Origin: Actinomycetospora straminea
GTDB lineage: Bacteria > Actinomycetota > Actinomycetes > Mycobacteriales > Pseudonocardiaceae
Direction of reading: 5' to 3'
DNA: 64,000 nt
Assembly (NCBI RefSeq): GCF_028737255.1
Contig: NZ_JAQZAN010000027.1
Coordinates: forward strand, 1-64,000
The translations under genes and the position numbers were made by a program. Positions 1-64,000 of this stretch are shown here, piece by piece; positions within the stretch are counted from its first letter, which is position 1, and every line of letters starts with the position of its first letter. The notes under the pieces were generated by a model, which worked only from the letters and a program-made list of their open reading frames with translations, did no database searches and had not been told where the DNA came from.

Positions 1-60
1 AAACACACCAAACATTCAGCACACTGTTGAGTTCTCAAAGGACAACCACACGCGCTTCTG
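1..60 (-). promoter_or_regulatory. Leader of an rRNA operon (reverse strand, edge of window)
   Basis: Read on the reverse strand this stretch contains CTTTGAGAACTCAACAGTG followed by a GTTTGGTGTG stretch. It is the conserved leader found just upstream of 16S rRNA in actinobacteria, part of the antitermination and RNase III processing region. The 16S gene would start beyond position 1, off the window. No rRNA body sequence is visible here, so the call rests on this motif alone. Confidence 0.65.
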
Positions 61-324
61 CGAGGCCGTTTCCGGCCCGTTTCTTCGCGGTGTCGACCAC
101 CTTACCCGATCCGATCGTGGCCGTTCCCGGGGGGTCCCGGTCGGTCCGTCCGATGATCGGACGCGGTCGGTGCGTGCACCCGAAGGGCTCGGCGCGACCG
201 CGGTCTTCGACTGTACCCGAGGCGCTGGGCCCCGGTCGGCTCCCGGCCGGCCGCTGTCGGCGTCCGTTCCCCGGGTGCGGCGTCAACTGTACGCGACCGT
301 CCGGGCTGACCCGCAACGCGGGGG
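61..324 (-). promoter_or_regulatory. Gene-free region, probably carrying the rRNA promoters
   Basis: These 264 bases lie between the rRNA leader and the stop of the CopD/CtaG gene and hold no credible gene. By position they should contain the rRNA promoters on the reverse strand. A TTGACG hexamer (about 285-280, reverse) and TANNNT-like boxes (215-210 TACAGT; 106-101 TAAGGT) are visible, but I could not match a -35 and -10 at good spacing, so no promoter is fixed. Confidence 0.35.
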
Positions 325-2421
325 TCAGCTCCGGCGTCGCTCCAGGTCAGGCGCCTCGTCCTCCGCCGGCGTGGCGTCGTCGTCGGTCGCCGTCGACGCC
401 GGGCGACCCGTCGTCGCGAGCGAGCGGAGCATCGCGTTGTAGGCCTCGAGGTCGGCGTCGCCGTCGCGGTCGGCCCGGCGGTCCTCGCGCCGCGCGGTGC
501 GCTCGTCGGCCCGCGACCACTGCACCAGCAGCGCGACGAGCACCAGCAGCATCGGCGCCTCGCCCGACGCCCACGCCAGGCCGCCGCCGGTGGTCTGGTC
601 GGCGAGCCGGTCGATCCACGGCATCTCGAGCTGCTGGTAGAAGCCCGAGCCGATCACCGTGTTCGAGCTCATCACCGCGATCCCGAAGAAGGCGTGCAGC
701 GGGATGGCGACGAAGAGCAGGCCGAGGCGGCCGATGGGCGGCAGCGGACGAGGGCTCGGGTCGATGCCGACGATCGGCCAGAAGAAGATCAGGCCGACGA
801 GCAGGAAGTGCAGGTTCATCGCCACGTGCGCCCAGTGAGACGCGAGCGCGACCTCGAACAGGCCCGAGAAGTACAGGACGTAGAAGCTGCCGACGAAGAG
901 CGCGAGGGCGACCAGCGGCTGGGTCAGGACCCGCGCGACCGGCGAGTGCACCGCCGCGAGCACCCACTCGCGCGGTCCCGGCGGCGCGCCCGCGCCCGCG
1001 GGCGGCAGCGCCCGCAGCAGCAGCGTCACCGGCCCGCCGAGGACGAGCAGGATCGGCACCAGCATGTTGAGGATCATGTGCTGGGCCATGTGCACGCTGA
1101 ACACGGCGGGCGCGTACCGGCCGAGGCCCGAGGACGTCGCGACCAGCAGCACGAGGCACGCGGCGAGCCACGCGACCGTGCGCCCGACCGGCCAGTCGTC
1201 CCCGCGACGGCGCAGGCGCCGCACCCCGGCGAGGTAGAGCCCGGCGAGGACGAGCGAGAGCGTGCCGAAGATCAGGTCGAACCGGGCGTCGGTGAGGAGG
1301 CCGGCGGCCGTCAGCGGCTCGTCGATCGGGTAGCCGAGCAGCGCCTCGGTGCGCGTGGGCAGCGGCGCGGGCACCACGGGCGGCGGGGTGCGCCCGAGGG
1401 CCACGGCGACGCCGAAGGTCGCCGCCATGAGCAGCACCTCGAGGCCCGCGAAGCGCACGAGCGCGCCCTGGTCGCCCGCGGCGAGCGCGGGCAGCGTCCG
1501 CCGGCGGTGCCACCACCCGAAGCCGCCGAGCGCGACGAGCGCCAGCACCTTGACGAGCACGAGGGCGCCGTAGGTGCTCGTCACCAGGTCGCCGGGGGTG
1601 ATGCGCACCAGCGCGTTGACGACGCCGGAGATCGCGAGCACGACCCAGCAGACGAGCGCGACCGCGGAGAACCGCCGCGCGGCGAGCGCGGGGTGGCGGC
1701 CCTTCGCGGCGAGGTGCGTGACGAGCGCGGTGAGCCCGCCGACCCACAGCGCCGCGGCGATCACGTGCATCACGAGGCTGTTGCTCGCCACGTCGTGGGC
1801 GCTGCCGCCGGCGGAGTGGCCCGTGAAGGCGAGCGGGAGGAGCCCGGCGAGCGCGACGCCGAGGCCGACCACGGTCGCGCCCCAGCCCAGGACGACGCGG
1901 GTCACGACGAGGGCCACGAGGGCGACCAGCGCGGTGAGCGCCCACGCCGTCGTGGTCTCGATGCCGGTGACCGAGGCGCCGAGGATGCGAATGTCGAGCA
2001 TCTCGGAGACCGGTCGCCCGTAGGCGTCGGCCGCGCTGAGCGGGATCATCAGCAGCGCCGCGGCCGACCACGACGCCGCGGACCACGACGCCACGCGCAC
2101 CGCCCGGTACCCGTCGGCCGACAGCCAGCCCGAGGAGGCTGGTGGCGTGAAGAAGGCCGCGAACAGCAGGAAGCCGACCGTGGCGGCCGCCGCCACCTGG
2201 CTGATCGCCCGGACCACGGGCAGGGCGTAGACGGTGACGGGGCCGGGGTCGGGCAGGCCGAGGCGGGCGAACGTCGCCGCGCCCGACAGCGTGCTCAGCG
2301 CGAGGGCCACCACCGCGGCGACGGCCAGCAGCGGCCCGACCTGCGCGGCGAACAGGCCGCCGGGAGCGGCGCGTGCCGCGGGGGTCGGCGCCTCGGTGGG
2401 CGGCGGGGTCGTGGTGGCCAC
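325..2421 (-). CDS. CopD/CtaG fusion membrane protein (copper uptake / cytochrome oxidase assembly)
   Basis: This is a polytopic membrane protein of 698 residues. The N-terminal half resembles CopD copper-resistance proteins, with many hydrophobic helices. The C-terminal half resembles the CtaG_Cox domain with the His-rich helix FSVHMAQHMILN and the motif HWAHVAMNLHF. Such fusions are common in actinobacteria and are thought to handle copper for cytochrome c oxidase. I chose the GTG at 2421 because the longer reading frame would run into the tRNA-Arg gene. A reverse-strand TACCCT box ends 6 bases before this GTG, which suggests a leaderless transcript. The last residues are charged and Asp/Glu rich. 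Copper specificity is inferred from the family. Confidence 0.88.
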   Translation of the reverse strand: MATTTPPPTEAPTPAARAAPGGLFAAQVGPLLAVAAVVALALSTLSGAATFARLGLPDPGPVTVYALPVVRAISQVAAAATVGFLLFAAFFTPPASSGWLSADGYRAVRVASWSAASWSAAALLMIPLSAADAYGRPVSEMLDIRILGASVTGIETTTAWALTALVALVALVVTRVVLGWGATVVGLGVALAGLLPLAFTGHSAGGSAHDVASNSLVMHVIAAALWVGGLTALVTHLAAKGRHPALAARRFSAVALVCWVVLAISGVVNALVRITPGDLVTSTYGALVLVKVLALVALGGFGWWHRRRTLPALAAGDQGALVRFAGLEVLLMAATFGVAVALGRTPPPVVPAPLPTRTEALLGYPIDEPLTAAGLLTDARFDLIFGTLSLVLAGLYLAGVRRLRRRGDDWPVGRTVAWLAACLVLLVATSSGLGRYAPAVFSVHMAQHMILNMLVPILLVLGGPVTLLLRALPPAGAGAPPGPREWVLAAVHSPVARVLTQPLVALALFVGSFYVLYFSGLFEVALASHWAHVAMNLHFLLVGLIFFWPIVGIDPSPRPLPPIGRLGLLFVAIPLHAFFGIAVMSSNTVIGSGFYQQLEMPWIDRLADQTTGGGLAWASGEAPMLLVLVALLVQWSRADERTARREDRRADRDGDADLEAYNAMLRSLATTGRPASTATDDDATPAEDEAPDLERRRS

Positions 2422-2481
2422 GCGACCAGGGTAGGTCGCCGTCGTGGGGTGCACGTCCGGTCGGGCTACGCTCCCCCGCGA

Positions 2482-2554
2482 GCCCCCGTAGCTCAACGGA
2501 TAGAGCATCGGCCTTCTAATCCGACGGTTGCACGTTCGAGTCGTGCCGGGGGCG
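2482..2554 (+). tRNA. tRNA-Arg (anticodon TCT)
   Basis: A full cloverleaf can be drawn: acceptor stem GCCCCCG/CGGGGGC, D arm GCTCAACGGATAGAGC, anticodon loop CTTCTAA with anticodon TCT, and T arm with TTCGAGT. CCA is not encoded. It sits in the gap upstream of, and divergent from, the CopD/CtaG gene. Confidence 0.95.
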
Positions 2555-2719
2555 CCTCCGCTCGACGAGGGTGTCGAGGCCGTGGGCCCGATCGCCGAGC
2601 AGCCGCCGGCAGAGCGCGGCCTCCCGGTCGTGGGTGAAGAGTTCGCTGGTGTCGGTCATGCGACCACGCTGACGCGACGCCGGCGACCGGGCCAGGGTCC
2701 TTGCCGGAACGGCACAGCC

Positions 2720-3553
2720 TCAAGGGCCGGCCAGGAAGTCGAGGACCTCGCGGGTGAGGCGGTCGGGGTCGTCCTCCATGAGGAAGTGCCCGGCCCCGTC
2801 GACCACGACGAGCTCGGCGCCCGGGATGTCCTTCACCAGCCGCTCGGCGTAGGAGACGGGCTGCCACCGGTCCTCGCGCCCCCACACGATGCGCACGGGC
2901 ACCGCGATCTCGCCGAGCCGGTCGGTGAGCTCCTCGGTCCAGCGCGAGTCGTAGTGGCGGACCTGGTGCTCGAAGAAGGAGGTCCGGCCGATCGGGGTGC
3001 GGTGCGGGGCGAGGAAGGCGCGCAGCTCGTCGCCGGTCATGACGGACTCGTCGGCGACGGTCATCGTGAGCTGGCGGGTCATCATCGCCTCGAAGTCCTC
3101 GGCCGACATGCCCGCGTAGCTCTCGAGGCGGGTCCGGATGATCTCCCGCCAGGTCTCCGACGGCCACGAGTCGTAGCTGACGGTGTCGATGAGCATGAGG
3201 CGCCGGACCGTGCCGGGGTGCAGGACGGCGACGCGCTGGCCGATCGCCCCACCGATGTCGTGGGTGATCAGGGTCGGGCACGTGACGCCGAGCTCGTCGA
3301 GCAGGCTGAGCAGCAGTTCGGTCTGGGCGGCGACCGAGGTGTCGCGGTCGAGCGGGCGCTCGGAGTCGCCGTAGCCGAGGAGGTCGTAGGTGATGACCCG
3401 GTGGCCCGCGGCCTCGATCGCCGGCGCGACGTGCCGCCACTCGTGGGAGTACGAGGGCGTGCCGTGCACGAGCACCACGGGGTCGCCCTCGCCGCGGTCG
3501 CGGTAGGCCAGGCGGACGCCGTCGACGAGGAGGTGTCGGTCGAGGAAGGTCAT
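2720..3553 (-). CDS. Alpha/beta hydrolase with Asp nucleophile (haloalkane dehalogenase or epoxide hydrolase-like)
   Basis: This 277-residue protein has the alpha/beta-hydrolase layout: an oxyanion HGTPS motif near residue 31, a nucleophile elbow THDIGG in which Asp replaces the usual Ser, and a C-terminal GAGHFLMEDDP with the catalytic His. An Asp nucleophile is typical of haloalkane dehalogenases and epoxide hydrolases, so the substrate may be a halide or epoxide, but the family is broad. It is divergent from the TetR gene at 3578, and the two share a palindrome that holds both -10 boxes. Control by that TetR is therefore likely. The ATG lies 12 bases from its TAGACT box. Confidence 0.85.
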   Translation of the reverse strand: MTFLDRHLLVDGVRLAYRDRGEGDPVVLVHGTPSYSHEWRHVAPAIEAAGHRVITYDLLGYGDSERPLDRDTSVAAQTELLLSLLDELGVTCPTLITHDIGGAIGQRVAVLHPGTVRRLMLIDTVSYDSWPSETWREIIRTRLESYAGMSAEDFEAMMTRQLTMTVADESVMTGDELRAFLAPHRTPIGRTSFFEHQVRHYDSRWTEELTDRLGEIAVPVRIVWGREDRWQPVSYAERLVKDIPGAELVVVDGAGHFLMEDDPDRLTREVLDFLAGP

Positions 3554-3557
3554 ACTA

Positions 3558-3573
3558 GGTAGACTAGTCTACC
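3558..3573. promoter_or_regulatory. Palindromic operator and divergent promoter for the hydrolase and TetR genes
   Basis: The 16 bases GGTAGACTAGTCTACC form a perfect palindrome between the two divergent starts. Each strand carries TAGACT, a good -10 box, exactly 12 bases before the respective ATG. The arrangement is symmetrical and would let a TetR dimer block both promoters at once. Confidence 0.75.
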
Positions 3574-3577
3574 CAGC

Positions 3578-4141
3578 ATGAGCGCACGAGGATCTGCCCG
3601 CGCGAAGCTGCTGGACGCGGCGGCGGCGCGCTTCTACGCCCACGGCGTGGCGGGCACGGGCATCGACGTCATCACCGCGGACGCGGGCGTCGCGAAGATG
3701 AGCCTCTACAACAACTTCCGGTCGAAGGCCGAGCTCGTCGCCGCCTACCTCGAGCGACGCCAGCAGGAGTTCCTCGACCTCCACCAGCAGCGGCTCGCCG
3801 CGCTGCCGGCCGACGCGGGCCCCGGCGTCCGCGTGCTCGCGGTCTTCGACGCGTACCTGGAGCACGCCGAGGGCGCCGCCGACTTCCGTGGCTGCGGGCT
3901 GCTCAACGCGGCCGGCGAGCTGCCCGCCGGCGACCCGGGGCGGGCGACCGTGGCGCGGCAGAAGGCCGAGGTCGAGGGGCTGCTGAGGGAGGCGCTGGCG
4001 CCCCGCGAGGACGCCGACGCGCTCGCCGAGCACCTGTCGCTGCTGCTCGAGGGGGCCATGGTCCGCGGCGGGCTCGACGGTGACCCGGACCGCCTGCGCC
4101 GGGCCCGCGCGATGGCGGCGGCGCTGGTCGGGGCGGAGTGA
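3578..4141 (+). CDS. TetR-family transcriptional regulator
   Basis: This 187-residue protein has a TetR N-terminal helix-turn-helix at about residues 25-48 ([20 protein letters not shown], then the usual KAELV). The C-terminal ligand-binding domain is variable. It most likely represses itself and the divergent hydrolase through the palindrome at 3558-3573. The ligand is unknown and could be a substrate of the hydrolase. Start ATG is the first codon after the operator; there is no clear Shine-Dalgarno. Confidence 0.9.
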
Positions 4142-4190
4142 CGGGAAATCGCGTCGTCGGGAGGATCGGCGAGTCCCTACGGTGCCGCCC

Positions 4191-5375
4191 ATGTCGCGCA
4201 TCCTGTGCGTCGCCCTCGCGGGCCACGGCCACGTCACGCCGATGCTCCCGATCGTCGGCGAGCTCGTGCGACGGGGCCACGACGTCGCCTTCGCGTGCGG
4301 TCCCGAGCACGCCGACGCGGTGACGCGCGGGGGTGCCACATGGGTGGAGCTGCCCGGGCTGCCGCCGTTCGTCCCGCCCGCCGAGGTCGGACCGGACGCA
4401 GTCCTCACCTGGCTGCGCCACTTCTTCGGCGCGCTCGCGCGGACCTATCCGGTGCTGCTCGCCCACGCCCGCGAGCGGCGCCCGGACGTCGTCGTGTACG
4501 ACGCCACCAACTGGCCCGGACGGCTCGCGGCGCACGCGGTGGGCGTGCCGGCGGTGCGGACCGTGCCGAACCTCGCCGAGAACGAGCACTGGCGCGGCAT
4601 CGACCACGCCCTGTTCGCCGGGCTCCACGACCACCCCGAGGCCGCCCGGCTGGGCGAGGACGTCGCCGCGTTCGCCCGCGAGCACGGCGTGGAGCTCGAC
4701 GTGGCCGCGACGCTCGAGGTCGTCGAGGACCTCAACCTCGTCTTCGTCCCCCGCACCTTCCAGCCCGCCGGCGACACCTTCGACGACCGCTTCCTCTTCC
4801 TCGGCCCCGTGGTCGGCGAGCGCGGCGAGGAGCCGTTCGCGCCGCCGGTCGACGACCTCCCGCTGGTCTACGTCTCGCTCGGCTCGATCTTCACCGGCCG
4901 CCCCGACGTCTACCGCGCGTGCCGGGACGCCTTCGCGGACGGGCGGTACGCGGTGCGGATGACGGTCGGTGACGTCGACCCCGCCTCGCTGGGGCCGCTG
5001 CCGGCGACGATGGAGGTGGCGGCCTGGTCCCCGCAGCTCGCGGTGCTGCGGCACGCGGCGGCCTTCGTGACCCACGCCGGCATGAACTCGACGATGGAGG
5101 CGATCCACCACGGCGTGCCGATGGTGGCCCTGCCGCAGATGCCCGAGCAGGTCGTGAACGCCGACCGGGTCGCCGAGCTCGACCTCGGGCGGCGTCTCGC
5201 GCCCGACGGGGTCACCGCCGGAGCGCTGCGGGCCGCGGTGGACGACGTCACGACCAGTGTCACGGTGCGCGCTGCCGTCGCGGCGATGCGGGAGGACGCG
5301 GCGCGGGGCGGCGGAGCCGTGGCCGGCGCGGACGCGATCGTGCACGTCCTGGGCTTGCCCGGATCGTCCGGCTAG
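4191..5375 (+). CDS. MGT-type (family 1) glycosyltransferase
   Basis: This 394-residue GT-B protein starts with [20 protein letters not shown], typical of macrolide/antibiotic glycosyltransferases. Near the C-terminus it has the nucleotide-sugar motif [18 protein letters not shown] followed by [11 protein letters not shown]. It should transfer a sugar from a nucleotide donor to a small hydrophobic acceptor. The ATG at 4191 was chosen because TACGGT (4178-4183) ends 7 bases upstream, as in leaderless genes, and the conserved N-terminus begins there. It follows the TetR gene by 49 bases but seems to have its own promoter. The acceptor is unknown. Confidence 0.88.
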
Positions 5376-5392
5376 CGGTTGGCTCTCCGATC

Positions 5393-5944
5393 GTGCTCGC
5401 CCCGTTCCCCGCCTTCGCCGCGTGGCGGTTCGTCGACGGCGTCGACGGGTTCGAGGTCGTCTACCCCTCCCCCGGCCGCCTGCGCGGGCACACGTCGGCG
5501 GTCGAGGACGGCCTCCCCTACGCGGTGCGCTACGAGATCGTGCTCGACGACGACTGGCACACGCGCTGGGCGCGGGTGTGGACCGACACCCTCGACGGGC
5601 CGCGCGAGGTCGTGCTCGTGTCCGACGGCGCCGGCAGCTGGACGGTCGACGGTGCACCGGCCCCGCACCTCGACGGGCTCGTCGACATCGACATCGAGGC
5701 CTCCGCCTGCACGAACACGCTGCCGGTGCACCGGATGGCGATGCCGGTCGGCGAGGTCGTCACGGCGTCCGCGGTGTACGTCCGCGCGCTGGACCTCGCG
5801 GTGGTGCGCCTCGACCAGACCTACCGCCGGCGCGACGACCACCGGTTCGACTACACCTCCGAGGGCGACTTCACCGCGCTCCTCGTCTACGACGACGCCG
5901 GGCTGGTCGTCGACTACCCGGGGGTCGCGCGCCGCTTCGCGTAG
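5393..5944 (+). CDS. Putative glycolipid-binding protein (DUF1089-type)
   Basis: This 183-residue soluble protein resembles the putative glycolipid-binding family PF06475, including the conserved stretch SACTNTLPVHRM near the middle and many Trp/Tyr/Asp residues in beta-strand-like spacing. Length fits the family (about 180-200). It starts with GTG 17 bases after the glycosyltransferase stop, so the two may be cotranscribed and work on related glycosylated lipids. That functional link is inference. The real start could be a few codons away; no strong ribosome site is seen. Confidence 0.75.
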   Translation: MLAPFPAFAAWRFVDGVDGFEVVYPSPGRLRGHTSAVEDGLPYAVRYEIVLDDDWHTRWARVWTDTLDGPREVVLVSDGAGSWTVDGAPAPHLDGLVDIDIEASACTNTLPVHRMAMPVGEVVTASAVYVRALDLAVVRLDQTYRRRDDHRFDYTSEGDFTALLVYDDAGLVVDYPGVARRFA

Positions 5945-6137
5945 GACGTGCCGGGGCGGCTCGTGCCGCCGTCGACGCCACCGTGCTCCGCGAGTCGGCC
6001 GGTGGCCGGCGCCGCCCGGGTGACGACCGGCCTGGTGCCGCGGCGCGATCCCGCGACACCGACTCACCAGTAGGTCACACTGGCGGACGAATCGGCGCGC
6101 CCGTCTGCGGACGGGGGCGCACCGGAGGCCGAAAGGG

Positions 6138-7565
6138 ATGTCGATGGCGACCATGTCGTTCCGGGACGCGATGTTCCTGCTCGCGGAGTCGAGGGAACGA
6201 CCGACCCACGTCGGGTCGCTGATGCTCTTCGACCGACCCGAGGGCGCCGGGCCGGACTACCTCGCCGACCTGCACCGACGGCTCGTCTCCGGCGACGTCG
6301 AGGTCGCGCCGCTGTTCCGGCGCCGCGCGACCCGGGGGCTGTCCTCGCTGGGCCAGTGGTCCTGGGTGAACGACGACGACGTCGACATCGAGTACCACGT
6401 CCGGCTCTCGGCCCTGCCCCGGCCGGGTCGCATCCGCGAGCTGCTCGAGCTCGTCTCCCGCCTGCACGGCAGCCTGCTCGACCGGCACCGCCCGCTGTGG
6501 GAGTTCCACCTCATCGAGGGCGTGGAGGGCGACCGCTTCGCGGTCTACAGCAAGATCCACCACGCGATGATGGACGGGGTGCGCGCGATGAAGCACCTCG
6601 AGAAGGCGCTCTCCACCGACCCGGAGCGCCGCGACATGCCGCCGTTCTGGGCCGTCGACCCGCGGCCCGGACGGGCCAGCCGTCCGGTGGGCGAGAAGGC
6701 CCCCGCGCCGACGGGGTGGCTCGGGTCCGCGCGCGAGTACGTCGGCGGGGCGCTGCGCACGGCGGGCACGCTCGCCGATGGCGTTGGGCAGTCGCTGAAC
6801 GTGGGACCGGCGCTGCTGTCCTCGGCCTACCGCGGACTCGTCGAGCACGACCTCGCGCTCCCGTTCGAGGCGCCGCCGACCATGCTCAACGTCCCGATCA
6901 CCGGCGCCCGCCGGTTCGCCGCGGAGTCGTGGCCGCTCAAGCGCATCCAGCGGGTGCGCGAGCGCACCGGCACCACGGTCAACGACGTCATGCTCGCGAT
7001 GAGCGCGGGTGCCCTGCGGCACTACCTCGCCGACCACGGCGGGCTGCCCGACAAGCCGCTGGTGGCCGCGCTGCCCGTCGCCCTCGAGGACTCGGGGTCG
7101 GGCAACGCGCTGGGCGCGATCCTCGTCAACCTCGCGACGAACGAGCCCGACCCGGCCGAGCGCCTGCGGAAGATCCGCCAGTCGGGGCTGGCGGCGAAGC
7201 AGAACCTGCAGGGGCGCGACCCGATGACGATCGCCGCGCTGTCCGCGGTCGTCGCCGCCCCGATCGGCCTCGGCCTGGTCCCGGGCTCGTCGGCGGTCAA
7301 CCAGGGCTTCAACCTGATCATCTCCAACGTGCCGGGACCGAAGGACCCGCTGTACTGGGAGGGCGCGAAGCTCAGCGGGATCTACCCGATCTCGGTGCCG
7401 CTCGACGGCCAGGCCCTCAACATCACGGTCATGTCCTACGCCGACTCCATGGAGATCGGCATCACGGGCGACCGGCGGGCCGTCCCGCACCTGCAGCACC
7501 TGCTCGGCCACCTCGAGGACGCGCTGGTCGAGCTCGAGGCGGTCGCGGACGCCGCCGACCGCTGA
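6138..7565 (+). CDS. Wax ester synthase / diacylglycerol acyltransferase (WS/DGAT)
   Basis: This 475-residue acyltransferase joins acyl-CoA to fatty alcohols or diacylglycerol to make wax esters or triacylglycerol. It carries the catalytic HHAMMDG at residues 141-147, the PLWEFHLIEG motif at 119-128, and the C-terminal NVPGP motif of the family. GGAGG at 6124-6128 lies 9 bases before the ATG; the in-frame ATG at 6144 is an alternative start. Its stop abuts the stop of the convergent kinase gene with no gap (TGATCA). The fatty-acyl reductase at 50448 could supply the alcohol substrate. Confidence 0.93.
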   Translation: MSMATMSFRDAMFLLAESRERPTHVGSLMLFDRPEGAGPDYLADLHRRLVSGDVEVAPLFRRRATRGLSSLGQWSWVNDDDVDIEYHVRLSALPRPGRIRELLELVSRLHGSLLDRHRPLWEFHLIEGVEGDRFAVYSKIHHAMMDGVRAMKHLEKALSTDPERRDMPPFWAVDPRPGRASRPVGEKAPAPTGWLGSAREYVGGALRTAGTLADGVGQSLNVGPALLSSAYRGLVEHDLALPFEAPPTMLNVPITGARRFAAESWPLKRIQRVRERTGTTVNDVMLAMSAGALRHYLADHGGLPDKPLVAALPVALEDSGSGNALGAILVNLATNEPDPAERLRKIRQSGLAAKQNLQGRDPMTIAALSAVVAAPIGLGLVPGSSAVNQGFNLIISNVPGPKDPLYWEGAKLSGIYPISVPLDGQALNITVMSYADSMEIGITGDRRAVPHLQHLLGHLEDALVELEAVADAADR

Positions 7566-9038
7566 TCACAGCCGGTCGATCACGGGGCCCAGCACGTCGT
7601 GCGCCCGCTCGAACAGGGGCAGGCGCGCGGCGTGCACCCGGGCGTCGGGGCCCGGGTGCCGGGTCTCGCCGAGCGGGATGCGCTCGGCGACGTCGACGAG
7701 CGCGTCGGGGCCGGGCGGGAGCAGGCCGACGCCCTGCATCCCGAGCAGCGCGGCGCCGAAGGCCGAGCCCTGGTCGACGGTCGGGAAGCCGACGGGCAGG
7801 TCGAGGGCGTCGGTGAGCAGACGCCGCCACAGCGTGCTGCGCGCGAAGCCGCCGGTGGCGCGCACCTCGTCGACCTCGAACCCGGCCTCGCGCATCGAGT
7901 CGAGCACGAGGCGCAGCTGCAGGCACACGCCCTCGAGCAGGGCCCGCACGACGTGGCCGGGCGTGTGCCGCCGGTGCAGCCCCACGAGCGCGCCGGCGCC
8001 GCCGACGTCCCAGTGCGGAGCGCGTTCGGGCAGCAGGTGGGGCAGGGCGAGCAGGCCGTCCGCGCCCGCCGGCACCTCCGCCGCGGCGGCGAGGAGGTCG
8101 TCGACGTCCCTGCCGAACGTCTCCCGGGCCCAGTCGAGGACCAGCCCGCCGTTGGTGACGGCCCCGCCGACCACCCAGCGGCCGTCGGTGAGGTCGTAGC
8201 AGAACACGCGACCGCGGGGGTCGACGGCGGGCCGCTCGACGGTGACGCGCAGGGCGCCGCTGGTGCCGATCGAGCACGCCGCGACGCCGGGACGCACGGC
8301 GCCGACCCCGAGGTTGGCCAGAGGCCCGTCCGCGCCGCCCGCGACCATCGGCACGCCGGTGGGCAGGCCCCAGCCGGTCTCGCGCAGCCGCCCGACGACG
8401 GTGGTCGGCGCGACCGGCTCGCCCAGGACGGCGGGGGTGATGCCCGCGATCCCCAGGGCCTCGGGGTCCCAGGTGCCGGCGGCGACGTCGAGGAGCCCGC
8501 TGCCCGAGGCGCAGGAGGTGTCGGCGACCCGGGCGCCGGCGGCGCGGGCGAGCACGAGCTCCTTGATGCCGCCCCAGGTGTGCGCGGCGGCGTGCAGGCT
8601 CGGGCGGGCGCGGCGCAGCCAGGCGAGCTTGACCAGCGGGCTCATCGGGTGCACGGGCGTCCCGGTGCGGCGGTGCAGGTCCAGGGCGCCGTCGCGGGCC
8701 CGCAGCTCGCGGGCGACGTCGCTCGCGCGGCTGTCGGCCCAGGTGATGAGGGGCCCGATCGGGTCGCCGCGGTCGTCGAGGGCGAGCAGCCCGTGCATCG
8801 CCGAGCTGAACGACAGCGCCGCCACCCGCGCGGGGTCGAGGCCGGCGAGGGCGTCGCGGACCGCGTCGCCGACGGCCTCGTAGACCGCCTCGGGGTCCTG
8901 GACGGCGGCGCCCGGTTCGGGCTCGTCGAGGTGGTGGGGCGCCTCGCCGCTGCCGTGCTCGGCGCCGTCGGCCGAGAACGCGACGGCCTTCGTGGCCGTG
9001 GTGCCGATGTCGACGCCGAGGACGAGGTCGGGGGTCAC
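7566..9038 (-). CDS. FGGY-family carbohydrate kinase, gluconokinase-like
   Basis: This 490-residue ATP-dependent sugar kinase opens with LVLGVDIGTTATKAVAF, the FGGY phosphate-1 motif. It has GGADGPLANLGVGA and CSIGTSGAL in the hinge and second phosphate region, and LPHLLPERAPHW, typical of gluconate kinases of this family. The probable product is 6-phosphogluconate, although xylulokinase-like activity cannot be excluded. I chose the GTG at 9038 because it places the conserved N-terminus directly at the start; an ATG 36 bases upstream is possible. It is convergent with the WS/DGAT gene. Confidence 0.82.
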   Translation of the reverse strand: MTPDLVLGVDIGTTATKAVAFSADGAEHGSGEAPHHLDEPEPGAAVQDPEAVYEAVGDAVRDALAGLDPARVAALSFSSAMHGLLALDDRGDPIGPLITWADSRASDVARELRARDGALDLHRRTGTPVHPMSPLVKLAWLRRARPSLHAAAHTWGGIKELVLARAAGARVADTSCASGSGLLDVAAGTWDPEALGIAGITPAVLGEPVAPTTVVGRLRETGWGLPTGVPMVAGGADGPLANLGVGAVRPGVAACSIGTSGALRVTVERPAVDPRGRVFCYDLTDGRWVVGGAVTNGGLVLDWARETFGRDVDDLLAAAAEVPAGADGLLALPHLLPERAPHWDVGGAGALVGLHRRHTPGHVVRALLEGVCLQLRLVLDSMREAGFEVDEVRATGGFARSTLWRRLLTDALDLPVGFPTVDQGSAFGAALLGMQGVGLLPPGPDALVDVAERIPLGETRHPGPDARVHAARLPLFERAHDVLGPVIDRL

Positions 9039-9177
9039 GGGGCCGCCACGGGCCGGGTGTCGCTCGCCGTCCACACGCCCGGCCCTGTTCCCCGCGGGGA
9101 CGACGGCCCGAACCTGCCCGGAGTGTCCGTCGTGCCCCGACCTGCGTGCCCACGGACCCCGACCTAGGCTGCTCCGC

Positions 9178-9273
9178 GGAGGCGTCAGGGTTCCTGGTGG
9201 GCCCCGCGGTCTTCAACACCGTAGTGGCCGAGCATCTCGGCCAGGCGGGTTCGATTCCCGTCCGCCTCCGCCA
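9178..9273 (+). tRNA. selC: tRNA-Sec (selenocysteine, anticodon TCA)
   Basis: This is a long tRNA of 93 bases plus an encoded CCA (9271-9273). The anticodon loop CTTCAAC (9211-9217) carries TCA, which reads UGA. The acceptor arm GGAGGCG pairs with CGCCTCC, the variable arm is long (GGCCGAGCATCTCGGCC), and the T arm holds TTCGATT. These are hallmarks of tRNA-Sec. A TAGGCT -10 box at 9165-9170 ends 7 bases before the gene. It lies directly upstream of a formate dehydrogenase with an in-frame UGA. Confidence 0.96.
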
Positions 9274-9322
9274 ATCGACACAGCCACACCACCACCTCTC
9301 CTCGACCCCAGGGGGCCAACAC

Positions 9323-12300
9323 GTGGGTGCGCGCACCTGGCTCGGCGAGTGGCCGATCTTCCGGCAGGCCACCGGGCCCGACCCGCTCGGACGCGGCGCC
9401 GCCGTGCAGAGCCCCCGCACACAGGCCCTGGGGCCACGGACCGCGGACGCCGACGAGGTCGTCAAGTCCGTCTGCCCGTACTGCGCCGTCGGTTGCGGGC
9501 AGAACATCTACGTGCGCGACGGGCGCGTCACCCAGATCGAGGGCGACCCCGACTCGCCGGTCTCCCGCGGGCGCCTGTGCCCCAAGGGCTCCGCGTCGAC
9601 GTCGCTCGTGACCTCCCCGACGCGCGTGACGACCGTGCGCTACCGGCGCCCGTACGCCACCGAGTGGGAGGACCTCGACCTCGACACGGCGGTCGACATG
9701 ATCGCCGACCGCGTCATCGACGCCCGCCGGCGCGGGTGGCAGGACACCGACGACGACGGCCGCGTCCTGCGGCGCACCCTGGGCTTCTCCAGCCTGGGCG
9801 GCGCGACGCTGGACAACGAGGAGAACTACCTCATCAAGAAGCTGTTCATGGCGCTCGGCGCGATCCAGGTGGAGAACCAGGCGCGCATTTGACACAGCGC
9901 CACCGTCCCCGGTCTGGGGACCAGCTTCGGTCGTGGCGGCGCCTCGAACTTCCAGCAGGACCTGCAGCACAGCGACTGCATCGTCATCGAGGGCTCGAAC
10001 ATGGCGGAGGCCCACCCGGTGGGCTTCCAGTGGGTCATGGAGGCGAAGCGCCGCGGCGCCACGGTCATCCACGTCGACCCGCGGTTCACGCGCACCAGCG
10101 CGGTGGCCGACCTGCACGTGCCGTTCCGGGCGGGCGCGGACATCGCCTTCCTCGGCGGGCTCATCCACTACGTGCTGGACAACGAGCTCGACTTCCGCGA
10201 GTACGTCACGACCTTCACGAACGCGGCCGAGATCGTCGGCGAGGACTTCGCCGACGCGGACGCCACGGGCATCTTCTCGGGCTACGACCCCGAGACCGGG
10301 CGCTACGACCCGATCTCCTGGCAGATGGAGGGCGGGGGTTACGAGGCGCCGGCGGCCGGGATGCGCGACCACTGGGAGCCCGAGTTGCGCGAGCACCACG
10401 CCGCGCACGCCTCGGACACCGCCGGTGGCGCGGGCGAGCAGGCCCACGCCCCCGCCGACCCGCCGCGCGACGACACCCTCCAGCACCCGCGCTGCGTCTA
10501 CCAGGTGCTCAAGCGGCACTACGCGCGCTACACGCCCGAGGCGGTCGCGTCGGTGTGCGGGATGTCGACCGAGCAGTTCCTGGAGGTCGCCCGCGCGATC
10601 ACGAGGAACTCCGGCCGTGACCGCACCACGGCGTGGGTGTACTCGGTGGGCTGGACCCACCACACCGTCGGCGCGCAGTACATCCGCGCGGCGGCGATCC
10701 TGCAGACGCTGCTGGGCAACATGGGCCGTCCCGGCGGCGGCATCCTCGCGCTGCGGGGGCACGCGTCCATCCAGGGCTCGACGGACATCCCGACGCTCTA
10801 CGACCTGCTGCCGGGCTACATCCCCATGCCCAACGCGCACCTGCACGAGGACCTGCGGAGCTTCCTCGACGCGGACGCCGCGAAGACCGGGTTCTGGGGT
10901 CACATGGACGCCTACCTGGTCAGCCTGCTCAAGGCGTGGTGGGGCGACGCGGCGACGCCGGAGAACGACTTCGCGTTCGGGTACCTGCCGCGCCTGACCG
11001 GCAACCACGGCACGTACGGGATCGTCCGCGACCAGATCGACAAGAAGACCTTCGGTTACTTCCTCGTCGGCGAGAACCCGGCGATCGGGCACGCCAACGG
11101 CAAGATGCAGCGCCTGGGGCTCGCGAACCTCGAGTGGCTCGTCGTCCGCGACATGCAGATGATCGAGTCGGCGTCGTTCTGGAAGGACGGCCCGGAGATC
11201 GAGACCGGGGAGCTGCGCACCGAGGACATCGGCACCGAGGTCTTCTTCCTGCCGTGCGCCAACCACACCGAGAAGTCGGGCACGTTCACCAACACCCAGC
11301 GGCTGCTGCAGTGGCGCCGCGAGGCGGTGCACCCGCCGGGTGACGCCCGCTCGGAGCTGCACTTCTACTTCCACCTCGGCAAGCGGATCCGGGAGAAGCT
11401 CGCCGGCTCGACCGACGAGCGCGACCGCCCGCTGCTCGACCTGACCTGGGACTACCCGACGTTCGGCGTGCACGCCGAGCCGGACCCGGAGTCGGTGCTC
11501 GCCGAGATCAACGGCTTCGACGCCGACGGCGACCACCTGTCGAGCTACACGCAGATGAAGGCCGACGGGTCGACGTCGGCCGGCTGCTGGATCTACACCG
11601 GGGTGTTCAAGGACGGCGTCAACCAGGCCGACCGGCGCACGCCCGGCTCCGAGCAGGACTGGGTCGCGGCGGAGTGGGGCTGGGCGTGGCCCGCCAACCG
11701 GCGCACGCTCTACAACCGCGCGTCCGCCGACGCCGACGGCAGGCCGTGGAGCGAGCGCAAGGCCTACGTGTGGTGGGACGCCGAGCAGGGCTCGTGGACC
11801 GGCCACGACGTCCCCGACTTCGAGGCGACGAAGCCGCCGTCGTACCGGCCGCCGGAGGGTGCGCACGCCGAGGACGCCCTGTCGGGCACCGACGCGTTCA
11901 TCATGCAGGCCGACGGGAAGGCGTGGCTCTACGCGCCGACCGGGCTCGCGGACGGCCCGATGCCCACGCACTACGAGCCCGTCGAGTCCCCGGTGGCGAA
12001 CCTCCTGCACGACCAGCAGGACAACCCGGCCCGCGAGGACATCGACCGGGCGTGGAACCGGCTGAACCCGGCCATGTCGGAGACGTATCCCTACGTCTTC
12101 CTGACCTACCGGCTCACCGAGCACCACACCGCGGGCGGCATGAGCCGATTCCTGGGCTACCTCTCCGAGCTCCAGCCGGAGTTCTTCTGCGAGGTCTCCC
12201 CCGCCCTGGCCCGCGAACGGGGCCTCGAGCACCTCGGGTGGGCCACGCTGATCTCGGCGCGGACCGCGATCGAGGCCCGCGTCGTCGTGACCGAGCGCAT

Positions 12301-12556
12301 GAAGCCGCTGCGCATCGGGGACCACGTGGTGCACCAGATCGGACTGCCCTACCACTGGGGGTCCAACGGCCTGTCCCAGGGCGACCCGGCGAACGACCTG
12401 CTCGGCGTCGTCATGGACCCCAACGTCCACATCCAGGAGTCGAAGGTGGCGACCTGCGACATCCAGCCCGGGCGTCGACCTCGCGGACCCGCGCTGCTCG
12501 AGTTCGTCGAGTCCTACCGGCGCAAGGCCGGGGTGGAGCCGGGAGGCATCACGTGA
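9323..12556 (+). CDS. fdhA: Formate dehydrogenase catalytic (alpha) subunit, selenocysteine-containing
   Basis: This molybdopterin enzyme oxidises formate to CO2. It is 1077 residues if UGA at 9890-9892 is read as selenocysteine (Sec190). Both parts lie in the same frame, and the context NQARI-Sec-HSATVPGLG matches the active site of selenium-type formate dehydrogenases. The N-terminus binds a 4Fe-4S cluster (Cys51, Cys54, Cys58, Cys86, followed by PKG). The C-terminus carries the MGD-binding region. A SECIS hairpin follows the UGA. I chose GTG 9323, 50 bases after tRNA-Sec, with GGGGG about 8 bases upstream. No twin-arginine signal is apparent, so the location is uncertain. The stop overlaps the next start (GTGA). 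The insertion at about residues 355-380 is rich in His/Ala. Confidence 0.95.
9890..9926 (+). promoter_or_regulatory. SECIS element directing selenocysteine insertion
   Basis: Just after the UGA, GTCCCC (9905-9910) and GGGGAC (9916-9921) form a perfect 6-bp stem closing the loop GGTCT (9911-9915). GGUCU is the SelB-recognised apical loop of the E. coli fdhF SECIS. Here it lies at bases 19-23 after the UGA, the same offset as in fdhF. Confidence 0.93.
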
Positions 12557-13647
12557 CCAACGTCTTCGACCGGGCGGGCGGGAAGGTCTGGGACGCGTTC
12601 TCCGGGACCACGCCGTCGCTGTCCGGGCCGCTGCCGGACCCCTCGACCGACGCGGGCTGGTCGGGCGATCACCCCAAGCGGGTGGGCTTCTTCACCGACA
12701 CCTCGGTGTGCATCGGCTGCAAGGCCTGCGAGGTGGCGTGCAAGGAGTGGAACCTGGTGCCCGACGACGGCACCGACGCCTCCGACCTCTACCGCCTCAC
12801 CGGGATGTCGTACGACAACACCGGTGACCTCGGCGCCTCGTCGTGGCGGCACGTGGCGTTCATCGAGGACGTCCGCCCGCACGGCACGGCGACGCCCGCG
12901 CACGGTGGTCAGCAGACCGGTTTCCTGCCCGCCGGGCTGCCCGCGGTGCACGGCGGGGGCAACGGCCACACGCCGCGCGACGCCGCGACGGCGCCGCCCG
13001 ACGGCGGGACCGTCGATCTCCTCGCACTGCTCCCGGACAGCGGCGCGCACGGCCAGCAGACCCCCGACGACGAGCGCGACGTGCGCTGGCTGATGTCATC
13101 GGACGTCTGCAAGCACTGCACGCACGCCGGGTGCCTGGACGTCTGCCCGACCGGCGCGCTCTTCCGCACCGAGTTCGGCACGGTCGTCGTGCAGGACGAC
13201 ATCTGCAACGGCTGCGGCTACTGCGTGCCGTCGTGCCCCTACGGCGTCATCGACGTGCGCGAGTCCGACGGCGGCGCCCACAAGTGCACGCTCTGCTACG
13301 ACCGGCTCGGCGAGGGCCTCGAGCCGGCGTGCGCGAAGGCGTGCCCGACGAACTCCATCCAGTTCGGCGACCTCGACGAGCTGCAGGCCGCGGCCGACGC
13401 CCGCCTCGCCGAGCTGCACGGACGCGGCGTCCAGGAGGCGCGGCTCTACGGGCGCGACCCCGACGACGGGGTCGGCGGCGACGGGGCGTTCTTCCTGCTG
13501 CTCGACGAGCCGGAGGTCTACGGGCTGCCGCCGGACCCGATCGTCACCACCCGGGACCTGCCCGAGATGTGGCGCAACGCGGCGCTCACGGCGGTCGGCC
13601 TCGGTGCGGCCGTCGTCGCGGCGTTCTGGAAGGGAGGTCGGCGGTGA
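12553..13647 (+). CDS. fdhB: Formate dehydrogenase iron-sulphur (beta) subunit
   Basis: This 364-residue electron-transfer subunit has four cysteine clusters for 4Fe-4S centres: CIGCKACEVAC near residue 56, CKHCTHAGCLDVCP, CNGCGYCVPSCP and CTLCYDR with CAKACP. A His/Gly/Pro-rich insertion sits between clusters one and two. The C-terminal segment LTAVGLGAAVVAAFW is a single membrane anchor, as in FdnH/FdoH. Its GTG overlaps the fdhA stop (GTGA) and is preceded by GGGAGG, so it is translationally coupled. It should pass electrons from the catalytic subunit to the NrfD-like subunit. Confidence 0.95.
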   Translation: MTNVFDRAGGKVWDAFSGTTPSLSGPLPDPSTDAGWSGDHPKRVGFFTDTSVCIGCKACEVACKEWNLVPDDGTDASDLYRLTGMSYDNTGDLGASSWRHVAFIEDVRPHGTATPAHGGQQTGFLPAGLPAVHGGGNGHTPRDAATAPPDGGTVDLLALLPDSGAHGQQTPDDERDVRWLMSSDVCKHCTHAGCLDVCPTGALFRTEFGTVVVQDDICNGCGYCVPSCPYGVIDVRESDGGAHKCTLCYDRLGEGLEPACAKACPTNSIQFGDLDELQAAADARLAELHGRGVQEARLYGRDPDDGVGGDGAFFLLLDEPEVYGLPPDPIVTTRDLPEMWRNAALTAVGLGAAVVAAFWKGGRR

Positions 13648-14732
13648 CCGACACCAACCCGGCCGAGATCCCGACCCGGTTCGGGCACGACGAGGGCCGC
13701 GAGGCCGACCGCGGCAGCGAGCGGCGCGGGCGGGGACGCAAGGGCGAGCAGCTGCAGGTCCCCGAGGCCGAGTTCCGCTCGTACTACGGCCGCCCGATCA
13801 TCAAGGCGCCGGTGTGGAAGAACCCGGACGTCCCGCTGTACCTGTTCCTCGGTGGGCTCGCCGCGACGTCGGCCGGGCTCGGCGCGCTCGGCGGGGCGAC
13901 GGACCGCCCGACGCTGCGGCGCACGGGACGCCTGGCCGCGGCCGGCGGGGCGGTCGGCGGCACCGTGTTCCTCGTCCACGACCTGCACCGCCCGTCCCGG
14001 TTCCTGCACATGCTGCGGGTCTTCAAGCCGACCTCGCCGCTGTCGGTCGGCACCTGGATCCTCTCGCCGTTCGCGACCTTCGCCGCGGCGACCGCGGCCG
14101 CCGAGGTGGTGGAGCCGTCCCTGCGCCGGCGTGGCGCCCACGGGCTCGCGCGCGTCGTCCGGCGCGCGGGCAACGCCTCCGGGGCCGCGTCCGCGGTCAT
14201 CGGCCCGGCGCTCGGCACCTACACCGCGGTGCTGTTCTCGAACACCGCGGTGCCGACCTGGCACGAGGCGCACCGCCACCTGCCGATCGTGTTCGCCGGC
14301 AGCGCGGCGGCGGCCGGCGGCGGGATGGGGCTGGTCGGGTCGTCGGTCCGCGACAACGTGCCCGCGGCGCGGCTGGCCGTGGCGGGCGCCGCGGTGGAGC
14401 TCGCCGCGGGCGAGGTCATGGAGCGCCAGCTGGGCCTGCTCGGCGACGTGTACCGGAAGGGCCGGGCGCACACGCTGATGCGCGCGTCGAAGGCGTGCCT
14501 CGCCGCCGGGGCCGTCGGGACCCTGCTGGGCCGGCGTCGTCGCTGGTCGGCGGCCCTGTCCGGGCTGGCGCTGATGGCGGGCTCGGCGCTGACGCGGTTC
14601 GGCGTGTTCGACGCGGGCATCGCCTCGGCGAACGATCCGGCCCACATCGTCGTCCCGCAGCGAGAGCGCCTCGAGCAGCGGCGCTCGACGATGGACCAGG
14701 ACGTGGCCCCGCCGGACCGCACCTTCGCCTGA
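13644..14732 (+). CDS. NrfD-like membrane subunit of formate dehydrogenase
   Basis: This 362-residue protein has a charged N-terminal 65 residues followed by about eight hydrophobic helices, typical of NrfD/PsrC quinone-interacting membrane subunits. Here NrfD probably replaces the cytochrome b subunit of FDH-N and carries electrons to or from the quinone pool. GTG overlaps the fdhB stop (GTGA) with AAGGGAGG upstream. With the two preceding genes it forms a three-gene coupled operon. Confidence 0.88.
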   Translation: MTDTNPAEIPTRFGHDEGREADRGSERRGRGRKGEQLQVPEAEFRSYYGRPIIKAPVWKNPDVPLYLFLGGLAATSAGLGALGGATDRPTLRRTGRLAAAGGAVGGTVFLVHDLHRPSRFLHMLRVFKPTSPLSVGTWILSPFATFAAATAAAEVVEPSLRRRGAHGLARVVRRAGNASGAASAVIGPALGTYTAVLFSNTAVPTWHEAHRHLPIVFAGSAAAAGGGMGLVGSSVRDNVPAARLAVAGAAVELAAGEVMERQLGLLGDVYRKGRAHTLMRASKACLAAGAVGTLLGRRRRWSAALSGLALMAGSALTRFGVFDAGIASANDPAHIVVPQRERLEQRRSTMDQDVAPPDRTFA

Positions 14733-14770
14733 CGTCGGTACTGCCCCGCGCGGGTGGCGGCCGGCGCTCA

Positions 14771-14788
14771 CGCCGCCGTCGGGCGGCG
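14771..14788 (+). terminator. GC-rich hairpin between the fdh genes and the permease
   Basis: CGCCGCC and GGCGGCG form a 7-bp stem with a GTCG loop. No T-tract follows, so termination is only possible, not shown. It lies 38 bases after the NrfD-like stop. Confidence 0.25.
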
Positions 14789-14811
14789 GCGTCGCCGTCG
14801 TGTGACGATCG

Positions 14812-15915
14812 GTGGCCGTGACGGACGCGCGGGTCGAGGTGCGGCGCCGGACGGGGCCGCCGCCGTGGGCGGTGCTGGCGGGGTTCGCGGTACTGGTCGT
14901 CGGGGGCCTGCTGTGGGCGAAGTGGGCGCCGTACTGGGTGAAGGTCCCGTCGGTGGCGGGCTCGCACTCGCTCGGACCGTCCATCCTCACCGGCGGGGAG
15001 CCCGCCCCGCCCGGGGTGTCGCTGGGTGCCGGCGTGGAGTTCGCCGGCACGTACTTCCTGGCGATCTGGCCCGCGCTCGTCGTCGGGCTCGTGCTGGCGG
15101 CGGCGGTGCGGGTCGCCCTGCCCTCCGCGTGGATCGCCCGGGTGTTCGGCGCGGGCGTGCGCGGCGGTGTGCGCGGGAGCGCGCTGGCCCTGCCGTCGCT
15201 GATGTGCTCGTGCTGCGCCGCGCCGGTCGCGGTCGGGCTGCGGCGGCGTGCCGCGGACCTGACCGCGACGCTCGCGTACTGGCTCGCGAACCCCGCGCTC
15301 AACCCTGTCGTCCTCGCTTTCTGCGCCTTCGTCCTGCCGTGGCCGTGGACCGTGCTGCGCGCGGCCGCCGGGGTCGCGGTCGTCGTCGCGGCGGTCGCGC
15401 TCGGCCGGTGGTGGGCGCGGCGCGCCCCCGGCGACGCCGTGGTGGACGCCGCCGACGTCGTCGGTGTCGCCGAGGAGCCCTCGGCGGACGGCCGCCCGCT
15501 GGTCGTGCGCTTCCTGCGGGCGCTCGGCGGGCTCGCCGTCCGATTGCTGCCCGAGTACCTGCTGCTCGTCGTCGCCCTGGGCGCGTTCCGCGGCGTGCTG
15601 TTCCCGGTCGGCGCGTCGTGGCTGACGGGCACGGGGGTCGTGCTCGCCGTCGTCGCGGTCGTCCTGCTGGCCGTCGCCGGGACGCTGCTGCCGATCCCGA
15701 CCGGCGCCGAGGTCGCGGTGGTGGTGGCGCTGCTCGCGGTGGGGGTGTCCGGGCCACTGGCCGCGGCGCTGCTCGTCACCCTGCCCGCGGTGAGCCTGCC
15801 GTCGCTGCTCATGGTGCGCAGCGCCTTCCCGCGCCGGCTGCTCGTCGCCGTCACCGGATCGGTCGTCGCCGTCGGCCTGCTGACCTCGGCGGGGGCGTGG
15901 GCCGTCGGCCTGTGA
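14812..15915 (+). CDS. Permease of the ArsP/YraQ (PF03773-like) type with CSCC motif
   Basis: This 367-residue protein has about ten predicted membrane helices and resembles the ArsP_1 permease family. The first conserved block contains SLMCSCCAAPVAVGLRRR, a Cys-rich variant of the family's CSCG-P motif, followed by LANPALNPVVL. The repeat-like second half has GTLLPIPTGAEVAVVV. Family members export organoarsenicals or move other soft metal(loid)s. Position between formate dehydrogenase and selA-selB suggests a selenium-related substrate, which is inference. The GTG start at 14812 is one of two close options (also 14818). selA follows after 7 bases. Confidence 0.75.
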   Translation: MAVTDARVEVRRRTGPPPWAVLAGFAVLVVGGLLWAKWAPYWVKVPSVAGSHSLGPSILTGGEPAPPGVSLGAGVEFAGTYFLAIWPALVVGLVLAAAVRVALPSAWIARVFGAGVRGGVRGSALALPSLMCSCCAAPVAVGLRRRAADLTATLAYWLANPALNPVVLAFCAFVLPWPWTVLRAAAGVAVVVAAVALGRWWARRAPGDAVVDAADVVGVAEEPSADGRPLVVRFLRALGGLAVRLLPEYLLLVVALGAFRGVLFPVGASWLTGTGVVLAVVAVVLLAVAGTLLPIPTGAEVAVVVALLAVGVSGPLAAALLVTLPAVSLPSLLMVRSAFPRRLLVAVTGSVVAVGLLTSAGAWAVGL

Positions 15916-15922
15916 GCGCACA

Positions 15923-17221
15923 ATGGGCGCCGTGAGCGACGATCACCGCCGCCGGGTGCCGCGGACCGACACGGTGCTCGCCGACGCGCGGCTGGAGCCG
16001 GCGCTGGCGACGCTGGGGCGCGCGCGTGTCAAGGAGGTCGTCGTCGCCGCGCAGGGCCGGGCGCGGGCCGGGGAGATCGCGCCGGAGGCCGTGGCCGACG
16101 AGGTCGTCGCCTCCCTCCCCCGCACGGCCGCGAGCATGCGCCCCGTCCTCAACGCCACCGGGGTGCTGCTGCACACGAACCTGGGGCGCGCGCCGCTGTC
16201 CGCGGCCGCCCGGGACGCGCTGGACGCGGCCGCCGGCACGACCGACGTCGAGCTCGACCTGGCCACGGGCGGGCGGGGGCGTCGCGGCGCGGGGGCGCTC
16301 GCCGCGCTCGCGGCCGCGGTGCCCGACGCGGGCGGGGTGCACGTCGTCAACAACGGGGCCGCGGCGCTGATCCTGGCGGCGACGGCGCTGGCCGGCGGCG
16401 GGCGGGAGATCGTCATCGCGCGCGGCGAGATGGTCGAGATCGGCGACGGGTTCCGGCTGCCCGACCTGCTCGAGTCGACCGGCGCGCGGCTGCGCGAGGT
16501 CGGCACGACCAACCGGGTGCGGGTGGACGACTACGCGGACGCGATCGGCCCGCAGACCGGCATGGTCCTCAAGGTCCACCCCTCGAACTTCGTCGTCACG
16601 GGCTTCACGTCGTCGGTGCCGGCGTCGGCGCTGACCGGGCTGGGCGTGCCCGTCGTCGCCGACATCGGGTCCGGGCTCCTCGCGCCGCACCCGCTGCTGC
16701 CCGACGAGCCCGACGCGGCCACCGAGCTGCGCGGCGGGGTGCCGCTGGTGACGGCGTCCGGGGACAAGCTGCTCGGCGGGCCGCAGGCCGGGCTGCTGCT
16801 CGGCGACGCCGACCTCGTCCACCGGCTGCGCCGCCACTCCCTCGCGCGGGCGCTGCGCGTCGACAAGCTGACCCTGGCGGCGCTCGAGGCGACGCTGCGC
16901 GGGCCGGAGCCGCCGGTGCGCGCGATGCTCGCCGCGGACCTGGCCTCGCTGCGCGCGCGGGCCGCCGAGGTGGCCGCGGCGATCGGGGAGCCGGCGGCGG
17001 CGGTCGACTGCGCCGCGCAGGTCGGCGGCGGCGGCGCGCCGGGGGTCGAGCTGCCGAGCGCCGGGGTGGCCCTGCCGTCGTCGCTGGCGTCGGCGTTGCG
17101 TCTCGGGTCCGACCCCGTGGTGGCGCGCGTCGAGCAGGGCCGGTGCGTGCTGGACCTGCGGTCGGTGCCGCCGTCGGAGGACCCGCGGCTGGTGGTGGCG
17201 GTGCGGGCGGCCCTGCCGTGA
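15923..17221 (+). CDS. selA: L-seryl-tRNA(Sec) selenium transferase
   Basis: This PLP enzyme converts seryl-tRNA(Sec) to selenocysteinyl-tRNA(Sec) using selenophosphate. It has 432 residues, with the SelA signature NATGVLLHTNLGRAPL at 77-92, VGTTNR at 193-198 and the PLP lysine in SGDKLLGGPQ (Lys282). ATG 15923 is 7 bases after the permease stop. A GTG at 15932 is equally plausible, since CACAAT ends 7 bases before it. The stop overlaps the selB start (GTGA). selD is not in this window and must be elsewhere. Confidence 0.96.
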   Translation: MGAVSDDHRRRVPRTDTVLADARLEPALATLGRARVKEVVVAAQGRARAGEIAPEAVADEVVASLPRTAASMRPVLNATGVLLHTNLGRAPLSAAARDALDAAAGTTDVELDLATGGRGRRGAGALAALAAAVPDAGGVHVVNNGAAALILAATALAGGGREIVIARGEMVEIGDGFRLPDLLESTGARLREVGTTNRVRVDDYADAIGPQTGMVLKVHPSNFVVTGFTSSVPASALTGLGVPVVADIGSGLLAPHPLLPDEPDAATELRGGVPLVTASGDKLLGGPQAGLLLGDADLVHRLRRHSLARALRVDKLTLAALEATLRGPEPPVRAMLAADLASLRARAAEVAAAIGEPAAAVDCAAQVGGGGAPGVELPSAGVALPSSLASALRLGSDPVVARVEQGRCVLDLRSVPPSEDPRLVVAVRAALP

Positions 17222-19008
17222 GGGTCGTGGCGACCGCCGGGCACGTCGACCACGGGAAGTCGACGCTGGTCCGCGCGCTGACCGGGATGGAGCCCGACCG
17301 CTGGGCCGAGGAGCGCCGGCGCGGCATGACGATCGACCTCGGCTTCGCGTGGACGACGCTGCCCGGCTCCGCCGAGCCGGTCGCCTTCGTCGACGTCCCG
17401 GGCCACGAGCGGTTCGTGACGCAGATGCTCGCCGGGGTGGGCCCGGTGCCGGCGACGATGTTCGTCGTCGCGGCGGACTCGGGGTGGATGCCGCAGTCGA
17501 CCGAGCACCTCGACGCCCTCGACGCGCTCGGGGTGCGCGACGGGCTGCTCGTCGTCACCCGCAGCGACCTGGCCGACCCGGAGCTCGCGCGGGACGAGGC
17601 GCTGGAGCACCTCGCGGAGTCGTCGCTGGGGCGGCTGCCGGCGGTGTGCGTGTCGGGGGCGACCGGCGCCGGGCTGGACGAGCTGCGCTCCGCGCTGTCG
17701 GCGCTGGTGGGCGGGCTGCCGGCGCCGGACCTCGACGCCGACGTGCGCCTGTGGGTCGACCGCGCGTTCACCGTGCGGGGCGCGGGCACCGTGGTGACCG
17801 GGACGCTCGGGGCCGGGACGATCCACGTCGGCGACGAGCTGGCGCTCGGGTCGCGGACGGTGACCGTGCGCGGGCTGCAGGCGCTGGGCGAGAGCGTCGA
17901 CCCGGTGGCGGCCGTCGCGCGGGTGGCGCTGAACCTGCGCGGGGTGGGCCTCGACGAGGTCGGGCGCGGCGACGCGCTGACGACGCCCGGGAAGTGGCTG
18001 CGCTCCGACGTCGTCGACGTGCGGGTGGGGCCGCCGCGCGGCGCCGACGTCGCGGTCGACCTGCCGCAGCAGGTGATGCTGCACGTCGGGTCGGCGGCGG
18101 TGGCGGCACGGGTGCGGCCGCTGTCCACCGAACCCGGCGCCGAGCGGATGGTGCGGCTGACGCTGCGCGAACCGCTGCCGCTGCGGCCCGGCGACCACGC
18201 CCTGCTCCGGGACCCGGGCGCGCACCGCGTGCTGGGCGGGGTGACGGTGCTCGACGTCCGGCCGCCCGCGCTGCGGCGGCGCGGCGCGGCGCGGGCGCGG
18301 GCCGGGGAGCTCGCGGCGACCGACGGGACGCCGGACGCCCTCGGGGAGCTGGCGCGGCGGCACCTCATGCAGCGCGACGAGCTGGTGGCGCTCGGGGCGT
18401 CGGTGCCCGACGAGATCCCGTCGGCGGGCGGGTGGCTGGTCGACCCGGGATGGTTGCCGACGCTGGCGTCGCGGCTGGTGGCGGCGGTCGCCGCGCACGC
18501 GGAGGCGCAGCCGCTCGACGCGGGCCTGCCGGCGAAGGCCGCGGCGCGGGCGCTGGAGCTGCCCGAGCCGCGCCTGCTCGACCTCGTGCTCGCCGAGCCG
18601 GGCGCGTCGTCGCTGGTCGCGGCGGGCGGGCGGATCCGGTCGCGGGACGCCGGCGGGCTGCCCGAGGGGGTGCGGGCGGCCGTGGCGACGGTGCGCTCGG
18701 AGCTGGCGGAGGCGCCCTTCGCGGCACCCGAGGCCCACCGGCTCGCCGAGCTGGGCCTGCGCACCCGCGAGCTGGGCGCGGCGGTGCAGGCGGGCGCGCT
18801 GCTGAAGGTGGGCGACGGGATCTACCTGGCGCCCGACGCGGTGGACGTGGCCGTGGCCCGGCTCGCCGGCCTGCCCTCGCCGTTCACGCTGTCCGAGGCC
18901 CGCCAGGCGCTGGGCACGACACGACGCGTGGCGGTGCCGCTGCTGGAGTACCTCGCCCGCCAGGGCCGCACCCGCCGCGACGACGAGGGCCGGCACGCCC
19001 TGCGCTGA
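17218..19008 (+). CDS. selB: Selenocysteine-specific elongation factor
   Basis: SelB carries Sec-tRNA(Sec) to ribosomes paused at UGA and binds the SECIS hairpin. The protein has 596 residues. GTP-binding motifs are GHVDHGKST (residues 8-16), DVPGHERF (59-66) and TRSD, which replaces the usual NKxD. EF-Tu-like barrel domains follow, then a winged-helix C-terminal region (about residue 360 onward) for SECIS binding. The start GTG overlaps the selA stop, so the pair is coupled. tRNA-Sec, target gene and SelA/SelB lie within 10 kb as one unit. Confidence 0.96.
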   Translation: MRVVATAGHVDHGKSTLVRALTGMEPDRWAEERRRGMTIDLGFAWTTLPGSAEPVAFVDVPGHERFVTQMLAGVGPVPATMFVVAADSGWMPQSTEHLDALDALGVRDGLLVVTRSDLADPELARDEALEHLAESSLGRLPAVCVSGATGAGLDELRSALSALVGGLPAPDLDADVRLWVDRAFTVRGAGTVVTGTLGAGTIHVGDELALGSRTVTVRGLQALGESVDPVAAVARVALNLRGVGLDEVGRGDALTTPGKWLRSDVVDVRVGPPRGADVAVDLPQQVMLHVGSAAVAARVRPLSTEPGAERMVRLTLREPLPLRPGDHALLRDPGAHRVLGGVTVLDVRPPALRRRGAARARAGELAATDGTPDALGELARRHLMQRDELVALGASVPDEIPSAGGWLVDPGWLPTLASRLVAAVAAHAEAQPLDAGLPAKAAARALELPEPRLLDLVLAEPGASSLVAAGGRIRSRDAGGLPEGVRAAVATVRSELAEAPFAAPEAHRLAELGLRTRELGAAVQAGALLKVGDGIYLAPDAVDVAVARLAGLPSPFTLSEARQALGTTRRVAVPLLEYLARQGRTRRDDEGRHALR

Positions 19009-19028
19009 GCCCGGTGCGAGCGGGGGGG

Positions 19029-19083
19029 TTGCCAGCGTGGCGTCCACGCTGGCACTCAACGTCAGGAAACCCCCCACGATCAC
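19029..19083. repeat. Palindrome-containing repeat, family B, left copy
   Basis: GCCAGCGTGG-CGT-CCACGCTGGC (19031-19053) forms a 10-bp hairpin, followed by ACTCAACGTC, 13 bases and CGATCAC. The same unit, inverted, lies at 20386-20441. About 52 of 55 bases agree, with one single-base indel. The two copies flank the P450 gene. A weaker relative with the same tail lies at 54092-54166. Confidence 0.85.
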
Positions 19084-19123
19084 CCGGCTTCCCCGCCGTC
19101 CCGACCCGCGCCAGGATCGCGTC

Positions 19124-20380
19124 ATGGACCTCCGGCGCGACGTCGCCCTCGGCGCGCGGCTGGCGGTGATGCGCGCCGGCGGGCTGGCCATGGCCGCGGC
19201 CGGCGACCCGGTGCTGCGCCTGCTCCACCGCCCCTGGATCGACGACCCGACGTCGGTGCACCGGCAGCTGCTCCAGGGCCCGCAGCCCTACGCGAGCCGC
19301 ACCGGCGTGCTCGTCGTCGCCACCCACGCGCTGTGCCGCGACCTCGTGCGGGACCGCCGCTTCCTGGTGCGACCGCGGGACGGCGGCTCGCTCGGCGGGT
19401 CGGTGGCGGGCGCCCGCGACCCGCTGCTCGAGCCCGTCGACCTGTCGTTCCTCGGCATGGACCCGCCGGAGCACACGCGGCTGCGGCGGCTCGTGGGCGG
19501 CTGGTTCACGCCGGCGCGGGTGGAGGCGTACGAGCCGCTGGTCGTCCGGCTGGCCGAGCGGCTGGTCGACGACGCGGTGCGGCGGGAGCGGTTCGACCTG
19601 GTCGCCGCGGTGGCGACGCCGCTGCCGGTCGCCGTGATCGCCGAGCTGCTGGGCGTGCCGGACGAACACGCGGCGTCGTTCGCGCGGTGGGGGCGGTCGG
19701 TCGGCGCCGGGCTGGGCGGGGTGCGGTCGGCGCGCGCGCTGCACCGGCTCGACGCCGCGGTCGGCGAGCTGCGCGGGCTGCTCGGCGACCTGCTCGCACG
19801 GCGGCGGCACGACCCCTCCGACGACCTCCTCAGCCACCTCGCCGCGCAGGACGCCGACGTCGAGGAGACGATCAGCCTCGCCGCGCTGCTGCTGCTCGCC
19901 GGGTTCGAGACGACGAGCACGCTGCTGGGCAACGCCGTCGCCGCCATGACCGACGCCCGCGAGCCCTGGGCCCGGCTGGCCGCCGACCCGGCGCGCGCCG
20001 CCGACGCCGTCGAGGAGAGCCTGCGCTTCGACGCGCCGATCCGGTTCACCGCGCGCACGCCGCACGAGACGGTGTCACTCGGCGAGCGGGACGTCGCGCC
20101 GGACACCGTGGTCCTGGCGATGCTCGGGGCGGCCGGGCACGACCCGGCGGTGCACGCCGACCCCGACGTGTTCGACCTCGACCGCCCGACGCGCGGCGAG
20201 CACCTCGCGTTCTCTGGGGGCATCCACTACTGCCTCGGTGCGCCGCTGGCCCGGCTCGAGGCGCGCGTCGCGCTGGCGGCGCTGGCCGAGCGGATGCCGA
20301 CGCTGCACCGCACGAGGGGCGCGGTGCGGCGGCGCTCGCTGCTGCTGCGGAGCTACCTGCGCCTGCCCGTCGCCGCGTGA
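19124..20380 (+). CDS. Cytochrome P450
   Basis: This 418-residue soluble bacterial P450 has the I-helix oxygen motif AGFETT (259-264), the ESLR K-helix motif (298-301) and the haem loop FSGGIHYCLG with ligand Cys370. DPPEHTRLRRLV marks the C-helix region. No ferredoxin or reductase gene is nearby, so its electron donor is elsewhere and the substrate is unknown. ATG 19124 fits the usual length; a weak -10-like CAGGAT lies 6 bases upstream. An inverted copy of one 55-bp repeat lies on each side, which is unusual for a single gene and raises the question of cassette movement. Confidence 0.93.
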   Translation: MDLRRDVALGARLAVMRAGGLAMAAAGDPVLRLLHRPWIDDPTSVHRQLLQGPQPYASRTGVLVVATHALCRDLVRDRRFLVRPRDGGSLGGSVAGARDPLLEPVDLSFLGMDPPEHTRLRRLVGGWFTPARVEAYEPLVVRLAERLVDDAVRRERFDLVAAVATPLPVAVIAELLGVPDEHAASFARWGRSVGAGLGGVRSARALHRLDAAVGELRGLLGDLLARRRHDPSDDLLSHLAAQDADVEETISLAALLLLAGFETTSTLLGNAVAAMTDAREPWARLAADPARAADAVEESLRFDAPIRFTARTPHETVSLGERDVAPDTVVLAMLGAAGHDPAVHADPDVFDLDRPTRGEHLAFSGGIHYCLGAPLARLEARVALAALAERMPTLHRTRGAVRRRSLLLRSYLRLPVAA

Positions 20381-20385
20381 GCCGG

Positions 20386-20441
20386 AGTGATCGTGGGGGC
20401 TTTCCCGACGTTGAGTGCCAGCGTGGACGCCACGCTGGCAC
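20386..20441. repeat. Palindrome-containing repeat, family B, right copy (inverted)
   Basis: This is the inverted partner of 19029-19083. It holds the 12-bp stem GTGCCAGCGTGG/CCACGCTGGCAC with an ACG loop (20415-20441). It begins 5 bases after the P450 stop and lies between that gene and the convergent sigma-factor gene, so it could also act as a two-way terminator, but no T-tract is present. Confidence 0.85.
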
Positions 20442-20538
20442 ACCCCGTGCGCCGAGCAGCCCACGGCGTGCCGCGCGGGCGAGGATGTGGCGATCCTGGC
20501 GGTGGACGCCAGCCATGCCGCATCGCTCGCAGGGAGCC

Positions 20539-21363
20539 CTACGACGCCGGCGGGTCCGAGAGGTCGGCGCGGAGGGTCGCGAGGGTGCGGGTGAGCAGGC
20601 GCGAGACGTGCATCTGCGACACGCCCACGCGCTCGGCGATCTGGGTCTGGGTCATGCCCCCGAAGAACCGCAGCATGACGATCGTGCGCTCGCGCTCGGG
20701 CAGCTTGCGCAGGGCCGGCTGCACGGTCTCGCGGTGCTCGACCTGCTCCAGCTCGGCGTCCGCGGACCCCAGCACGTCGGCGAGCCGCCCGGACGACGGG
20801 TCGTCGACGAGCATGTCGTCCAGCGAGCTGGAGCGGTACGCGTTGGCGGCCTCGAGCGCCTCGAGGACCTCCTCGCGGCTGCGCTGGAGGTGCTCGGCGA
20901 GCTCGCCGGCGGTGGGCGCGCGGTTGAGCTCCTGCGACAGGTGCGGCATCGCCGACCCGATGGCCAGGCGCAGGTCCTTGAGGCGCCGGGGCACACGCGT
21001 CGACCACGCCTTGTCCCGGAAGTAGCGCCGGACCTCGCCGGTGATGGTCGGCACCGCGTACGACAGGAAGTCCGAGCCCCGCTCCGGCGAGAAGCGGTCG
21101 ACGGCGTGGATCAGGCCCACGGTGGCGACCTGCTCGAGGTCCTCCTGCGGCTCGCCGCGCTGGGCGAAGCGTCGCGCGATGTGCCGCGCCAGCGGCAGGT
21201 ACCCCTCGACGAGCCGGTCGCGCAGCACCTCGCGACGCGGGTCGTCCTGGTCGAGCCCGGCGTGCTCGGTGAGCATCGGGACCAGGTGCTCGTACGAGTC
21301 CTCGTTCCGGGAGCCCGACGACCCGCCCGCGCGGCCCGGCAGGGCGCGCGCCGCCTCGCTCAC
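20539..21363 (-). CDS. SigF/SigB-type RNA polymerase sigma factor
   Basis: This group 3 sigma factor of 274 residues has region 2 (DLEQVATVGLIHAVDRF, then SYAVPTITGEVRRYFRD), region 3 (RLAIGSAMPHL..ELAEHL) and a region 4 helix-turn-helix (TQTQIAERVGVSQMHVSRLL). It belongs with general-stress and developmental sigma factors. GTG 21363 overlaps the stop of the upstream RsbW-like gene (GTGA). Gene order is anti-anti-sigma, anti-sigma, sigma, the classic partner-switch operon. It resembles the second sigma factor at 41293 closely. Confidence 0.93.
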   Translation of the reverse strand: MSEAARALPGRAGGSSGSRNEDSYEHLVPMLTEHAGLDQDDPRREVLRDRLVEGYLPLARHIARRFAQRGEPQEDLEQVATVGLIHAVDRFSPERGSDFLSYAVPTITGEVRRYFRDKAWSTRVPRRLKDLRLAIGSAMPHLSQELNRAPTAGELAEHLQRSREEVLEALEAANAYRSSSLDDMLVDDPSSGRLADVLGSADAELEQVEHRETVQPALRKLPERERTIVMLRFFGGMTQTQIAERVGVSQMHVSRLLTRTLATLRADLSDPPAS

Positions 21364-21914
21364 GGGTCGAGCCGTTGCTTGCGCAGGTGGATGCCGAGCC
21401 ACTCCGGGTCGGCGTCGAGGACCTGGGCGTCGTCGGTGAGCGTGGTGAGCACGCGCCAGCCGAAGGTGTCCTGGCGCAGCGCGGCGTCCCCGGTGACCGG
21501 GACCCGGCAGATCACGTCGATCCGCCCGTCGGACATCGCGAACCCGCAGCGGAGCTGCCCGCCCTCGCGGGCCAGCGGCACCAGCGCCGAGCACGCCTCG
21601 TCGACCGCCATGCGGAGGTCGGAGACGGCGTCGAGGTCGAAGTCGGCGCGCGCGGCGAGGTCCGCCGCGACGGCGCGCACCGACGGGATCAGCGCGGGGT
21701 CGGCGTGCACGCGGACCTCGACGGGCGTCGGGGTCTCGGCCAGTCCGCCCGAGCCGGTGCCCGGATCGGTGGCGGTGGACGAACGATCACGCTGCTGCGG
21801 TTCCGGCGTCTGCACGGCTGCTGATCTCCGTTTCGCGGCAGGTGAGGCGGGCGGTGGCGGGGTGTCACCGTATCGGCGCAGGCGGTGCCGACGGCAGGCC
21901 CCCGCACCGGTCAT
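21360..21914 (-). CDS. RsbW-like anti-sigma factor (HATPase)
   Basis: This is a 184-residue serine kinase/anti-sigma protein of the GHKL ATPase fold. The core starts near residue 64 (VEVRVHADPALIPSVRAVA) and has SDLRMAVDEACSALV (N-box like) and QDTFGWRVLTTLTDDAQV at the C-terminal side. It should hold the downstream SigF-type factor until the STAS protein releases it. The ATG overlaps the STAS stop (ATGA). The first 40 or so residues are Arg/Pro-rich and unlike the family, so GTG at 21815 is a real alternative start. Confidence 0.88.
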   Translation of the reverse strand: MTGAGACRRHRLRRYGDTPPPPASPAAKRRSAAVQTPEPQQRDRSSTATDPGTGSGGLAETPTPVEVRVHADPALIPSVRAVAADLAARADFDLDAVSDLRMAVDEACSALVPLAREGGQLRCGFAMSDGRIDVICRVPVTGDAALRQDTFGWRVLTTLTDDAQVLDADPEWLGIHLRKQRLDP

Positions 21915-22276
21915 CCGGCGAGCGCGGCCTCGACCGAGGGGTAGAGCGCGAACAGGTCGGTCAGCCCCGTGGCCTGCAGCGGCCGGCTCACCGGTCGCGA
22001 GTTCGCCACGAGGCGCAGCGCGACGTCCCGGTTGCGGGACTCGTCGAGCGCCTCGACGAGCAGCGCGAGGCCGCTCGACCCGAGGAACTCGACGGACAGC
22101 ATGTCGAGCACGAGCACCGTGGGCTTGCCCTGGAGCTCCTCGTTCACCTTGGCGCGCAGCGCGGGCGTCGTCAGCATGTCGATCTCGCCGGCCAGCCGGA
22201 TCACCGACGCGCCGTTCGACCGCTGCACATCGACGCCCAGCGGGTCCTCCGCGGTGAGGTCGTCATCGGTGGCCAC
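21911..22276 (-). CDS. RsbV-like anti-anti-sigma factor (STAS domain)
   Basis: This is a 121-residue STAS protein. The phosphorylation loop is VEFLGSSGLALLVEAL with tandem Ser residues near position 67, where the RsbW kinase would phosphorylate it. Unphosphorylated, it binds RsbW and frees the sigma factor. It is the first gene of the operon, with GGAGGGGGA 8 bases before the GTG. I searched upstream for a SigF-type promoter (GTTT-N15-GGGTA) and saw none, unlike the paralogous operon at 40763. Confidence 0.9.
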   Translation of the reverse strand: MATDDDLTAEDPLGVDVQRSNGASVIRLAGEIDMLTTPALRAKVNEELQGKPTVLVLDMLSVEFLGSSGLALLVEALDESRNRDVALRLVANSRPVSRPLQATGLTDLFALYPSVEAALAG

Positions 22277-22608
22277 GGTCTGGTCCCCCTCCGGTCTGGT
22301 CGGGTGCGCTCGGGGCGTGCGCCGAGCACTCCTCGTCGATCCACGGGCAACGTACTTGCCGTGGTGGCGAGCCTACTCGTCACCCCCCGTGGGCACCTGT
22401 TCACGGCCCGGACGACCGCCCGGACGATGTCGTGCAGCCCGCCGGCGGGTGGTGACACGCCGAGCATGACGCACCCGACGCTCGATCGTGACCCGCACTG
22501 GGCCGTTCAGGGGTGTTTGGCGTCTCGGAGCGCGGGGGATACCGCGCCTGCACCTCCGGTTCCGGGAGAACAGTCCCCCGCCCGGACGCCCTGAATGGGA
22601 GGACCGCC

Positions 22609-22932
22609 ATGGCCGACATCCGCCTCCTGCCCGGCCCGATCATCGACGAGTGGGACTGGCAGCTCCACGGGTCGTGCCGCGGGATGGACTCGAGCTTCTT
22701 CTTCCACCCGGACGGGGAGCGCGGACCGCGTCGCGAGCACCGCGCCGCCGAGGCCAAGAAGGTGTGTGCGAGCTGCCCGGTGATCGAGCCGTGCCGCCGG
22801 CACGCGCTGGCCACCCGCGAGCCCTACGGCGTCTGGGGCGGCCTGACCGAGGACGAGCGCCGCGTCGCGCTGCGCGGTGACCGCCGCGTCGCCACCCCCG
22901 AGGCCGGCGCCGTCGTCTACGAAGCCCCCTGA
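22609..22932 (+). CDS. whiB3: WhiB3/WhiD-type iron-sulphur regulator
   Basis: This 107-residue WhiB protein is closest in pattern to M. tuberculosis WhiB3 and Streptomyces WhiD. WQLHGSCRGMDSSFFFHPDG, then CASCPVIEPC, complete the four cysteines that bind a 4Fe-4S cluster, followed by the turn EPYGVWGGLTEDER. It acts as a redox- and NO-sensing transcription partner that binds the primary sigma factor. GGGAGGA lies 5 bases before the ATG, which fixes the start. Placement beside the sigma-F operon fits a stress or developmental role. Confidence 0.95.
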   Translation: MADIRLLPGPIIDEWDWQLHGSCRGMDSSFFFHPDGERGPRREHRAAEAKKVCASCPVIEPCRRHALATREPYGVWGGLTEDERRVALRGDRRVATPEAGAVVYEAP

Positions 22933-22950
22933 CCGACCCTCACAGGTCCC

Positions 22951-23430
22951 TCACAGGTACTGCCCGCCGCCGCCGTCCCCGCTCGCCGCGGGACGGCCGC
23001 GGCCCTGACGCATCTGTTCGAGCTGCCCGCGCGCGGCCATCTGCTGCGCGAGCACGGCGCTCTGGATGCCGTGGAAGAGCCCCTCGAGCCAGCCGAGCAG
23101 CTGTGCCTGGGCGATCCGCAGCTCGGCCTGCGAGGGCGTCGCCTCCGAGGTGAACGGCAGCGTGATCCGGTGCAGCTCGTCGCGCAGCTCCGGGGCCAGG
23201 CCCTGTTCGAGCTCGCGGATCGAGCGCTCGTGGATGTCGGCCAGCCGTGAGCGTCCCGCCTCGTCGAGCGGCGCCGAGCGGACCTCCTCGACGAGCTTGC
23301 CGACCATCCCGGCCACCCGCATGACCGCGCCCGGCGAGGCGACCAGGTCGCCGGTGCCCGCACCCTCCCCCGCACCCGACGCGGCGGCCGCCGCGAGGGC
23401 GGACGAGGGACGTTCGTCCTGATCGCTCAT
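22951..23430 (-). CDS. bpa: Bacterial proteasome activator Bpa (PafE)
   Basis: This 159-residue protein forms the ATP-independent ring that opens the 20S proteasome. The central helical bundle (APLDEAGRSRLADIHERSI and later GWLEGLFHGIQSAVLAQQM) matches the Bpa family. The C-terminal tail ends in GQYL, the motif that docks into the proteasome alpha ring. The N-terminal 40 residues are Ala/Gly-rich and disordered, as in homologues. ATG 23430 has a CATGAT box 6 bases upstream, suggesting a leaderless start. It implies that the organism has a 20S proteasome. Confidence 0.93.
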   Translation of the reverse strand: MSDQDERPSSALAAAAASGAGEGAGTGDLVASPGAVMRVAGMVGKLVEEVRSAPLDEAGRSRLADIHERSIRELEQGLAPELRDELHRITLPFTSEATPSQAELRIAQAQLLGWLEGLFHGIQSAVLAQQMAARGQLEQMRQGRGRPAASGDGGGGQYL

Positions 23431-23571
23431 GAGCCCATCATGGCGCGCCACGGCCGGCCCGTCAGATCGGCCCGCGACCGGTCCCCCGCCGCTCGTCCAC
23501 GCCGGGCGACCCGTCGGCGGGGACGCGCATGCCCCTCCGGGGGCGGGGGTACCAGGGTCCGGAGGTGAGTC

Positions 23572-24357
23572 GTGGACACAAGGATCGAGCTGTCCCTCGA
23601 GAACACGGGGGACGGCGAGGGCGACGCGTGGCCGGACCCGAACGGGACCGGACGCGGGGCCCCACCGGTGGTCGTCGCGCTGTCCGGTCCCCTGTCCCTG
23701 ACCACCGCCCGCCCGCTCGTGGAGCGGCTCTGCCAGGCGATGCGCGGCTACGGCGCCGTGGTCGCCGACCTGTCACGGGTCGAGCTCGTCCACTCCGGGG
23801 CGGTGCACGCGTTCCCCGAAGCCGCCGCGCGCGCCGGTGAGTGGCCCGAGGTGCGGCTCGCCCTCGCGGCCCCGGACGCGACGACCGCCGCGCTGCTCGA
23901 GAGCTCGCGCGTCACCGAGCGCGTCCCGGTCCACCCCGACGTCGACGCCGCCCTGGCCCACCTCGACGAGCGCCCGGCGCTGGTCCGCGGCTGGTGGCGC
24001 TTCGGTGTGGACCCCCGCGCCCCCGGCGACGCCCGGACGAACGTGCGTCGGGTCTGCGGCTACTGGTCGGTCGACGAGGACGCCCGCGAGGCCGCCGAGA
24101 TCGTCGTCACCGAGCTCGTCACCAACGCCGTCGAGCACGCGGCGAGCCGGTCGGTGGTCGAGGTGGAGCGCCGCGAGCACCGACTGCGCCTGACCGTGCG
24201 CGACTTCGACCTCGCGCCCCTGCCCGAGGCGCACCTGCCCGCGCCCACGTCACCGCGGGGGCGTGGCCTGGCCATGGTCGCCGCCGTCACCACGTCCTGG
24301 GGCGTCGAGGCCCACCGCGACGGCAAGACCGTGTGGGCGGAGATGACGACGGCCTGA
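23572..24357 (+). CDS. STAS-HATPase fusion (anti-sigma regulatory protein)
   Basis: This 261-residue protein joins an N-terminal STAS-like domain (about 32-125; VVVALSGPLSLTTARPLVER, VVADLSRVELVHSGAVHAF) to a C-terminal RsbW-like ATPase domain (about 150-258). The latter has EIVVTELVTNAVEHAA (N-box), LRLTVRDFD (G1) and RGRGLAMVAAV (G2). This puts an antagonist and a kinase on one chain. It probably tunes a SigF-type pathway, perhaps that of the neighbouring operon. Start GTG has GGAGG 8 bases upstream. The STAS domain keeps Ser in VHSGAV, so it may be phosphorylated. Confidence 0.82.
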   Translation: MDTRIELSLENTGDGEGDAWPDPNGTGRGAPPVVVALSGPLSLTTARPLVERLCQAMRGYGAVVADLSRVELVHSGAVHAFPEAAARAGEWPEVRLALAAPDATTAALLESSRVTERVPVHPDVDAALAHLDERPALVRGWWRFGVDPRAPGDARTNVRRVCGYWSVDEDAREAAEIVVTELVTNAVEHAASRSVVEVERREHRLRLTVRDFDLAPLPEAHLPAPTSPRGRGLAMVAAVTTSWGVEAHRDGKTVWAEMTTA

Positions 24358-24387
24358 GCCGCCGTCACCCTCGTCACCCCCGGGGCG

Positions 24388-25470
24388 TCACGCCGCGGCG
24401 GCGAGGTCGACGACGCCGCGGTGGTCGAGCAGCTCGAGCACGGCACGCTCGACGTGCAGGCGCATGGCCCGGTCGTCGCCGGGTGCCGAGCGCAGCGCCT
24501 CGGCGATGGTCCGGCCCTGCTCGAAGTGCGTCACGATCACCGGGTCGACGTAGGAGCGCTTGCACACCGCGGGGGTGTTGCCCAGCTGCTCCGCGACGGC
24601 CTTCATCGTCCGCGTGACGGCGCTCTTCTGCTTGCGCTGCGCCCGTGGCGGGGCGCCGGCGTCGTCGCACTCGCCGGCGAGCGCCACGGCGGCCTGCACG
24701 CCCGCGTTCCAGGTGCGCAGGTCCTTGGCGGTGAACTCCTCGCCGATCAGCTCGCGCACCGCGTCGTTGACGTCCTGCGCCGTGACGTCGTGCCACGGCC
24801 CGCGGTCGCCGCCGCGCCCGCCGCGTCGGAACGCGAGCAGGTCCTCGCCCCCGCCGCGACGGCGCTTGAGCGAGGTGACGAGGGCGTGCACGTGCTCGTC
24901 GTGCAGCGTGATCCGCCGCGGGACGCCCGACTTGGCGGTGTAGCGGAACTCGACGCCACCGTCGCGCCGGGCGATCGCGTGCTCGCGGCGCAGCGTCGCG
25001 AGCCCGAAGGACGCGTCGCCGGGCGAGTCGTCGCTGGCGTACTCCTCGTGCCCGACGCGGAAGACGCCGAGGTCGAGCATCCACACCGCACCGGCGAGCA
25101 CCCGGTCACGGCCGAGGCCACGACCCGCGGTCAGGCGTGCGGCGATCTCGGTGCGGGCGTCGCCGATGACGTGCCCGAGGCGGGCGACGCGGATGAACTT
25201 CTCCTGGTTGCGCTGCAGCGTCCACTGCTCGTGGTAGCGGTACTGCCGGCGACCGGCGGCGTCGGTGCCGACGGCCTGGATGTGGCCGAGCGGGTCGGCA
25301 CAGATCCAGACGTCCTCCCACGCCGGCGGGATGACGATCTTCCGGATGCGGTCCAGGTGGGCGGCGTCGGTCACCGACGCGCCCGACTCGCGGTCGAAGT
25401 AGCTCCAGCCCTTGCCGCGACGACGGCGACCGAGACCGGGTCCGTAGGGCTCGACGTGCACCAGATCCAC
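24388..25470 (-). CDS. DNA topoisomerase IB
   Basis: This 360-residue type IB topoisomerase relaxes supercoils through a 3'-phosphotyrosine. IRKIVIPPAWEDVWICADP near residue 45 is the family signature. The catalytic region contains RYTAKSGVPRR, KDLRTWNAGV and the nucleophile Tyr at about 307 in CKRSYVDPVI. Length matches poxvirus-like bacterial TopIB. It is convergent with the STAS-HATPase gene and divergent from recQ, with a 74-base gap between starts. GTG 25470 is the only start that keeps the conserved N-terminus. Confidence 0.93.
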   Translation of the reverse strand: MDLVHVEPYGPGLGRRRRGKGWSYFDRESGASVTDAAHLDRIRKIVIPPAWEDVWICADPLGHIQAVGTDAAGRRQYRYHEQWTLQRNQEKFIRVARLGHVIGDARTEIAARLTAGRGLGRDRVLAGAVWMLDLGVFRVGHEEYASDDSPGDASFGLATLRREHAIARRDGGVEFRYTAKSGVPRRITLHDEHVHALVTSLKRRRGGGEDLLAFRRGGRGGDRGPWHDVTAQDVNDAVRELIGEEFTAKDLRTWNAGVQAAVALAGECDDAGAPPRAQRKQKSAVTRTMKAVAEQLGNTPAVCKRSYVDPVIVTHFEQGRTIAEALRSAPGDDRAMRLHVERAVLELLDHRGVVDLAAAA

Positions 25471-25544
25471 CGGGCGGGCTTACCCGCCGGTCACCCCTCA
25501 CGAACGCCGGTTTCCGGCGTGAGGCGGATGGCTAACACCGGCCG

Positions 25545-27257
25545 GTGACCGACTCCCGCCAGGATCTCCTCGGGCCGTGTGGCCCCGTCGACCGCCCCAC
25601 CCGTGACGCGGTCGACGCGGCCGTCGTCCGGGTCCTCGGCGAGGGCGCCGAGCTCGGCGACGGCCAGCGCGACGCGGTGCTCGGCGCGCTCGTCGACGAC
25701 TGCCTGGCCGTGCTGCCGCCGGCCGCGGGCAAGACCGCCGTCTACGCCGTCACCGGTCTCGTGCTGGGTGGTCGGACGGTCGTGGTGTCCCCGACGCTGT
25801 CGCTGCACCGCGACCAGGTCGCCCACCTCGTCGACGCGGGCCTGCGCGCCGAGGTCCTGAACTCGACGCTCGCGAAGGGCCGGCACGCCGAGGTGCTCGA
25901 CGCGTTCGAGGCCGGCGACCTCGACGTGCTCGTGACCTCCCCCGAGCAGCTCGCGCGCCCCGACGTGCTCGACGCGCTCGCGGCCGGCGAACCCTCGTTG
26001 CTGGCGATCGACGAGGTCCACTGCGTGTGCGACTGGGGCCCGGACTTCCGCCCCGACTACCTCACGCTCGCCGTCGCGCGCCGCCGCCTCGGCCACCCGC
26101 GGGTGCTGGGGCTCACGGCGACCGCGTCGGTGCCCGCACGCCAGGAGATCCTCGAGCTGCTCGGCGTGCCCGAGGCGTGCGTCGTCGTGCGCGACCCCGA
26201 CCGGCCGCACATCCACCTCACGTCGCACCTCGTCCACTCCGAGGAGACGAAGTGGGAGCGGGTGGCCCGCGAGGTCACCGAGCTTTCCGGCGACGGGGCG
26301 ACCGGCATCGTCTACGTGACGACCCGCGCGCACACCACGCTCGTGCGCGACCGGCTGCGCGACGCCGGCATCGCCGCCGAGGCCTACCACGGCGGGATGA
26401 AGAACGCGGAGCGCGCGCGGGTCCAGGACGCCTTCATGGCGGGCGAGGTCCCGGTCGTCGTCGCCACCAGCGCGTTCGGGATGGGCATCGACAAGCCCGA
26501 CGTGCGGTGGGTCGTGCACGGCGACACGCCGACCTCGATCGACGCCTACCACCAGGAGATCGGACGCGCGGGCCGCGACGGCGAGCCCGCGACCGCGGTG
26601 CTGTTCCACCGCCCGCAGGACCTCGCCCGCCCCAAGCTGTTCGCCTCCGGTCGTGACGCGAAGCCGCGGGCGCTGTCGACGGTGCTCACGGCGGTCCGCG
26701 CCAACCCGCGCGGGGTCGCGATCGACGAGCTCGCCGACCCGGCGGGGCTGTCGAAGGCCGCCCTCGCGCGGGCGGTGCCCGGGCTCGTCGCCCTCGGCGC
26801 GGTGCGCCAGCTCCCCGGCCGCAAGCTCGCCCCCGGTGACGCGCTCGGCGAGGACGACATCGACGGGCTCGCGAAGGAGGCGGCCGCGCTCGTCACGCGC
26901 CGGCGGGAGCGCGAGCAGAGCAAGGTCGAACTGGTGCGCCGCTACGCCGAGGCCACGGGGTGCCGGCGGCGCACGCTGCTCGAGACGCTCGGCGCGTCCC
27001 GCGACGAGGCGTGCGGCTACTGCGACATGTGCGACGCCGGGCGCGCCGGTGACCCGGGCGACCGCGCGGGGCTGCACGAGAGCGGCGGCCAGGACGGCGA
27101 CCCGGTGCCCGGAGAGGCCGTCCGCCACGACGAGTGGGGCCGGGGCACGGTGACGACGGTCGCCGAGGACTCGGTCGTCGTGCTCTTCGACGGCGGCGGT
27201 TACCGGACGCTGTCGTTGCCGCTCGTGCGGGAGAAGCACCTGCTCCAGCCCGCGTGA
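25545..27257 (+). CDS. recQ: RecQ-family ATP-dependent DNA helicase
   Basis: This 570-residue superfamily 2 helicase shows motif I PPAAGKT (Lys63; the usual TGSGKS is replaced), motif II DEVHC (156-160), motif III LTATA, motif V VATSAFGMGIDKPDVRWV and motif VI HQEIGRAGRDG. A four-Cys zinc region follows (CRRRTLL..ACGYCDMC). The last 60 residues (WGRGTVTTVAEDSVVVLFDGG) look like the small C-terminal domain seen in actinobacterial RecQ. There is no HRDC domain. The GTG start follows a TAACAC box by 6 bases. Confidence 0.92.
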   Translation: MTDSRQDLLGPCGPVDRPTRDAVDAAVVRVLGEGAELGDGQRDAVLGALVDDCLAVLPPAAGKTAVYAVTGLVLGGRTVVVSPTLSLHRDQVAHLVDAGLRAEVLNSTLAKGRHAEVLDAFEAGDLDVLVTSPEQLARPDVLDALAAGEPSLLAIDEVHCVCDWGPDFRPDYLTLAVARRRLGHPRVLGLTATASVPARQEILELLGVPEACVVVRDPDRPHIHLTSHLVHSEETKWERVAREVTELSGDGATGIVYVTTRAHTTLVRDRLRDAGIAAEAYHGGMKNAERARVQDAFMAGEVPVVVATSAFGMGIDKPDVRWVVHGDTPTSIDAYHQEIGRAGRDGEPATAVLFHRPQDLARPKLFASGRDAKPRALSTVLTAVRANPRGVAIDELADPAGLSKAALARAVPGLVALGAVRQLPGRKLAPGDALGEDDIDGLAKEAAALVTRRREREQSKVELVRRYAEATGCRRRTLLETLGASRDEACGYCDMCDAGRAGDPGDRAGLHESGGQDGDPVPGEAVRHDEWGRGTVTTVAEDSVVVLFDGGGYRTLSLPLVREKHLLQPA

Positions 27258-27321
27258 TCGTCACGTTTCCGGCGGGGCGGCGGAGCCGATCCCGGTGGTG
27301 CGCCCACGACGGAAGGTGACC

Positions 27322-27750
27322 GTGCTCCACGAACCGACCATCCCCACCCTGGCCCCGCCGGCCGCCGCCCCCGACACGCTGCCCGCTCCCCGCCCCTCCT
27401 CCATCGAGGAGCCGTCGACTCCGTCGGCGCCCGAGCCGCAGGCGGTGACCATCCGGTCGAGCGGGCGCCAAACGCCGCCGGCCGACCTGCGGGCCCTGGC
27501 CCGCCGGGCGCGTCGGGACACCGTGGCGGCCCGGGAGCTCGCGGCCGCGCTGCTGGCCCGCGGGTGGGACACGGGGCGCGCCGCCGCGGCCACCGGTCTG
27601 GCCGAGGGCGCCGTCGCCGCGCTCGCCGGGGTGCGCCGTCCGGGCACCGCGGCCGGCGCCGTCGCCGCCGACGTCGCCGCCCGGGCAGCGCGCCGTGCCG
27701 CCGGCACCGAGGAGCTGCCGCCCGCGCCGCGGGCCCGCCCCGCGTCCTGA
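27322..27750 (+). CDS. Small HTH-like protein of unknown function
   Basis: I do not recognise a family. The 142-residue product has a Pro/Ser/Glu-rich N-terminus of about 55 residues. A helical Ala/Arg-rich half follows, including ELAAALLARGWDTGRAAAAT then GLAEGAVAALAG, which reads like a helix-turn-helix. GGAAGG (27311-27316) lies 5 bases before the GTG; in-frame GTGs at 27295 and 27316 are alternatives. It lies 64 bases after recQ and 43 before malQ on the same strand. Composition is close to background, so it could be a chance reading frame. Confidence 0.5.
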   Translation: MLHEPTIPTLAPPAAAPDTLPAPRPSSIEEPSTPSAPEPQAVTIRSSGRQTPPADLRALARRARRDTVAARELAAALLARGWDTGRAAAATGLAEGAVAALAGVRRPGTAAGAVAADVAARAARRAAGTEELPPAPRARPAS

Positions 27751-27793
27751 CATCCTGCTCCTCCCCCCGCCCCACCGAACCGAGGAGACGCCG

Positions 27794-29740
27794 GTGCCCG
27801 AGCCGGTCGAGCCGGATCTCGCCGAGCTCGCCACCGCCCACGGCGTGGCGGTGCGGTACCGCGACGCGGACGAGCAGGAGGTCGAGCTCGACCGCGGCGT
27901 CGTCCTCGACGTCCTCGCGGCGCTCGACGTCGACGCCCGCACGCCGGAGGCGCTGGGCGCGGCCCTGCAGCGCCTGCGCTCGGTGGACCCCGACGCGCTG
28001 CCGGCGACGCTGGTCGTCGACGTCGGGACGACGCGACCGCTGCCGGCGTCGGGCACGGTGACGCTGGAGGACGGCACGCGGCGGTCGGTCGACGAGGTGC
28101 CCGACGACCTGCCCGTCGGCTACCACCGTCTCGCGTGCGGCGACCAGGACGTCGCGCTGATCGTCGCACCGCCCGCGCTGGACCCGCCGCCGCCGACGTG
28201 GGGGTGGATGGTGCAGCTCTACGCGCTGCGCTCGGCGCAGTCGTGGGGGTGCGGGGACTACGGGGACCTCGCGACGCTGCTGGCGCGGACCGCGTCGGAG
28301 CAGGGCGCGGGAGCGCTGCTGGTCAACCCGCTGCACGCGCTGGCGCTGGCCCCGGAGGTCGAGGCGTCGCCGTACTCGCCGTCGAGCCGGCGCTTCCTGC
28401 ACCCGCTGTACGTGCGGGTGGCGGAGACGGCCGCGTACGCCGCGGCGCCGTCGTCGGTGCGCGCCGACGTGGACGCGCTGCGGCCGCCGACGGGCGACCT
28501 CGTTGACCACGACGCGGTGTGGGCGGCCAAGCGCGCGGCGCTGGAGCTGCTGCGGCCGTACGACACCGCGGCGCCGGCCGACGTCGACGCGCTCGACGAG
28601 GAGCTGCGCGACGTCGCCACCTGGTACGCGCTGGCCGAGCGCCACGGCAGCGACCTGCACGCGTGGCCGGCGGGGTTGCGGCACGTGGGGGACGTCGAGG
28701 TCGATGCCGCGCGGCGGGAGCTCGCCGACCGCGTGCTGTTCCACGCCTGGTGCCTGCAGCTGGCCGACACGCAGCTGGCGGCGGCGCACGAGGCGACGGC
28801 CGGCATGGCCGTCGGGCTGATCGCCGACCTGGCCGTCGGGTGCTCGGCCGGGGGTGCCGACGCGTGGACGCTGGCGGACGCGCTCGCGCCCGGGGTGACC
28901 ATCGGCGCGCCGCCCGACGACTTCAACCAGCAGGGCCAGGACTGGGCGCTCCCGCCGTGGCGCCCGGACGCGCTCGCGGCGTCGGGGTACGCGCCGCTGC
29001 GCTCGATGATCCGCGGGGTGCTGCGCCACGCCGACGGCCTGCGCGTCGACCACGTCGCGGGGCTGTGGCGGCTGTGGTGGATCCCGCCGGGGCGCGGGGC
29101 ACGCGAGGGCGCCTACGTGCACTACGACGCGCGGGCGATGCTCGCGGTGGTGGCGATCGAGGCGTCGCGGGCGGGGGCGGTGGTGGTCGGCGAGGACCTG
29201 GGCACGGTCGAGCCGGAGGTCACCGAGGGGCTCACCGAGCACGGGGCGCTGGGCTGCGCCGTGCTGTGGTTCCAGCGGGACCCCGACGGCGAGCTGCTGC
29301 CGCCCCGGCGCTGGCACCCCGACACGCTCGCGAGCGTCTCCACCCACGACCTGCCCACCGCGGCGGGGTTCCTGGCCGACGAGCACGTCCGCGCCCGCGC
29401 CGAGGCCGGGGTGCTCTCGGACCTCTCGGCGGCGCGGGCGGACGCGGCGCGCGACCGGGAGGAGCTGCTCGGGCTGCTGCAGGCCGAGGGGTTCGGGGTG
29501 TCCGCGTCGTCGGACGCCGACGAGATCGTGCTGGCGATGCACCAGCTGCTCTCGACCGCCCGCTCGCGGATCGTGCTCGCGGCCTTCACCGACGTCCTCG
29601 GCGACGTCCGCCAACCCAACCTCCCCGGCACCGTCGACGCCTACCCGAACTGGCGCATCCCCCTCTCCGCCTCCCTCGAGGACCTCCTCACCGACCCCCG
29701 CGTCCGCGCCGTGGCCCAGGCGCTCCGCGCACGTGCGTGA
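27794..29740 (+). CDS. malQ: 4-alpha-glucanotransferase (amylomaltase)
   Basis: This GH77 disproportionating enzyme of 648 residues rearranges alpha-1,4-glucans. Active-site motifs are LRVDHVAGLWRLWW (nucleophile Asp), GEDLGTVEPEV (acid/base Glu) and STHDLPT. PYSPSSRRFLHPLYV is also characteristic. GAGGAG sits 6 bases before GTG 27794. The N-terminal 140 residues form the extra domain of actinobacterial MalQ. The stop codon lies inside the 42-bp palindrome at 29732-29773, so the palindrome supplies the last codons. Confidence 0.94.
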   Translation: MPEPVEPDLAELATAHGVAVRYRDADEQEVELDRGVVLDVLAALDVDARTPEALGAALQRLRSVDPDALPATLVVDVGTTRPLPASGTVTLEDGTRRSVDEVPDDLPVGYHRLACGDQDVALIVAPPALDPPPPTWGWMVQLYALRSAQSWGCGDYGDLATLLARTASEQGAGALLVNPLHALALAPEVEASPYSPSSRRFLHPLYVRVAETAAYAAAPSSVRADVDALRPPTGDLVDHDAVWAAKRAALELLRPYDTAAPADVDALDEELRDVATWYALAERHGSDLHAWPAGLRHVGDVEVDAARRELADRVLFHAWCLQLADTQLAAAHEATAGMAVGLIADLAVGCSAGGADAWTLADALAPGVTIGAPPDDFNQQGQDWALPPWRPDALAASGYAPLRSMIRGVLRHADGLRVDHVAGLWRLWWIPPGRGAREGAYVHYDARAMLAVVAIEASRAGAVVVGEDLGTVEPEVTEGLTEHGALGCAVLWFQRDPDGELLPPRRWHPDTLASVSTHDLPTAAGFLADEHVRARAEAGVLSDLSAARADAARDREELLGLLQAEGFGVSASSDADEIVLAMHQLLSTARSRIVLAAFTDVLGDVRQPNLPGTVDAYPNWRIPLSASLEDLLTDPRVRAVAQALRARA

Positions 29741-29773
29741 TCTTCTGAGCTATAGCTCAGAAGATCACGCACG
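29732..29773. repeat. Palindromic element, family A, copy 1
   Basis: This is a perfect 42-bp palindrome. Each arm reads GTGCGTGATCTTCTGAGC towards the centre TATA. It overlaps the malQ stop and precedes the AbiEi-like gene by 45 bases. The same unit recurs at 30761, 35282 and 42441. Confidence 0.95.
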
Positions 29774-29818
29774 CAAGGCAGATGGATCCGCTGGCGGACC
29801 GTCTGCGTCGAACCCGAC

Positions 29819-30781
29819 ATGGACGAGTTCGACGCCTGGGCGCAGCTCCGGGCTCACCAGCACGATGTGGTCACCCGGGCCCAACTGCTGGCGCAAGGGT
29901 TCACCGACGGAGGAATTCGGGCGCAGGTCGATGCCGGGCGGTGGCAGCGCCTCCACGAGGGCGTGTACGCACTCTTCTCCGGCCCGGCGGGTCAGGAGGC
30001 ACTCCGCGTCGCCGCACTCCTCGCCCGTCGCGGCGTCGCTCTCCTGAGCCACGAGACGGCCGCGGAGATCCACGGCTTCGTCCGGCACGACCCCGAACGC
30101 CCGATCCACGTGACCGTTCCCTACGGGACGTCGGCGTTGCGTTCGGACGGGCTCGCGGTCCATCGCTCACGAGCCTTCGCCCACCTCGCGCTCCCCGGCT
30201 CCGCCCCGCCGCGCGTCACGCCGGCACACACGGTGCTCGACCTCGCGGTCGCTGCGCCCAGTGCGCCCGAGGCGATGCGGCGGGCTCACCAGCACGCGCT
30301 GGACGGCGGCGTACACCCCCTCGCCCTCGAGCGGGCCGTGGAACTCCGCCGCCCCGCGCGCTACCGACGTGCCATCGCGGATGCCGTCGCCCTCCTCCGC
30401 GACGGAGTCCTGTCGGCGCTGGAGTACCGCTACCTCGTCGACGTCGAACAGGCCCACGGGCTCCCGGTCGGGCATCGGCAGGATCCCGTCCTCGTCGACG
30501 GTGTTCGACGCTACGAGGACGTGACCTACGACCTGCCCGGCGGTCGGGCCATCGTCCGTCTCGACGGGTTCGGGCACCACCGCGACAGCGCGACGGCTCT
30601 CGTCGACCGGCGGCGATCGGCCACCGCCGTGCTCGCAGGGACGCCGTCGATCCCGTACGGCTGGACCGAGGTCACGACATCGCCGTGCCGGACGGCGTCG
30701 GAGATCGAGGCACTCATCCGGCCTCTTGGCTGGCCGGGGACGTTGCGTCGGTGTTCTCGTCCTACGTGCGTGATCTTCTGA
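29819..30781 (+). CDS. AbiEi-like antitoxin-domain protein with degenerate endonuclease-like C-terminus
   Basis: This 320-residue protein begins with a winged-helix AbiEi N-terminal domain (DVVTRAQLLAQGFTDGGIRA, then WQRLHEGVYAL). The C-terminal third resembles DUF559/Vsr-like endonucleases: HGLPVGHRQ, YEDVTYDLPG, IVRLDGFGHH, DRRRSAT. The usual Glu of the E-LDG motif is Arg here, so catalysis is doubtful. Actinobacteria often carry this type without the AbiEii toxin, and none is present here. Palindromes of family A lie on both sides, and the second one encodes the final TCVIF and the stop. Function as an antitoxin is unproven. Confidence 0.75.
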   Translation: MDEFDAWAQLRAHQHDVVTRAQLLAQGFTDGGIRAQVDAGRWQRLHEGVYALFSGPAGQEALRVAALLARRGVALLSHETAAEIHGFVRHDPERPIHVTVPYGTSALRSDGLAVHRSRAFAHLALPGSAPPRVTPAHTVLDLAVAAPSAPEAMRRAHQHALDGGVHPLALERAVELRRPARYRRAIADAVALLRDGVLSALEYRYLVDVEQAHGLPVGHRQDPVLVDGVRRYEDVTYDLPGGRAIVRLDGFGHHRDSATALVDRRRSATAVLAGTPSIPYGWTEVTTSPCRTASEIEALIRPLGWPGTLRRCSRPTCVIF

Positions 30782-30810
30782 GCCATAGCTCAGAAGATCA
30801 CGCACGTAGG
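30761..30810. repeat. Palindromic element, family A, copy 2
   Basis: This 50-bp palindrome has a single mismatched pair beside the centre (GAGCCATAGCTC). It carries the stop of the AbiEi-like gene (TGA 30779-30781) and, on the other strand, the stop of the convergent glycosyltransferase (30798-30800). A long hairpin would form in both transcripts. There is no T-tract. Confidence 0.95.
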
Positions 30811-31628
30811 GCGTCGACGGCGGAGATGCCGCGGTCGGGGAGGGCGGTGGGGGACTCCTGGTGGTAGGCGCCCCCGGGCAGGATGCCGGCGGCGCCGCGG
30901 TGTGCCATGACCCGCTGCTGGGAGTACACGTCCTCCCCGTGCGCGTCGGTCGGCACGTCGCGCCAGAACTCGAACCCCCCGGCCTCGACCAGCGCCGCGC
31001 GGTCGAACAGCACGCACCCCGCCACCCAGGCCACCTTGTACGGCACGTAGCGCTCGGGCGAGGGCACCGGCGACCCCGGCCCGTCGAGCCCCAGCGACTC
31101 GGCCAGGTGCAGGCCGTTCGCCGCGTTGTGCAGGCGCCAGCGCTCCCAGCCCGGGCCGTCCTTGACCAGCGTCTCCGGCTCCACCGGCCCCGACCACGGC
31201 TCGAACGACGTCACCTCGCCCGGCCGCCGGTCGTCGGCGTGCCCGAGCGCCTGCATCGCCGCGCCCACCATCCCGCACCGCAGTTCGCCGAGCGCCCGGT
31301 GCAGGCGCGCCAGGGCGCCCGGCTCGAGCCACACGTCGTCGTCGAGGTAGAGCACCGCCGGCGCCACCGCGCACGAGAGCAGGAACGCGCGCTGCTCGGC
31401 CATCCCCCGCCGCGGCAGGTGACGATGCAGATCCACGGGGACGCCGCGCCGGCGCAGCCAGCGGATCACCGTCCACGCGGGCGAGGTGTCCCAGGAGGGC
31501 GCGTCGTCGGACTGGTCGGAGATCACCAGCCGGTACGACACCCCGGTCTGCGCCGCCAGGCCCGCGAGCGTCGTCGCGAGCTCGATCGGCCGGTCCTTCG
31601 TGGGGACGAGGACGTCGACGTCGGTCAC
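30798..31628 (-). CDS. Family 2 glycosyltransferase
   Basis: This 276-residue GT-A enzyme has DVDVLVPTKDRPIELATTL at the N-terminus, SDQSDD in the nucleotide site and the metal-binding LYLDDDVW. The motif AWVAGCVLFDRAALVEAGGF lies in the acceptor half. It would add a sugar to a cell-surface glycan. GTG 31628 overlaps the hldE stop (GTGA), linking it to the heptose genes. The last residues and stop lie in the palindrome at 30761-30810. Confidence 0.88.
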   Translation of the reverse strand: MTDVDVLVPTKDRPIELATTLAGLAAQTGVSYRLVISDQSDDAPSWDTSPAWTVIRWLRRRGVPVDLHRHLPRRGMAEQRAFLLSCAVAPAVLYLDDDVWLEPGALARLHRALGELRCGMVGAAMQALGHADDRRPGEVTSFEPWSGPVEPETLVKDGPGWERWRLHNAANGLHLAESLGLDGPGSPVPSPERYVPYKVAWVAGCVLFDRAALVEAGGFEFWRDVPTDAHGEDVYSQQRVMAHRGAAGILPGGAYHQESPTALPDRGISAVDALRA

Positions 31629-33163
31629 CGCGCCGACCCCCGGATGCGGTCGACGATCGCGGTGGTCGAGCGGTCGGGCAGGTAGTCGAGGATGACCGTG
31701 TGCCCGCCGTAGGCGCGCACCGTCTCGGCCTCGCGCAGCATCTCCGGGGTGTAATCGCCGCCCTTGGCGTACACGTCGGGGCGCAGCAGCTCGAGCAGCT
31801 CGACCGGGGTGTCGGCGTCGAACGTCGTGACGTGGTCGACGCAGCTCAGCGCGCCGATCACCGCCGCGCGGTCCGCGAGCGGGTTCACGGGGCGCTCGGG
31901 ACCCTTGAGCCGGGCCACCGAGTCGTCGGAGTTCAGCGCCACGACCAGCACGTCGCCCAGGCGCTTGGCCTGGTTGAGCGAGGCGATGTGCCCGCGGTGC
32001 ACGACGTCGAAGCAGCCGTTGGTGAACACCACCCGCCGGCCCATGACCCGCTGCTCGTCGACGAGCGCGGCCAGCGACGCCGCGTCGAGCAGCGGGCCCT
32101 CGGCGGCGGCCACGCGCTCGGCGAGCTCGCCGGTCGCGCACACCGAGGTCCCGGGCCGGCCCACGACGACGTCGGCGGCGGCCTGGGCCAGCTCGACCGC
32201 CGTGGCGGCCGGGGTGCCCGCGGCGAGCGCGAGGGACAGGGCGGCGGTGAACGTGTCGCCGGCCCCGCAGGTGTGGCTCTCGGGCGCCGGGCGGGCGAAG
32301 GTGCGGTGCGTCGGCGCCTGCTCGTCGGGCAGCAGCAGCGCGCCGTCGCGGTCGAGGGTGACGACGACCGCGCCCGCCCCCGACCGCGCCCGCAGCTCGG
32401 GGCCCGCGGCCTCGGCGGCGGCCACGCGGTCGGGCCCGCCCAGCTCGCGGCCCAGGAGCCACCCCGCCTCCCCCGCGTTCGGGGTGACGACGTCGGGCCG
32501 CGCGGGCGCCCAGCGGCCCGGGTCGTGCGCGTCGACCACGAGTCGCCAGTCGCGCCCGGCGTGCAGCGACCCGACCAGCGCGACCGTCGACTCGTCGAGC
32601 ACCCCGCCGCCGTAGTCACAGACGACGACGGCGTCGGCGCCCTCGACGGCGGCGCGCAGCGCGGCGTGCACCGTCTCGCGCACGCCGGCGTCCAGCGGGG
32701 TGCGCGGCGTGGTGTCGAAGCGCGCGACGAGCGCGTCGTCGGCGAGCACGCGGCGCTTGGCCGCGGTGGGGCGCGTCGGGTCGGTGACGACGCCGTCGGT
32801 GCCGACGCCGTAACCGGTGAGCAGCTCGCGCACGGTCGCGGCGTCCGCGTCGTCGCCGAGCACCGAGACGAACTCGGTGCGCGCGCCGAGCGCGGCGAGG
32901 TTGGCCGCGGTGTTGGCGGCGGCGCCGGGCGAGCCGCGGGTGTGGTCGACCTCGACGACCGGCACCGGCGCCTCGCGCGACAGGCGCGTCGACGGGCCGG
33001 TCAGCCACTGGTCGAGCACCGCGTCGCCGAGCACGACCACCCGCGGGGCGGCGGCGGCCAGCCGCGCGGGGAGGTCCGCCGCGAGCGGCGCGTCGTCGAG
33101 CGGGGGGACGACGACGGTGTCGCGACGACCGGTGTCGCGACGGTCGATCTCGGGGGCGGCCAT
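31625..33163 (-). CDS. hldE: HldE-type bifunctional heptose kinase / nucleotidyltransferase (first copy)
   Basis: This 512-residue protein has an N-terminal PfkB-type kinase (about 35-325; LGDAVLDQWLTG, GSPGAAANTAANL, HTCGAGDTFTAAL). The C-terminal nucleotidyltransferase (about 355-505) has FTNGCFDVVHRGH and AKGGDYTPE. In Gram-negatives this enzyme makes D-glycero-D-manno-heptose-1-phosphate and then the ADP-sugar. ATG 33163 has GGAAGGACGG 9 bases upstream; an ATG 27 bases earlier is less likely. It pairs with the glycosyltransferase downstream. A second HldE with an inserted palindrome lies at 34463. Confidence 0.9.
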   Translation of the reverse strand: MAAPEIDRRDTGRRDTVVVPPLDDAPLAADLPARLAAAAPRVVVLGDAVLDQWLTGPSTRLSREAPVPVVEVDHTRGSPGAAANTAANLAALGARTEFVSVLGDDADAATVRELLTGYGVGTDGVVTDPTRPTAAKRRVLADDALVARFDTTPRTPLDAGVRETVHAALRAAVEGADAVVVCDYGGGVLDESTVALVGSLHAGRDWRLVVDAHDPGRWAPARPDVVTPNAGEAGWLLGRELGGPDRVAAAEAAGPELRARSGAGAVVVTLDRDGALLLPDEQAPTHRTFARPAPESHTCGAGDTFTAALSLALAAGTPAATAVELAQAAADVVVGRPGTSVCATGELAERVAAAEGPLLDAASLAALVDEQRVMGRRVVFTNGCFDVVHRGHIASLNQAKRLGDVLVVALNSDDSVARLKGPERPVNPLADRAAVIGALSCVDHVTTFDADTPVELLELLRPDVYAKGGDYTPEMLREAETVRAYGGHTVILDYLPDRSTTAIVDRIRGSAR

Positions 33164-33291
33164 CAGCGATCCGTCCTTCCGGGGGAACACCTACGGGTGC
33201 GTTCGGCGGGGTGCGTACCCGCCGGTCGGCGCGGCACCGGTGGCGTGGGTACTGTCGTCCCCCGCCCCGTCACGCGCCTCCGGGAGTGCCG

Positions 33292-33687
33292 ATGGCCCAG
33301 GACCCCCCGACCGATCCCGCGCTCGAGACCCAGGGCGCCACGGACACCACCGACGTCACCACCCGCTTCCTGACCCCGGCCGTGGCCGTGGTCCGCCCCG
33401 TCGGCGACATCGACACCGCGACGGCCGGGCCGCTGCGCAGCACGATCCAGGAGCAGGTCGCCGCAGGCGCCCAGCACGTCGTGCTGGACCTCTCGGGCGT
33501 CGACTTCATGGGCTCGGCCGGGCTGGCCCTGCTCATCGCCGAGCGCGAGGCGGCGATCGCCCGCGAGGGCGAGCTGCGCCTGGCCGGCGTGCCACGGACG
33601 GCGGGTCGGGCGCTGAGCCTCACCGGGCTCACCGAGCTGTTCGACACCTACCCGGATCCGGACGCGGCTGCCGCCGACCTGCGCTGA
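33292..33687 (+). CDS. STAS-domain anti-anti-sigma factor
   Basis: This 131-residue RsbV-like protein has VVRPVGDIDTATAGPL and the phosphorylation loop LDLSGVDFMGSAGLALLIAE. It probably feeds one of the SigF-type modules in this window. It sits alone on the forward strand between two reverse-strand heptose genes, with GGGAG 8 bases before its ATG. A GGGTACTG near 33247 resembles a SigF -10, but I saw no matching GTTT at the right spacing. Confidence 0.88.
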   Translation: MAQDPPTDPALETQGATDTTDVTTRFLTPAVAVVRPVGDIDTATAGPLRSTIQEQVAAGAQHVVLDLSGVDFMGSAGLALLIAEREAAIAREGELRLAGVPRTAGRALSLTGLTELFDTYPDPDAAAADLR

Positions 33688-33710
33688 CGGGTCGGTCACG
33701 GGGGCTCCGG

Positions 33711-34466
33711 TCACGGGTACGAGCCCTCTTCCGACGACGTGACGACGAGCTCGCGCACCTCGCTGCCCGCCGGGCGGGTGAGGGCGTAGAGCACGGCGTC
33801 GGCGGTCTGGGCGGGGTCGTTGAGCTTGGCGTCGGCGCCCGGCTTGTACTGGTCGGGGCGGTCGTCGAAGAAGTGGGTCCACATGCCGCCGGGGATCAGC
33901 AGCGTGACCCCGACGCGGCCGGCGGTCTCGGCGGCCAGGGCGCGGGTGAAGCCGACGACGCCGAACTTCGAGGCGCAGTAGGCGGTGGCGTCGGAGACGG
34001 CCTTGACGCCGAGCGTCGAGGACACCGTGACGACCTTGCCGCGCCGCGACTCCAGCTCGGGCAGCGCGGCGCGCACGACGGCGGCGGTACCGAGCAGGTT
34101 GACCGCGATGACGCGCTCCCACTCGGCGGCGTCGACGTCGACGAGCCGGCCGCAGCGATCGATACCGGCGGCGGTGACGACGGCGTCGAGGCCGCCGACC
34201 TGCTCGCTGGCGCGGCCCACGGCGGTCTCGGCGGCGCGGGTGTCGGACAGGTCGACCTCGACGAAGGCGTGCCCGGCGTCGGGCGCCTTGACGTCGAGCA
34301 CGACGGGCGTCCCGCCGGCGGCGACGACGGCCTCGCACACGGCGGCGCCGAGGCCGGACGATCCGCCGGTGACGAGCACGTGGCCCGGGCCCCGGCGCTG
34401 CGTGTCGGCGGCGCGGGTGGCCTCGGGGTCGGCGGCGGGGACGGGGGACGCGGCGGCGCTGGTCAT
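33711..34466 (-). CDS. Short-chain dehydrogenase/reductase
   Basis: This 251-residue classical SDR has the NAD(P)-binding motif TGGSSGLG (residues 33-40), NNAG-like TAAG, the catalytic Ser in TVSSTLG and YCASK (Tyr-xxx-Lys). Asp at the end of the second strand (VVLDVKAPD) hints at NAD(H). ATG overlaps the hldE-2 stop (ATGA), so it belongs to the heptose operon. It may modify the heptose or its nucleotide form. It is too short and lacks the features of HldD epimerase. Confidence 0.85.
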   Translation of the reverse strand: MTSAAASPVPAADPEATRAADTQRRGPGHVLVTGGSSGLGAAVCEAVVAAGGTPVVLDVKAPDAGHAFVEVDLSDTRAAETAVGRASEQVGGLDAVVTAAGIDRCGRLVDVDAAEWERVIAVNLLGTAAVVRAALPELESRRGKVVTVSSTLGVKAVSDATAYCASKFGVVGFTRALAAETAGRVGVTLLIPGGMWTHFFDDRPDQYKPGADAKLNDPAQTADAVLYALTRPAGSEVRELVVTSSEEGSYP

Positions 34467-35896
34467 GGGGTTCCTCCCGAGGGGACGGCGTCAGGGGTCT
34501 CGTTCTCGAGGCGCGCCAGCAGGCGGGTCGACGAGCGGCCGGCGTGGTACGGCACGGCCACGACCTCGCCGCCCCAGCTGCGCACCAGCGGGGTCTCGAG
34601 CAGTTCGTCGGTGGCGTAGTCGCCGCCCTTGACCCAGACGTCGGGACGCAGGCGGTCGAGGACGGCGCGCGGGTCGTCCTCGTCGAACACCTCGACGGCG
34701 TCGACGGCGGCGAGCGCGGCGAGCATCTCGGCGCGGTCGGCCTCGGTGACCACGGGCCGGTCGGGGCCCTTGAGGCGGCGCACCGAGGCGTCGGAGTTCA
34801 GGCAGACGACGAGGACGCCGTCCTCGCCGGCGAGCCGTCGTGCCGCCGCCAGGGTCCGGGCGTGCCCGGCGTGCAGGAGGTCGAAACACCCGCCGGTGGC
34901 GACGACGGTGGCGCCGCGGGCCCGGGCATCGGCGACGACGTCGGTGGTCGCCGGCTCGTGCGGGCTCTCGGGCTTCTCGGGCTCGGCGTCGTCCAGCGCG
35001 GCCGCGCCACCGGCGGCGACGAACGCGGCGGCCGCGGCGACGGCCGTGCGCACGGCGTCGTCGACGGCGGACCCGTCGGCGAGGGCGACGGCCACGCTCG
35101 CGGCGAACCGGTCGCCGGCGCCGCAGGGGTCGCCGCCGCGCGCGAGGGTCGCGGGCGTGACGGACGTGCCGGTGGCCCCGCGCAGCACGGCGCCGTCGCG
35201 GCCGGCGGTCACCGCGACCGCGTCGACGCCCCACTGCGCGCGCAGGGCCTCGCCGAGCGCGGCGGGCTCGTGCGGGAACCCATGTGCGTGATCTTCTGAG
35301 CTATAGCTCAGAAGATCACGCACATAGCCGCGAGCCTCCGACAGGTTCGGCGTCACGAGGGTGGCGCCGGGGACGGGCGGGGCGCCATGGGGGTGCGGGT
35401 CCCAGACGACCGGGACGCGCCCGGCCGCCTCGGTGAGCGCCGCGCGGACGGCGGGGTCGGCGGTGATGCCGCGCCCGTAGTCGGACACGAGGACCACGCC
35501 GGCGCCGGCGATCGCGTCGAGCAGCTCCCGGCTCGCCGCGCACGGCTCCAGGCCGCCCTCGTCGAGGCGCAGCAGCACCCGGTCGTCGGCCAGCATGCGG
35601 GTCTTGGTCGGCGTGGTGCCGCCGGTCTCGACGGCGATCACGTCGACGCCGGCCAGCAGCTCACGCATCGCGTCGGCGTCGGACCCCAGCACCGTCGCCA
35701 GGCGCACCGGGCGCCGGGTGCTGCGCGCGGCGAGCAGCGCCGTCAGGCCCGCGCCGCCGGGGCGCTCGCGACGCTGCGCGGCGGCGAGCACCGGCGCCGG
35801 CGCGTCGGGGCAGAGCCGCTCGACGGCGCCGAAGACGTCGACGTCGCGCAGGCAGTCGCCGACCACCACGATCGAGGAACGCGTCCGGGGGCTCAC
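34463..35896 (-). CDS. hldE: HldE-type bifunctional heptose kinase / nucleotidyltransferase (second copy, with palindrome insertion)
   Basis: This 477-residue protein has a PfkB-type kinase (about 7-320; VVGDCLRDVDVFG, GDPCGAGDRFAAS) and a nucleotidyltransferase (about 335-475; ATGGCFDLLHAGH, VKGGDYATDE). Residues 192-204 (VRDLLSYSSEDHA) are encoded by the palindrome 35282-35325. They lie after the substrate-site TPNLSEARGY, where the paralogue has only a short loop, so the frame is intact and the enzyme may be active. The start GTG overlaps the gmhA stop, and its own stop overlaps the SDR start. The existence of two HldE proteins suggests two heptoses or a divided function. Confidence 0.88.
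   Translation of the reverse strand: MSPRTRSSIVVVGDCLRDVDVFGAVERLCPDAPAPVLAAAQRRERPGGAGLTALLAARSTRRPVRLATVLGSDADAMRELLAGVDVIAVETGGTTPTKTRMLADDRVLLRLDEGGLEPCAASRELLDAIAGAGVVLVSDYGRGITADPAVRAALTEAAGRVPVVWDPHPHGAPPVPGATLVTPNLSEARGYVRDLLSYSSEDHAHGFPHEPAALGEALRAQWGVDAVAVTAGRDGAVLRGATGTSVTPATLARGGDPCGAGDRFAASVAVALADGSAVDDAVRTAVAAAAAFVAAGGAAALDDAEPEKPESPHEPATTDVVADARARGATVVATGGCFDLLHAGHARTLAAARRLAGEDGVLVVCLNSDASVRRLKGPDRPVVTEADRAEMLAALAAVDAVEVFDEDDPRAVLDRLRPDVWVKGGDYATDELLETPLVRSWGGEVVAVPYHAGRSSTRLLARLENETPDAVPSGGTP
35282..35325. repeat. Palindromic element, family A, copy 3 (inside hldE, in frame)
   Basis: This perfect 44-bp palindrome lies inside the second hldE gene. It is read in the one frame without stops, giving VRDLLSYSSEDHA. 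The outer bases are ATGTGC rather than ACGTGC, changed on both arms together, so pairing is kept. Confidence 0.95.
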
Positions 35897-36507
35897 GGCA
35901 CGAGCTCCTCGGCGGCCCGCGACGACGGCGCCGACGCCCGCCCGGCGAGCGCGCGGTCGACCATCTCGCAGATGAGGTGCACGGTCACCAGGTGCGCCTC
36001 CTGCACCGACGGGGTCTCCCCCGGCAGGCACAGCGCCTCGCTGGCGGCGTCGGCGAGCGGGTTCGGGCCGGGTCCGGTCAGCGCCCACACGGTGAGCCCG
36101 AGGGATCGGCCCGCCTCCGCGGCGGCGACGAGGTTCGGGCTGCGCCCGCTCGTCGAGAGCAGCACGAGCACGTCCCCGGGACGCCCGTGTGCGCGGACCT
36201 GGCGGGCGAAGACCTCGTCGTAGCCGTAGTCGTTGCCCAGCGCCGTGATCGTCGAGGTGTCGGCGTGCAGCGCGATCGCCGACAGCGGCTCGCGCTCCCC
36301 GCGGTAGCGCCCGACGAGCTCGGCGGTGAGGTGCTGCGCCTCGGCCGCGCTGCCGCCGTTGCCCGCGGCGAGCAGCCGCGAGCCGTGGCGCAGGCGGGTG
36401 GCGAGCTCGGTGCCCCAGCGCTCGATGCGCCGCGACTCGCCGGCGAGCCCGTCGAGCGTGGCGGCCAGCCCGCCGAGGTGGCGGCGCACGATCCCGTCAC
36501 CGGTCAT
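35893..36507 (-). CDS. gmhA: Sedoheptulose-7-phosphate isomerase
   Basis: This 204-residue SIS-domain protein turns sedoheptulose-7-phosphate into D-glycero-D-manno-heptose-7-phosphate, the first step of nucleotide-heptose synthesis. Motifs are LAAGNGGSAAEAQHLTAELV, HADTSTITALGNDYGYDEVF and LLSTSGRSPNL. Start ATG overlaps the glycosyltransferase stop (ATGA), and its stop overlaps hldE-2 (GTGA). The product of this gene is the substrate for the HldE kinase next to it. Confidence 0.93.
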   Translation of the reverse strand: MTGDGIVRRHLGGLAATLDGLAGESRRIERWGTELATRLRHGSRLLAAGNGGSAAEAQHLTAELVGRYRGEREPLSAIALHADTSTITALGNDYGYDEVFARQVRAHGRPGDVLVLLSTSGRSPNLVAAAEAGRSLGLTVWALTGPGPNPLADAASEALCLPGETPSVQEAHLVTVHLICEMVDRALAGRASAPSSRAAEELVP

Positions 36508-37748
36508 GCCGGGCTCCCCGTGGTCAGGGCGCCGACGGCGTCGACGGCACCGGCGATCACCTCGCCGTACACGTGTTCGTGCGCGGCGGCGACGCGGTCC
36601 CAGCCGTACTCGGCCTCCGCGCGGCGGCGCCCGGCCCGTCCGAGGGCGCGGGCGCGACGCGGGGCGCCACGCAGGCGATCCAGGGCCGCGGCCACGGCCG
36701 CCGGGTCACCGGCGGGCACGTGGTGGCCGGTGACGCCGTCGACGACGGTGTCGGCGAGCCCGCCGACCGCCGCCGCCACGACCGGGCGGGCGCACGCCAT
36801 CGCCTCGAGCGGGACCAGGCCGAACGGCTCGTAGGCGGGCACGCAGGCCACGGCGTCGGCGGAGCGGTACAGGGCGGGCAGCGCGTCCTGGCCGACGGCG
36901 CCGAGGAAGTGCACGCGGTCGGCGACGCCGAGCTCGCGGGCCAGCCGGCGCAGCCGCGCGACCTCCGGGTCGTCGTCGAGGCCCTCGGCGCGCGGCCCGC
37001 CGGCGACGACGAGCTCGGCGTCGTCGGGCAGGGCCGCGAGGGCGGCGACGACGGTGTCGACGCCCTTGCGCGGCACGAGGCGGCTCACGGTGAGCACGCG
37101 GAAGGCGCGGCCACGGGGAGCGGTGTCCCCCGCCGCCGTGAAGTGGGAGACGTCGACACCGCACGGCACCACGGTCACCTGGTCGACCGGCACCCCGAGC
37201 GCGACGAGCTCGTCGACCTCCTCGCGGCAGGTCGCGAGCACGCGGTCCACCTAGGCGCCCAGGTCGCTCTCGACCGCGACGCGGCGGGCGGGGCTGGTGT
37301 CCTCGGCGCCCTGGTGACGGCGCTTGACCGACCCGAGGGCGTGGAACGTCTGCACGACCGGCACCCCGAGCGCGCGGGCGGCCGGCAGCGCGGCCATCCC
37401 GGACATCCAGAAGTGGGCGTGCACGACGTCGGGACGCTCGTCCCGCCAGCAGGCGGCGAGCTCGGCGGAGAACGCGTCCATGTGCTCGACGAGCTCGTCC
37501 TTGGGCACCTCGACGGGCGGACCGGCGTCGACGTGGTCGACGGTGACGCGCGCGGCGAGCGCGACCCGCCGCGGCGTGCGGCGGTCGGTGCGGCGGGTGT
37601 GGACGACCACCTCGTGGCCGGCGTCGGCCAGCGCCAGCGCCAGCGCACGCACGGCGACGTTCTGGCCGCCGGCGTCGACGCCGCCGAGCCCGTCCGACGC
37701 CGCCAGCGGGCTGGCGTGCTCGGAGACCATCGCGATCCGCATGCGCAC
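36504..37748 (-). pseudogene. Family 4 glycosyltransferase interrupted by an in-frame amber codon
   Basis: A 414-codon GT-B gene is broken at codon 166 by TAG (37253-37251). The N-part (RIAMVSEHASPL, GGQNVAVRALALAL, VVHAHFWMSG) and the C-part (VDRVLATCREEV, LTVSRLVPRKGVD, PAYEPFGLVPLEAMACARPV) are in the same frame with no other damage. The context ESDLGA-stop-VDRVLATC suggests a CAG to TAG change. It may be a recent pseudogene, a sequencing error or a suppressed codon. A GTG-type internal start could yield the C-part alone, but that lacks the acceptor domain. It lies just upstream of gmhA and overlaps it by 4 bases. Confidence 0.85.
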
Positions 37749-37868
37749 TCCTCCCTCGGCCCGTGCGAGGGCCGGGTCATCGTTCGGGGGCGGCGCGGCG
37801 GGCGCGCCACGGGACGGCGGGGACGCGGACCGGCACGTGGCTGGACCGGTCCCGCACCCCGGGGGTGG

Positions 37869-38951
37869 TCAGACCGCGGGTGCCAACCGGCGGGGCTCCC
37901 GGGCGCGCTCCGCCGCGTCGCCCTCGATCAGCTCGTCGAGCAGGAGATCCCAGTCGGCGAGGAAGCGGTCCACCCCGTGGCGGGCCAGCGCCGAGGCCCG
38001 GGCGGTGGCGCCCGCCGCGCGGGCGAGCTCCGGATCGTCGCGGTAGGTGCGCAGGCCCTCGCGGAGGACCCGCAGGTCGGTGGCCACCACGCCCGCCCCG
38101 GCCGGGACGTCGACCGCGGCCTCGGTGGTCGCGAGCGCGACCACCGGCATCCCGAGCATCATCGCCTCGATCAGCGACAGCCCCAGCGAGGTCCAGCGCA
38201 CCGGGTGGAGGTACACGCGGTGGCGCGCCATCTCGGTGTGCAGCCGGTCCTGGGGCAGGTCGCCCCCGATCGCGATGCCGGGGTGGCGGACGGCCTCGCC
38301 GAGGCGCTCGCTGCCGATCCCGTAGACGTCGAGACCGACGGTGTCGGCGAAGCCCGCGAGCAGGTCGGTGCCGGTCACGCGGTTCCGGCGCACCGGCTCG
38401 TTGACGACGACCGCCGCGCGGTCCAGCTCGCCGGTGTAGCGGTCGCCCGGGTCGAGCACGCCGTGCTCGACGACGCGGACCGGCGCCCGCCCGGTGTCCC
38501 ACATCAGCACGTTGAAGTGCGTCACGTGCACGACGGGGATGTCGTCGCGGTCGGCCATCGGGTGGCGCGACGTGGGGACGTCACCCTTCGGCGTGTTGTG
38601 CTCCACGAACACCGCAGGCAGGTCGACGCCGGGTCGCCGCCCCGTCCAGCGCTCGGTGAGCTCGATCTCCTCGGGGCGCTGGAGCACGACGGCGTCGATG
38701 GCCTCGGCGCGCTCGCGCAGCTGCTCCGGGGTGGCCTCCTCGGCCCGTGCCGGCCAGTCCCAGGCCGCCGGCCGTCCCCCGCCCCAGGGCCCGCGCTCCG
38801 GCAGCACCGGCAGCAGGCACGTGTGCCGCCCCTGGACGAACGCGGTGGTCCAGGAGCCGTGGACGTGCCAGTGCAGGACGGTGCGCGCCGGCGTCCGGGC
38901 TGGTTCCGGGACCGACGCCGGGGACGGCGCGGGGTCGGACGGGTAGGTCAC
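37869..38951 (-). CDS. GT-B glycosyltransferase
   Basis: This 360-residue protein resembles family 1/4 glycosyltransferases. It has VLHWHVHGSWTTAFVQG at the N-terminus, VFVEHNTPKGDVPTSRHPMA in the acceptor half and a donor-site region HPVRWTSLGLSLIEAMMLGM followed by PVVAL. The HNTPKG motif recalls glycosyltransferases of surface polysaccharide clusters. It starts with GTG and lies between the heptosyltransferase-like gene and the interrupted glycosyltransferase, same strand. The sugar is unknown; heptose is possible from context. Confidence 0.82.
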   Translation of the reverse strand: MTYPSDPAPSPASVPEPARTPARTVLHWHVHGSWTTAFVQGRHTCLLPVLPERGPWGGGRPAAWDWPARAEEATPEQLRERAEAIDAVVLQRPEEIELTERWTGRRPGVDLPAVFVEHNTPKGDVPTSRHPMADRDDIPVVHVTHFNVLMWDTGRAPVRVVEHGVLDPGDRYTGELDRAAVVVNEPVRRNRVTGTDLLAGFADTVGLDVYGIGSERLGEAVRHPGIAIGGDLPQDRLHTEMARHRVYLHPVRWTSLGLSLIEAMMLGMPVVALATTEAAVDVPAGAGVVATDLRVLREGLRTYRDDPELARAAGATARASALARHGVDRFLADWDLLLDELIEGDAAERAREPRRLAPAV

Positions 38952-39002
38952 CGGCGAGGTATTGGTTCCGCGTCGAACCCATAAACTCCGCCCACCGAAC
39001 TA

Positions 39003-40067
39003 CTACTCTCCGTACACGACCGTGGTGACGGCCTTGACGACGTCGTCGCCGCGCACCCCGTCCAGACAAGGGTGACCAGGCACGGGGCAGGTCCGCGCGC
39101 GTGTTCCACGACACGGCGCGTCCTGGTCGCCGAGCAGAATCCGTGGCACTCCGTAAGGAGCCCACCGTTCCGGCGGCACCACGGGGGCGAACAGGGAGAT
39201 CACCGGCACACCCACGGCGGCGGCCAGGTGCGCCGGGCCGGTGTTGCCCACCACGACCGCCCGCGCCCGGGCCAGGACGGCGGCGAGCGTGCCGAAGCCG
39301 GTGCGCCCGCCGAGATCGACACCGGCGCGGCCGGCCACCTCCGCGGTCAGCGCCGTCTCCCCCGGCGCGCCGGTGACGACGACCCGGTGGCCGGCCGCGG
39401 TGAGCGCGGCGACGCCCTCCGCGGCCCGGTGCGGCGACCACGCCCGCGCGGGCACGGACGCGCCGGGGTGCAGCACGACGTAGTCGCCGTCGACCTCGTG
39501 CGCGGCGAGGAGGTCGGCGGCCTCCCGGCGCGCGGCGTCGTCGACGGTGACGGCGAGGCGCCCGTCGTCACCCGGGGGCAGCGCGTAGCCGGCACGCTCG
39601 GCGATCGCCAGGGCGCGCTCGGCCTCGGGGAGGTCGTCGGGGAGATCGACGGTCGGGTCGAGGGCCGGGTCGCCGGGGCGCAGGCGGACGTCGAGGAGGC
39701 TGCCCGGGTAGTCGACCGACGCCGCGGTGATGCGCGGGACGCCGGCGAGGCGCAGCACGAGCGCGGTCGGCAGCGGCGACTGGTGGAACGAGGTCAGCAC
39801 CACCGCCTCGTCGACGCGCAGGGCGGCCAGGGCGTCGACGACCTCCCCGGTGCCCTCCCGCGTCACCGGCTGCGGCTCGCCGTCCACCCACGGGCAGCGC
39901 CACACCGCGACGGCGTCGACGCCCGGCAGCAGCCCCGCCGCCTGCCGCCCGCGGGGCCCGACGAGCGCGACCACCTCGTCCGCGCCGGCGGCCACCGCGC
40001 GGATCGCCGGCCCGGACAGCAGCACGTCGCCGTCGCTGTCGAGGCGAACGACGAGCACCCGCGTCAC
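39003..40067 (-). CDS. Family 9 (heptosyltransferase-like) glycosyltransferase
   Basis: This 354-residue GT9 protein has RVLVVRLDSDGDVLLSGPAI at the N-terminus, VVLHPGASVPARAWSP in the middle and GNTGPAHLAAAVGVPVISLF in the donor site. GT9 enzymes of Gram-negatives (WaaC/WaaF) transfer ADP-heptose. Its GTG overlaps the gmhB stop (GTGA), a strong hint that nucleotide-heptose is the donor. The stop is 51 bases upstream of the next glycosyltransferase start. A second GT9 lies on the other strand at 42275. Confidence 0.9.
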   Translation of the reverse strand: MTRVLVVRLDSDGDVLLSGPAIRAVAAGADEVVALVGPRGRQAAGLLPGVDAVAVWRCPWVDGEPQPVTREGTGEVVDALAALRVDEAVVLTSFHQSPLPTALVLRLAGVPRITAASVDYPGSLLDVRLRPGDPALDPTVDLPDDLPEAERALAIAERAGYALPPGDDGRLAVTVDDAARREAADLLAAHEVDGDYVVLHPGASVPARAWSPHRAAEGVAALTAAGHRVVVTGAPGETALTAEVAGRAGVDLGGRTGFGTLAAVLARARAVVVGNTGPAHLAAAVGVPVISLFAPVVPPERWAPYGVPRILLGDQDAPCRGTRARTCPVPGHPCLDGVRGDDVVKAVTTVVYGE

Positions 40068-40594
40068 GAGTCGAACCCCAGGAGCGCCACGGCGCCGAGC
40101 AGGTCGTCGGCGAGGATGCCGCGCGCCCCGGCGGCGTCGACCTCCTCGGGGCGGGTGGCCGCGGTCGGCACGAGCACCGCCCGCGCGCCGGCCGCGTCGG
40201 CCGCGCCGACGTCGGCGGCGATGTCCCCGACCACCGCGACCTCGCCCGGCGCGACCCCCAGCGCCGCCGCGGCGGCGAGCACCATGCCGGGCGCGGGCTT
40301 GCGGCACCCGCACCCGTCGTCGGCGCCGTGCGGACACCAGCGCCAGTCGGCGAACGGGCCCAGCAGCTCCCCCACCCGGGTGTTCACGGCCGCCACCTGC
40401 GCGGGGTCCAGGAGGCCGCGCGCGACCCCCGACTGGTTGCTCACGACCCCCACCGGCACGCCGGCCGCGCGGAGGCGCGCGAGGGCCGCGGCGGCGGTCG
40501 GCACCGGCACCACGAGATCCGGATCGCCGTTGTAGGGGACGTCGACGACGAGGGTGCCGTCGCGGTCGAAGAGCACCGCGCGGGGACGGGTCAC
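40064..40594 (-). CDS. gmhB: D-glycero-D-manno-heptose-1,7-bisphosphate 7-phosphatase
   Basis: This 176-residue HAD phosphatase has AVLFDRDGTLVVDVPY (motif I), VSNQSGVARG (motif II), the zinc loop CPHGADDGCGCRKPAPGM and VGDIAADVGAA (motif IV). It removes the 7-phosphate made by the HldE kinase before nucleotidyl transfer. GTG 40594 was chosen as the first codon before the conserved strand. It heads the reverse-strand heptose operon and is divergent from the sigma operon at 40763. Confidence 0.93.
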   Translation of the reverse strand: MTRPRAVLFDRDGTLVVDVPYNGDPDLVVPVPTAAAALARLRAAGVPVGVVSNQSGVARGLLDPAQVAAVNTRVGELLGPFADWRWCPHGADDGCGCRKPAPGMVLAAAAALGVAPGEVAVVGDIAADVGAADAAGARAVLVPTAATRPEEVDAAGARGILADDLLGAVALLGFDS

Positions 40595-40665
40595 GGCGCG
40601 GCAGCACACCACGACGGCGGGCGGCGCGCACGTCACCCCGGCGGGCTCCGGCGCGTCGAGGGCTC

Positions 40666-40691
40666 GGTTTGTGGGGTGGGGGCCCGGGTAC
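40666..40691 (+). promoter_or_regulatory. SigF/SigB-type promoter of the second sigma operon
   Basis: GGTTT (40666-40670), a 15-base spacer and GGGTAC (40686-40691) match the SigF/SigB consensus GTTT-N14..16-GGGTA. It lies 72 bases before the start of the RsbW-like gene, which suggests autoregulation of this operon. Confidence 0.75.
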
Positions 40692-40762
40692 ACGCCGGGA
40701 GACCGGAGCCTCGCCGGTCTGTCCGCCGCCCGCGCGGGCGTGACCGACCAGGAGGACCTGCG

Positions 40763-41296
40763 TTGATCAGCCCCCAGCCACCCGAACACCGGGGCATGGG
40801 TGCGCCGCGTGACGTCGAAGTGCGCGTGCTGCCCGTGCCGGAGGCGCTGGTCACCGTGCGCACCGTCGCCGGCGACCTCGCCGCACGTGCCGAGTTCACC
40901 CTCGACGTGGTGGACGACCTGCGTCTGGCCGTCGACGAGGCGTGCACCTCCCTCGCCGCGCTCGCGCGGCCCGACACCAAGCTCACCGTCACGTTCGCCG
41001 TCGAGGACGAGCGGATCGTGCTGACCGCGTCGGTCTCCACCACCGGGCCGACGACCCTGGCGACCGACACGTTCGCGTGGCGCGTGCTCACCGTCCTCGC
41101 CGACGACGTGCGCGTGCTCGCCGAGGCGCCGTCGGTGCCGGGCGAGCCACACCGTCTCGCGCTGCGCGTGATCGTCGAGCGCCGCCGCGACGTCCCCCTC
41201 GCCGACGTCCTGCCCGACACCGGGACCGCCGACGACACCGCCCCCGCGGCCACCGTCTCCCGGCTCCCCGAGCCGCCGCGGGGCGCGGGCCCGTGA
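40763..41296 (+). CDS. RsbW-like anti-sigma factor (HATPase)
   Basis: This 177-residue GHKL-type anti-sigma protein is closely similar to the one at 21360 (VEVRVLPVPEALVTVRTVAG, DDLRLAVDEACTSLAAL, DTFAWRVLTVLADDVRVLAE). The start is a TTG set by the strong ribosome site GGAGGA (40751-40756) 6 bases upstream; ATG at 40796 would leave that site unused. It is coupled to the sigma gene by a GTGA overlap and preceded by a SigF-type promoter. No STAS gene is in this operon; the orphan STAS at 33292 may be its partner. Confidence 0.88.
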   Translation: MISPQPPEHRGMGAPRDVEVRVLPVPEALVTVRTVAGDLAARAEFTLDVVDDLRLAVDEACTSLAALARPDTKLTVTFAVEDERIVLTASVSTTGPTTLATDTFAWRVLTVLADDVRVLAEAPSVPGEPHRLALRVIVERRRDVPLADVLPDTGTADDTAPAATVSRLPEPPRGAGP

Positions 41297-42270
41297 GGAG
41301 CCCCGCCGCCGGCGCGCAGGCCGGAGCCACCGCCCCCGATCCCACGGATGTGAGCTCGATCGACGTCATGACCGACACCGCCGGCGCGACCGGTACCCAG
41401 GCCGCCGACGACGACGCGACCACGGCGCCGCGCCCCGAGCCGCGGGACACGGGGACCGAGGAGCGCACCGACGGCCGCCAGGACGGTCGGAACTCCGACC
41501 GCAAGGGCTCGCGCGGCGAGTACGACCACCTCATGCCGAAGCTCGCCGAGCACGCGTCGCTGGAACAGGGCTCGCCCGAGCGGCTGCGGCTGCGCGACGA
41601 GCTCGTGCGCGGGCACCTGCCGGTCGCCCAGCACATCGCGCGCCGGTTCTCCCGCCGCGGCGAGCCGGAGGAGGACCTCGAGCAGGTCGCCACGCTCGGC
41701 CTCATCAACGCCGTCGACCGGTACGACCCGGCCCGCGGCACCGACTTCCTGTCCTACGCCGTGCCGACGATCACCGGGGAGGTGCGCCGGCACTTCCGGG
41801 ACCAGGCCTGGTCGATGCGCGTCCCGCGCCGGCTCAAGGACCTCAACGTCACGCTGAGCTCGGCGATGTCGCAGATGTCGCAGACGCTGGGCCGCGCCCC
41901 CAACGCCGCCGAGCTCGCCGAGCACCTCGGCATCGGCAAGGAGGAGGTGCTCGAGGCCCTCGAGGCGTCGAACGCCTACCGCAGCGGCTCGCTCGACGAG
42001 ATGCTCGTCGACGACCCGGACTCGGGCACGGTCTCCGACCTGCTCGGCGAGGCCGACGCGGCGCTCGAGCAGGTCGAGTACCAGCAGTCGCTGGCCCCGC
42101 TGCTCGAGAAGCTCCCGCAGCGCGAGCGCACGATCATCATGCTGCGGTTCTTCAAGAACATGACGCAGTCGCAGATCGCCGAGCGCGTCGGGATCTCGCA
42201 GATGCACGTCTCCCGCCTGCTCGCCAAGACCCTCGCCCAGCTGCGCGACGGCCTCGGCGACGCGCGCTAG
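41293..42270 (+). CDS. SigF/SigB-type RNA polymerase sigma factor (second copy)
   Basis: This 325-residue sigma factor has region 2 DLEQVATLGLINAVDRYDP and SYAVPTITGEVRRHFRD and a region 4 helix-turn-helix TQSQIAERVGISQMHVSRLL. It aligns along its length with the factor at 20539. Its first 75 residues are an acidic, Asp/Thr-rich extension that the other lacks. The GTG overlaps the anti-sigma stop; ATG at 41368 is a possible later start. The two paralogous partner-switch systems probably answer different stresses. Confidence 0.92.
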   Translation: MRSPAAGAQAGATAPDPTDVSSIDVMTDTAGATGTQAADDDATTAPRPEPRDTGTEERTDGRQDGRNSDRKGSRGEYDHLMPKLAEHASLEQGSPERLRLRDELVRGHLPVAQHIARRFSRRGEPEEDLEQVATLGLINAVDRYDPARGTDFLSYAVPTITGEVRRHFRDQAWSMRVPRRLKDLNVTLSSAMSQMSQTLGRAPNAAELAEHLGIGKEEVLEALEASNAYRSGSLDEMLVDDPDSGTVSDLLGEADAALEQVEYQQSLAPLLEKLPQRERTIIMLRFFKNMTQSQIAERVGISQMHVSRLLAKTLAQLRDGLGDAR

Positions 42271-42274
42271 GGAC

Positions 42275-43216
42275 GTGCCTCCCACCGCCGTCGTCCTGCG
42301 CGACCTCGGCCTGGGCGACCTGCTCGTCGCCGTGCCCGCGCTGCGCCTGCTGCGCCGCGCCCTGCCCGCCCACGAGATCGTCCTCGTCGCCCCCGACGCC
42401 CTCGCCTCCCTCGTGGCACGGCTGCCGGAGGTGGACACCCACGTGCGTGATCTTCTGAGCTATAGCTCAGAAGATCACGCACGTACGGACGTGGCGGTCA
42501 ACCTGCACGGCAAGGGGCCGGAGAGCCACGCGCGGCTGGACGCCCTGGCGCCGCGACGGCGGATCGGGCACGCGGCGCCCGGCTGGGACGGGCCGGCGTG
42601 GACCGACGACCCCGCCCGCCCCGAGCGCCGCCGCTGGTGCGACCTGCTCGCCGCCACCGGCCTCGTCGCCCCCGACGACGCCCGCGCCGGCGCCGACGAC
42701 CTGACGCTCCCCGGCCGGCGCGCCGTCCCCGGCGGGCCGGTCGTCGTGCACCCCGGCGCCGCGTTCGGGTCGAAGCGCTGGCCACCCGAGCGGTTTGCGG
42801 CGTGCGCGGCGGCGCTCGCCGCCCAGGGCCACGCGGTCGTCGTCACCGGCGGCCCCGGCGAGCGCGCGCTCACCGCCGAGGTCGTCGCCCGCGCGGGCCT
42901 GCCCGACGACGCCGACCTCGGCGGGCGCACCGACCTCACCGGCCTGCTCGACCTCGTCGCCGCCGCGTCCCTGGTGCTCGCCGGCGACACCGGCATCAGC
43001 CACGTCGCCACGGCGTTCGGCACGCCCTCGGTGACCCTGTTCGGCCCCGTCCTGCCGACGCAGTGGGGGCCGCCGCCCGGGGGGCCGCACGTCGTCCTCG
43101 GCGACGACGCCGCGCGCCGCGGCGAGCGCTTCGCCGACGACCCCGACCCCGCGCTCCTCGCCGTCACCCCGGCCGACGTGCTCGCCGCGATACCGGCCGC
43201 CGCCGTCCCCGCCTAA
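42275..43216 (+). CDS. Family 9 (heptosyltransferase-like) glycosyltransferase with palindrome insertion
   Basis: This 313-residue GT9 protein has AVVLRDLGLGDLLVAVPALR, the mid-motif VVVHPGAAFGSKRWPPERF and donor-site GDTGISHVATAFGTPSVTLF. Residues 57-70 (VRDLLSYSSEDHAR) come from the palindrome 42441-42484, inserted between LPEVDTH and TDVAVNLHGKGPESH, a loop joining two conserved strands. The frame is intact and downstream motifs are normal. The GTG start is 4 bases after the sigma-factor stop, so the two genes may be read together, which would place heptose transfer under stress control. Confidence 0.9.
   Translation: MPPTAVVLRDLGLGDLLVAVPALRLLRRALPAHEIVLVAPDALASLVARLPEVDTHVRDLLSYSSEDHARTDVAVNLHGKGPESHARLDALAPRRRIGHAAPGWDGPAWTDDPARPERRRWCDLLAATGLVAPDDARAGADDLTLPGRRAVPGGPVVVHPGAAFGSKRWPPERFAACAAALAAQGHAVVVTGGPGERALTAEVVARAGLPDDADLGGRTDLTGLLDLVAAASLVLAGDTGISHVATAFGTPSVTLFGPVLPTQWGPPPGGPHVVLGDDAARRGERFADDPDPALLAVTPADVLAAIPAAAVPA
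42441..42484. repeat. Palindromic element, family A, copy 4 (inside GT9 gene, in frame)
   Basis: This perfect 44-bp palindrome is identical over its central 42 bp to copy 1. It is read in the open frame to give VRDLLSYSSEDHAR. The other two frames contain stops. Confidence 0.95.
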
Positions 43217-43226
43217 CCTCGCCCCC

Positions 43227-44036
43227 GTGAGACTGCGCTACGAGCTCCTGGGCTGTGCGCTGCACGGGCACGCGCTCGTCGGCACGGACGCGGCCGCGGT
43301 GCGCGCGCAGGACGCGCTGCTCGTGCGCGAGGACGCCGACGGCCTGCGCTGGCACCGCTGCCTGCGCTGCGACGGATGGGAGCCCCGCGCGGCCCCGACC
43401 GCACCGGCGCGGGACACCGTGCCCGGTCCCGACGAGGTCGAGGTCCCGCTGCGCGGGCGCCCGCTGCGCGACCGGTTCGTGCTGCGCCTCATCGCCCTGG
43501 ACCGCGCGGTGCACGTCGTGGCCCTCTCCCTGCTCGGAACCGCGGTGCTCCTGTTCGCCACCTACCGCGAGGCGTGGGGCCCGACCGCCGGGCAGATCGT
43601 CGGCATCCTGCAGGCCGGGATCGGCGGGCCGGTCGGCCACGGCGGACCGACCCTGCTCGTCGAGGTCGAGCGCGCGTTCGACGTCCCGGCCGCCACGCTG
43701 TACGGGCTCGCCGCCGTCCTGCTCGCCTACGCGGTGCTCGAGGCCGTCGAGGCCGTCGGGCTCTGGTACGCGCGCCGGTGGGCGGAGTACCTGACGTTCG
43801 TCGCCACCACGGTCCTGCTGGTGCCCGAGGTCTGGGAGCTCACGCACGGGCCGACCCCGCTGAAGATCCTCGCGCTGGTCGTCAACCTCACCGTCGTCGC
43901 CTACCTCCTCGTCGCCAAGCGGCTGTTCGGGCTGCGGGGCGGCGGGCGGGCCGAGGAGGCCGAGCGGGCGCACGACACGGGGTGGCCCGCGGTCGAGCGC
44001 GCCGGTCCGGGTACCGAACGGCTGACCGCGAGCTGA
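43227..44036 (+). CDS. DUF2127-type membrane protein
   Basis: This 269-residue membrane protein of the DUF2127 type has a cytoplasmic N-terminus with a CxxC (HRCLRCDGWEP). Four hydrophobic helices follow (VHVVALSLLGTAVLLF; LYGLAAVLLAYAVLEAVEAV; LTFVATTVLLVPEVWEL; ILALVVNLTVVAYLLV). Function is unknown. TAACCT (43214-43219) ends 7 bases before the GTG, indicating its own leaderless promoter. The DUF2127 pattern is in the second and third helices (YGLAAVLLAYAVLEAVEAVG, ARRWAEYLTFVAT). Confidence 0.78.
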   Translation: MRLRYELLGCALHGHALVGTDAAAVRAQDALLVREDADGLRWHRCLRCDGWEPRAAPTAPARDTVPGPDEVEVPLRGRPLRDRFVLRLIALDRAVHVVALSLLGTAVLLFATYREAWGPTAGQIVGILQAGIGGPVGHGGPTLLVEVERAFDVPAATLYGLAAVLLAYAVLEAVEAVGLWYARRWAEYLTFVATTVLLVPEVWELTHGPTPLKILALVVNLTVVAYLLVAKRLFGLRGGGRAEEAERAHDTGWPAVERAGPGTERLTAS

Positions 44037-44154
44037 CCACTCGTCATGTCGCCGACGGCAACGACCGATCGGCCCCCGAGCGGTGCCCTCCCGCCCCCGC
44101 GTGTGAGGTCCGCGTGACCGGTTGTGCACCCGGGCGGCGGGGTAAGCCAGGGCA

Positions 44155-45081
44155 GTGCCGCGTCTCGTCTCCTCGTCGTCCCCACCCGTGGCCTTCGCCC
44201 GGTCCCTGGCGGCGTCCGTGGCCGCCACGCTGCGCGGGCGGGACCTCGCCGCCGTCGCCGCCGGCCTGACCTACTTCGCCGCCCTCGGCGTCGTGCCGTG
44301 GCTGCTGCTCGCGGTCTGGGGCGCGGCCCTGCTGACCTCGCCGGAGACGATCGCCGGGTTCCTCGCGGACCTGCGGATGCTGGTGCCGCCGGAGATGGGC
44401 GCGCGACCGGTGTACGACGGTCTCGTGCGCGCGGGACTGAACCTGGGGTGGTGGGGCGCGCTCGCGACGATCGTCCCGGCCACCTTCTACGGCGAGGGCC
44501 TGCGCCGGGCGTCGCTGCGCCTGTCCCCGCGCACCGACCGCTTCACCGGCTGGCGCGCGCGGGTGAGCCTGCTGCCGCTGGTGCTCGCCGTGCCGGTGCT
44601 CGCACTCGGGGTGTTCGTCACGGCCCCGCTGCTCGCCGACCTCGCCCGCACCGGCGGCTTCTGGGGCACGCTCGGCCAGGTCGTCGTCGCCTTCCACGTC
44701 TCGTTCGTCGCGGTCGGGGTCGTGCTGACCTGGGGCTTCCGGGTCGTCGCGCCTGGCGGGCCCGGCTGGGCCGCGACGCTGCTCGGGGCGTTCGGCACCG
44801 CCGCGGTGATCTCCGGCTTCCTCCAGGGCTTCCTGCTGTTCCTCGCGCTCCCGATCGACCTCGGCATCCCGTTCGGCGGCCTGGACATCGTCGGTGCGAC
44901 GGTCGCGATCGCGCTGTGGATGTTCGTGCTGCACGTGCTGCTGCTCACCGGCTGGGCCACCACCGACGCCCTCGACCGCCGCTTCCGCGCCGCGGCCCGG
45001 GCCCGCACCGACGGGACTCCCGACCCCGGCCCGTCCTCGTCGCCGTCCGCCGCCCCGCTGTCCGTCGGGGCGGGACGGTGA
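44155..45081 (+). CDS. YihY/BrkB-family membrane protein
   Basis: This 308-residue protein has about six hydrophobic helices and the YihY/BrkB pattern: RDLAAVAAGLTYFAALGVVPWL at the start, LVRAGLNLGWWGALATIVPA, and GGLDIVGATVAIALWMFVLH near the end. The family was once called ribonuclease BN; the role is unknown, possibly envelope-related transport. The Ser/Pro-rich tail is unstructured. Its stop overlaps the CruF-type gene start (GTGA), so it heads a coupled set of genes for carotenoid modification. Confidence 0.85.
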   Translation: MPRLVSSSSPPVAFARSLAASVAATLRGRDLAAVAAGLTYFAALGVVPWLLLAVWGAALLTSPETIAGFLADLRMLVPPEMGARPVYDGLVRAGLNLGWWGALATIVPATFYGEGLRRASLRLSPRTDRFTGWRARVSLLPLVLAVPVLALGVFVTAPLLADLARTGGFWGTLGQVVVAFHVSFVAVGVVLTWGFRVVAPGGPGWAATLLGAFGTAAVISGFLQGFLLFLALPIDLGIPFGGLDIVGATVAIALWMFVLHVLLLTGWATTDALDRRFRAAARARTDGTPDPGPSSSPSAAPLSVGAGR

Positions 45082-45893
45082 GCACCACCCACACCCGCCC
45101 GGTCACGCGGCGCCGCCCGACCCTCCGACCCTCCTGGCACGCGGTGCCGTGGGCGTTCGGCGCGGGCGTCGTCGGGGTGCAGATCGCGTTCCCGCTCACC
45201 GGCGGCGGCACCCCGACGCTGACCGTCCTCGCCGTCGCGCTCTTCGCGGCCGCCTCGGTGTCCCACGCCCTGCTCACCCGCGGGCCGGCCGCCGCGGTCG
45301 GTCTCGTCGTCGTCGCCGGCGGCGGCGGGCTGCTCGTCGAGGCCGTCGGGCTCGCGACGGGCGTGCCGTTCGGCGAGTACCGCTACACCGGCACGCTGGG
45401 CCCCGAGGTGCTCGGCGTCCCCGTCGTCGTGCCCCTGGCCTGGGCGATGATGGCCTACCCGTCGCTGGTCGTCGGCCGCCGTCTCGCCGCGGCGCTCGGT
45501 CGCGGGCGGGGCGCGGTCACGGTGCTCGGGGCCTGGGCTTTGGCCACCTGGGACGTCTTCCTCGACCCGCAGATGGTCGAGGCCGGGCACTGGTACTGGC
45601 TCGAGCCCTGGCCGACGCTGCCCGGGGTGCCGGGCATCCCGGTGTCGAACTTCGCGGGCTGGCTGCTCGTCGCCCTGCTCATGATCGCCGCGCTCGACCG
45701 CGTCGTGCCGGCGCCGCAGGAGGGCGACGACCGGCTGCCGCTGACGCTGTGGTGCTGGACGTTCCTGTCCTCGACGATGGCCGCCGCCGTGTTCTTCGGG
45801 CGGCCGTCGGTGGCGCTGGTCGGCGGCGTGCTCATGGGGCTGGTCGGGGTGCCGCTGCTCGTGGTGCTGCGACGCCACGGGGCCCGGACGTGA
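45078..45893 (+). CDS. cruF: CruF-type carotenoid hydratase
   Basis: This 271-residue membrane protein of the PF04240 (carotenoid synthase-like) family adds water to the 1,2 double bond of an acyclic carotenoid end. Motifs: VEAVGLATGVPFGEYRYTG, LGPEVLGVPVVVPLAW, ALATWDVFLDPQMVEAGHW and PGIPVSNFAGWLLVALLM. Gene order CruF-glycosyltransferase-desaturase matches routes to glycosylated monocyclic or acyclic xanthophylls. It is coupled to neighbours on both sides by GTGA overlaps. Confidence 0.88.
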   Translation: MSTTHTRPVTRRRPTLRPSWHAVPWAFGAGVVGVQIAFPLTGGGTPTLTVLAVALFAAASVSHALLTRGPAAAVGLVVVAGGGGLLVEAVGLATGVPFGEYRYTGTLGPEVLGVPVVVPLAWAMMAYPSLVVGRRLAAALGRGRGAVTVLGAWALATWDVFLDPQMVEAGHWYWLEPWPTLPGVPGIPVSNFAGWLLVALLMIAALDRVVPAPQEGDDRLPLTLWCWTFLSSTMAAAVFFGRPSVALVGGVLMGLVGVPLLVVLRRHGART

Positions 45894-47002
45894 GGGTCGG
45901 GCGATGCGGGACCGCGCTCGGGACGGCTCTCGCCCTGGCGTCCCTCGGACTCACCGTCGACAACCTGCGCCGGCTGCGGGTCCCCGACCCGACCGCGCCG
46001 CCGCCGCGCGAGCGGGTCGCCGTGCTCGTGCCCGCCCGCGACGAGGAGGCCGACATCGTCGACTGCGTGCGGGCCCTGCTCGCCGCGGTCGAGGGCTGGC
46101 CGGTGCCGGCGGAGATCCTGGTCCTCGACGACGGGTCCACCGACACCACGGCCGCCCGGGTGCGCGCGCTCGGCGTGCGCGTCCTCGACGGCGTGCCGCC
46201 CCCGCCCGGCTGGCTCGCGAAGCCCTGGGCGTGCCACCAGCTCGCGCGCGCCACCACGGCCGACGTCCTCGTGTTCGTCGACGCCGACGTGCGCGTGGCG
46301 CCGCACGGGCTCGCGGCGACGGTCGACCTGCTGCGCCGCGCCGGCCTCGACCTCGTCAGCCCCCATCCCCGCCAGCGCGCCGAGGGCCCCGCCGAGCGGC
46401 TGGTGCAGCCGCTGCTGGCGTGGTCGTGGCTCGCGACGCTGCCGCTGGGGATCGCCGAGCGCTCGCCCCGCCCGACGCTGTCGGCCGCCAACGGGCAGCT
46501 GCTCGCCGTCGATGCGCGCGCCTACCGCGAGGCCGGCGGGCACCCGCCCGACCAGGTCCTCGACGACCTCGCCCTGCTGCGCGCGCTCAAGCGCCACGGC
46601 CGGCGCGGCGTGGTCGCCGACGGGACCGCGGTCGCCGAGTGCCGGATGTACCACGGGGCGGCGGAGGTCCGCGCGGGCTACACGAAGTCGCTGTGGGCGG
46701 CGTTCGGCACCCGCCCGAGCGCGGCCGCGGTCGTCGGGATGCTGGTGCTCGTCCACGTCGTCCCGGCGCTCGCGGCCCTCCGGGGCTCGCGGGTCGGGCT
46801 GGTCGGCTACCTCGCGGGGGTCGCGAGCCGGGTGCTCGCGGCCCGGCGCACCGGCGCGCGCCCGGGCGACGCCGTCGCGCACCCGGTGTCGGTGCTGGCG
46901 GTCGCCGCGCTGACCGTCGAGTCCTGGCGGCGTCGCCGCGCGGGCACCCTGCGCTGGCGCGGGCGCCCGGTGGTGGCCGAGTCGCCGTCGCGGGCGGCAT
47001 GA
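45890..47002 (+). CDS. CruG/CruC-like family 2 glycosyltransferase (carotenoid)
   Basis: This 370-residue GT-A enzyme has RVAVLVPARDEEADIVDCVR, LVLDDGSTDTTA, the metal site VFVDADVRVAP, and C-terminal hydrophobic helices (VVGMLVLVHVVPALAAL). The neighbours and order suggest that it glycosylates the hydroxyl made by CruF, as CruG does in cyanobacteria; sugar and acceptor are inferred. GTG overlaps the cruF stop, and its stop overlaps the next ATG. Confidence 0.82.
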   Translation: MRVGRCGTALGTALALASLGLTVDNLRRLRVPDPTAPPPRERVAVLVPARDEEADIVDCVRALLAAVEGWPVPAEILVLDDGSTDTTAARVRALGVRVLDGVPPPPGWLAKPWACHQLARATTADVLVFVDADVRVAPHGLAATVDLLRRAGLDLVSPHPRQRAEGPAERLVQPLLAWSWLATLPLGIAERSPRPTLSAANGQLLAVDARAYREAGGHPPDQVLDDLALLRALKRHGRRGVVADGTAVAECRMYHGAAEVRAGYTKSLWAAFGTRPSAAAVVGMLVLVHVVPALAALRGSRVGLVGYLAGVASRVLAARRTGARPGDAVAHPVSVLAVAALTVESWRRRRAGTLRWRGRPVVAESPSRAA

Positions 47003-48492
47003 CGCGCGCGGTCGTCGTCGGCGGGGGGCTCGGCGGGCTGGCCGTGGCCGCGCGGCTCGCCGCGTCCGGGCAGCGGGTGACGCTGCTCGAGGCGGCCGAG
47101 CGGGTCGGCGGCAAGCTCGGCACGGTCGAGGTCGACGGGTTCCGCTTTGACACCGGACCCTCGCTGGTGACCATGCCCGCGGTGCTCGAGCGCCTGTTCG
47201 CCGACACCGGCCTGCCCCTGCACGACGTCCTCGGCCTGCAGCGCCTCGACGTCGCGGCGCGCTACCGGTTCGGCGACGGCGTCGAGCTGGACCTGCCCGG
47301 TCGCCGCGAGCAGATCGCGCCGGCGCTCGACGACGCCCTGGGCGCCGGGGCGGGCACGCAGTGGGAGGCGTTCCTGGCGCACGCCGAGCGCGTGTGGGAC
47401 GCGACGCACGAGCACTTCCTCGAGTCGCCGGTCTCCCCCGGCGGGCTCGCGCGGCTGTCGCTGCGGGTGCGTGACGTGCTCGCCGTCGCCCCGTGGCGCA
47501 GCCTGCGCGGCGTCGGCGACCGCTACCTGCGCGACGAGCGCCTCGGCCTGCTGCTGGACCGCTACGCCACCTACTCAGGGTCGGACCCGCGGCGCGCGCC
47601 GGCGGCGCTCGCGGTCGTGCCGTACGTCGAGCAGCAGTTCGGGTCCTGGTACGTGCGCGGCGGGCTGCGGCGGCTCGCCGAGGCGGTGGCCGACCGGTGC
47701 CGGTCGCTGGGGGTCGAGCTGCGGACGGGGACGCGGGTCGCGGCGATCGACACGGTCGGCGACCGGGTGTCGGGCGTGCGGCTGGCCGACGGCGAGCGGC
47801 TGGCGGCCGACGTGGTCGTCGCCAACGCCGACGCGGCGACGGTCTACGGGCCCGACGGGCTGCTCCCCCACGCGGCGTCGGCCCGGCGCCTGGCGCGCAC
47901 CACGCCGTCGTCGTCGGGGTTCGTGCTGCTGCTCGGGCTCGCCGGTCGCGACATCCCCGGTCCCGGGACGCCCCACCACCGCGTGCTCTTCCCGCCCTCG
48001 CGCGCGGCCTACGACGCGGAGTTCGACGCGTACCGAGGCGGCGCCCCGGCGTCGGCGCCCGCGGTGTACGTCCACGCCCCCGACGACCCGGCGCTGCGCC
48101 CAGGCGGCGACGGCGAGGGGTGGTTCGTGCTGGTCACGGCCCCGCGCCACGACCCGGCGGGCGGGGTCGACTGGGACGCGCCGGGGCTCGCGCCGCGCTA
48201 CGCCGAGCGGATCCTCGAGGTCATGGCGCGCCGCGGGCTCGACGTGCGCCACCGCATCCGCTCGTGCACCGTGCGCACGCCTGCCGACCTGGAGCGCGAG
48301 ACCCTCGCCCCCGGCGGCTCGATCTACGGCACGTCGTCCGACGGCGCGCTTGCCGCGTTCCTGCGCCCGGCCAACCGCTCCCCGGTCGCCGGGCTCTACC
48401 TCGTCGGCGGCTCCTCCCACCCCGGCGGCGGCCTCCCCCTCGTGACCCTCTCCGCCGAGATCACGGCCCGCCTGGTCCGGTCCCGTCCGTGA
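46999..48492 (+). CDS. CrtI/CrtD-type carotenoid desaturase
   Basis: This 497-residue FAD enzyme has the dinucleotide motif VVGGGLGGLAVAARLAASG at the N-terminus, ERVGGKLGTVEVDGFRFDTG, SWYVRGGLRRLAEAVA and the C-terminal LYLVGGSSHPGGGLPLV. It is nearer to CrtD/CruO-like 3,4-desaturases in context than to a phytoene desaturase, because CruF and CruG lie upstream; sequence alone cannot decide. ATG overlaps the upstream stop (ATGA). Its TGA lies in a diverged palindrome (48483-48534) that also holds the stop of the convergent gene. No crtB/crtE is in view. Confidence 0.87.
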   Translation: MTRAVVVGGGLGGLAVAARLAASGQRVTLLEAAERVGGKLGTVEVDGFRFDTGPSLVTMPAVLERLFADTGLPLHDVLGLQRLDVAARYRFGDGVELDLPGRREQIAPALDDALGAGAGTQWEAFLAHAERVWDATHEHFLESPVSPGGLARLSLRVRDVLAVAPWRSLRGVGDRYLRDERLGLLLDRYATYSGSDPRRAPAALAVVPYVEQQFGSWYVRGGLRRLAEAVADRCRSLGVELRTGTRVAAIDTVGDRVSGVRLADGERLAADVVVANADAATVYGPDGLLPHAASARRLARTTPSSSGFVLLLGLAGRDIPGPGTPHHRVLFPPSRAAYDAEFDAYRGGAPASAPAVYVHAPDDPALRPGGDGEGWFVLVTAPRHDPAGGVDWDAPGLAPRYAERILEVMARRGLDVRHRIRSCTVRTPADLERETLAPGGSIYGTSSDGALAAFLRPANRSPVAGLYLVGGSSHPGGGLPLVTLSAEITARLVRSRP

Positions 48493-48534
48493 GTGAAATT
48501 CGCGGCTATAGCCGTGAACATCGCTCACGTACGG
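48483..48534. repeat. Diverged palindrome related to family A, copy 5
   Basis: This imperfect palindrome of about 52 bp shares the centre CTATAG and outer GTGAG/CTCAC arms with family A, but its middle differs (TTCGCGG / CCGTGAA). It contains the stop of the CrtI-type gene (48490-48492) and, on the reverse strand, that of the CDP-alcohol transferase (48525-48527), just as copy 2 does for its convergent pair. Confidence 0.75.
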
Positions 48535-49169
48535 AGCCGGCGGAAGACCGTCACCACGACCTGCACGAACCCGACCACGGCCAGTACCGCCGCGATCACC
48601 ACCGCGATCGTGGCCACCGGCAGGCCGGGCGTCAGCGCCGTGCCCAGCAGCCCCAGCGCCGTCACGATCACGCGTGAGGGCCGCTCCCACACGCTGACGA
48701 CACCGACCTCGGGCAACGCCGCCGAGGCCCGCACCGACTCCTGCAGCAGCGTCAGCGTCCCCACCCCGACCGCGAGCCACCCCGGCGCGCCCGCCAGCAC
48801 CAGCGCCACGAGGAACGCGACGTCGCCGACCCGGTCGACGAGCTGGTCGAGCACCCGCCCCCACGCCGTCGCGGTGTCGGTGAGCACCGCGACCGCGCCG
48901 TCGAGCCCGTCGAGCAGCGCGCACAGCACCGCGAGCACGGCGCCGAGCACCACGCCCCACCGACCGAGGAGCACCGCCGACGGCACCGCCACCCCGCACA
49001 CCAGCGACGCGAGCGTCAGCACCCACGGCGGCACCCGCCGGCGCGCGAGCGGGCGCACCAGCACGTGCACCACCCGCAGCCAGCCGAGCACGAGGCCCCG
49101 GGGCTCGATCCCGCCGTGCGCCGCCGACCACCGGCGCAGGTGGTCGGGGAACTCGGGGAAGGAGGTCAC
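48525..49169 (-). CDS. CDP-alcohol phosphatidyltransferase family membrane protein
   Basis: This 214-residue membrane protein has the CDP-OH-P motif as DGLDGAVAV-8-G-RVLDQLVD. The usual Ala-Arg pair is Ala-Val, but the catalytic Asp residues are kept. Hydrophobic helices fill the rest. It would move a phospho-alcohol group from CDP-diacylglycerol or a CDP-polyol. GTG overlaps the ligase stop (GTGA). Substrate cannot be assigned. Confidence 0.82.
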   Translation of the reverse strand: MTSFPEFPDHLRRWSAAHGGIEPRGLVLGWLRVVHVLVRPLARRRVPPWVLTLASLVCGVAVPSAVLLGRWGVVLGAVLAVLCALLDGLDGAVAVLTDTATAWGRVLDQLVDRVGDVAFLVALVLAGAPGWLAVGVGTLTLLQESVRASAALPEVGVVSVWERPSRVIVTALGLLGTALTPGLPVATIAVVIAAVLAVVGFVQVVVTVFRRLRT

Positions 49170-50158
49170 TGCTCCCGCACGACGTCGCCGGGATCCTTGT
49201 CGACGCGCAGGCCCTGGTAGCGCGGGTGGCGCAGGCGCCCGTCGCTGGTCCACTCGCCGAACCCCACCGCGCAGACCAGCTCGGGGCGCACCCAGTGCTG
49301 CCCCTTCTCGCGCACCGCGTCGACGAAGGGGCTCTCCGTCGTCGCCAGCGGGTCCAGCCGGTCGCGCAGCATCACCAGCGTCGCCGCGTCGTAGCCCGTC
49401 CCGACCTTCCCCGCGTAGCGCAGGTCCCCGTCGGCGTAGTAGCCGACGAGCAGCGCGCCCAGCCCGCGCCGCGAGCCGGACGGATCGGTCCAGCCGCCGA
49501 TGACGAACTCCTGGTCGCGGACGCACTTGAGCTTGAGCCAGTCGCGGCTGCGGCCCCCGACGACGTACGGGGCGTCGCTGCGCTTGGCGATCAGCCCCTC
49601 CCAGCCGTCCGCGCACGCCTCGGCGAGCAGGTCCGACGGGTCGCCCTCGAGCGCGGGCGAGCGGAACAGCGGCGCCTCGAGACCGACGACGGCGTCGAGG
49701 ATCCGGTGCCGCGTCGACTGCGGCAGCCGCGTCACGTCGACGTCGTCGAGCACGAGCAGGTCGAACAGGTGCGCCTCGACCGCCACGCCCGTGCGCCGCG
49801 CCCGGTCGGGGTTCGTGAGGTGCATGCGCGCCTGCAGGCTCGAGAACGTCCCGTCCGCCGCGGTGATCTCGCCGTCCAGCACGAACCGCGACGGCCCGTG
49901 CGCGGCGAGCGCCTCGACGATCTCGGGGTAGCTCGCGTCCATCGACTTCTCGTTGCGCGACCACAGCCGCGGCGCCTCGCCCCGCTCCCGGGTCGCGATC
50001 ACCCGGACGCCGTCGAGCTTGCGCTCGAACACCCAGCCGGCACCCGGCGGATGCTCCTTCGAGAGGGTGGCGAGCATCGGCGCCCGGTAGCGCACGTCCT
50101 CCGCCCGGCGCAGCGCGCGCTGCTGCTCGGGCGGCAGGTCCCACACGTCGTCGGGCAC
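49166..50158 (-). CDS. ATP-dependent DNA ligase (LigD ligase-domain type)
   Basis: This 330-residue ligase has adenylation motif I ERKLDGVR (Lys47), motif III HLFDLLVLDD, motif IV WEGLIAKR and motif V WLKLKC, then an OB-fold domain (FVIGGWTDPSGSRRGLGALL). It matches the stand-alone ligase domain of non-homologous end joining LigD, or LigC. Neither Ku nor a polymerase domain is adjacent. AGGAAGG lies 4 bases before the GTG. Confidence 0.9.
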   Translation of the reverse strand: MPDDVWDLPPEQQRALRRAEDVRYRAPMLATLSKEHPPGAGWVFERKLDGVRVIATRERGEAPRLWSRNEKSMDASYPEIVEALAAHGPSRFVLDGEITAADGTFSSLQARMHLTNPDRARRTGVAVEAHLFDLLVLDDVDVTRLPQSTRHRILDAVVGLEAPLFRSPALEGDPSDLLAEACADGWEGLIAKRSDAPYVVGGRSRDWLKLKCVRDQEFVIGGWTDPSGSRRGLGALLVGYYADGDLRYAGKVGTGYDAATLVMLRDRLDPLATTESPFVDAVREKGQHWVRPELVCAVGFGEWTSDGRLRHPRYQGLRVDKDPGDVVREQ

Positions 50159-50189
50159 CCCGCCTTCCTACCCCCTACCGTTCCGGTCC

Positions 50190-50378
50190 ATGAGCGAGCA
50201 GCGTCAGGACGCCGCCGACATCGAGCAGCGCTACGTCCAGGAGTACGACGAGGACGCGGCGCTGGTCGAGGGCCTCGACCCCGACAAGCCGCGCGAGCAG
50301 AAGACGACCGACCAGGTCGAGGCCGTCGGCGACGACGTCGAGACCGATGTCGAGGAAATGGCCGACCCCGAACGCTGA
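50190..50378 (+). CDS. Small acidic protein of unknown function
   Basis: This 62-residue protein is strongly acidic and hydrophilic (MSEQRQDAADIEQRYVQEYD and further Asp/Glu runs), probably disordered or helical. No family is recognised. It is likely real: TACCGT (50176-50181) ends 8 bases before the ATG, giving a leaderless start divergent from the ligase gene, and composition is unlike a chance frame. Confidence 0.6.
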   Translation: MSEQRQDAADIEQRYVQEYDEDAALVEGLDPDKPREQKTTDQVEAVGDDVETDVEEMADPER

Positions 50379-50447
50379 GGTCACGCCGGTGACCGACCGG
50401 TAACCACGCGTGGCGGCCGATCGTGGCCTGTGCCACGATCCTCCGCC

Positions 50448-52469
50448 ATGCGGTATCTGGTGACCGGCGGTACCGGGTTCCTGGGGCGGATGGTGCTCAC
50501 GCGCCTGCTGGCCCGCGACGACTGCGAGGCCGTCTACGCGCTCGTGCGCGAGGGCTCGCGCGACCGGCTGCTGCGCCGCCTCGCCGACACCCCGGGCCAC
50601 GACAAGGTCGTACCCGTCGTCGGCGACCTCACCCGCCCCCGCCTGGGCCTGCACGACGCCGAGGTCGACGGGCTCGCCGGCCGCGTCGACCACGTCCTGC
50701 ACCTCGGCGCGGTCTACGACATCACCGCCGACGACGACACCAACCGCGCCGCCAACGTCGACGGCACCCGCGGCGTGGTGGAGCTGGCGAGCCGCCTGCG
50801 CGCCGGCTGCCTGCACCACGTCTCGAGCGTCGCCGTCGCCGGCGAGTACGAGGGCACGTTCACCGAGGACGACCTCGACGTCGGGCAACGCTTCGGCAAC
50901 CCGTACCACGAGACCAAGTACGAAGCGGAACGCATCGTCCGCGAGGAGGGAGGAGTCCCCTGGCGCGTCTACCGGCCCGCGGTCGTCGTCGGCGACGCGC
51001 AGACCGGTGAGATGGACAAGGTCGACGGGCCGTACTACCTGCTCACGGCGATCTCGCTGCTCGGGCGGTTGCCGAGCGCGCTGCGGTTCGCGATCCCCGA
51101 GCTGGGCGCGACCAACGTCGTCCCGGTCGACTTCGTCGCCGACGCGATGGTCCACCTCGTGCACCGGCCCGGCTCCGACCGGCGCGCGTTCCACCTCGTG
51201 CACCCGCGCCCGCAGCCGCTCTCCGAGGTCTACAACGCCCTCGCCGCGCCGCTGGGCGCCCCACAGGTGCAGGCGACGATGCCGACCGGCGTCGGCGACC
51301 TCGTCCGTCGCGGCGCCGACCTCGCCCAACGCGTGCCCGCGCTCGCCGCGGCCCGCGACATCGTGCTGGCCGAGCTCGACATCCCGCCCGAGGTCCTGCC
51401 GCACCTGACCTTCGGCGCCCGGTTCACCGCCGAGAAGACCAACGCCGAGCTCGCCGGCACCGGCATCCGCAGCCCCGAGATCGGCGAGTACGCCGGCAAC
51501 CTCGTCGCGTACTGGCGCGAGCACCTCGACCCGAACCGCCACCGCCGCCCCCGCCCGGGCGGACCGCTGCAGGGCCGGCGCGTCGTCATCACCGGCGCCT
51601 CGTCGGGGATCGGGCGCGAGACGGCGTTCAAGGTGGCGCGCGCGGGCGGCGTCCCGCTGCTGGTCGCGCGGCGCACCGAGGAGCTCGAGGAGGTCAAGAC
51701 CCAGATCGAGCGCGACGGGGGCCAGGCCTGGGTGTACTCGTGCGACATCACCGACGCCGAGTCGGTGGACGCGCTGGTCAAGGCCATGATCAACGACCAC
51801 TCGGGCCCCGACACCGGCATCGACATGCTGGTCAACAACGCCGGCCGCTCGATCCGCCGCGGTGTGCGCCTCGAGCTGGAGCGCTTCCACGACTTCGAGC
51901 GCACGATGGCCATCAACTACTTCGGCGCCGTGCGGCTGACCCTCGCGCTGCTGCCGCACATGCTCGAACGGCGCTTCGGGCACGTCGTGGACATCTCGTC
52001 GATCGGGGTGCAGACCGGCCCGCCACGGTTCTCCGCCTACGTCGCGAGCAAGGCCGCGCTCGACGCGTGGGCGTCGATCGTCGCCACCGAGGTGCTCGGC
52101 GAGGGCGTCACGTTCACCACCGTCCACATGCCGCTGGTGCGCACGCCGATGATCGCCCCGACCCGCATCTACGACGCCTTCCCCACCGACTCCCCCTCCG
52201 AGGCGGCGGACAAGGTGATGCACGCGCTGGTCGACCGGCCCAAGCACGTCGGCACCGCGCTCGGCACGTTCGGGGCGGTGGCGGGTGCGCTGACGCCCGG
52301 TGTCAAGGACGCCGTCATGCACGTCGCCTACCGCGTGTTCCCGGAATCAGCGGCGGCACGTGAGGGTAGTGATCGTCCGAACCACGACGACGCGCGGACG
52401 CTGGACACCGGCCCGCTCTCGCGTGGCGCCCAGGCCATGGCCCGACTTCTCCCTGGAGTGCACTGGTGA
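50448..52469 (+). CDS. Two-domain fatty acyl-CoA reductase (AcrA1-like)
   Basis: This 673-residue protein has an extended-SDR N-terminal domain (YLVTGGTGFLGRMVLTRLL; YHETKYEAERIV with Tyr-xxx-Lys) and a C-terminal classical SDR domain (VITGASSGIGRETAFKVARA; NNAGRS; YVASKAAL). This layout matches mycobacterial AcrA1 (Rv3391), which reduces acyl-CoA to aldehyde or alcohol. It overlaps the acyl-CoA synthetase start by GTGA, so the pair would activate fatty acids and reduce them, feeding the wax synthase at 6138. ATG 50448 puts the glycine motif at residue 6. Confidence 0.9.
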   Translation: MRYLVTGGTGFLGRMVLTRLLARDDCEAVYALVREGSRDRLLRRLADTPGHDKVVPVVGDLTRPRLGLHDAEVDGLAGRVDHVLHLGAVYDITADDDTNRAANVDGTRGVVELASRLRAGCLHHVSSVAVAGEYEGTFTEDDLDVGQRFGNPYHETKYEAERIVREEGGVPWRVYRPAVVVGDAQTGEMDKVDGPYYLLTAISLLGRLPSALRFAIPELGATNVVPVDFVADAMVHLVHRPGSDRRAFHLVHPRPQPLSEVYNALAAPLGAPQVQATMPTGVGDLVRRGADLAQRVPALAAARDIVLAELDIPPEVLPHLTFGARFTAEKTNAELAGTGIRSPEIGEYAGNLVAYWREHLDPNRHRRPRPGGPLQGRRVVITGASSGIGRETAFKVARAGGVPLLVARRTEELEEVKTQIERDGGQAWVYSCDITDAESVDALVKAMINDHSGPDTGIDMLVNNAGRSIRRGVRLELERFHDFERTMAINYFGAVRLTLALLPHMLERRFGHVVDISSIGVQTGPPRFSAYVASKAALDAWASIVATEVLGEGVTFTTVHMPLVRTPMIAPTRIYDAFPTDSPSEAADKVMHALVDRPKHVGTALGTFGAVAGALTPGVKDAVMHVAYRVFPESAAAREGSDRPNHDDARTLDTGPLSRGAQAMARLLPGVHW

Positions 52470-54091
52470 AGACCCCGTTCGGCACCCCGACCGAGCTCGC
52501 CACCGGCCTGCGGCTGCTGACCGGGGCGGGCGTCGTCGCCCCGATCCCGCCGCACCGGCTCGCGATGTTCCCGACGGCGCTCTACCGCTACGGGTTCACG
52601 CCGACCACGGCCTACGTCGTCTCGCGCTGGCGCCACCCGGACCGCGTCGCGATCATCGACGACCGCGGCACCGTGACGTTCCGCGAGATCCACGACCGCA
52701 CCGACCGCCTCGCCCGCGCCCTCGCCGACCGGCGCGTCGGGCCCGGCAGCCGCGTCGCCGTGCTCTGCCGCAACCACCGCGGGCCGATCGAGACGATCCT
52801 CGCGGTGAGCAAGCTCGGCGCCGACGTCGTCCTGCTCAACACCGGCCTGTCGCCGTCCCAGATGAAGGCCGTGGTCGAGGAGCAGGAGATCACGACCGTC
52901 GTCTCCGACTCCGACCTCGGCGACCGCCTCGACGAGGTCCCCGACGACGTGCGGCGCATCTGGGCGTGGACCGAGGGCACCGGCTGCTGGGGCGACGACA
53001 CCCTCGAGGGCCTCATCGGCGCCGACGGCTCGCAGGAGCTGCCCACCAAGCCCCCGATCGGCAAGACGATCGTGCTGACCTCGGGCACCACCGGCACGCC
53101 CAAGGGCGCCGAGCGGCCCTCGATCGGCGGGATCGGGCCGGTCAACGCCATCCTCTCGCGCATCCCGCTGACCGCCCGCGAGCCCGCGCTGGTGTCAGCG
53201 CCCCTGTTCCACACGTGGGGCTTCGCCGCGTTCCAGATCGGCTCGCTCATGGGCTCGACGCTGGTGCTGCGCCGCAAGTTCGACCCCGAGGACGCGCTGG
53301 CCCAGCTCGCGCAGCACCGGTGCACCGCCATGTACGCGGTGCCGGTGATGCTGCAGCGCATCCTCGAGCTCGACGAGGAGGTCATCGCCCGCTACGACGT
53401 CTCGGCGCTGCGGACCGTCACCGCGACGGGTTCGGCGATGCCGCCGGCGAAGGTCACCGAGTTCCTCGAGACCTTCGGCGACAAGCTCTACATGCTCTAC
53501 GGCTCGACCGAGGTGTCGTGGGCGTCGATCGCGAAGCCCGAGGAGCTGCGCGCCGAGCCCGGCACCGCCGGCCGCCCGCCCGTCGGCACCGTCCTGAAGA
53601 TCCTGGGTGACGACGACCGGGAGCTCCCGGCCGACGAGACCGGGCGCATCTTCGTCGGCAACGAGATGCTGTTCACCGGCTACACCGGCGGGCGCGGGGA
53701 GACCGAGCTCGTCGACGGGATGCTCGGCACCGGCGACCTCGGGCACTTCGACCGCCAGGGCCTGCTGTTCATCTCCGGCCGCGCCGACGACATGATCGTC
53801 TCGGGCGGCGAGAACATCCACGCCGGCGAGGTCGAGGGCCTGCTCGCGGAGATGGACGGGGTCAAGGAGGCCGCGGTCATCGGCGTCGACGACGACGAGT
53901 ACGGCCAGCGCCTCGCCGCCTACCTGGTGCTCGAGTCGGGCGCGACGGTCGACGCCGACCAGGTGCGCGACCACGTCAAGAACCACCTGGCGCGCTTCGC
54001 CTCGCCCCGCGACGTGGAGTTCCTCGACGAGCTCCCGCGCAACAACACCGGCAAGGTGCTGAAGAAGGAGCTGGGCTCGTCGGCCTCGTGA
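52466..54091 (+). CDS. Acyl-CoA synthetase (FadD-like)
   Basis: This 541-residue adenylate-forming enzyme has P-loop TSGTTGTPKGAERP, ATP motif YGSTEVSW, TGDLGHFDRQGLLFISGRAD (hinge) and C-terminal NNTGKVLKKEL with the catalytic Lys. It forms acyl-CoA from fatty acid, ATP and CoA, in line with the reductase that overlaps it upstream. Chain length is not predictable. The stop TGA begins a hairpin-containing repeat-like stretch. Confidence 0.92.
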   Translation: MKTPFGTPTELATGLRLLTGAGVVAPIPPHRLAMFPTALYRYGFTPTTAYVVSRWRHPDRVAIIDDRGTVTFREIHDRTDRLARALADRRVGPGSRVAVLCRNHRGPIETILAVSKLGADVVLLNTGLSPSQMKAVVEEQEITTVVSDSDLGDRLDEVPDDVRRIWAWTEGTGCWGDDTLEGLIGADGSQELPTKPPIGKTIVLTSGTTGTPKGAERPSIGGIGPVNAILSRIPLTAREPALVSAPLFHTWGFAAFQIGSLMGSTLVLRRKFDPEDALAQLAQHRCTAMYAVPVMLQRILELDEEVIARYDVSALRTVTATGSAMPPAKVTEFLETFGDKLYMLYGSTEVSWASIAKPEELRAEPGTAGRPPVGTVLKILGDDDRELPADETGRIFVGNEMLFTGYTGGRGETELVDGMLGTGDLGHFDRQGLLFISGRADDMIVSGGENIHAGEVEGLLAEMDGVKEAAVIGVDDDEYGQRLAAYLVLESGATVDADQVRDHVKNHLARFASPRDVEFLDELPRNNTGKVLKKELGSSAS

Positions 54092-54166
54092 GTGTCGGCG
54101 AAGTATCCCTCTCGGCGTGCTCGACTGGATGCTGACACTCAACGTCCGTGTCGGTCCTTCGATCAC
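54092..54166. repeat. Hairpin and repeat-like stretch related to family B
   Basis: TGAGTGTC just after the FadD-like stop pairs with GACACTCA (54134-54141). The latter is part of GCTGACACTCAACGTC-13 bases-CGATCAC (54131-54166). Family B copies at 19029 and 20386 carry GCTGGCACTCAACGTC and CGATCAC with a 13-14 base gap, so this looks like a diverged relative. Confidence 0.5.
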
Positions 54167-54205
54167 TCCGGGCGGGCGCACGCGCGGATCGGTCAGACTG
54201 GTCCC

Positions 54206-54712
54206 GTGACGACGCCGCAGTCGGGTGGCGCGCGCCTGCGCACGCCGGCCCACCGCGTCAGCCGGCGCGCCCGGGTGTGGTGGGCGATGCGGTCAGCGAT
54301 CGGCACGCTCGTGGTGCTCGCACCGCAGGTCGTGGCCGCCGTCGTCTGGCCGCGCGTCGCCGACGTCCTGCTCGTCACCGGCATCGCCACGTTCGTCGTC
54401 GGCGTCGCCCACCTGCTCGTCGTGCCGCGCGTGCGCTACGCGCGGCACCGCTGGGAGATCACCGACGACGCCGTGCACACGCTGTCGGGGTGGCTGCGCC
54501 TGGAGTGGCGGATCGCGCCGATCTCGCGGGTCCAGACCGTCGACACCGACCGCGGCCCGCTGCAGCGCGCGTTCGGCCTGTCGTCGGTGACGGTGACGAC
54601 GGCGTCGTCGAGCGGCGCCCTGACCATCGACGGCCTCGACGCCGGCGACGCCGTGGTGCTCGCCGACCGCCTCACCCGCGCCACCGAGCACCTCGGCGGC
54701 GATGCCACGTGA
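54206..54712 (+). CDS. PH-domain (YdbS-like) membrane protein
   Basis: This 168-residue protein has two membrane helices (residues about 28-70: IGTLVVLAPQVVAAVVWP, VLLVTGIATFVVGVAHLLVV) and a bacterial PH domain (RHRWEITDDAVHTLSGWL; RVQTVDTDRGPLQRAFGLSS). Members usually occur in pairs with YdbT-like proteins and are membrane-bound with unknown role. CAGACT lies 6 bases before GTG 54206. It is coupled to the next gene by a GTGA overlap. Confidence 0.87.
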   Translation: MTTPQSGGARLRTPAHRVSRRARVWWAMRSAIGTLVVLAPQVVAAVVWPRVADVLLVTGIATFVVGVAHLLVVPRVRYARHRWEITDDAVHTLSGWLRLEWRIAPISRVQTVDTDRGPLQRAFGLSSVTVTTASSSGALTIDGLDAGDAVVLADRLTRATEHLGGDAT

Positions 54713-56190
54713 TTACCGCGACCCAGCTGCCGTGGCAGCGCCTCGACCGCCGCATGCTCGTCGTGCACCCGATCGTCGACCTGGCGAAGCTGGTGCCGGT
54801 CCTGCTCGTCATCGCGATCACCGGCGGGACGGCCGACGACCGCTGGCGCCTCGGCGGCGGGCTCGCGCTGGCGGTCGCGGTGATGCTCTACGGCGTCTCG
54901 CGGTGGTTCACGACGACCTACCGGATCGGCGCCGACCGCGTCGAGCTGCGCACCGGCCTGCTGCGCCGCCACCACCACAGCGTCCACCGCGACCGCATCC
55001 GCACCGCCGACCTCACCGCCAACCCCGCGCACCGCCTCTTCGGGCTCGCCGTCGTGCGCGTCGGCACCGGGCGGCGGGAGGGCGGCGAGGACGCCGAACT
55101 GACCCTCGACGCCGTCGCCCGTGGCGAGGCGGAGCGGCTGCGCGCCCTGCTGCTGCGCGAGGCCGTCCCGGCCGGCCCCGACGCGCCCGCGGCCCCCGAG
55201 CTCGCCCGCCTGCGCTGGACGTGGGTGCGCTTCGCGCCGCTGACGTTCTCCGCGCTCGCCGTCGTCGGCGCGGTGTGGTTCGGCCTGCTCCGGCTCGCCG
55301 AGGAGTTCTCGATCCGGCCCGGCACGCAGGTGCTCGAAGAGACCGCCGGGCGCGCCCCGATCTGGCTCGGTGCCGTGGCGCTGCTGGTCACGGCGGTCGT
55401 CGGGGCCGCGGTCGTGTTCGTCGAGGGCTGGTGGGGCTACCGGCTCACGCGTGCCGACGACGGCGGGCTCGTGCTGCGCCGCGGCCTGCTGACGCGCCGG
55501 ACGCTCTCGCTCGAGGGCCGCCGCATCCGCGGCGTCGAGCTCGACGAGCCGCTGCTCGTGCGCCTCGGGCGCGGCGCGCGCCCGCTCGCCCTGACCACCG
55601 GCCTGCGCTCGGACGGCTCCGGCGAGCACGTCGGCGCGGTCGGCCCGGCGATGCCGCGGCGCGAGGCGCACCGGGTGGCCGCGGGCGTGCTCGGCGTCGG
55701 CGAGGACGAGGCCACCCGCACCCGCCTCGTCCGCCACCCCCGCGCCGCGCTGGTGCGCCGCGTGACCCGGTCCCTCGGGCCGGCGCTCCTCGTCGCCGCC
55801 GTGCTGCTCGTGCTGCAGCGGGTGCCCGGGGACTTCGTGCTCGTGCCCGTGGTGCTCGGGCTGGCCCTGCTCCTCGCCGTCGACCGCATCCGCTCGCTCG
55901 GCCACGCCCTGACGCCGTCGGCGCTGGTCGCGCGCCAGGGCGCCTGGGTGCGCCGGACCGTGGTGCTGCGCCGCGGTGGGGTGATCGGCTGGCGCCTCGA
56001 GCAGAGCCTCACCCAGCGCCGTGCCGGGCTCGTCACGCTGCACGCGGTGACCGCGGCCGGCCGGGGGCGCTACGAGGTGCTCGACGTCGACACCGCCCGC
56101 GCGCTGGAGCTGGTCGACGAGATCACCCCCGGGCTGCTGGCACCGTTCGTGATCGACGGTCGGGGGGCTCGATCGTTCGTGCGCCGTTAG
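54709..56190 (+). CDS. Multi-PH-domain (YdbT-like) membrane protein
   Basis: This 493-residue partner of the preceding protein has PH-like repeats ([54 protein letters not shown]) with pairs of membrane helices between them. [20 protein letters not shown] is the characteristic strand. Role unknown; in Bacillus, YdbS/YdbT protect against some antimicrobial peptides. The stop TAG is part of the -10 box of the oligoribonuclease gene. Confidence 0.88.
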
Positions 56191-56200
56191 GGTCAGTCAT

Positions 56201-56875
56201 GTGAGTCCCCGGTTGGTGTGGATCGACTGCGAGATGACCGGCCTCGATCTGCGCAACGACGCGTTGATCGAGATCGCGGCCCTGGTGACGGACGCGGACC
56301 TCGTCCCGTTCGGCGAGGGCGTCGACGTCGTCATCCACGCACCCGACGCCGCCCTCGACGCGATGCCCGACGTCGTCCGGGACATGCACGCGAAGTCGGG
56401 GCTGACCGAGGAGGTCCGCCGCTCGACGGTGACGATGGCCGAGGCCGAGAAGCTGGTGCTCGACTACGTCCGTACCCACGTGCCCGACGGCCGCTCGGCG
56501 CCGCTGTGCGGCAACTCGATCGCCACCGACCGCGGCTTCATCGCCCGCGACATGCCGGAGCTCGACGGCTACCTGCACTACCGCATGGTCGACGTCAGCT
56601 CGATCAAGGAGCTGTGCCGGCGCTGGTACCCGCGCGTGTACTACGCGCAGCCGGAGAAGGGGCTCGCGCACCGCGCGCTCGCCGACGTCCGCGAATCGAT
56701 CCGCGAGCTCGAGTACTACCGCCGCACCGCGTTCGTGCCGATGCCCGGTCCGACCACCGAGGAGGCCCAGGCCGCGGCGTCGTCGGTGGTCGCCGACGAC
56801 CGTGCCGGGGTCGTCGCCGCCGAGGCCGACCGGCCCGGACCCGCGGGCGGTCAGGCACCGCCGCCGGGGGCGTGA
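56201..56875 (+). CDS. orn: Oligoribonuclease
   Basis: This 224-residue DEDDh exonuclease clears short RNA and pGp[12 protein letters not shown] carries the first Asp/Glu, then [20 protein letters not shown] and [17 protein letters not shown] complete the catalytic set. The C-terminus is about 25 residues longer than usual and Ala/Pro-rich. TAGGGT (56188-56193) lies 7 bases before the GTG, giving a leaderless start whose -10 overlaps the stop of the gene before it. Confidence 0.95.
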
Positions 56876-56981
56876 CACCCACGTTTGGGTGACGGCGCCG
56901 TCCGGTATCCCGGGCCCCGGCAGCCACGCCTCCAGCACGAGGGGCCGTTCGCCCCTGCCTCCCCCACCGCGAGGAGCGCCG

Positions 56982-57395
56982 ATGCCGCACGCCGTGACCA
57001 CGCTGGGCGCCGAGGGCGCGCCGAGCCGCGTCGCCACCGCCGACGACTGCACGTGGGAGGTGTGGAACGACGAGCGCGGCCACCTGCGCTGGTGCCTGCT
57101 CGTCGACGGCGCCGACACCGCGCCCGACGTCGTCACCAGCGGCGTCATGGTCCTCGATATCGGCGGCCGGCTCGCGCCGCACCGCCACAGCGCGCCCGAG
57201 ATGTACTACGTACACGAGGGCGAGGCGATCGTCGACGTCGGCGGCGAGGAGGTCTCCGTCGGGCCCGGGGCCGTGGTCCACCTGCCCGGCGACGTCGAGC
57301 ACGGCGTGCGCGCCGCCGGCACCGGGCCGGTCCGCATCCTGTTCGTCTTCCCGACCTCGGCCTTCGGCGACGTCGTCTACCGCTTCAGCTCCTGA
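56982..57395 (+). CDS. Small cupin-domain protein
   Basis: This 137-residue single cupin has metal-binding motif 1 as PHRHSAPEMYYVHEGEAIVD and motif 2 PGAVVHLPGDVEHGVR, both with His ligands. Substrate is unknown; such proteins can be isomerases, dioxygenases or sensors. GAGGAG lies 5 bases before the ATG. It sits in a 106-base gap after orn and is convergent with the LapA-like gene. Confidence 0.82.
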   Translation: MPHAVTTLGAEGAPSRVATADDCTWEVWNDERGHLRWCLLVDGADTAPDVVTSGVMVLDIGGRLAPHRHSAPEMYYVHEGEAIVDVGGEEVSVGPGAVVHLPGDVEHGVRAAGTGPVRILFVFPTSAFGDVVYRFSS

Positions 57396-57402
57396 CCCGA
57401 GG

Positions 57403-57645
57403 TCACCGACGTCGGCGGCGCAGCATCAGCCCGATGACGAGCCCGATGACGAGCGTGATCGTCAGCGCTGCCCACTGCGGCATCACGACGACCGGGATCA
57501 GCAGGCGGATCGTCACCAGGTCGCGGTTCTCGAGGATGAACACGACCACGAGCACGGCCAGGACGGCGGGGAGCACCCAGCGGGCGCGCCACCAGGGGGT
57601 CGCACTGGCCGGTCGTGGGGCGCTGCGGGGCGGGGTGTCGGTCAT
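57403..57645 (-). CDS. LapA-type small membrane protein
   Basis: This 80-residue protein has two hydrophobic helices (RWVLPAVLAVLVVVFILEN and ALTITLVIGLVIGLML) joined by RDLVTIRLLIPVVVMPQW and ending in basic residues, the DUF1049/LapA pattern. GGAGGA lies 4 bases before its ATG. Role is unclear; related proteins scaffold envelope biogenesis. Confidence 0.8.
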   Translation of the reverse strand: MTDTPPRSAPRPASATPWWRARWVLPAVLAVLVVVFILENRDLVTIRLLIPVVVMPQWAALTITLVIGLVIGLMLRRRRR

Positions 57646-57804
57646 GGTGTCCTCCGGGCGGTCGTCGGGTGACGACGACGGTGCCGCAGCCGCCGGCCCC
57701 CGACCTCCCCCGTCGCGGATGAGGTGGGTGTCCCGGTCGCAACCGCCTCGCGACCGGCTTGTAGGCTGGTCACAGCTCACCGGGGACGCCCGGAGGGTCG
57801 CCAT

Positions 57805-57878
57805 GGTGGGTGTAGCTCAGTTGGCAGAGCACTGGGTTGTGATCCCAGGTGTCGCGGGTTCAAGTCCCGTCACTCACC
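57805..57878 (+). tRNA. tRNA-His (anticodon GTG)
   Basis: The acceptor GTGGGTG pairs with CACTCAC, with the extra 5' G (57805) facing C at 57878, as expected for tRNA-His. The anticodon loop TTGTGAT carries GTG, and the T arm contains TTCAAGT. Confidence 0.95.
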
Positions 57879-57941
57879 CGGACGGCAGCGGGGCCACCCG
57901 CTGTCGGATCGAGATCCTGGCTTTGCTAAGGTCTTGATCAC

Positions 57942-58014
57942 GCGCCGTTAGCTCAATGGGCAGAGCAAGTGACTCTTAATCACTGGGTTCGGGGTTCGAG
58001 TCCCTGACGGCGCA
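57942..58014 (+). tRNA. tRNA-Lys (anticodon CTT); likely island attachment site
   Basis: The acceptor GCGCCGT pairs with ACGGCGC, the anticodon loop ACTCTTAAT contains CTT, and the T arm has TTCGAGT. A tyrosine integrase starts 92 bases downstream in the same direction, so the tRNA 3' end is the probable integration site. I did not find a second copy of the tRNA 3' end within the window. Confidence 0.95.
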
Positions 58015-58105
58015 CCCATCGTTGCAGGTGTCGGGCCTGCAGTGCTTCCCTCCAGGAGATCGACGGTCCGCTTACGGGCCGGAAACTCCTCGGGAGGCGC
58101 TCCAC

Positions 58106-59332
58106 ATGGCCCGTCCGCCCCTTCCGCTCGGCACCCCCGGGACAATCTCCGTCGCCGAGGAAGAGCCCGGCTCCTGGGTTGCTCGCTGCCGCTTCCGCGA
58201 CCACGACGGCGTCACCCGCCGCCTTCGCAAGCACGGGCCCTCGAAGACCGCCGCGAAGGCGGCCCTGCACGAGCTCATCCAGCAGCGACAGCGAGGCAAG
58301 ACGGGACAGGGCGCCGTGCTGACGCCGGCGTCGCGCTTCCGCGAGGCGGCCGTGCTGTATCTCGCGAAGGTGGACCGCAAGCGCGAGGACTCGACGCACG
58401 CGCTGTACGCGTACCACCTTGATCGCACGGTCCTTCCGGCCCTGGGTGCGCTCCAGCTCCGTGAGTGCACCGTCGCGCGCCTGGACGCTTTCCTCGAGGC
58501 CCTCGAACCTCGCTACGCGCCCTCCACCCGCCGCACGCTGCGATCGATCGTCAGCGGCGTCCTCCAGATCGGGGTGCTCCACGAGGCCCTTCCGGCCAAC
58601 CCGGTCCGCGAGCTCGACCGCATCGAGCAGCCGAAGGGTCAGGCCAAGAAGAAGCCGCGTGGGCTGACGGTCGACGAGCGCCAGGCGCTTCTCGACTGGT
58701 TCGACCACACTTCAGAGGACGTCCGAGTCCGGCGCCTCCAGCGGGTCGCGCGGGCCGCGGAACTGCCGGAGCTCGTGCGCTTCTCCCTCGGCACAGGTCT
58801 GCGCATTGGCGAAGCGCTCGCGGTCCGTCGGCTCGACGTGAACCTCGACGGGGTGCCGGTTCGCGGCCAGGAGGGTCCGTTGCGCGTTCCGGTGGTCACC
58901 ATCGCTGGCAACGTGACGTGGGTGAAGGGCAAGGGCCTCGTGCGCCACGACGGCAAGAGCGAGGCCGCCCTCCGTGTCATTCCGCTCCCCCGGTTCGCCG
59001 CCGACCTCCTCCGCGAACGTCTGGGCCAGCCCGGCGAGGACGGGTGGCCGCTGTTCCCGGCGGCTGGCCGAGACGGCCGCATCACTTACCGCTGGCCGTC
59101 GAACGTGCGGCGGACCCTGCGATCGGTACGCGACGAGGTGGGTCTGGACTGGATGACTCCGCATACCTGGCGACGCACCTACGCCACCATCCTCGACGAT
59201 GAGATCACCTTTACCGATCGCATGAAGGCCGACCTCATGGGCCAGGCCGACTTCTTGAAGAACACCTACGTCAGCCGTGGCGAGCTCCACGCCGGCGCCG
59301 CCGTCCTCCTCGATGCAGCCCTTGCTGCGTAA
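58106..59332 (+). CDS. int: Tyrosine-type site-specific integrase
   Basis: This 408-residue phage-type integrase has an arm-binding N-terminus (WVARCRFRDHDGVTRRLRKH), a core-binding SAM-like domain (about 95-200) and a catalytic domain with GTGLRIGEAL (first Arg), HTWRRTYATI (His-xx-Arg) and the nucleophile Tyr in NTYVSRGELH. GGGAGG lies before ATG 58106. It lies directly after tRNA-Lys and marks the left end of an integrated island. No excisionase is recognised. Base use is less GC-rich at third positions than in the preceding core genes. Confidence 0.93.
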   Translation: MARPPLPLGTPGTISVAEEEPGSWVARCRFRDHDGVTRRLRKHGPSKTAAKAALHELIQQRQRGKTGQGAVLTPASRFREAAVLYLAKVDRKREDSTHALYAYHLDRTVLPALGALQLRECTVARLDAFLEALEPRYAPSTRRTLRSIVSGVLQIGVLHEALPANPVRELDRIEQPKGQAKKKPRGLTVDERQALLDWFDHTSEDVRVRRLQRVARAAELPELVRFSLGTGLRIGEALAVRRLDVNLDGVPVRGQEGPLRVPVVTIAGNVTWVKGKGLVRHDGKSEAALRVIPLPRFAADLLRERLGQPGEDGWPLFPAAGRDGRITYRWPSNVRRTLRSVRDEVGLDWMTPHTWRRTYATILDDEITFTDRMKADLMGQADFLKNTYVSRGELHAGAAVLLDAALAA

Positions 59333-59557
59333 GGCGCGCCCACAGTTCGACAAGACGGCGCCTTCCGAGCAAAGGCTTGTAAGCACGCGGGAAGGTGCAT
59401 CTCACGGCTCCTACCTGCGTCTTTGTTGTCACTCGCGTGTCTCTGAGGTCTCCATGAGCCTCTTGTAGTCTCAAGCTCGCACCACGATCCGCACTACGAG
59501 AGGCGATCTCGAGGGCTTCTGCGCACCTCCTCACCGCAGGCGGGCGGGAGGGCTGCC
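59333..59557. other. Gene-free stretch after the integrase
   Basis: No credible gene, tRNA or long repeat is seen. Composition is lower in GC than the core chromosome and several stop codons fall in every frame. It may hold excision or attachment-related sites, but none can be named. Confidence 0.4.
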
Positions 59558-59909
59558 TCGCCTGACGCGGGCGGTAGAAGGGCCCTCGCGGTGGCCATGG
59601 CGCTCCGTGAAGAGCATGCCGTGCAGCCGCGCGATGTCGTACTAATCGCCCCGTGCCTCGACGTGACGGTGTCCGACCCCGAGCAGGGCAGCATCGCGCC
59701 ACGTGACCCGATGCTCAGCCGCGCCGCGTCAGCGCGGCGACCGTGGTGGTGCAGGGCGACCGCGACCGGTCGTTCGCCCCTCGGGCGGACGCACTACCGC
59801 CGCCGCGATCCCCGGGGCCCGACCGCTCGCCGTCGAGGGTATGGGCCATCACCTGCGCTCCCGGTTGGCCGAGATCGTCAGCCGTCGCGCTCGAGGGATC
59901 TCAACCTGA
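59558..59909 (+). pseudogene. Remnants of alpha/beta hydrolases
   Basis: One frame reads DAGGRRALAVAMALREEHAV then RDVVLIAPCLDVTVSDPEQG and APRDPML, which is the middle of an esterase/lipase-type hydrolase; the nucleophile elbow GDSAGG is degraded. Soon after, other frames read VVVQGDRDRSFAPRADAL and then AAAIPGARPLAVEGMGHHL, the C-terminal Asp/His region of an alpha/beta hydrolase. Deletion and at least one frameshift separate them. It is decayed cargo or an older insertion scar. Confidence 0.6.
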
Positions 59910-60014
59910 GCGCAGATCAGGTCCGCGGCACGGGCGGACCCCACTGGCCCGGCCGTCTGCCTCGTTCGCGGCCTGACGGTCTCGGCGGGGCAACGCCCGT
60001 GATGGCGACGCGGG

Positions 60015-60539
60015 TCAGCTCGCGAGCCCGAGATTGATGAGCCGGAAGTTCATGGCCGCAGCACTGACTCGGAAGATGCTCGCCAGGACCTTTGCCGCGT
60101 CCTCGGGATCGCGCCGACGGGCGGGTGTCAGCTCGCTGACGTGCTGGCGGACGAGCCGTTCGGGCATGAGCAGTGCGGCGGCGAAGGCGTTGGCCTGGAT
60201 CTCCTCGCGGTCGGTGGCCATGGCCGACACCGAATCGCGCCGGTTGATCCGCATCGGCCGGTCGAAGATCACCAGACGGCCCGGGTGCAACGCCCAGTGT
60301 CCGAGTTCGTGGGCGATGGTGAAGCGCTGCCGGACGGCAGCTTGAACGGTGTTCACCCCGATCACCGCAGGCATGCCCTCCTCGCGCAGCAGCATCCCGG
60401 AGACGTCGCCGTCCTCGAAGCGCTGCGGGACGACCTCGACGCCGCACGCCTCGGCGAGCCGCTCCAGGTCGACCGGAGCGGCGAGCAGACCGTGCTCGAG
60501 CAGGAGCTGTTCGGCAACGGTCTCAGCGCGCGGAGCCAT
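60015..60539 (-). CDS. ImmA/IrrE-family metallopeptidase
   Basis: This 174-residue zinc protease-like protein has HELGHWALHPG with the HExxH motif, and ANAFAAALLMPERLV downstream, typical of ImmA/IrrE proteins that cleave partner repressors in mobile elements. Its ATG lies inside the end of the XRE gene (overlap 17 bases), so they are expressed together. It may relieve repression of island genes after DNA damage or infection. Confidence 0.9.
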   Translation of the reverse strand: MAPRAETVAEQLLLEHGLLAAPVDLERLAEACGVEVVPQRFEDGDVSGMLLREEGMPAVIGVNTVQAAVRQRFTIAHELGHWALHPGRLVIFDRPMRINRRDSVSAMATDREEIQANAFAAALLMPERLVRQHVSELTPARRRDPEDAAKVLASIFRVSAAAMNFRLINLGLAS

Positions 60540-60897
60540 GACCCACCCCGTGGATGGCGGTGGTCGCCGCGCCGCGAGCCTGCCGAATCGCGTTGACCGC
60601 GTCCCGGTCGGCGCCGGTGAGACCACCCAGCGCGTCGGGAGCCGGTGCGGCCGGGAGCAGGTCCTCGGTCGTGGTCGACAGAAGCCCGGCGAGCACGGGC
60701 AGCTGGTGCATCAGTAGGCGCTGGCGTCCCTTCTCGATGTTCGAGATCGACGTGCGGTTCAGACCCACCGCCGCCCCAAGCGCTTCCTGGCTCATCCCGG
60801 CCTGCACCCGCTTGTCGTGCAGGCGCTCGCCGAACTCCCGGTAGAACCGGTCGACGTCGTCGTGATCGGTGCGCACGACGCGCAGTGTGTCAGCCAC
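60523..60897 (-). CDS. XRE-family helix-turn-helix repressor
   Basis: This 124-residue DNA-binding protein has LHDKRVQAGMSQEALGAAVG then LNRTSISNIEKGRQRLLMHQ, a clear Cro/CI-type helix-turn-helix. The C-terminal part is Ala/Asp-rich. It is followed by the ImmA-like protease and diverges from the CD-NTase gene; repeated CACCAAC sites fill the gap. GTG 60897 is my choice; GTG at 60876 is another. It probably represses itself and perhaps the defence operon. Confidence 0.88.
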   Translation of the reverse strand: MADTLRVVRTDHDDVDRFYREFGERLHDKRVQAGMSQEALGAAVGLNRTSISNIEKGRQRLLMHQLPVLAGLLSTTTEDLLPAAPAPDALGGLTGADRDAVNAIRQARGAATTAIHGVGHGSAR

Positions 60898-60977
60898 ACC
60901 AACCCGTTGCCATGTCGTGAAGATCGCGTGTTGACGTTGGTGAAGCGTGCACGGGTGTTGCGCTTGACACCAACGTC
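60897..60977. promoter_or_regulatory. Probable operator region between XRE repressor and CBASS-like operon
   Basis: GACGTTGGTG (60933-60942) and CACCAACGTC (60968-60977) form a perfect 10-bp inverted repeat with a 25-base gap. A third CACCAAC half-site lies at 60897-60903 at the XRE start. TTGACG and TTGACA hexamers overlap the sites, but no good -10 is evident. Confidence 0.5.
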
Positions 60978-61053
60978 CGGCAGCTGGTCTCCTGGGTCCC
61001 GGTCGCGCTCCCCCTCGACCCGTCACCGACCCCCATCCGGAAGGCCCCCCGAG

Positions 61054-62034
61054 ATGCCCTCCTTCCTCGACGAGCTCCTCGACGCCGGCCGCGGCCGCAT
61101 CGAGGTCCCCGACCCCGTCCTCGCCGAAGCCCGCCGGCGCCGCGAGCAGATCGTCGCCGCGCTGCGCAACGCCTTCCCCGGCGCCGCGGTGTACTTCAAC
61201 GGATCCGTCGCCCACGGCGACGCCACCGACCCGCTGGCCGACATCGACGTCGGGGTGATCCTCAGCCCGGTCGCTGCCGACGGGTACGGCCCGTACGGGC
61301 TCGGCCCGCTGCCACTCATGGAGGACGCCCGCGACGCCATCCGCGAACACCTCAAGGACGACTACCCCAAGCTGGTGGTCACCGTCGCCGGGCAGCGCCG
61401 CGCGGTCCTGGTGCGCTTCGGGGACCCGGTCACCCCCGGCCAGCCCGACTTCACCTGCGACGTCATCGTCGCCCTGCCCCACCCCGAGCAGGGCCTGTGG
61501 ATCCCGAACACCGAGATCGCCGCGGGCTGGGACCAGGCCGACCCGGTCGAGCACACCCGGCTGATCCACCAAGCCATCGCCGACACCAACGTGGTGTTCG
61601 CCCGCGTCGTGCGGCTGCTCAAGCACTGGCGCGACCGCCACGGCGACCCGCTGTGCTCGTGGAACATCAAGGCCCTCGCGCTGGACTGCATCACCGTGCC
61701 GATGCCGCCCACGGTCGCGCTGCAGACCTTCTTCGACCACGCCGCCCGCGACCTCGCCGCCCGCTACACCCCCGACCCCGCCGGCGTCGCCGGCCCGGTC
61801 CAGCCCACCTTCGACCGCGAGCACGCCGTGACCCGGTTGCGCCGGGCCCGCGAGATCATCACCGAGGCCCTCGAGCACCAGCGGGCGGCGCGGCTCGCGT
61901 CGGCGCAGCAGAAGCTGCACACCCTGCTGCCCGGCGTCGTCGACCCGCCCGCCCTCGACGAGCTCTACCGCGAGCGCTCCCGCTCGCTCACCGCGGCCAC
62001 CGTCGCCTCCCCCACGCGGGCCTGGGCGCCGTGA
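61054..62034 (+). CDS. CD-NTase-like nucleotidyltransferase (CBASS-type cyclase)
   Basis: This 326-residue protein has the polymerase-beta/CD-NTase core: NGSVAHG (Gly50-Ser51), the metal-binding DID at 63-65 and a third acid at Asp136 (PDFTCDVIVAL). GLWIPNTE, DPVEHTRLIHQ and VVRLLKHWRDRHG then SWNIKALALD follow the helical OAS-like part. Such enzymes make cyclic oligonucleotides when phage infects. The next gene encodes an E2-like protein and overlaps by GTGA, as in type II-short CBASS. The C-terminus ends in TRAWAP, the region E2 proteins would attach or process. GGAAGG lies upstream of ATG 61054. Nucleotide product unknown. Confidence 0.82.
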   Translation: MPSFLDELLDAGRGRIEVPDPVLAEARRRREQIVAALRNAFPGAAVYFNGSVAHGDATDPLADIDVGVILSPVAADGYGPYGLGPLPLMEDARDAIREHLKDDYPKLVVTVAGQRRAVLVRFGDPVTPGQPDFTCDVIVALPHPEQGLWIPNTEIAAGWDQADPVEHTRLIHQAIADTNVVFARVVRLLKHWRDRHGDPLCSWNIKALALDCITVPMPPTVALQTFFDHAARDLAARYTPDPAGVAGPVQPTFDREHAVTRLRRAREIITEALEHQRAARLASAQQKLHTLLPGVVDPPALDELYRERSRSLTAATVASPTRAWAP

Positions 62035-62576
62035 CCGGGTGGTACGGCACCCGCCCGTCGTGGCGGGTGCCGTTCGAGGCGGCCGCGCGCCGCCGCTTCG
62101 GCACCGACCTGCACGCCCTCGACCGTCCCGACCTCACCGCCGGGCTCGGCTCCCGACTCGCCTCCGGGTCGGGATCGCGATCGGCAGGACGCCGGGGCGC
62201 CCACGGCGGCGGGGAGAGCCTCGAGTACCGCGTGGCCGCCGTAGAGGTCGACGGGCAACCGGCCTTGGTCGACATCGCGATCCGGTTCTGGGCCGAGCCG
62301 CGCTACGACACCTACGGGCTCGCCCCCGCGGACTTCCCCCGGGTCCACGCCGAACCGGGGGTGGCCTCCCCGCATCGGCACATCGACGACGCCCTGTGCC
62401 TGTGGAGCCCGTTCGACCCGCCCGAGCTGCGCTGGCGCCACGAGCTCGGCCTGCTCGACCTCATCGAGATCACCCGCCGCCACCTGTTCCTCGAGCGGTA
62501 CTGGCGGATGACCGGCGGCACCCGCGGCGGGGTCTGGCTGCTGCCCGACGCCCCCCACGGCATCCCCGCCGCATGA
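62031..62576 (+). CDS. E2-like (ubiquitin-conjugating fold) protein of a CBASS-like operon
   Basis: This 181-residue protein has the bacterial E2 active-site pattern: HRHIDDALCLWSPFD with Cys123 as the only cysteine in the protein, after a strand VDIAIRFWAE and followed by helix DLIEITRRHLFLERYW. In type II-short CBASS such a protein acts on the C-terminus of the CD-NTase. No E1 or JAB gene is present. GTG overlaps the CD-NTase stop, and its own stop overlaps the next ATG, so the three genes are tightly coupled. A low-complexity Ser/Gly/Arg loop lies at 38-62. Confidence 0.78.
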   Translation: MTGWYGTRPSWRVPFEAAARRRFGTDLHALDRPDLTAGLGSRLASGSGSRSAGRRGAHGGGESLEYRVAAVEVDGQPALVDIAIRFWAEPRYDTYGLAPADFPRVHAEPGVASPHRHIDDALCLWSPFDPPELRWRHELGLLDLIEITRRHLFLERYWRMTGGTRGGVWLLPDAPHGIPAA

Positions 62577-63127
62577 GCCCGCTGCTCGCCGTCCTCGTCC
62601 TCGCCCCGCCCGCGCCGTCGGCCATCGCGCCGGCCGGCGGCGGGTGGGGCTGGGCCCAGACGGTCGCGCTCATCGTCCCGGTCCTCGCCGCGCTCGGCGC
62701 CGTCGCGCTGTGGACGCTCGGGCAGCGCGCCGCCCGTTGGGAACGGCGCAGCAACGCCTTCGCCGCCGCGCTCGCCGCGGTCGAGTCCTTCGCCGAGATG
62801 CCCTACCGCATCCGTCGGCGCCCCGCCGGGGGCGACGCCCGCCAGCAGCTCACCGACCAGATCAGCGCCATCCAGGCCGACATCGCCTTCCACCAAGCCT
62901 GGCTCGAGCTCGAAGCCCCGACCGTCGCCGAGCCCTACCAGACCCTGGTCCGCGCCGCCCGCGGGCAGGCCGGGGCACAGATGCACCAGGCCTGGACCCA
63001 CCAGCCGCTGGACCGCGACGAGGATATGAACTTGCACATCGCATATCCCCGCGAGCAGATCGACGCTGCCCGCGCCGACTGCCTCGCCGCCATGCGCGAC
63101 GCCCTGCGCCTGTTCCGGGCCCGCTGA
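62573..63127 (+). CDS. One-helix membrane protein, candidate CBASS effector
   Basis: No family is recognised. The 184-residue protein has a short hydrophobic N-terminus, a clear membrane helix at about 27-49 (WAQTVALIVPVLAALGAVAL), then a cytosolic helical part with many Arg, Gln and Trp residues (residues 55-184). It is the last gene of the CD-NTase/E2 operon (ATGA overlap). CBASS operons normally carry an effector and no other candidate exists here, so membrane disruption is a fair inference. It shows no SAVED, TIR, nuclease or phospholipase motif. Confidence 0.65.
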   Translation: MSPLLAVLVLAPPAPSAIAPAGGGWGWAQTVALIVPVLAALGAVALWTLGQRAARWERRSNAFAAALAAVESFAEMPYRIRRRPAGGDARQQLTDQISAIQADIAFHQAWLELEAPTVAEPYQTLVRAARGQAGAQMHQAWTHQPLDRDEDMNLHIAYPREQIDAARADCLAAMRDALRLFRAR

Positions 63128-63211
63128 CCGCGAGCGTCCACCGGCGGCCCGCTCCGGGTTACTTGACCCAGACCGCAGGCGAGATGGGAGAAGCCAAGCC
63201 CGATCACCGCA

Positions 63212-63637
63212 TCAGGGGGACGTCCCCCGTCTCGCCCGATGCGCCGTTCCTGCAGGACTGGGGCACTTACTACCGGGAGGGCGCTGGTGGACCGCGGCTG
63301 AGCGGAAGAACATGATTGCGTCCGAAAAATCATTGCCTAGCGCTCTCGCGAGGTCGCGTTCGTGAAGTACGAGCGCCACGGTCTCGTTGACCGTCTTGAA
63401 GTTACGGAGGAACTCGAGCATCCACACCATGGAATTGCGGCGGTTTTCTTCGCACAGGTGGGAGTTCCAGCCACCCTCAACGGTCCTGTAATCGACTCGA
63501 CGGTACCGACCTTCGACCCGGACGAAGGCGAGCGGCAGCGGCACTGTGCGCGGAGCGAGGATGGGCTCGAGATCGTTCGAGCCATCGAAATCCGGGTTCC
63601 GTAGGGCTTGAAGGGGGACACGATTCGTTCGAGCCAC
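63212..63637 (-). CDS. Hypothetical protein, island end
   Basis: No family is recognised. The 141-residue product has a protein-like middle (NPDFDGSNDLEPILAPRT; MVWMLEFLRNFKTVNETVAL; VLHERDLARALGNDF) and a less convincing tail. Codon use is far less GC-rich than the core genome, which fits foreign DNA. GGAGAG lies 6 bases before GTG 63637. Just upstream another reverse frame reads NVRHAGETAWLERIVSPFKP, so a longer gene with a frameshift near 63610 is possible. Confidence 0.45.
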   Translation of the reverse strand: MARTNRVPLQALRNPDFDGSNDLEPILAPRTVPLPLAFVRVEGRYRRVDYRTVEGGWNSHLCEENRRNSMVWMLEFLRNFKTVNETVALVLHERDLARALGNDFSDAIMFFRSAAVHQRPPGSKCPSPAGTAHRARRGTSP

Positions 63638-64000
63638 GCGGTCTCTCCAGCATGACGAACGTTCGCACCCGCCGGGCGCGGTCGTATTGGATGGGTCGTG
63701 ACGCCGGAGGTGACGCCTGCTCCGAGGAGGGACGCGGGCTCCCGCCCGGACACCGGTTGCGATCGCGACGCCCGCGCCTGCCGCGCGGCTCCGGTGACTG
63801 CCCGCTCGCGGTAATCGCTTCGCCGGTCGTGACCGCACCCTGACAGCGACGCCCAGCCAGCGTCCGATCGAGGCGGAGCGCTGCTCCATGCCTGCTCCAA
63901 CGACGGACGCATCTCGTCTCCGGCGATGCCCAAGACCTCTGAACAGACCAAGGGTCGCGACTTCATGCAGGGCCATCCAGCCTGTCGGTGGGCTGTGGTC
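63638..64000. other. Right end of window, no gene assigned
   Basis: Several open frames cross this stretch on the reverse strand, but none has recognisable motifs or a persuasive start. It may contain the 5' part of the frameshifted hypothetical gene to its left. No attachment-site repeat of the tRNA-Lys 3' end is visible. Confidence 0.35.

Follow-up and report, generated by a model that had tools for sequence, protein, structure and literature searches.

The odd point of type II-short CBASS is an E2 that works without an E1. In the Serratia system of Yan et al. 2024, the E2 reportedly processes the C-terminus of the cyclase, makes a conjugate through a Cys and assembles chains of cyclase. 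For full type II CBASS, two papers describe a cyclase whose last residue is typically Gly or Ala and carries the conjugation (PMC10097602, PMC11153139), and one of them adds that the C-terminus is not conserved where an operon has no Cap2 and Cap3 or has no E2 domain (PMC10097602). Cyclase-cyclase conjugation has been proposed for an E2-only system in published work. For the CapH/CapP pair, two papers describe CapP as activated by ssDNA and as cutting CapH (PMC13373217, PMC10904395), and the first describes the pair as answering DNA damage (PMC13373217).

The window, a stretch of 64,000 nucleotides of Actinomycetospora straminea DNA, contains an operon of three intact ORFs on the forward strand (61054-63127) encoding a CBASS oligonucleotide cyclase (CD-NTase; 61054..62034, 326 aa), an E2-like protein (62031..62576, GTG start, 181 aa) and a one-TM effector (62573..63127, 184 aa). 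An earlier sequence-only reading of this DNA had described three genes with 4-base overlaps, and both the ORFs and the overlaps were recovered, GTGA (62031-62034) joining the cyclase and E2 genes and ATGA (62573-62576) joining the E2 and effector genes. PADLOC models matched the three products as PDLC00779 (3.1e-121), PDLC00869 (1.2e-55) and PDLC00666 (2.2e-56), respectively. Chance ORFs can be ruled out because of these HMM scores and because the three-gene order, cyclase-E2-1TM, is repeated in relatives.

The same reading had taken the gene order and coupling for type II-short CBASS, an assignment supported by family models that fit all three proteins, by the solved chains closest to the cyclase, which are nucleotidyltransferase and CdnD entries, and by the lack of any E1 (ThiF) or JAB match on the operon contig (C19); elsewhere in the genome, ThiF matches lay only on C7, C54 and C33 and a JAB match only on C7. 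The locus has the sequence features that define a type II-short system: a cyclase with G-S and three catalytic Asp residues, an adjacent lone E2 with its Cys, and an effector gene, with no E1 or JAB. Neither the E1 domain (Cap2) nor the Cap3 JAB of full type II CBASS was found on the contig, and the window cyclase ends in Pro instead of Gly or Ala. Judged by its sequence, the locus is a real and well-formed type II-short CBASS whose genes are intact and whose effector is of the 1TM kind.

The first protein, encoded by a single-copy gene in this genome, is named Cyclase by PADLOC (PDLC00779) and carries the motifs attributed to it beforehand, NGSVAHG at residues 49-55, DID at 63-65 and the third Asp at 136. 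In 29 dereplicated relatives (from 36, L039 included), the fraction of the commonest residue was 1.00 at D63 and 0.97 at G50, S51, D65 and D136. NCBIfam returned CBASS_cyclase_b at 94.1 bits, below its 200-bit cut-off, and Pfam gave sub-cut-off matches only, the best being DZF_C (0.0013) and NTP_transf_2 (0.0017). The nearest solved chains in the PDB were 6p82/6p8u (5.8e-11), the former of which we take to be Pseudomonas CdnD, and 9ntn, named CdnD (5.3e-8). The sequence-only reading had named a non-cyclising nucleotidyltransferase as the finding that would speak against it; by its PADLOC score, this protein belongs with the CBASS cyclases. A housekeeping nucleotidyltransferase was considered and rejected, no tRNA or antibiotic family being among the matches listed.

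The second protein contains a single Cys, Cys123 (codon 62397-62399, + strand), in the LCLW context proposed for its active site. This residue was present in 51 of 51 aligned E2 rows, duplicates included, together with R116 (51) and H115 (50), and an inactive, UEV-like E2 was rejected on the strength of the invariant Cys. An AF2 model (pLDDT 80.4, pTM 0.77) shows a helix, four strands, the Cys loop and a long helix, and the five best Foldseek matches were human E2 G1, GCN2 RWD domains and yeast Ubc12. The E2 fold had been singled out beforehand as a point on which the interpretation could fail. The order of structural elements and the identity of the top Foldseek hits are in keeping with it, but those hits are weak (E 0.44-0.97) and none of 15 E2-like members scanned matched the Pfam E2 families. 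A sequence search of the PDB returned no credible match, and a profile comparison with another E2 subfamily aligned the two Cys loops at a probability of 32%. The E2 family call rests on PADLOC, and an E2 (UBC) fold is likely.

The C-terminal tail of the cyclase, TRAWAP in the window, contains a motif, R-A-W-A-P (residues 322-326; 62017..62031, + strand), that is conserved across dereplicated E2-partnered cyclases. The pattern [RK][ASG][WYF] occurred within the last 25 residues of 33 of 34 such cyclases compared with 5.4% of shuffled tails, a contrast that overstates the significance of the motif because the sequences are related by descent and kinship inflates any count. Better evidence comes from comparing the motif with the variable stretch that precedes it, and from the controls. 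The mean commonest-residue fraction was 0.48 at positions 285-319, a region variable in both length and sequence, versus 0.70 at 320-325, with R322 reaching 0.93 and W324 0.86 in the 29-cyclase set. The single exception to the pattern, L086, has SAYG with no basic residue. The residue after the aromatic was A or G in 30 of the 33 motif tails, and T, S and R took that place in L004, L035 and L053, which leaves more than one candidate position for the cut. At least one residue always followed the A/G position, exactly one in 23 of the 33 and two to eight in the remaining 10.

The tail count started from 48 loci with both cyclase and E2 HMM hits. Seven were dropped because they were broken or duplicated either the window or a locus already kept (L001, L002, L003, L013, L029, L085, L087), and with the window added 42 were used, leaving 34 after dereplication at 90%. 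L088 and L091 had an E2 hit and no cyclase at the threshold used, and L048 and L056 represent one locus with a broken cyclase. The cyclase of L025 lies in two frames, and its tail was read from the second piece with the pieces unjoined. Four E2-less relatives served as controls (L030, L049, L052, L084), and these had neither the tail motif nor a convincing E2 match; L030 is cut at the contig start, about 1.4-2.5 kb downstream was covered for the other three, and the effector of L052 is of a 4TM type. L050, a cyclase fragment without E2 or tail, was excluded from the controls. Two further loci, L039 and L048, kept the tail without an E2 HMM hit, and each showed a short match to the start of the E2 directly after the cyclase (2e-4 and 4e-10), followed in L048 by the effector gene. 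These matches are probably E2 remnants, and the pattern reads as E2 loss.

Ten other relatives (L005-L012, L051, L054) share a different ending, D[AG]PQG, with DAPQG in nine and DGPQG in L012. The ORF next to the L005 cyclase belongs to a different E2 subfamily (PDLC00860, 4e-80), and homologous ORFs were found in all ten loci. D[AG]PQG is thereby predicted to be a second E2-only tail type, paired with a different E2 subfamily. Within the main set, the Cys loop of the E2 also varied with the tail: LCMW accompanied Y/F tails in 7 of 7 cases and LCL[WYF] accompanied W tails in 25 of 26 (L086 differs), with one LCIW beside a Y tail. This pairing may reflect shared descent rather than co-adaptation.

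The proposal that the E2 acts on the cyclase C-terminus without an E1 finds backing in this tail conservation, which fits an E2 that would both trim the tail and conjugate the cyclase. The residues after the A/G position are variable, which implies either trimming of the tail or a chemistry other than that of full type II CBASS. An alternative is that the same CBASS uses its E2 without tail cutting, either taking an E1-like enzyme of MoeB/ThiF type encoded elsewhere in the host and conjugating via the true last residue, Pro326, or only binding the tail. ThiF-family proteins are indeed encoded on the three other contigs named above, and in full type II CBASS an E1 domain serves to conjugate the true C-terminus (PMC11153139, PMC10097602). 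However, only 7 of 34 cyclases end in G or A; the final residue varies otherwise (P, E, D, I, V, R and others) and stands 1-8 residues beyond the conserved core, and no E1 match lies on the operon contig. We regard this alternative as unlikely and favor trimming by the E2. A review table gives Y405 for the Serratia E2 reaction (PMC12135389). If Y405 were the trimmed end, and this is a guess, it would match the conserved aromatic here.

A bolder form of the trimming reading can be put forward tentatively, and we consider it somewhat doubtful in its entirety. In this form, the lone E2 would be a self-contained protein ligase, free of E1 and ATP and sortase-like in its logic, whose Cys attacks the peptide bond behind R-[AS]-[WYF], or behind the A/G that comes next, sets free 1-8 residues, stores the bond energy in a thioester and joins the cyclase to an amine. 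Recognition would depend on the tail motif, which would differ according to the E2 (R[ASG]W or KSW with LCL[WYF], R[AS][YF] with LCMW, and D[AG]PQG with PDLC00860), and the 1TM effector would read the nucleotide signal by a helical-bundle sensor unlike solved CBASS sensors. Independently of this bolder form, the internal motif, absent in E2-less relatives and differing with the E2 subfamily, points to the residues worth mutating and narrows down where a cut would fall. The tail rule covers systems from many Actinomycetota and from one Variovorax plasmid.

The third gene had been read as encoding a membrane protein, in agreement with the single TM found at about residues 31-49 (mean hydropathy 2.41) and with its membership of the PADLOC 1TM Effector family. 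The 15 residues before this segment contain no K or R and the 15 after it contain four, and among 14 aligned members there were 0-1 before and 4-6 after. Because the K/R residues lie after the TM and not before it, a cytoplasmic location of the C-terminal part is suggested. Within this part lies PYRIRRR (residues 77-83), found as E[MA]PYRIRRR in 14 of 14 aligned members and as variants in farther relatives, where nucleotide binding might hypothetically take place. An AF2 model (pLDDT 83.8) shows a helical bundle for which a fold search gave no credible match (best E 0.31, a receptor domain); Pfam returned nothing, and a PDB sequence search yielded no credible solved relative.

Divergent from the operon, on the minus strand, lies the pair that the sequence-only reading had called XRE/ImmA. 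Its first gene encodes a CapH-like XRE repressor (60523..60876, probable GTG start; PADLOC capH 7.3e-11) and its second a CapP-like metallopeptidase with HELGH (60015..60539; PADLOC capP 3.1e-34, Pfam Peptidase_M78 7.1e-20). The pair thereby shows the arrangement of CapH/CapP, an XRE protein and an M78 metallopeptidase divergent from CBASS, and capH and capP were the best PADLOC families of the two proteins. CapP appears to be a short form because only positions 4-154 of the 242 in the profile were matched; its relatives carry HE[LF]GH and terminate within one residue of the same position. Counting duplicates, the pair was also seen next to the cyclase at 13 loci other than the window copy (L002, L003, L013-L017, L019, L023, L025, L034, L039, L042), and a diverged capP-like protein was found near three other relatives tested (L018, 1.6e-7; L031, 5.1e-11; L080, 4.8e-15).

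The intergenic region between the divergent genes (60877..61053) would likely hold the operator and promoters. It contains a 10-nt perfect inverted repeat (60933-60942 / 60968-60977, 25-nt spacer) that may act as an operator. The repeat did not recur in this form at L014 or L025, and a conserved 10-nt repeat was rejected on this ground; a search for a sigma-70-type promoter gave no match. The region between capH and the cyclase in a Streptomyces locus, L015 (7880-7914), contains a 16-nt inverted repeat, 94% complementary with a 3-nt spacer, with similar sequence across six aligned loci, and this repeat is likely a CapH operator.

The proposed island at tRNA-Lys was also recovered, with a tyrosine integrase (58106..59332, + strand; Pfam Phage_int_M 1.1e-7, Phage_integrase 3.4e-6) adjoining tRNA-Lys (CTT) at 57942..58016 (+ strand; ARAGORN, Rfam), the insertion site. 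ARAGORN also called a selenocysteine tRNA (tca) at 9178-9273 (+) of the window. A 21-mer from the 3' end of the tRNA-Lys (57993-58015) has three exact copies on contig C1 (L063 at 1577, 10742 and 12539), on which no tRNA was found, and a further copy with two mismatches on C33; no second copy was found on C19, which presumably runs on into C1. In three congeners (G042, G166, G178), tRNA-end copies lie on the contig and strand of the tRNA itself, at 36, 62 and 69 kb in the single-contig G042, while G135 has one on the other strand and other congeners have copies on other contigs. Such repeated copies mark a used insertion site or hotspot. Downstream on the contig are a TrwC relaxase fused to an AAA domain (8.2e-46, L057:3519-7976, minus strand) and a type IV coupling protein (1.2e-22, L057:11837-13753, minus strand), so the element is of a conjugative or mobilisable type. 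Right after the operon, a 971-aa ORF (window 63988-64000 into L057:89-3004, + strand) matches DUF4365 (1.4e-14) and, weakly, a short-Argonaute-associated nuclease (2.8e-8), and is a possible second defence gene.

Copies of the integrase occupy the same site in G166 (94% identical) and G042 (75%), and neither genome had CBASS or capHP in the stretches read or a cyclase match genome-wide; in G042, the equivalent slot (L079, about 9967-16962) holds other ORFs, none of the eight tested matching PADLOC. The integrase thus occupies this site in two congeners without either the pair or CBASS beside it, and the switch is therefore assigned to the operon. The earlier coupling of the operon to island control is not supported, and CapH/CapP, the CBASS switch, is the best reading of the pair; as a regulator of the element it was rejected, since congeners carry the integrase at this site without it. 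Operon and switch together are predicted to be cargo of an integrative element at tRNA-Lys. The operon might instead mainly serve that element, in its stability or in a response to DNA damage and transfer, and not phage defence. Carriage as cargo of a transfer-type element would suit this idea, as would the answer of CapH/CapP to DNA damage described in PMC13373217. Against it, cyclase, E2 and effector all fall into CBASS families, an established antiphage kind (PMC11153139, PMC10097602), and congeners keep the same integrase without the operon. We consider service to the element highly improbable and retain defence as the preferred role.

The closest named relative of the cyclase is that of Actinomycetospora soli (80% identity), and the congener G151 carries an 80% copy. 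Relatives were found in 12 of 200 genomes of the family sample at E 1e-10 (own included; 8 of the 12 with the other E2 subfamily), in 5 of 396 of the phylum sample at 1e-25 (own included) and, at 1e-12, in 17 of 295 genomes from the genus of G222, which is probably Streptomyces. The E2 model PDLC00869 matched 7 of 394 class genomes, own included, and none of 14 control genomes. The cyclase also has matches on ten plasmid records, including some from Sinomonas, Arthrobacter and Variovorax. No cyclase relative was confirmed in viral contigs and no E2 match was found in phages, and carriage by phages was rejected.

Our best explanation, which we consider probable, is that an intact type II-short CBASS, with its 1TM effector and its own CapH/CapP switch, is carried as cargo of the element at tRNA-Lys. 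The genes, their families and order, the conserved catalytic residues, the tail rule and the co-travel of the switch with the operon are observed; we infer each reaction step, and defence itself. CapH would repress the operon until ssDNA from DNA damage activates CapP, which would then cut CapH. Upon infection, the cyclase would make a cyclic oligonucleotide, which may, given the kinship to CdnD, be a cyclic trinucleotide rich in purines. The E2, with no E1, would trim the cyclase tail at R-A-W-A-P via Cys123 and hold the cyclase as a thioester, then pass it to an amine, such as that of another cyclase as reported for Serratia, and cyclase activity would rise. The 1TM effector would bind the signal in its helical cytoplasmic part, with PYRIRRR as a possible site, and would then assemble and harm the membrane, leading to death of the infected cell.

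As a defence system the locus is ordinary; what appears to be new here is the tail rule, added by this analysis, together with an effector that has no solved relative. In addition, CBASS and a DNA-damage switch sit together here as cargo, with congeners of the element lacking both. The effector itself resembles the PADLOC 1TM CBASS effectors (PDLC00665/00666), which have one TM and about 170-190 aa and follow cyclase and E2, with no difference seen. The switch resembles the published CapH/CapP (Lau et al. 2022) in having a divergent XRE repressor and an M78 metallopeptidase with HELGH, and differs from it in that CapP is short here. Like full type II CBASS (Cap2 E1-E2, Cap3 JAB), the locus combines a cyclase bearing a conserved C-terminal signal with an E2 bearing an active Cys, but it has neither E1 nor Cap3 on the contig, and its A/G lies inside the tail and not at the end. 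With the type II-short system of Serratia marcescens (Yan et al. 2024), it shares a cyclase, a lone E2 and an effector, the lack of E1 and JAB, and an E2 proposed to act on the cyclase C-terminus. In contrast, the cyclase here is nearest to nucleotidyltransferase/CdnD chains whereas the Serratia enzyme is named CdnG, and this locus has a 1TM effector and a tail motif of its own, R[AS][WYF][AG] followed by 1-8 residues.
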